In this document: positions 1 to 20,651 of the stretch, piece after piece
Numbering within the stretch: position 1 is the stretch's first letter
Layout: every line of letters starts with the position of its first letter
IMG/VR virus record: IMGVR_UViG_3300031630_000042
Location: 1-20,651 of that record
Direction: 5' to 3' (one strand)
DNA length: 20,651 nucleotides
From: a virus
Translations under genes and position numbers: made by a program
The notes under the pieces: generated by a model
Told to the model about the DNA's origin: nothing
What the model saw: the letters and a program-made list of their open reading frames with translations, nothing else
Database searches by the model: none

Positions 1-617
1 ATGCTATCATGCGTGACACAGGTAGTATCAAAGGTTACGTAGCTGTCAAAGGTAAAGGTAACTTCAGGTACGGTATCTCTGAGGACTACAAGGGTAACCG
101 TAGTAAGACACCTATGGATCCTAAGGTAGTTGAAAGACGAGAGGCAGTTACAGAGTACGCTTGGGAGACTGGATGTTTTAAGTCTGACAACTGTGAAGCA
201 GATGACATTGTATCTATATGGGCACAAGAAGCTTATGAAGCTGGTGAACACTATGTCATAGCACACATTGATAAAGACATTGATATGGTTCCGGGTTGGC
301 ACTATAACTTCAACAAGAAGACTCAGTACTTCATTGATGGTGACGAAGGTCACTACAAGATGTGTATCCAGATGCTGACAGGTGACAGTACAGATAACAT
401 TCATGGACTTAAAGGTATCGGCCCTAAGAAGGCTGAGAAGTTATTAAAAGACGTACCGACAAGCGACATGCTGGAGACCGTTGCCAACGCATGGCGTGAC
501 CATCACCCTCGTGAGTGGAAGGAGAAGCTTGAGACTTGCTGGAACCTACTGTACATGCGCAGGGACTGGAACGGGTTTAAGAGATTAACTATTGAAGAGG
601 TGTTTGCAGATGACTGA
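1..617 (+). CDS. 5'-3' exonuclease (T7 gp6 / T5 FEN-like), 5' end missing
   Basis: The reading frame is already open at the window edge, so the true start lies to the left; the first in-frame ATG (nt 9) is probably internal. About 204 residues are visible against roughly 300 in T7 gp6, so about the first third is missing. The visible part has hallmarks of the 5'-nuclease (FEN/PIN-like) family: an EADDIVSIWA acidic helix, HIDKDIDMVPG, and the metal-binding GDSTDN followed by a helix-hairpin-helix (GLKGIGPKKAEKLL). In T7-like phages this enzyme removes RNA primers and degrades host DNA to feed phage synthesis. The stop overlaps the next gene by 8 nt, showing translational coupling. The family is clear; the exact role in this phage is inferred from its replication-gene neighbours. 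Confidence 0.9.
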   Translation, partial: AIMRDTGSIKGYVAVKGKGNFRYGISEDYKGNRSKTPMDPKVVERREAVTEYAWETGCFKSDNCEADDIVSIWAQEAYEAGEHYVIAHIDKDIDMVPGWHYNFNKKTQYFIDGDEGHYKMCIQMLTGDSTDNIHGLKGIGPKKAEKLLKDVPTSDMLETVANAWRDHHPREWKEKLETCWNLLYMRRDWNGFKRLTIEEVFADD

Positions 618-1098
618 AATAGGACACTGGTCTTATGATGGAGAACCATTCGAGGTTGATGATTACTTCGGATTTGTGTACCTTATAACTGTGTCTGTAC
701 CTGATGGTAACCCTATCAGATACATAGGTAAGAAGCAGTTCCACTCTTATAAGAAGACTAAACGAGACAAGGAGTCTAATTGGAAGAAGTATACCAGTTC
801 CTCTAAGCACATTAATGAACTCATAAAGGGTGGCTCTGAGCTTACCTTCGAGATCATTCAATTGTTTGCAACCAGAGGTGGACTATCAGCAGCAGAATGT
901 AAAGTTCAATGGTACTTAGATGTACTTACGGAGAAATGTCCCGAAGGGATCCCCTTGTACCTTAACAGACAGATAGGTGCAGTTAAATTCATACCTAAAG
1001 AAGCTATATCAGATGAAACTAAAGACAGACTCAACGAAATCTACAGAACCGGAAGAGTACTTATCGAAGCCAAAGGAGAAGAAGCAGCAGAGACTTGA
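610..1098 (+). CDS. GIY-YIG endonuclease, SegE-like
   Basis: This 162-aa protein starts at ATG 610, chosen because GAAGAGG lies 9 nt upstream; an in-frame start at 592 would overlap the exonuclease further. Residues 22-42 read as a GIY-YIG core, FVYLI then RYIGKK, with Y24, Y38 and G40 in the expected places. A WKKYTSS block follows, and E96 in an AAEC helix is the likely metal-binding glutamate. The pattern resembles the SegE-like GIY-YIG proteins of T4-type phages. It lies between the exonuclease and the primase-helicase, in the replication block where T7 carries its unrelated endonuclease I (gp3). It could therefore be a phage DNA-processing nuclease or a free-standing homing endonuclease. 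The sequence does not separate these; a single-domain protein coupled to exo slightly favours a resident role. Confidence 0.72.
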   Translation: MTEIGHWSYDGEPFEVDDYFGFVYLITVSVPDGNPIRYIGKKQFHSYKKTKRDKESNWKKYTSSSKHINELIKGGSELTFEIIQLFATRGGLSAAECKVQWYLDVLTEKCPEGIPLYLNRQIGAVKFIPKEAISDETKDRLNEIYRTGRVLIEAKGEEAAET

Positions 1099-1128
1099 TT
1101 ACAAAGTCAAAGCAAGCACCAGACGTAT

Positions 1129-1151
1129 CGATACTAAGTCCTATAAAGAAG
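1129..1151 (+). promoter_or_regulatory. possible T7-type phage promoter before primase-helicase
   Basis: The 66-nt gap between the endonuclease and primase-helicase genes contains ATAC (1131-1134) and CTATA (1141-1145) at the same spacing as in the T7 consensus TAATACGACTCACTATAG. By hand count, 10 of the 17 core positions match. The first transcribed base would be A1146, just ahead of the AGGTGGA ribosome binding site. No second copy was found in the window, and the recognition loop of this phage's polymerase need not match T7's, so this is weak. Confidence 0.2.
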
Positions 1152-1164
1152 ACAGGTGGAACTA

Positions 1165-2790
1165 ATGAGTGAATCATTCACCAAGCACTATCCATGCTTT
1201 AAATGTGGGTCATCAGATGCAGTAGCACTGTGGTCCAATGGGCGAGGTAAGTGCTTTGCATGTGACACACCTGCATTCTTAGATCAGTATGATGACACAG
1301 TTAAATCAAAGTTTAAACCAAGTAACCGACAACAGGATTATGATATGAGTGGCGAATCACTCCAAGACATCAGTAACTACGACACAGCAGGTGTTCGTGA
1401 ACGTAACCTAACTAAGACAGCTTGTGCTGTATATGATATGAAGGTGGCATATGATGCCTCTGGAGCTATCACCACACACTACTACCCATACACAGTTAAA
1501 GGTAAGGTAGTTGCATGTAAGAAGCGTACACTACCCAAGGAGTTCCGAGTAGTTGGTGAGTTAAAGCATAAGGATCTTGAGTTATTCGGACAGTCTAAGT
1601 TCCAACCGGGTGGCCTGAAGGTGATCATAACTGAAGGTGAGTTAGATGCCATAGCAGTGCAGCAGTCTATGCTTAACAAGTATAAGCGTACGTACCCCGT
1701 GGTATCCCTACCATCCTCAAGTAACATGAAGATCCTTGTGGCTAACAGAGAATGGCTGAGGTCGTTCAATGAAGTCATACTTATGTTCGATCAAGATGAA
1801 GCTGGTGAGAAAGCAGTAGGTGAAGCAGCTAAGATCATTGGCTGGGATAAGACATTGGTAGCCACACTGAGTGCTAATGACCCTTGTGACTCTACGCCTG
1901 ACGAAATCATGTCTGCTGTCTTCAATGCACGTAAGTATACCCCTGCCTCCATCGTACGCGGTGAGGCTATCTGGGATGCATACGTTGCTCGTAAGGACGT
2001 GAAGTCTGTACCATACCCTAAGTGTCTTCAGGGACTCAATGATAAGCTTGACGGTATGCGTAAGGGTGAGATTGTACTGTTCACATCAGGTACTGGCTCA
2101 GGTAAGTCAACAATGATCAAAGAGATTGTACTGGAGATTGAGGAGCAGACTGAGGATAGTATAGGTATGGTGTCTCTTGAGGAGTCCATAGGGGATTCTG
2201 CAGAGAAGTTCATTAAGATGTTTGCACCTAAGGATCCTACTCCTGAGCAAGAACGTAAGGCTTATGAGAAGGTGTTCGGTAATGAAAGGTTAATCCTTCT
2301 GGATCACAATGGGGCTGTCTCTGACTCCAGTCTTATAGACCAGATAGAGAACCTGTGTCTGCTTGGATGCCAGTACATCATCTTAGATCACATCACCATT
2401 GCAGTATCTGAAGGAGCCGGAGGTAAGACTGGCAACGAAGCTATAGATTCTATTATGTCTGACCTGTTAAAGGTTGTTAAGAAGCATAACGTATGGCTTG
2501 GTTTGATCAGTCACCTACGTAAGTCCCAAAGTGGTAAGTCATTTGAAGAGGGTTACCTATCCTCCATCGATGACATAAAGGGTTCAGGCTCGATCAAACA
2601 GATCAGCTTTGATATAATTACATTCTCACGCAACTTAGTGGCAGAAGATGAAGATGAACGGAATACAATTAAACTCAGAGTACTTAAGTCCAGATTTACA
2701 GGACGCACTGGAGACTGTGGTTCAGCATACTATGACACAGGAACAGGAAGACTCAAGGGACAAGAAGACTTCCTCGACTACACTGGATAA
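1165..2790 (+). CDS. T7 gp4-like bifunctional primase-helicase
   Basis: This 541-aa protein starts at ATG 1165, set by the AGGTGGA ribosome binding site 4-5 nt upstream; an in-frame GTG at 1156 falls inside that site and is unlikely. Domains in order: a zinc-binding primase domain with C11-x2-C14 and C30-x2-C33; a TOPRIM fold with E157 (TEGELD) and D209/D211 (FDQDE); then a DnaB/RecA-type helicase from about residue 285. The helicase shows Walker A (SGTGSGKS, K314), a likely catalytic glutamate in SLEES (339-340), Walker B (YIILD, D408), the SISHLRK-like ISHLRK block near 449, and a GSGSIKQISFD segment near 473. A basic RFTGRTG stretch near 510 matches the T7 arginine-finger region. It unwinds the replication fork and lays down primers for the phage DNA polymerase. 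Length and layout match T7 gp4A (566 aa). Confidence 0.95.
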   Translation: MSESFTKHYPCFKCGSSDAVALWSNGRGKCFACDTPAFLDQYDDTVKSKFKPSNRQQDYDMSGESLQDISNYDTAGVRERNLTKTACAVYDMKVAYDASGAITTHYYPYTVKGKVVACKKRTLPKEFRVVGELKHKDLELFGQSKFQPGGLKVIITEGELDAIAVQQSMLNKYKRTYPVVSLPSSSNMKILVANREWLRSFNEVILMFDQDEAGEKAVGEAAKIIGWDKTLVATLSANDPCDSTPDEIMSAVFNARKYTPASIVRGEAIWDAYVARKDVKSVPYPKCLQGLNDKLDGMRKGEIVLFTSGTGSGKSTMIKEIVLEIEEQTEDSIGMVSLEESIGDSAEKFIKMFAPKDPTPEQERKAYEKVFGNERLILLDHNGAVSDSSLIDQIENLCLLGCQYIILDHITIAVSEGAGGKTGNEAIDSIMSDLLKVVKKHNVWLGLISHLRKSQSGKSFEEGYLSSIDDIKGSGSIKQISFDIITFSRNLVAEDEDERNTIKLRVLKSRFTGRTGDCGSAYYDTGTGRLKGQEDFLDYTG

Positions 2791-4894
2791 CTCCGTTGGT
2801 GTGGAGTTGATAACTGCTTACATAAAGGAGAGATGTGAGGGGAATACCTTTAGGGGTAGACCCCCTGAGGGAGCCAGATTGGTGTCTTCTATGATCCCAT
2901 ATGGTTACACGTACGAGAAGCTAACTGTAAGGGCCGTAGCAGGGGCTGTGGCAGCTTATCAGAAGTCCCGAAGGTCATCATCAGCACCCTTTAAACTAAC
3001 CGTTACATCGACTGTGATAGGCTTACAGGTGCTGTCTGCTTTAGGCGTACTAAACACTAACCATCAGGAGATCTTAGCTGTTGGTGATCTATACTTAGAA
3101 GCACTACTTCAACTGGGTTATATACACATTGAAAGAGAGTACTCAGGGTACAGAGCACCTTACATAATTCAACTAATGGACACATGGTCGGAGCTTGGAG
3201 ATCTCCCACCTGAGTACGAGAGGGAGACACTGATTGGTACCTCCTTCACACCACCTAAGGACATAACATCACTACGTAATGAGTTCACCAAACGTCCATA
3301 CATAAAGCGCATGAGTTCAGAGGAGGACTTTAAGCAGCTTATAGGAGCACCATTTATCACTGCTCTTAACAAGCTACAACAAACACCTTGGAGACTTAAC
3401 AACACACTAGCCAAAGCCTTAGAGACTAACCTCGGATTGTTCATAGATCTTGAGGACCAGTCAATCAAAGCTAAGTCAAAGGCTATTGAGATGAAGTTTG
3501 TCATTGCAAAGATACATGCGGTAGGGTCTCACGACTTCTACCAAATGGTTGAGTGTGACTACCGAGGTCGTGTGTACTACACTGAACCCTTCTTGAACTT
3601 CCAAGGGTCTGATGTATCTAAAGGACTCTTTGAGTTTGCAGATTCTAAGGCTATGGACACTGCAGGGTACCGATGGTTATGTATACACACAGCTTGTTCC
3701 TATAACCAATCATATGAACTAGAGGAACTACCAACATGGGTAACAGCGGACTATCGAACCTATCTGCAAGAAGAAGGGCTCTCTACCATATCAGTAGACA
3801 AGATGACCCTAAAGGACAGAGAACTGTGGACCCTAAACAACCTCGACTGGATCAACCAATTAGCGGATGGCTTGAGCTTCAGAACAGAAGCAGAAAAGCC
3901 CGTTAGTTTCCTTGCATGTTGCTTGGACGTCAGTGGGTATAACAAAGCTAGGGCTAATCGTACTGTACATATGAGTCGATTACCTATACCTGTTGATGGG
4001 AGTAACAATGGATGGCAACATCTGGCAGCTATATCTAAAGACAAACAAGCTGGTGAACTGGTTTCTCTCGTACCTAGTGAGATACAGAAGGACTTCTATG
4101 TCCAAGTTGCCAAGCGTCTGATAGACAGGATGCCTGACTGGTTTAATGAACGTAAGATCCCAATGAAAGCTATCCGTAAAGGTATAGCAAAGCGTGGCTC
4201 TATGACAAGGGCATACTCAGCAGGTCAGAAGAAGATTGGTGCTAATATGTACTATGACTGCAAGGTAGAAGGCTATGACAAGAAGTACAATATCACTGAA
4301 GATGACTGTACCCCTCTGTCAAAGCAACTTATACTTGCTATCAACGACACCTGCGTAGGCCCCTTAAAGACCATGAAGTTTATTCAGAAGATGACAGACC
4401 ACATACTCTCAACAGGTGAGACATGTACACAGTGGACAACTCCCTCGGGATTCCCAGTGTTATATGAGGTGTGGCGTCAGAAGAACATCACAGTACGTAG
4501 TACCATACGTGGACTCGGTCAGATAGGTCACAGCATTAAGGTACCATACATCACACCAAGTGGTGACTTGATACCATGCAGGAGATCCTTTGCATCTGGC
4601 TGTTCACCTAACTTCGTTCACTCAATGGACGCAGCTCACATGGCTAAAGTTATTCAGAGCTTTAATGGAGACTTCGGTGCTATACATGATTCATTCTCGA
4701 CTCATGCATGTGATGTGAATAAACTAATAGACCATACCAAGTGGCAGTTTGCTATGATATACAACAGTGAGAACTTCTTCACCGTCATAGAGAACATGTT
4801 ACTGGAGACCCGAGAGGGTTATACACTTAAACAACCAGAGCTGGGAACCTTAGATATATCTGAGATCCTGTCGTCTGATTACTTCTTTTGTTAA
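2732..4894 (+). CDS. T7-like single-subunit DNA-directed RNA polymerase
   Basis: This is a clear member of the T7 RNA polymerase family. Numbered from ATG 2732 (720 aa): DYRGRVYY at 276-283 followed by LNFQGSDVSKG (the T7 DWRGRVY...FNPQGNDMTKG block); motif A VDGSNNGWQH with D422; motif B AKRGSMTRAY with K487 and Y495; motif C AIHDSF with D653. All catalytic residues are present. T7 has Gly after the motif B Tyr; here it is Ser. T7 R627 corresponds to K483. The start is uncertain: ATG 2648 would add 28 residues but overlap the helicase gene by 143 nt, while GTG 2801 sits just after its stop; none has a good ribosome binding site. T7-like N-domain similarity begins near nt 2800 (ELITAYIKE). 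It probably transcribes middle and late phage genes. Its place after the replication genes, not at the early left end, differs from T7. Confidence 0.95.
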   Translation: MTQEQEDSRDKKTSSTTLDNSVGVELITAYIKERCEGNTFRGRPPEGARLVSSMIPYGYTYEKLTVRAVAGAVAAYQKSRRSSSAPFKLTVTSTVIGLQVLSALGVLNTNHQEILAVGDLYLEALLQLGYIHIEREYSGYRAPYIIQLMDTWSELGDLPPEYERETLIGTSFTPPKDITSLRNEFTKRPYIKRMSSEEDFKQLIGAPFITALNKLQQTPWRLNNTLAKALETNLGLFIDLEDQSIKAKSKAIEMKFVIAKIHAVGSHDFYQMVECDYRGRVYYTEPFLNFQGSDVSKGLFEFADSKAMDTAGYRWLCIHTACSYNQSYELEELPTWVTADYRTYLQEEGLSTISVDKMTLKDRELWTLNNLDWINQLADGLSFRTEAEKPVSFLACCLDVSGYNKARANRTVHMSRLPIPVDGSNNGWQHLAAISKDKQAGELVSLVPSEIQKDFYVQVAKRLIDRMPDWFNERKIPMKAIRKGIAKRGSMTRAYSAGQKKIGANMYYDCKVEGYDKKYNITEDDCTPLSKQLILAINDTCVGPLKTMKFIQKMTDHILSTGETCTQWTTPSGFPVLYEVWRQKNITVRSTIRGLGQIGHSIKVPYITPSGDLIPCRRSFASGCSPNFVHSMDAAHMAKVIQSFNGDFGAIHDSFSTHACDVNKLIDHTKWQFAMIYNSENFFTVIENMLLETREGYTLKQPELGTLDISEILSSDYFFC

Positions 4895-4906
4895 TAGGAA
4901 AACTAT

Positions 4907-5101
4907 ATGAACAACGTAACACAGTTCCCAGATAAGCATATTCCAGAGAATGATATGCTCCAAGAACTAAATAATCTTATCGAGAAGTACAATGGTAAGA
5001 TGACCAACGTGGCAATGCTGGGGTGCTTACAAGCATCTTCTAACTTTGTCTTCCTGTCTATTGCAGAGACAGCTATCTATGATGACGAGGGTGAAGAGTA
5101 A
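4907..5101 (+). CDS. hypothetical 64-aa phage protein
   Basis: This is a small acidic protein between the RNA polymerase and MazG genes. The start is supported by AGGA (4897-4900) in the 12-nt gap after the polymerase stop. The stop TAA shares its last A with the ATG of the next gene (TAATG), so translation of the two is probably coupled. Residues about 33-54 are mildly hydrophobic (NVAMLGCLQASSNFVFLSIAE) but contain polar residues, so I would not call a membrane segment. The acidic tail is YDDEGEE. I do not recognise the family. Position suggests a middle gene linked to nucleotide metabolism or host takeover, but this is a guess. Confidence 0.7.
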   Translation: MNNVTQFPDKHIPENDMLQELNNLIEKYNGKMTNVAMLGCLQASSNFVFLSIAETAIYDDEGEE

Positions 5102-5436
5102 TGTATAACATATTTGAAGAACTAGAAGAGAAGGTAATTGACTGGGCTCACATCAAGGGTATCCTTGGGGATCTCTCAGGTGGACATGACCTACGTGAGC
5201 GTAAGCTCAAACAGCTAGGTAAGTTTGAAGAGGAAGCTACTGAGCTGTATGACGAGGTACACTCAGGCGGTGACATAGATAAGGTACGTGATGAACTTGG
5301 TGATGTGTTGGTAACACTGACAATCCAAGCGAATCTATGGGGCCTCTCACTCACAGAGTGTTTAGATGAGGCATACAATAAAATAGCTGTACGCACAGGG
5401 CGTATGGTAGACGGAGTGTTTGTAAAAGATGAGTAA
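5101..5436 (+). CDS. MazG-like NTP pyrophosphohydrolase
   Basis: This 111-aa protein fits the all-alpha NTP pyrophosphohydrolase (MazG-like) superfamily. It has a helix with EEEATELYDE (43-52), giving the E45-x2-E48 pair, then VRDELGDVLVTLTIQA (62-77), giving the E65-x2-D68 pair. These four acidic residues bind Mg2+ in the family. The length suits a single-domain phage MazG rather than the two-domain bacterial enzyme. It would hydrolyse (d)NTPs to monophosphate and pyrophosphate. Phage MazG proteins are thought to adjust nucleotide or alarmone pools during infection; which substrate is used here cannot be told. It is coupled by TAATG to the gene before it and overlaps the next gene by 8 nt. 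Confidence 0.85.
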   Translation: MYNIFEELEEKVIDWAHIKGILGDLSGGHDLRERKLKQLGKFEEEATELYDEVHSGGDIDKVRDELGDVLVTLTIQANLWGLSLTECLDEAYNKIAVRTGRMVDGVFVKDE

Positions 5437-5683
5437 TGATAAAGTATCACACAATATAGTGCCCGGTATTGACGACATGGAGTACGTTGAGATGTTTAAT
5501 CTTGACCCCAACCTTGCGTACACACCGGAGATCAACGAAGCTATCTTGAGTAAGGTCTGGGAACAGAACTACGCAGGAGCAGTTGCTGAAGGTCTATCAG
5601 AGGAGGAAGCTATGGCTCATGCAGAGGCACAGCGTACCTCAGGTCGTAACACAGTGATTCAAGCTATAGCAGATAAGCAATAA
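5429..5683 (+). CDS. hypothetical 84-aa phage protein
   Basis: This is the last gene of the rightward operon. ATG 5429 overlaps the MazG stop by 8 nt, and GGAG (5413-5416) lies about 12 nt upstream, a loose ribosome binding site. The protein is acidic, without Cys or an evident membrane segment. Its central and C-terminal parts look helical (LSEEEAMAHAEAQRTSG). No family is recognised. The stop TAA runs directly into the terminator hairpins. It could be a small regulator or a virion accessory protein; the sequence does not decide. Confidence 0.7.
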   Translation: MSNDKVSHNIVPGIDDMEYVEMFNLDPNLAYTPEINEAILSKVWEQNYAGAVAEGLSEEEAMAHAEAQRTSGRNTVIQAIADKQ

Positions 5684-5687
5684 AATA

Positions 5688-5720
5688 ACCCCCAAGTATA
5701 CGTAATGTATACCTGAGGGT
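5688..5720 (-). terminator. imperfect hairpin, probable terminator of leftward late operon
   Basis: ACCC (5688-5691) pairs with GGGT (5717-5720), CA (5693-5694) with TG (5714-5715), and GTATAC (5696-5701) with GTATAC (5707-5712), around a 5-nt loop with two internal mismatches. On the - strand the hairpin is followed by TATTTTATT, which suits intrinsic termination. It lies about 65 nt past the stop of the 1215-aa gene. The weak, interrupted U tract makes it less certain than its neighbour. Confidence 0.6.
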
Positions 5721-5723
5721 AAT

Positions 5724-5769
5724 GCCCCATTGGACTCCTTAATTGGAATCTAGTGGGGCTTCTTTTTTT
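5724..5769 (+). terminator. rho-independent terminator of rightward operon
   Basis: GCCCCA (5724-5729) pairs with TGGGGC (5754-5759). The stem continues inward through 5730-5738 against 5745-5753, with two G-T pairs and one mismatch, to a TTAATT loop. TTC and seven Ts follow (5760-5769). It is a strong intrinsic terminator, 40 nt past the last + strand stop codon, and sits between converging genes. Confidence 0.9.
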
Positions 5770-5783
5770 ATTATCTATTGTTG

Positions 5784-8700
5784 TTAGTTAAAGTCAAATG
5801 ACTTGAGTGCATCCATATGATACTGGAACACTGGGTTGTTACCTAGTATCTTACTAAGCTTAGCCCTGCGATCCTTAGCCTCGTTGGCTACATTGTACAT
5901 ACTCTGGAGGCTGTACTTCATACTAGGTGTGAGTACTCTAAACAACTCACGAGCCTGTAGGTTAGTAACCATGTGACCCTGTGTTGGTAAGTTACGCTTC
6001 TCCTTCTTAGACAGAGCCTCAAATCGCTTAGAGGTATCTGTGAGGATACTTAAGACCATCTTCTGCTCAGCACTTAGTGGATCAGCGTTGCCACCACGAG
6101 GTAACAACCAGTGTGCTTTCTCAATCATGAACTGAGCTTGAGCAGCGTTACTTACAAGACCCGTAGGGTTCTTATTAGCCATCGTATTAAGCTTAGTGGC
6201 ACCACGCTGGTATGCGTTGTTAGCACCTTCAGCCATCTCTGTCATCAAGTCATACTTAAGTGTCACATCAACCCAAGCTTTGTTAACAGTATCAACAAGA
6301 GGTTTGAAAGAACCAAGGTCACCAATGATAGCATCATAAATAGTAGTTACATATGGAGTCTCTGCACCAGAGTCCCTCTGCAACTTCCTATAGTTCTCAC
6401 CCGACAATGCGTTAGCAATGGCTGCACCATCGTTACTGATGATAGCCTGAGGTAGTATGCTTTGTGCAGCTTGGTAGCCACCGTCAGCAGTCTTACCTAG
6501 TGCACCCATCTCTGGGCTGGAGGCTTGATACTTGCTCCTTGTGATACGAGTGTTACCAAGTACAGATGGGTTCGCCTTACTAGGATCACCGTACACGTAC
6601 TCACCAACAGGCTTCACATACTTCTCACGGATCTGAGAGATAACAGGAGCACCCTCTTGTGGAACGTAGTCTACTGTGTTGATAGATGTCCAAGTACCAG
6701 TTGGTTTCTTGAATCGTAATGGTTCATCAGCAAGCATAGCAAGCTCAGTCACACCCTTAAGGCTCTTACTGAATGTATTAACAGCAGAACCCAGAGTTTC
6801 CTCAAGGTTATGTGCAAGTATCACATGAAGCATACGAGACATCTTAGGTACACCACCATCCATATCAGCAGCCATATCAGTCAACCCTTTGGAAGCAGTA
6901 ACTGTATTCATCATAGCTGACAACATACTCTTGATCGATTGACCATAAGGTAATGTCATAAGAGGTGGCTTCAGGAACTCATCAGGCTGTGCAATAGCAA
7001 GTGCAAGTATGTCCTCGATCTGAGGTAAGTCTTCGATAGTCATACCGAACTCATTCCTGAACTCCATAGAGTCCACAAGATGTGGTAGTGTCTTGTTCAT
7101 ACTGTCAGCAAGCACAGCACGTAGGTTACCTTCGACTCCATCGTACATAGCAAGAACCTTTGAGGGATCCTGACGTAGTACTCCAATGCGGTACATGATA
7201 TCAGTTAAGCCTAGCTGAGTTGTCATACTGGCAAGTCCGTTAGATATACCATCCACTTCAACAGGTCTCATAGAAGAAGCAAAGCTTCCACCACGTTCAA
7301 CTGCATCCATGTAACGACCAAGCTCAATAGCTTCTTCAATCAAGTTAATGGTTTCATTGGGGTGCTCAAAGGCTTCTTCCATAAACCGAGTAACTTCAGA
7401 GTCAGCTTTAAACTCACCCAGCGTAGCCATAACACCACCCACACCTTTGATCTGGTTGTCGGCTTGTTCCATCTGCAATAGGGCATTGGCTGTAGCATCA
7501 ACATTGTAGTTGTCAAGGATACCCTTAAGCTTACGACCAACACTTGCGATAGACATGAGCTTGTCATCTTTCATAGCTATGCGCTTACGCATGTTACGAA
7601 TCATCTGCTCAGGTACAAGGTTGTGTTCAGCAAACAAGTGTGAACCCCAAGTTACAATCATAGCGTACTCAGCATTAGAGTTGCTTCCGGGTTTGATTTG
7701 ATACTGAGTACCACTCCCGTACAACTGTCTGGCAAGCTTATGAGTCTGCATGTTCATCTTCTGTGCGCTATAGCCCAGACGAGAAGTACCAGTCTGTATA
7801 TAGTTGGTGAAGCTGATTGGATCATTCCTGAACTCTGCAATATCTTGCAACATCTCAAGTGCCTGCGCAGCCTTACGCTCATACATCCTCTTCTTCCACG
7901 AGGGTGTTGCAGCTTCAGCAGCAAAGGATCTTAGGATCTCTGCTTTCTCTGTCAACTGTGCAACCTTAGGGTGGTTTGGTTCAAGACCTGAGGCCTCTAG
8001 CATAAGTATGTCAGCTCGGTAGATAGCATTGCGTGATGCATTGTTAATCTTATCAGCAGCTTTCTGACCTATGCCAAGCATCTCAGCAGCCTTACCTCTG
8101 ACTTTGATAACACCATCAGTCATCGTCATCTCAGCAGCGGCTTTCATACCCATAAGGCTCATGAATAAACCAGACTTGAGTCGTGCAGCAGAGATCACAT
8201 GGCGAACCTTAGATACGTTCTCACGTACCTCAACCTCTGGGGTACGCTTACCACGTTGCTTAGGGTCCTCATAGTGCTTACCAGTCTTCTCCTTAGTCTT
8301 TGAGTACTGAGTTGTAGGTTGTGGGTTGTTGGTTACTTGAGGTCTTGCATACACCTTAGGTGGCATGAGATCCTTCTTAGTGTTCTCCAACATCTTACGA
8401 CCAAGTGGAGTGATAAGGTACTCACCACGAGTCTTACCATTGCCAGTCTGTACTTGAACAGATTGATACATCATAGGGTTACCCAATGAGTATATCTGCT
8501 TAGCCCACATACCTAACTTCTCATAAGCTTCCTTGGTCAACTCGTTAGTTGGGTCGAGGTGTGCATCCGGCACAGTGTCCATACCTTGGTCACGTACTTG
8601 TTGCAGCTTCAACCATTCCTCTGACAGTGTACGACCAATCTGTGCCTCAGAGACACCAGACTGTAGATCAGCAGGTGATAGTCCGGCTATATCTGAGATG

Positions 8701-9431
8701 TCATCCTTACTGAAGTTATCAATCAAGTCCTGAGGAATCATAGATTCATCTTCAGTCTGCTTGCTTAGTATAGATTCCATCAAAGTCATGCCAAGTATCT
8801 GGAGATCCGGAAGGACTTCCATTACCCTGTTGTCACCTGTGAATCTGACAGCATTCATATGCCCAAAGAGTTCCGCAGAGTTAAGTGGCTTCTTATGTTC
8901 CTTGTCAACGTAAACACGCATGGCTAGTTCATCATCAAGTGCAGAGACATCCTGAGCAGGTGCACTTCCAACACCCATCATGCTCTTAACTGATTCCATC
9001 TTCTTAGCTTCATCAAAAGGAATACTAAGGGAGTCTGTCCTTTGCAGTCGCTTGACAGCCCATATAAGGTAAGGGGCTGCATCAGGTCCAGCAATGTTAT
9101 AAATATCCTTAGGTCCGAAGTCTCCAAGGCTGGTGCCATGTAGCTGCTGCAATGCCTGAGAAGCTTCTATGTCCTTCTGTTGCTCCTCCTTGGCAGCAGA
9201 GACCTCAGCAGTATCTGCTTCAGCCTCCATAGCTATCTGGCCTACTGTGGGTGTCACATCTAATGATGTGGTGTAAGGGTCCCTAGCTTCAGCTTCACGT
9301 AGAACTGGTAGCTGTGCACCATCGTTAGGTAAGTTCAACCCATCCATGACTACACTGAGTACTTCTGCATCACTCCCTCGTGATCCAACCTCGGGTACTG
9401 ATGTTCCTGCTACAATATTACTCTTAGCCAT
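5784..9431 (-). CDS. candidate virion RNA polymerase (N4 vRNAP/T7 superfamily), 1215 aa
   Basis: ATG 9431 has AGGAGGAG just upstream. Beyond its size it looks like a plain internal virion protein, but it carries the single-subunit RNA polymerase motifs in order. T547-G-T-S-R551 followed by MNMQTHKLAR (559-568) parallels T7 DWRGR...FNPQGNDMTK. Motif A is EVDGISNG with D727. Motif B is KPPLMTLPYG with K821 and Y829, matching T7 K631 to Y639 (KRSVMTLAYG). Motif C is TTIYDAIIGD with D1033. The D727 to K821 distance is 94 residues, as in T7 (D537 to K631). Deviations are Tyr for the motif C His and Asp for T7 R627. Residues 1-540 and the tail after 1060 are unassigned. As the last gene of the virion operon, it would be packaged and injected, as N4 vRNAP is. 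The fold call is motif-based; virion location and activity are inferred. Alternative: a structural protein derived from a polymerase. Confidence 0.75.
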   Translation of the reverse strand: MAKSNIVAGTSVPEVGSRGSDAEVLSVVMDGLNLPNDGAQLPVLREAEARDPYTTSLDVTPTVGQIAMEAEADTAEVSAAKEEQQKDIEASQALQQLHGTSLGDFGPKDIYNIAGPDAAPYLIWAVKRLQRTDSLSIPFDEAKKMESVKSMMGVGSAPAQDVSALDDELAMRVYVDKEHKKPLNSAELFGHMNAVRFTGDNRVMEVLPDLQILGMTLMESILSKQTEDESMIPQDLIDNFSKDDISDIAGLSPADLQSGVSEAQIGRTLSEEWLKLQQVRDQGMDTVPDAHLDPTNELTKEAYEKLGMWAKQIYSLGNPMMYQSVQVQTGNGKTRGEYLITPLGRKMLENTKKDLMPPKVYARPQVTNNPQPTTQYSKTKEKTGKHYEDPKQRGKRTPEVEVRENVSKVRHVISAARLKSGLFMSLMGMKAAAEMTMTDGVIKVRGKAAEMLGIGQKAADKINNASRNAIYRADILMLEASGLEPNHPKVAQLTEKAEILRSFAAEAATPSWKKRMYERKAAQALEMLQDIAEFRNDPISFTNYIQTGTSRLGYSAQKMNMQTHKLARQLYGSGTQYQIKPGSNSNAEYAMIVTWGSHLFAEHNLVPEQMIRNMRKRIAMKDDKLMSIASVGRKLKGILDNYNVDATANALLQMEQADNQIKGVGGVMATLGEFKADSEVTRFMEEAFEHPNETINLIEEAIELGRYMDAVERGGSFASSMRPVEVDGISNGLASMTTQLGLTDIMYRIGVLRQDPSKVLAMYDGVEGNLRAVLADSMNKTLPHLVDSMEFRNEFGMTIEDLPQIEDILALAIAQPDEFLKPPLMTLPYGQSIKSMLSAMMNTVTASKGLTDMAADMDGGVPKMSRMLHVILAHNLEETLGSAVNTFSKSLKGVTELAMLADEPLRFKKPTGTWTSINTVDYVPQEGAPVISQIREKYVKPVGEYVYGDPSKANPSVLGNTRITRSKYQASSPEMGALGKTADGGYQAAQSILPQAIISNDGAAIANALSGENYRKLQRDSGAETPYVTTIYDAIIGDLGSFKPLVDTVNKAWVDVTLKYDLMTEMAEGANNAYQRGATKLNTMANKNPTGLVSNAAQAQFMIEKAHWLLPRGGNADPLSAEQKMVLSILTDTSKRFEALSKKEKRNLPTQGHMVTNLQARELFRVLTPSMKYSLQSMYNVANEAKDRRAKLSKILGNNPVFQYHMDALKSFDFN

Positions 9432-9434
9432 TGG

Positions 9435-12400
9435 CTACTCCTCCTTTCCCCACTGATAATTTATAATCCTATGCTTGTACGGTGCAATGAAGGGTAAGCT
9501 TCCGTAGAAGTTCTTCATAAACTTATCACCATCACTCTCTATTGCCCCAGATATCATTCCATACCCACGACCAACAGTACCTGTAGCTGCAGCTTCACCT
9601 GCAATGTTGTCCCAGATGAACTCACCCGGACCATGACTGCTACTACCATACAGAGGGAAGAGTAAGTTACTCCCGATTACCCTCTCTGTGGTTCCTAATA
9701 ACCCACTTGAGTACACAGCTCTTTGAATCTTCTGTGCGTCAGTTAGGTAGGGTGACGATTCACCATACTTAAGTTCATCTTTGATACCTTGGGAGATGAA
9801 TGCTAATGCAAGCATACTTCCCATAGCTGCAAAGGTTCCATAAGTTAAGCCCTTAGAACTCTTACCTTTCACCTGATCCCACAACATAGGCAGCTGGTTA
9901 GCTGTGAATGTAGATGTGAAACCATTGAACTGGGTAAGTAATGCAAAGCGAGGGTCACTGTAGAACAGCGGTCTGTTTAGTGCATTAGGTAGGGGTATTG
10001 CTTGGTTGACAAAGTTAGCAGCTCCGTTAAGGAACTCACGTTTGTATATGATGGATTCATCAGCTGTCAATGTTCCACCAGCCTTAAGCTTGTTAGCTAT
10101 TGGGCCTATGTTGTGTAGCGATATACCAAGTTCTCTCAGCATATGTTTAGCTTCAGAGACACCCACGGTATCCGGCTGACCCATCTTAGATTCAATCAAG
10201 TCAAGCTTCTCTACGAGGAAGTCGTTAAAGAACGACAGTCGCATCATACGGTGCATGTCTTGTTGATCGTGTAGGAAGTTAGCCTTGAAGAATGCATCAG
10301 TCACACCACGAGTCATCTCGTTAGTTTCCTGTACACCTGTTGTAGTTGCTGCTCCGGTCTCTTGAGACTTAAAGCCAGTCTCCTTCAGCATAGTCTTCAT
10401 GTTTGTATAGTACACATAGCGAGGATCTGCCTCACCTCGTGACCTCACACTTGCTATCTTCTTATCAAGGAATGTTTCAAGACTCTCACGAGGCTTTGCA
10501 ACCCTTGCCGTTACAGCTAGGTTACGCATCCATGCACCAACAGCACTACCAAAGAGGTAACCCTGTGTTGCTGAGTTCTGTACAAGAACATCTCTTGAGA
10601 CTCCCATAGGAATCATAGCCATCTCTGGCATAGAAGAGAATGCAGCGTTAGCCAAACCCTGAAGTGTTGTCAACAGTGTCAAGTACTTCTGACCCTGCTT
10701 AACAGTCTCATTGTTTATCCGCTTGTAGTTACCAGACTCTGCATTGAGTACGTTACGTAGATCATATGCGATCTTCTGTAACATCTTCTCAGCAGCCTCA
10801 GGAGACATAGTCTCAAGTAGTTCAGTACGTACATCACCCATCATCTTATTCAGATACTTGGAGTCCTTACCTATGAACTTACGATGTGCTTGGAACCTTG
10901 CAGCCTCACGAGAAGCATCACCCATGTTCTTGAAGATGTTCTGCTCTAAGAACTGATCGAACTCAGGTCTATCTGAGATGTGCATCTGACGTATCTTATG
11001 AGCTGATGGAGAGACTCCACCTTTTGTGATATCAAATGCTTCACCAAGTGTAGCAACACCTTCAGTATTCACGATAGCCTCAGTAAGGTTAACAGCATCA
11101 GACTGGGACATACCATATGAGGATACCAATGCTTTAACAAAGGCATCCTTGTTGCTGGCTATGTACTCTGTCCTGAAACCCTTATGACGATAAGCCCAGT
11201 TAGCAAGACGCTTAGTTGGTGTCTCATTGTCGTAAGCCTTAGCCTTGTTGTTATCATTAAGGAGTCTCTCACTTAACGTGGTGAACTCAGTGTGTAACTT
11301 AAGGAGTGCTTCTTTATTAGCTTTAACTTCAGGTGATGCATTGTTCCAATCAAACGGCTTGTTAGCCTCAGTGGCTGGCTCAATGACTTCCCTGTAGAAC
11401 TTAGTGGTTAATGTACTGACATAGTCTGAACGACCCAGAGAACTCTTACCTAAAGGTACATCAAAGGAAGCTTCAATAGACTCCTGATCCCTCAGTATAG
11501 AGTTGTAGGCAGCTACTGTTAGTTGCTGTTCCTGTATCATACCCGGGCCACTGAATACCTTATGACGTACTGAGCCTAGCATGTCAGCTATCTTGACAAG
11601 AGTCTTTGACTTACCCTTGGCTGCTGAAAATGCCTGTGCCAGTGAACCCTTAAGGGCTACCATAGGATTCATTGTGAATGCTTTGATGTGTTCCAGTGTA
11701 GTACTCGGGGCTTCGTGTGCGTCTGCAAGAGCACCCATAACATCTTCTGGTTCTGATGTGTATGTGAATCCAGACCCAACCTTATCACCACCGTGGTTCT
11801 CTGCAGCAAGTTCATCTGTTGATCTCACATACCCGAACTCAGCTTCCTCTTCCTTACGGAAGTGTGTGTTGACGTTGTCGAATCTATTGTCACTGTCACT
11901 CTCAAGATCAGCAGCAGCTTTCCAATCACCTATCTGGTAAGCAACTCCGGGAGCAGCGAAGCCAGCACCCATAAGACCACCAGCTACAATAGCATTAGTC
12001 ATACGGTTCTGGATCTCGTCATAATCCCATTCTTTCTCTGAGCCTATAACAGATGCAGTGTACTCGGTTAGTTCCTGCATAGCTTCCGTGACACCCTCAC
12101 CTCCGGTAGCTTTTGCAAGACCCTTTACACTCTCTCTGAACAGATGACCCTTAAGGATCTGGTTAGCACCAAAGGCTTTGGCATCATCAACATAAGTCAA
12201 CAGTTGCTTCTTTGATACCTGAAGTAACTTCTTTGATGCTGCCTTTCGGGCTGCTTCAGGACCTAGGTGTCTGAACTCGTCAGACTTAGCTATGGCTTTG
12301 ATAGCCTCCTCTCGACCCTCTTTAGTGATCATCATAGAGGGGCTGACAAGTCCTTTAAGACCTACCTTATCTAAGTAAGTCATAGCAGCACCAGCAACGA

Positions 12401-13436
12401 TAGCAACACCTAAGTTCTTATCTTCGATGTTACCTTCCATAGAATCCAATGTCATACCTGTGTACATAGACAGGGGTAGTGCCATAGATGTTCCGTAGGT
12501 TACAGGGGCTGCAGCCATACCAATCATAGTTGCACCCATGAATGGGATAGAGGAGCCCAGCATACCCTTCATACCTGTGGTGACTTCATCAAACTTCATC
12601 CAGTTAATCTCAGTTACATCCATCTGAACAGTTGGAAGCCCTTCGATGTACTGTTGGTTAACTGAAGCAGAAGCAGCAAACTCTGCCTCCATTATCTCAG
12701 CTCCAAACCTATTAGATAAGGCCTGACCAAATGTGTTAAGACTCTTAGCCATGTTCGCATAGCCAGTGTCAAAGCCAGTACCAAAGGGAGTCCTTGAGCG
12801 TCCAGCGTAGTCAGCCCCTTTGTTCTTTGATTTGATAGACATGTACAGGTCTGGGTTAGCAGCATACTCAGCTGCATCAAAAGCTATAAGCTTCTGCATT
12901 GGTAACCCACCGTACTGGTCTGTCTCGTTCTCGTAGATAGCTGCTCGTGCTTCATCGTAAGCAGTCCACTTAGTACTGCCAGCATCAGCTGCCATACCAT
13001 ACAGTGAATTGTTTACATCAGCGTCTGTGTTGTACTTTGTCAGTTGAGATACACCAGTGCGTATCAGTGTGTCTACAAAGGAGTGACCATCAGCATTCTG
13101 AAGGTCTCCTATAGGACGACCCCACTTACCTATTTCACCAGTCTTAACTACACGATTGAATCCACCCTTCTGAGCAAGACTCCAATTATATGCTGTAGCT
13201 GCGTCAGCTCCTGCCTCACCGGCTTGGTACTGACCATTGATAATCTTAGCTGTCTCCCTTGAATCCAAACCACGCAGTCGTATGCTCTCACCTGTGGCTG
13301 AGTCCTTCAGTGTGTCACCGTCAATGAATGATAGTGTGGTTCCTTCGATAGCTAATGGGTTTACTTGGGGGCCTTGTGAAGCCTCTTCTTCTACTGCGAG
13401 TGCGTTACTCAAGTCTAAAACAAGACCTTGTCCCAT
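9435..13436 (-). CDS. giant internal virion (ejection) protein with N-terminal SNase nuclease domain, 1333 aa
   Basis: ATG 13436 follows TAGGAG by 6 nt. Residues about 30-135 form a staphylococcal-nuclease (thermonuclease) domain: FIDGDT with D39/D41, IRLRGLDSRET with R53, D58 and E61, and GKWGRPIG with R107. These correspond to S. aureus nuclease D19/D21, R35, D40, E43 and R87, so the active site looks intact. The rest resembles large phage ejection proteins. Hydrophobic, Gly/Ala-rich stretches lie near 292-330, 343-355 and 482-502, with an EGVTEAMQELTEY segment between. Another hydrophobic segment lies near 1198-1217 (GTFAAMGSMLALAFISQG), after an LTQFNGF block. By position it is the counterpart of T7 gp15/gp16, which cross the envelope during DNA entry. 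No secretion signal is seen. It is followed after 3 nt by the candidate virion polymerase gene. The nuclease call is firm; virion location is inferred. Confidence 0.8.
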   Translation of the reverse strand: MGQGLVLDLSNALAVEEEASQGPQVNPLAIEGTTLSFIDGDTLKDSATGESIRLRGLDSRETAKIINGQYQAGEAGADAATAYNWSLAQKGGFNRVVKTGEIGKWGRPIGDLQNADGHSFVDTLIRTGVSQLTKYNTDADVNNSLYGMAADAGSTKWTAYDEARAAIYENETDQYGGLPMQKLIAFDAAEYAANPDLYMSIKSKNKGADYAGRSRTPFGTGFDTGYANMAKSLNTFGQALSNRFGAEIMEAEFAASASVNQQYIEGLPTVQMDVTEINWMKFDEVTTGMKGMLGSSIPFMGATMIGMAAAPVTYGTSMALPLSMYTGMTLDSMEGNIEDKNLGVAIVAGAAMTYLDKVGLKGLVSPSMMITKEGREEAIKAIAKSDEFRHLGPEAARKAASKKLLQVSKKQLLTYVDDAKAFGANQILKGHLFRESVKGLAKATGGEGVTEAMQELTEYTASVIGSEKEWDYDEIQNRMTNAIVAGGLMGAGFAAPGVAYQIGDWKAAADLESDSDNRFDNVNTHFRKEEEAEFGYVRSTDELAAENHGGDKVGSGFTYTSEPEDVMGALADAHEAPSTTLEHIKAFTMNPMVALKGSLAQAFSAAKGKSKTLVKIADMLGSVRHKVFSGPGMIQEQQLTVAAYNSILRDQESIEASFDVPLGKSSLGRSDYVSTLTTKFYREVIEPATEANKPFDWNNASPEVKANKEALLKLHTEFTTLSERLLNDNNKAKAYDNETPTKRLANWAYRHKGFRTEYIASNKDAFVKALVSSYGMSQSDAVNLTEAIVNTEGVATLGEAFDITKGGVSPSAHKIRQMHISDRPEFDQFLEQNIFKNMGDASREAARFQAHRKFIGKDSKYLNKMMGDVRTELLETMSPEAAEKMLQKIAYDLRNVLNAESGNYKRINNETVKQGQKYLTLLTTLQGLANAAFSSMPEMAMIPMGVSRDVLVQNSATQGYLFGSAVGAWMRNLAVTARVAKPRESLETFLDKKIASVRSRGEADPRYVYYTNMKTMLKETGFKSQETGAATTTGVQETNEMTRGVTDAFFKANFLHDQQDMHRMMRLSFFNDFLVEKLDLIESKMGQPDTVGVSEAKHMLRELGISLHNIGPIANKLKAGGTLTADESIIYKREFLNGAANFVNQAIPLPNALNRPLFYSDPRFALLTQFNGFTSTFTANQLPMLWDQVKGKSSKGLTYGTFAAMGSMLALAFISQGIKDELKYGESSPYLTDAQKIQRAVYSSGLLGTTERVIGSNLLFPLYGSSSHGPGEFIWDNIAGEAAATGTVGRGYGMISGAIESDGDKFMKNFYGSLPFIAPYKHRIINYQWGKEE

Positions 13437-13455
13437 AGTGTTCTCCTAATAATAA

Positions 13456-15198
13456 TTACTCTTTAAACTTCTTGTTGTACAATGTATGAAACTTTGCGTT
13501 AACTGCTGGGTTGTTTATACCAAGGTACTTAGGGTCTGTATCAGAGCCACTACTAGCCAACCATGCATTCATGGCGTTAGTATTAGACTCCTCACCTACC
13601 TTAGTCCAGTGAGCTCTCGCCTCCGGATCTTGCATCACAGTGTCTTTAAAGATCTTAGATAACTTCTGAAGAGTCTTAGTTGGTGTGATCAATGTACGGA
13701 TCTTCTCTGCACTGTGCTTACCTTCAGTGGCAACCTTAACAAGACCACTGTTGATGTTGTCAACTTGCTTCATAAGCTTAGACACAGCAGCGTTAGGTAG
13801 TTCGTAACCCTCTTCCATAGTCTCAATACCATCAGCATTCCAAGTAGCCTTACCAAATACAAACTTAGGTACTCCACCTTCAGTGGTGAGGTCAGCCTTA
13901 AGTTGATCAGCTCGGATAGCATCAGCCATACCAGCGGTAATGGAACCACTGAACTTGTCAGTTGGGTTCTTGACAGTGTTCATCATGTACTTACGTACTG
14001 AGTTACCAAGTGCAGTCCTATACTGTGGTGTACTTGTGTCAACACCATTAGCTCTAGCACTCCTAGTGGCTACTGCGTATGCTTCTTGGATAGTACTACC
14101 ATCCCCAAACAAAGCTTGTGCTGTCTGGCGCTGCTCAATAGAGTAGATCTCAGTGTTCTCAGATATATTACTTAACACATCACTCGATGCACCATTCATG
14201 TAGTCTATGTTCTCTAGATCAATAGCATCATAGGTCATGTGCCTAGCCTTATCGTAGTTCTCTAGTCCGTAATCTTTTGCATTAACAATATCACCACCTG
14301 ATGCTGATTGGAACTTACCACTCTTAGACATGTAGCCAGCAACTGGTTGCTTAGCCTTAGGGTCCCACATGGTTACAGTCTTAGACATATCAAGTGCATC
14401 ATTAGCTGACTTCTTATCAGCAGCCTTAGCAGTTGCTGTCTGAGTCAATAGGTCTTTCTTATCCTGATTAGCCCAGCCTTGAAGTAGTACACTACCTGAA
14501 CCACTACCTGAGTATCCCATAAGTCTGGCACCAGTGTAGTATATGAGGGCTTGTTGGATAGCCTTGTCTTCAAACAGACCACCTAGGAATCCAGCAGCAC
14601 TTTCCATAACAGTCTTAGGGTCAGTCTCTTCATTACTGAGGAGTAAGTCAACTGCAATATCACCAGCCTTCTTCACCTCCGCTTGTTGCTCTGCAGGTAC
14701 TGCATCAAACACCGCAGGATCAATAGTGGATGCTGTGTCTAGTATATTCTTCACAGCAGGCTGTTTGTCTGTCAGACCCTTAATTGCAGCTTGCTTCTTT
14801 AGCATAGCATCTGCGTACTCACGTTGATCCCGAGTTCCCGGGTCATAGTCGGGTACATCTGTGCGTGGGACACCTGTGTATCCTGCTTCGATGTTTGCAC
14901 CTATATCTACGGCTTTACCAACACCCACGTCTACAGCATGACTACCAGCATCAAGGAGAGTACCTCCAACGTCTTGAGTAAAACCAACGATATCCTTAGC
15001 TACAGCACCGAGAGACTCAGCCTTTCCGGGCATCTCTTCTGCACTAAGTGGTTTATCATCCATGAGCTGGCCCCATAGGCTTGGACGTGGTTGCTGAGGT
15101 ATGTCCCCCATCTGTGACGCCACCTGTTGAGGTACTGGAGCTACAGGTGCTGGACCGTTGTAGTCCATACCAAATAGTTTCTTTAATTCATTAAACAT
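13456..15198 (-). CDS. putative internal virion protein, 580 aa
   Basis: The start ATG 15198 shares its A with the previous stop (TAATG) and has AGGAGG just upstream. The N-terminal 60 residues are rich in Pro, Gln and Ala. Residues about 60-105 are Gly/Ala/Val-rich (amphipathic, GKAVDIGANIEAGYTGV). A moderately hydrophobic segment with IYYTGARLMGYSGSG follows near 220-235, and the C-terminal half is helical and charged. I recognise no enzyme motif. Its position between the lysozyme/181-aa pair and the two giant proteins matches T7 core proteins such as gp15, which form the ejection tunnel. The role is inferred from context and from general resemblance to phage internal proteins. Confidence 0.65.
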   Translation of the reverse strand: MFNELKKLFGMDYNGPAPVAPVPQQVASQMGDIPQQPRPSLWGQLMDDKPLSAEEMPGKAESLGAVAKDIVGFTQDVGGTLLDAGSHAVDVGVGKAVDIGANIEAGYTGVPRTDVPDYDPGTRDQREYADAMLKKQAAIKGLTDKQPAVKNILDTASTIDPAVFDAVPAEQQAEVKKAGDIAVDLLLSNEETDPKTVMESAAGFLGGLFEDKAIQQALIYYTGARLMGYSGSGSGSVLLQGWANQDKKDLLTQTATAKAADKKSANDALDMSKTVTMWDPKAKQPVAGYMSKSGKFQSASGGDIVNAKDYGLENYDKARHMTYDAIDLENIDYMNGASSDVLSNISENTEIYSIEQRQTAQALFGDGSTIQEAYAVATRSARANGVDTSTPQYRTALGNSVRKYMMNTVKNPTDKFSGSITAGMADAIRADQLKADLTTEGGVPKFVFGKATWNADGIETMEEGYELPNAAVSKLMKQVDNINSGLVKVATEGKHSAEKIRTLITPTKTLQKLSKIFKDTVMQDPEARAHWTKVGEESNTNAMNAWLASSGSDTDPKYLGINNPAVNAKFHTLYNKKFKE

Positions 15199-15743
15199 TA
15201 CTTACCTCCTGAGGGCGCTGGACTACCACCACCTGTTGGTGCTGTAGGTGAACCACCCTTACCACCAGTGGCTCCTGCTTGTGCACCGGGACCTTGGTTA
15301 GGTAACCCGATAACACCACCACTACCAGACCTCACTGGGGCACCTGAGGAATCCCTGAGGATGTTACCTTGTGGGGCTGGGACACCTTGAACTACAGGTC
15401 GTGAAGTAGGTCCTGTTGTTGGGACTGTTAGGTCTACAAATGCAGGATCAAAGGGAGCTATCACACCACTTGTGGGGGATGATGCTGGGATACCCACGGT
15501 TGGTGGCATGAAAGGGGTTGCTGCAGGTTCTTTACCATCCAGTGCAACTGCTTGTTGGTACATATCTGGTGGGGTTTGCACCGTAGGTGGTCTACTATCT
15601 AGTCCAAATGCCAGTGCCTTACGTTCTAGTGCTGCCTCAGGGGATACCTGTGGATTCCAAGATAAGACCTCACCTTGTGGTGCTGTGGCATATGGGGAGC
15701 TCTTAGCCCCTGCGAAGTGCTCTTCAATTTCTGTCTTTGTCAT
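15198..15743 (-). CDS. Pro/Gly-rich, probably disordered virion protein, 181 aa
   Basis: ATG 15743 has GGAG 9 nt upstream, formed by the last codons of the lysozyme gene. From about residue 45 on, the protein is dominated by Pro, Gly, Ser, Thr and Ala, ending in GGS/PAP-type repeats (GGSPTAPTGGGSPAPSGGK), so it is probably intrinsically disordered. No family is recognised. It sits inside the presumed ejection cassette and could be a flexible linker or packing protein that must unfold to leave the head. Its last three codons, Gly-Gly-Lys, also form the ribosome binding site of the next gene. Confidence 0.65.
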   Translation of the reverse strand: MTKTEIEEHFAGAKSSPYATAPQGEVLSWNPQVSPEAALERKALAFGLDSRPPTVQTPPDMYQQAVALDGKEPAATPFMPPTVGIPASSPTSGVIAPFDPAFVDLTVPTTGPTSRPVVQGVPAPQGNILRDSSGAPVRSGSGGVIGLPNQGPGAQAGATGGKGGSPTAPTGGGSPAPSGGK

Positions 15744-15747
15744 CGTC

Positions 15748-16431
15748 TTAATCTCCGAATATTGTATCCCATAAGGATTTAGCTGTATCTTTATGTGCCT
15801 TAGGTATCTTCTCTGTCACTTCCTTCCGTGGCTTACCACTCTTATCACCACCAAAGAGATCATTAATGAAGTCATTAACAGGACTGAGAAACCCAGCATC
15901 AGCTTGAGGTGGGGCCTCCTGCGCTTGTTGTGGTACTTCTTGTACCTGCTTAGGTACTGCAGCCAGCTCTACACCATAAGCCCTCATGGCATCTGAAGTC
16001 TCCTTCATGCGTCCAGCTACACCGCTACCTGATTCAACTGCTAGTCTGTATTCTTCATTGTTCAAGAACTCATCAGCAGCTGCACCCCATTGTCCGGAGT
16101 TGGCTAGTTTTAATGTTGCAGGGCTACCACTTAGGCCACCCCTGTATGTAGAGTCAAGCAATCGTAATTGAAGTGCCTGAGGTAGGGTGTCATACGCTGG
16201 TACGATACCCCTAGTCTTTTGTTCAAAGGAACTAACCACTTGATCAAAGGGCATACCTGAGTACTCACCTGTCTGTCCAAAGCCAGTAGTTGCGACACCC
16301 TTAGTGTCATCATAGGTCTCTGGGTTGTACCCTTCAACACTAGCTATGTGGGCTTCACTTGCGGATAATGGACGGCCCAGTAACTGCTGTGCCATAGCCA
16401 CGGCCTGTGCCCCATGTAATACTGTACTCAT
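15748..16431 (-). CDS. GH24 (T4-type) lysozyme, virion-associated by context
   Basis: ATG 16431 has AGGAGG 5 nt upstream. Residues 33-52 hold the GH24 catalytic signature: E33-x8-D42-x5-T48, in exact register with T4 lysozyme E11, D20 and T26 (EGYNPETYDDT then TTGFGQ). T4 H31 is replaced by Gln. The lysozyme domain runs to about residue 150, then comes a Pro/Gln-rich linker (about 155-178) and a charged tail of about 45 residues. The enzyme cuts the MurNAc-GlcNAc bond of peptidoglycan. It lies among presumed ejection proteins with no holin or spanin beside it, so it probably acts at entry, opening the wall like the gp16 transglycosylase of T7. A lysis endolysin role is the alternative. Confidence 0.85.
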   Translation of the reverse strand: MSTVLHGAQAVAMAQQLLGRPLSASEAHIASVEGYNPETYDDTKGVATTGFGQTGEYSGMPFDQVVSSFEQKTRGIVPAYDTLPQALQLRLLDSTYRGGLSGSPATLKLANSGQWGAAADEFLNNEEYRLAVESGSGVAGRMKETSDAMRAYGVELAAVPKQVQEVPQQAQEAPPQADAGFLSPVNDFINDLFGGDKSGKPRKEVTEKIPKAHKDTAKSLWDTIFGD

Positions 16432-16443
16432 AATGCCTCCTGA

Positions 16444-16950
16444 TTATTTTCCTGAGTTAGCTGCCATAAGGCCTGCACCAATTAACACTGGGATACCGAA
16501 TGGGCCTAGTGCTGCTGCCATAGGGGCTGCTGAAGCTAGTGCTCCACCTGCTGTACCAGCGGTTGCTGCTAGTCCAGTGGTACCTGCTGCTGAGGCAACT
16601 ACAGGTGCAGCTAGAGCTGATGAGCCCATTACTGCCTGTGCTGCTCCGGGAGCTAAGGTACCACCTGTAGATGCTGCAAGTTCTGCCATACCTGCTGCTT
16701 GTGGTGCTGAGATAGCTGCTGTAGGTGCTGCAGTCAGTGAAGCCCACTTACCTGCGATGCTATCAGTCATTGCTGTACCCATCTCACCAGCTGCTTCAGA
16801 ACCCATAGCTTTACTGAATACAGTAGGTGCAAGTGTTTGAGCTAAGCCCGGTTGGTCTTGCATCTGTACGTTAGGTGCTTGTACTCCCGGAGCCTGAGGT
16901 GCACCTTGTTTCTTCTCCGCTTGAGGAGCGAAGGGGTTAAAGCCAGCCAT
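16444..16950 (-). CDS. Ala/Gly-rich hydrophobic virion protein (gp14-like by position), 168 aa
   Basis: The start ATG 16950 overlaps the previous stop (TGATG) and follows GGAGGTAAG; a GTG one codon earlier is less likely. The first 30 residues are Pro/Gln-rich. From about 50 onward it is nearly all Ala, Gly, Thr, Ser and Met. Two stretches could enter a membrane: about 100-130 (Ala/Val/Gly) and about 140-165 (MAAALGPFGIPVLIGAG). No enzyme motif is seen. In T7 the corresponding place is held by gp14, a small ejection protein that reaches the outer membrane; a similar pore role is inferred here. A holin is a weaker alternative, because the gene sits in the virion cluster. Confidence 0.6.
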   Translation of the reverse strand: MAGFNPFAPQAEKKQGAPQAPGVQAPNVQMQDQPGLAQTLAPTVFSKAMGSEAAGEMGTAMTDSIAGKWASLTAAPTAAISAPQAAGMAELAASTGGTLAPGAAQAVMGSSALAAPVVASAAGTTGLAATAGTAGGALASAAPMAAALGPFGIPVLIGAGLMAANSGK

Positions 16951-17666
16951 CACTTACCTCCAGTCTTATTAGTGGTCTGCTCTTTAGGTGCAACACCTGA
17001 GAATAAACCAATGCGTTGGGCAAGAGCTGTGTACTCAGAGTCTAAACCAGCCTGCTCTTGAGCCTGCTGTGCTTGCCCGATCATACCTAGTGTCTGTGCA
17101 CCTTGACCTTGCATACCCATAGCTTGGTTCATATTGGCAGTCTGCATCTGCTGTGCTTGTTGGTCAATGCCAGCGAAGTTAGCCGCTAAGCCTTGTTCGA
17201 TACCAGCTTGGTTGATACCCTGACGAGAACCACCAAGACCACCACGTTGTCCAGCTGCAGCCTGTGAAGTACCTAAGGCACCTTGGGCTTGCTGTAGTGC
17301 TGATGCACGTTGACCTGATAGATCTACTGGTTGATTAGCAATATCCATCATGTTGTTTGCAAGTGCTGTCTGGTTACCTGCTGCTGCAATCCCAGCTGCC
17401 TGTGCATCCTCACCCACTTGACTAAAGCCAGCAACCTGACCTAGCTTATCGTTCGTGTGCAGGTCCTTGGCTGATCCAAGCATCTCAGTGATCTGAGGCT
17501 TGTACTCTTTTGCGAAACCAGATGTAGTTGTCTGTGTACTTGGCCCACCACCACCGCAATGTGCAATATCTTCAACAGCATGATATGTAACTTCACCATG
17601 CTCCAGTACTGCACCAGTAGACATATCAAATGTCATACCATCATAAATCTTTATTAGTTCAGACAT
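16950..17666 (-). CDS. Gln/Ala-rich putative internal virion protein, 238 aa
   Basis: ATG 17666 is chosen because AAAGGAG lies 7 nt upstream; a TTG one codon earlier is less likely. The N-terminal 40 residues look ordered (DGMTFDMSTGAV). A GGGGPS segment follows at about 38, and from about 70 to 215 the chain is rich in Gln, Ala, Gly and Met, with repeated AQ, QQAQ and GQ patterns and a GQRGGLGGSRQGINQAG stretch. Such chains are usually helical or flexible. Proteins of this composition are common among small injection proteins of podoviruses, so a role in genome ejection is inferred. It overlaps the GNAT-like gene by 8 nt. The last codons GGA GGT AAG serve as the ribosome binding site of the next gene. 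Confidence 0.6.
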   Translation of the reverse strand: MSELIKIYDGMTFDMSTGAVLEHGEVTYHAVEDIAHCGGGGPSTQTTTSGFAKEYKPQITEMLGSAKDLHTNDKLGQVAGFSQVGEDAQAAGIAAAGNQTALANNMMDIANQPVDLSGQRASALQQAQGALGTSQAAAGQRGGLGGSRQGINQAGIEQGLAANFAGIDQQAQQMQTANMNQAMGMQGQGAQTLGMIGQAQQAQEQAGLDSEYTALAQRIGLFSGVAPKEQTTNKTGGK

Positions 17667-18099
17667 CAAAGGTCTCCTTTAAACTTAATCTCATTGTTGT
17701 GTAACGCTCTTTCCAACCAGCTCTCTCAAGTGGTTTAAGTAGACCCCTTCGGCCTGTGAACTCCAAGCAGTCAATCTGAGGGAACTTACTCATCTGTTCA
17801 GCGAACTCAGTGGTCCACTCCGTCATCTTATCATTGGTCTTTCCACCAAGGGTTATGATGTGAAGTGACACGAAGTTGTTGTACCGTATTAGTCTTGTAG
17901 TTCCAATCGCAACAAGCTCAGCATCATCAAAGACCTCCCATACATGGAAGTTCTGAGGGTCTGATATAGCTCCTTGGATTATCTGTTGTGTAGTCCACTC
18001 ACCTGAACTATGCACTAGGGCAGAGTCGATGGGTGGTTTTAGTTCATTATACTTAGTCAGTATATCTTCACCCACTACTTGTGTGATCTCAATTGACAT
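17659..18099 (-). CDS. GNAT-like acetyltransferase-fold protein, 146 aa
   Basis: ATG 18099 has GAGGA about 10 nt upstream. The layout fits a small GNAT fold: an N-terminal helix and strand (EDILTKYNELKPPID), a strand with HVWEVFDDAELVAIGTTRL (about 52-70), a central strand VSLHIITLGGK, a helix, then LEFTGRRGLLKPLERAGW near 112-129, typical of the C-terminal end of GNAT proteins. The Q/RxxGxG/A acetyl-CoA loop is not clean (GGKTND), so catalytic activity is uncertain. Similar small proteins are often found in head or tail operons of podoviruses, where their role is unknown. It may modify a host target or act as a structural protein. Confidence 0.55.
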   Translation of the reverse strand: MSIEITQVVGEDILTKYNELKPPIDSALVHSSGEWTTQQIIQGAISDPQNFHVWEVFDDAELVAIGTTRLIRYNNFVSLHIITLGGKTNDKMTEWTTEFAEQMSKFPQIDCLEFTGRRGLLKPLERAGWKERYTTMRLSLKETFDV

Positions 18100-18122
18100 T
18101 GTTATTTAGTCCTCTAATGTTG

Positions 18123-18608
18123 TTACTCTTGAACAGAGTATTCAGTGATGCGGTACACAGTGCCATCTGCATTGTAAGTGGTACCCTTGTATGGTGTGGT
18201 AACTGTAACTGTGTTTGACTCCGGCATCTCAGATCCGTCCATAGAATGATACAGTGTATACTTGTCATCATCTAAGTATATACCTGTGGCTATGATGCTA
18301 AAGCCTGCAACCTTACCCAATGGGTTACCAAAGTCGTAGGCCTTACCTGACATAGCTCCAGTACTCTTAGTGACACGTATGCTGTACACCTCATGATCTT
18401 CAGTGAAGATACTTGGCCTGTCCTGACTGGCATACACAAACCGGTACACATCAGCACTCTCTTTAGATGCAGTCAATGGTAGTCCAATATCCATATCTAA
18501 CTCAGAGACCAATGCTGAGTACTCTGTGGGGTGTTTAAACCTGTGGTACTCTGCTCGTCTTACCTCACCATCTGTGGTGGCAAGTATAGTTCCTATCTCA
18601 AAAGTCAT
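18123..18608 (-). CDS. hypothetical virion-cluster protein, 161 aa
   Basis: ATG 18608 overlaps the stop of the gene before it by 4 nt (ATGA). The protein appears beta-rich, with many Thr, Tyr and Val residues, a segment YDFGNPLGKVAGFSIIATG (about 90-109) and a Thr-rich end (TVTVTTPYKGTTYNADG). No motif is recognised. It lies between presumed tail proteins and the GNAT-like protein, so a tail or adsorption accessory role is plausible but not shown. Confidence 0.65.
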   Translation of the reverse strand: MTFEIGTILATTDGEVRRAEYHRFKHPTEYSALVSELDMDIGLPLTASKESADVYRFVYASQDRPSIFTEDHEVYSIRVTKSTGAMSGKAYDFGNPLGKVAGFSIIATGIYLDDDKYTLYHSMDGSEMPESNTVTVTTPYKGTTYNADGTVYRITEYSVQE

Positions 18609-18814
18609 AAGTCAAACCCCTCTGCGATTACAGCATTATCAACGTCTGACTGACTGTATCCTGAGGGTAATTCTATAACCAGCTTACTCTTAACTGTGTT
18701 CTTGTGACCCTCGTTAACACCGATGACTTCATCAATAACATAAACCTGCAGTGTTAATGTGACTACACCAGCATCCTCAAGTTCACTTGTAGTTGTATAT
18801 GTTGTACTAATCAT
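18605..18814 (-). CDS. hypothetical 69-aa protein in tail gene cluster
   Basis: ATG 18814 overlaps the end of the 323-aa gene by 8 nt, and its stop overlaps the next start by 4 nt, so it is held tightly in a translationally coupled chain. The protein starts with a Ser/Thr-rich stretch (STTYTTTSELED), followed by a beta-looking VVTLTLQVYVIDEV and an acidic C-terminus. No family is recognised. The tight coupling supports it as a real gene despite its size. Confidence 0.65.
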   Translation of the reverse strand: MISTTYTTTSELEDAGVVTLTLQVYVIDEVIGVNEGHKNTVKSKLVIELPSGYSQSDVDNAVIAEGFDL

Positions 18815-19778
18815 AGTAAGAAGCCCTGCTTATAAGTACATTGTTAGCTTCACCTTGGTTACGTGAAGCATCACTGTAAGGGAAGTACTCTATAGGGCCA
18901 ACAGCAGGTATACCGTTCAGGTACCCCAAGCCAAGAAAAGATCCAGATACTTGAGCTTTCCATATATGACCAGCCATGTATATAGCCCAGTTAGCTTGGA
19001 AGTTATTATCACCTGATATACGGAATGCAGACCTGTAGAAGCACCACCAGATATCATAACGAGTCCACTGATAGTAAGACCAGTTGTGGAAGCCACTCTC
19101 TTCACGTCCAACCTCATACTCATAACAAGCAGAGGCTAATGAAGGGCAATAGTATATCTGATCACTGGCAGTGACACTAGCTCCTGTGGTGTACGTATTT
19201 GGTGTCGCATTCACATTGAGGTACGGTGTTGTACCTGAACCAACAGACCCTGAGTTAGGATTTGAAGGTGGTAGTGCATTAGCTGCCCCAACTATCCTGA
19301 GTGGTTTAAATCTAGAGTCAAAGGTAACATCACCAGAACTATTCATAGTCTGTAAACCATAAGTATCACTGGGTGTGCTGTTGGTTTGATCCATAGTTGA
19401 AAAGGCATACAGTGTTGGACCTGTTCCAGCGTTAGTGGACTGGAGTATCCAGACCTTCCAGTTGTTAGTGTCATACTTCCATACACGAATAACACTGGTA
19501 TAAACAGCGCTGGTGCCAGTTCCTGTAGGCTTTATAAAGCACATAGGTGGCTTACTAGATCCGGGTAGGTTAACAGTGTACTCAAAGACACGACCCGGAG
19601 TCTGATTAGAATCTATAGTATTAGGTGAGTCCCAGTAGTCTTCACCACCAAGATCCTCAAGATACGTATGGTTCCAACTTGTTGTTGCAGTGTATTTACC
19701 TATAAAGTGATAACCAAACACATCAGAATCTATCAAGACTTGGTTGCTGTCATTTGTTACTGTTAAGCCATAGGCCAT
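18807..19778 (-). CDS. putative tail tip / receptor-binding protein, 323 aa
   Basis: ATG 19778 has GGGAG about 8 nt upstream. The first 35 residues (GLTVTNDSNQVLIDSD, then FIGKYTA) resemble the start of the 96-aa protein encoded just before it, which suggests duplicated modules. The body is rich in Tyr, Trp, Ser, Thr and Asn (WWCFYRSAFRISGDNN, WNHTYLEDLGGEDYW), as is common in beta-rich adsorption proteins. A Pro/Asn/Gly linker lies near 170-185. No enzymatic motif is seen. Its place among tail genes suggests part of the distal tail or receptor binding; this is inferred from composition and context. Confidence 0.6.
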   Translation of the reverse strand: MAYGLTVTNDSNQVLIDSDVFGYHFIGKYTATTSWNHTYLEDLGGEDYWDSPNTIDSNQTPGRVFEYTVNLPGSSKPPMCFIKPTGTGTSAVYTSVIRVWKYDTNNWKVWILQSTNAGTGPTLYAFSTMDQTNSTPSDTYGLQTMNSSGDVTFDSRFKPLRIVGAANALPPSNPNSGSVGSGTTPYLNVNATPNTYTTGASVTASDQIYYCPSLASACYEYEVGREESGFHNWSYYQWTRYDIWWCFYRSAFRISGDNNFQANWAIYMAGHIWKAQVSGSFLGLGYLNGIPAVGPIEYFPYSDASRNQGEANNVLISRASYYD

Positions 19779-19781
19779 ATA

Positions 19782-20072
19782 TTATCTCCCAAAGACCTGA
19801 AAGGTAGTTGCTTGTGTCTGTGTAGAAGACGGTGCAGTTGCTGTTAATGTCGTACCAGATAGAGAGTACGTGTGTACATAAGCTCGTTCTGTGTTGTTAT
19901 CATCACTGACCATCTGACGTACAACTATCCTCTCAGTCATAGTCTTTATACCTGTAAAGGATGTACTGGCATTCTGAGGTGCAGTGTACACACCTATTAA
20001 GTTCCATGTGACAGATGAAGAGTCATAATCAATGCCACCAGCACTATTAAACAGTCTTATACCATCAGACAT
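19782..20072 (-). CDS. small tail-associated protein, 96 aa
   Basis: ATG 20072 shares its A with the stop of the tail-fibre gene (TAATG), so it is probably co-translated. The protein begins MSDGIRLFNSAGGIDYDSSS, followed by WNLIGVYTA. This pattern (GI/GL, short strand, turn, D-S, then IG-YTA) is shared with the N-terminus of the 323-aa protein next door. The rest is Thr/Ser-rich and beta-looking. Phage tail-tip clusters often hold short proteins starting in this way, but I cannot name the family with certainty. Confidence 0.6.
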   Translation of the reverse strand: MSDGIRLFNSAGGIDYDSSSVTWNLIGVYTAPQNASTSFTGIKTMTERIVVRQMVSDDNNTERAYVHTYSLSGTTLTATAPSSTQTQATTFQVFGR

Positions 20073-20651
20073 TAGAGTGCACCTATCTTAACCCGAAGGA
20101 TGTTATTATTGTACACACGTATCACTGTATTGGTTATCTCAATCCTGTCATTACCAGTACCTGTGGTCACCATGTCAGCTGATATAGCGCCTGTGGCTAT
20201 CTCTGTGGCTGTTATAGCACCTGCAGATATCTGTGTGGCAGTCAGCGAGTTAGCCTGAACCTTATCTGCTGCAATAGTACCATCAACAATCAAGTCACCA
20301 TCTATAAGAGTTCCGGGAGCTACCCAAGTATCTGTACCTGAGACTTGCTTATACTTACCTGCAAGCTTACCATTATCATAGGTTATAACAACAACAGTGC
20401 CATATCCAAACTCCTTCTGGTTAGTATATGGCCTGCCAGTGAAGGTAGACACAGCAACAACTGCATCAGCTATCCAAGTGGAGTCCCCAAGTACTGGCAT
20501 ATTGAACCCAGCTTTAGTATAGGATACAAAGGGTATTCCACCGTCTTTCGCCTGCACTGGGTATATCTGCCACTCGGAAGTGACACCATCTATGAGATAC
20601 CTCTCAGCTATCCAATAGGCTGTTGAAGGTGCAGCTCCATTAGTTAGTATC
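20072..20651 (-). CDS. tail fibre / tip-attachment protein, C-terminal part (5' end beyond window)
   Basis: The frame is open to the right edge of the window, so only the last 192 or so residues are seen. An in-frame GTG at 20557 is not needed as a start. Residues encoded at about 20168-20314 form a repeated hexad-like pattern, with SLTATQISAGAITATEI followed by ATGAISADMV and preceded by IDGDLIVDGTIAADKV. Such IxAxxI/GAI repeats are typical of the trimeric fibre or beta-helix end of phage host-specificity (J-like) and fibre proteins. A short C-terminal domain (RIEITNTVIRVYNNNILRVK) follows. The product probably contributes to host contact. Fibre versus central tip protein cannot be decided without the missing N-terminal part. 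Confidence 0.7.
   Translation of the reverse strand, partial: ILTNGAAPSTAYWIAERYLIDGVTSEWQIYPVQAKDGGIPFVSYTKAGFNMPVLGDSTWIADAVVAVSTFTGRPYTNQKEFGYGTVVVITYDNGKLAGKYKQVSGTDTWVAPGTLIDGDLIVDGTIAADKVQANSLTATQISAGAITATEIATGAISADMVTTGTGNDRIEITNTVIRVYNNNILRVKIGAL

Follow-up and report, generated by a model that had tools for sequence, protein, structure and literature searches.

A compact, so far unannotated likely relative of the N4 virion RNA polymerase beside a T7-like RNA polymerase in an uncultivated virus of bacteria

The DNA analyzed here (the window) is the entire IMG/VR virus record IMGVR_UViG_3300031630_000042, 20,651 bases in length; the outermost gene at each end is cut, and the genome is therefore incomplete. 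The last gene of a leftward virion block is an ORF at 5784-9431 on the minus strand, which begins with ATG and encodes a protein of 1215 aa, and facing it across three small ORFs is the gene of a T7-like RNA polymerase (RNAP). The principal features of the locus are:

2648..4894, plus strand: second, T7-like single-chain RNAP (748 aa, 14 Cys; PF00940, E 4.5e-53), convergent to the 1215-aa gene
5688..5720, minus strand: terminator-like hairpin, directly 3' of the stop codon of the 1215-aa gene
5784..9431, minus strand: candidate compact virion RNAP (vRNAP) gene (1215 aa, no cysteine; catalytic domain at residues ~400-1100)
9435..13436, minus strand: candidate ejection protein (1333 aa, no cysteine; match to PHROG "virion structural protein")
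13456..15198, minus strand: candidate ejection or internal virion protein (580 aa, no cysteine; inferred from its position in the block)
15748..16431, minus strand: lysozyme/endolysin-like protein of the same block (227 aa, no cysteine; Pfam and PHROGs searches)

Two terminator-like hairpins were found in the whole stretch, where 0.7 were expected. Residues ~52-152 of the 1333-aa protein resemble staphylococcal nuclease (FIDGDTL...RLRGLDSRET...KWGR), as does the N-terminal stretch of its homologues in contigs L009 and L015; the Pfam matches of the three proteins fall below the cut-off (E 0.29, 0.078 and 0.026). A small ORF at 592-1098 (plus strand) has by eye a GIY-YIG-type look (YFGFVYLITV...RYIGKKQ). 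In contig L105, the gene lying two places from the compact vRNAP gene (13237-15381, minus strand) encodes a 715-aa cysteine-free protein with an SLT transglycosylase domain (E 5e-17), compatible with a cell-wall role in ejection.

The first-pass annotation, made from sequence alone, had proposed the 1215-aa protein as a single-subunit RNAP of the T7/N4 type, and as the second RNAP of the virus, from T547, R551, D727, K821, Y829 and D1033. All six residues are at the positions claimed, the identification is supported by BLAST, profile and fold comparisons and by conservation, and the T7-like RNAP at 2648-4894 bears out the count of two. The motif blocks and their N4 counterparts are:

7728..7793, minus strand: TxxxR-type block, residues 547-568 (TGTSR551 ... 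NMQTHK565LAR568), corresponding in the profile alignment to N4 T-X2-G-R424 ... NPQSAK437LVR440
7233..7262, minus strand: motif A, residues 724-733 (VE725VD727GISNGL), corresponding to N4 E557-A-D559 and fitting the signature ExDGxxxG (PMC10654107)
6939..6974, minus strand: motif B, residues 820-831 (LK821PPLMTLPY829GQ), corresponding to N4 K670..Y678
6306..6443, minus strand: DGA block and motif C, residues 997-1042 (IISNDGA ... TIYD1033AIIGDLGSF), corresponding to N4 D951

The claimed equality of the A-to-B distance with that of T7 also held, D727 and K821 being 94 residues apart as are D537 and K631 of T7, versus 111 residues in N4 (D559-K670). The T547xxxR551 motif held only in part: the window reads T-G-T-S-R against the T-X2-G-R of N4, and R551 is conserved while the position of T547 is occupied by T, K, R, L, Q or S across the family. 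Two elements had been missed, namely E725, the counterpart of N4 E557, which completes the vRNAP signature ExDGxxxG (EVDGISNG, residues 725-732), and the block at residues 997-1042 comprising DGA and motif C.

Multisequence alignment of the family (19 rows) revealed that K821, P823, M825, T826, G830 and D1033 are invariant, that Y829 is retained in all rows save one with F, and that R551 and R568 are both kept in the 15 of 15 rows that cover them. E725, D727 and N731-G732 are invariant as well; some rows were fetched by a motif A pattern and carry these residues by selection, and only the window sequence and those from L004, L007, L008, L009, L015 and L016 are free of this bias, which weakens the statements on motif A alone. 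Homologues with as little as ~18% identity, none selected for these residues, keep D1033, K821 and, where covered, R551. The first-pass annotation had named homologues lacking both Asp residues as grounds for refutation, and none such appeared: D1033 is kept, and so is D727, with the reservation that part of the set was chosen by motif A. The compact homologue of contig L073 (687-4364, minus strand) reads KSPIMTSIFG in motif B, with Phe in place of the usual Tyr; the same change in T7 RNAP (Y639F) weakens discrimination against deoxynucleotides.

Searches of Pfam, PHROGs, NCBIfam and PDB sequences gave no meaningful match to the 1215-aa protein. Among 50,697 phage records, tblastn gave only two matches, each within a Vibrio phage gene annotated as "virion-encapsulated RNA polymerase" (E 7e-3), and the matches cover residues 707-842, that is, motifs A to B. 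In BLASTP against the Vibrio phage vRNAP (E 3e-8, the search space being one protein), EVDGISNG aligns with EVDGITNG, and KPPLMTLPYG with KNPLMTFIYG. The IMG/VR relatives share 49-100% identity. Scanning with EVDGI[ST]NG, a pattern for motif A, yielded 57 stretches; apart from a few chance matches, these belong either to long vRNAP-like ORFs (~1,900-4,200 aa, some of them truncated at the ends of contigs) or to further compact ORFs of ~1,210-1,280 aa when complete. A distant homologue matches the PHROG "RNA polymerase" (E 7e-4). No relative of the 1215-aa protein was found in 84,980 bacterial and archaeal genomes, and a search for an isolate representing any of three other compact branches found none.

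Profile-profile comparison shows that the compact protein is homologous to the catalytic domain of the N4 vRNAP and is closer to schitovirus vRNAPs than to T7-like RNAPs. Against an alignment of nine schitovirus vRNAPs, hhalign returned a probability of 91.4% (E 9e-7) with the four nearest sequences, which had not been picked by motif, of 95.0% (E 4e-8) with eight sequences, and of 97.5% (E 5e-12) with all 19, the last alignment spanning TxxxR to motif C; the reversed-target control gave 0.2%. Each of these E-values refers to a single comparison and not to the search of a database. TxxxR, A, B and C are in register between the two groups, with the N4-to-window pairings R424-R551, K437-K565, R440-R568, E557-E725, D559-D727, K670-K821, Y678-Y829 and D951-D1033, and only the spacing inside the first block differs, by one residue. 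The N4 sequence was taken from EF056009 and the catalytic residues were located in fragment 998-2103; E557, K437 and R440 are discussed in PMC4496689, and the remaining numbers are those which we take to be the N4 catalytic residues, each confirmed as the right letter in the right motif. Identity to N4-type vRNAPs in the profile alignment is ~15%, and the family profile was not significant against the single N4 mini-vRNAP sequence, the nine-vRNAP alignment being needed. T7-like RNAPs scored weakly against the compact family (2-3%), though the motifs aligned; giant vRNAPs score 95.9% against T7-like RNAPs, and compact against giant vRNAPs 97.5%. In a tree built from the catalytic region, 16 compact sequences are separated from 29 others with an SH-aLRT support of 97%, setting compact vRNAPs apart from giant ones, subject to the quick method used, an unknown root, and the long branches of L073 and several others. 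We place the 1215-aa protein among the single-subunit RNAPs of the N4 vRNAP lineage, its activity being inferred from homology, fold and conserved residues.

A right-hand polymerase fold of the T7/mitochondrial type is predicted for the protein by AlphaFold2 (residues 61-1215, 19-row alignment, no templates; pTM 0.66), with pLDDT mostly 75-95 in the catalytic region and poor in the N-terminal third. The top 50 Foldseek matches against the PDB are all single-subunit RNAPs (T7, mitochondrial, N4), among them yeast mitochondrial RNAP (8c5u, E 1e-12), T7 RNAP (3e2e, E 3e-11) and N4 mini-vRNAP (3c46, E 5e-11; 2po4, E 4e-10), and the viral models matched by fold include named schitovirus vRNAPs. The unrelated fold that would have refuted the initial proposal thus did not occur. 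Since the TM-scores reach only 0.3-0.5 and the rmsd is large, the claim is one of shared fold, not of close structure; the proposed gathering of the motif residues in one active site is supported by the profile alignment to N4 and not by model coordinates. Modeling of the gp33 family of phage CRP-7 (seven sequences) did not succeed, which indicates that the pipeline has no default tendency to yield an RNAP fold.

Packaging in the virion, as claimed by the first-pass annotation, is supported indirectly by gene position, ejection-protein neighbors and lack of cysteine. Cysteine is absent from the 1215-aa protein, eight homologues, CRP-7 gp33 and N4 vRNAP (0 of 3500), and from the neighboring 1333-, 580-, 227-, 181- and 169-aa proteins; the T7-like RNAP, by contrast, contains 14 cysteines and the primase 11. 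At a background frequency of 0.8%, the chance of zero Cys in 1215 residues is ~7e-5, with the caveat that virion proteins of these phages are generally cysteine-poor; lack of cysteine has been used before as an indicator of a vRNAP (PMC10747016). In N4, too, the vRNAP gene (gp50) comes last in the late block and adjoins ejection proteins (EF056009; PMC12633501), as the 1215-aa gene does in the window. Packaging is probable within the overall reading, on gene order and cysteine lack and without virion proteomics.

The T7-like RNAP of the window (PF00940) retains the T7 catalytic residues. A PF00940 RNAP is present in 21/21 contigs with a compact vRNAP, and the two genes are convergent neighbors wherever both could be placed; N4 and other phages likewise encode more than one RNAP (PMC4496689). 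In a 39-kb relative the T7-like RNAP gene lies >20 kb from the divergent region preceding the early genes, unlike in phage T7, where the RNAP gene starts at base 3171, an arrangement that fits, without proving, another polymerase acting first.

N4-type triloop hairpin promoters were not above simple shuffles in whole contigs, and none (3-base loop) was identified in related early regions, where short triloop hairpins occur without a recognized common element; the 39-kb relative has a cluster of 6-bp triloop hairpins near its divergent region, without an obvious shared sequence. The count of sigma-70-like promoters in the early region of the 39-kb relative equals the shuffled expectation and argues neither way. 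Two copies of the element TGTTCCTATAAGGTACTTAAA lie in the divergent intergenic region of L099, a close relative (5279, 5360), and a version with two changes is likewise present twice in L102, a distant relative (2162, 2213); TGTTCCTATAAGGTACTTAAA could be a phage promoter of either RNAP. The hairpin GAGCCC[TTY]GGGCTC has three copies in the compact-vRNAP contig L103 (9036, 9439, 18462).

Taken as a whole, the reading that we favor as likely is a compact vRNAP packaged with ejection proteins and acting early, of which the packaging, ejection, early transcription and division of labor are inferred. The 1215-aa protein would be made late and packaged together with the ejection proteins encoded beside it, which are likewise free of cysteine. 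It would then be threaded through the tail, either along with the DNA or before it, and would refold in the host and transcribe the first genes. These transcripts would lead to the T7-like RNAP of the phage, whose gene follows that of the primase and closes the replication block; this RNAP in turn would transcribe middle and/or late genes. The start of transcription without the host enzyme, as first proposed, is plausible and likewise inferred. A bolder reading is that podoviruses of a separate clade, not part of Schitoviridae, package a minimal vRNAP devoid of the N4 accessory domains, that infection runs on two phage single-subunit RNAPs, the injected one acting early and the T7-like one later, without need of host RNAP, and that separate neighboring proteins have taken over what the end domains do for ejection in N4; it is compatible with the evidence but less likely than not.

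Three rival explanations were weighed. The protein may be an active single-subunit RNAP that is not packaged but serves as a late cytoplasmic enzyme with a regulatory or replication-priming role, a view to which the want of direct proof of packaging and the multiple RNAPs of N4 and other phages (PMC4496689) lend some room. It is unlikely, in that the gene is the last of its block and adjoins large candidate ejection proteins, like N4 gp50, the protein and its neighbors lack cysteine where the T7-like RNAP has 14, and the T7-like RNAP already supplies a cytoplasmic phage enzyme. Very unlikely, in turn, is a degenerate polymerase retained as a structural or ejection-channel protein; its distance in sequence from known RNAPs and its place inside the structural block are compatible with this, but R551, K821, D1033 and, with the single Y-to-F exception, Y829 are kept down to ~18% identity, which is not expected from a structural role alone.

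Chance motif matches in an unrelated virion protein can all but be excluded. Short motifs do arise by chance and there was no library match, but BLAST, profile-profile and fold comparisons agree independently and the reversed control was clean; the profile comparison with schitovirus vRNAPs and the Foldseek matches led us to reject this reading.

The preferred reading, a compact N4-type vRNAP, bears on how such enzymes are sought. In the literature, such vRNAPs count as a hallmark of N4-like phages (PMC7650795). An IMG/VR census of N4-like vRNAPs applied a 2,500-aa minimum and then required ExDGxxxG, the length cut reportedly removing nearly all T7-like enzymes (PMC10654107). The 1215-aa protein has the signature but is under 2,500 aa, so the cut would exclude the compact clade; a length cut can thus hide a real vRNAP branch. 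No description of a compact N4-type vRNAP was found in the literature searched, from which most subscription journals were absent, and the protein is likely a new, so far unannotated relative of the N4 vRNAP, with its injection inferred. A naturally compact enzyme would inform two questions in N4, how the virion RNAP traverses the tail and what purpose its huge end domains serve, the latter because the catalytic part apparently works without them, its activity being inferred.

Compared with known systems, the window protein shares with N4 gp50/mini-vRNAP and the Schitoviridae vRNAPs a TxxxR-type block with its conserved arginine, motif A with E-x-D, and motifs B and C in register, and with the N4 vRNAP the lack of cysteine and the last place in the late block. 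It differs in length (1215 versus 3500 aa), being too short for the long N- and C-terminal domains of N4, and lies outside the range of reference-genome vRNAPs (2,842-3,820 aa; PMC10654107). The companion RNAP is one T7-like chain in place of the N4 gp15/gp16 heterodimer, a departure from the heterodimeric RNAPII hallmark of Schitoviridae. The portals of two compact-vRNAP contigs, one from a close relative, belong to phrog_1216, which also holds the N4 portal, and in L101, a more distant relative, the major head protein belongs to a PHROG other than that of N4. With T7 RNAP and other PF00940 RNAPs the protein shares superfamily fold, motif order and the A-to-B spacing of 94, but it has no PF00940 match and only the weak profile score given above.

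The closest cultivated phage by T7-like RNAP (37.5% identity) is Roseobacter phage CRP-7 (MK613349), whose host strain is a marine Rhodobacteraceae and which was described as without significant synteny to known isolates (PMC6918029). It has the same order of exonuclease, primase, T7-like RNAP and a convergent gene for the 1235-aa cysteine-free gp33, annotated as hypothetical, which adjoins a homologue of the 1333-aa neighbor. As a cultivated homologue gp33 was rejected and remains a lead only, hhalign being not significant and the gp33-family AlphaFold2 model having a pLDDT of 34; by eye, gp33 (L089 17859-21566, minus strand) has motif-like sequences in the right order, EADARQSNAG (A), RGLVVAGLYG (B) and IHDALITG (C).

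For podophage StenR_269 (PMC10747016), for which a new family was suggested, a single-subunit vRNAP has also been proposed; in the passages bearing on it, that proposal draws on the size of the protein, its helix content and its absence of cysteine, and homology or fold is not invoked. In Thermus phage P23-45 (PMC10770324), a virion RNAP transcribes the pre-early genes, including the gene of a second, non-virion RNAP; this tape-measure-fused enzyme is homologous to cellular RNAPs and of unrelated fold. The present virus would constitute a second case of paired virion and non-virion phage RNAPs after P23-45, with the virion location inferred and with both enzymes here of the single-subunit type.
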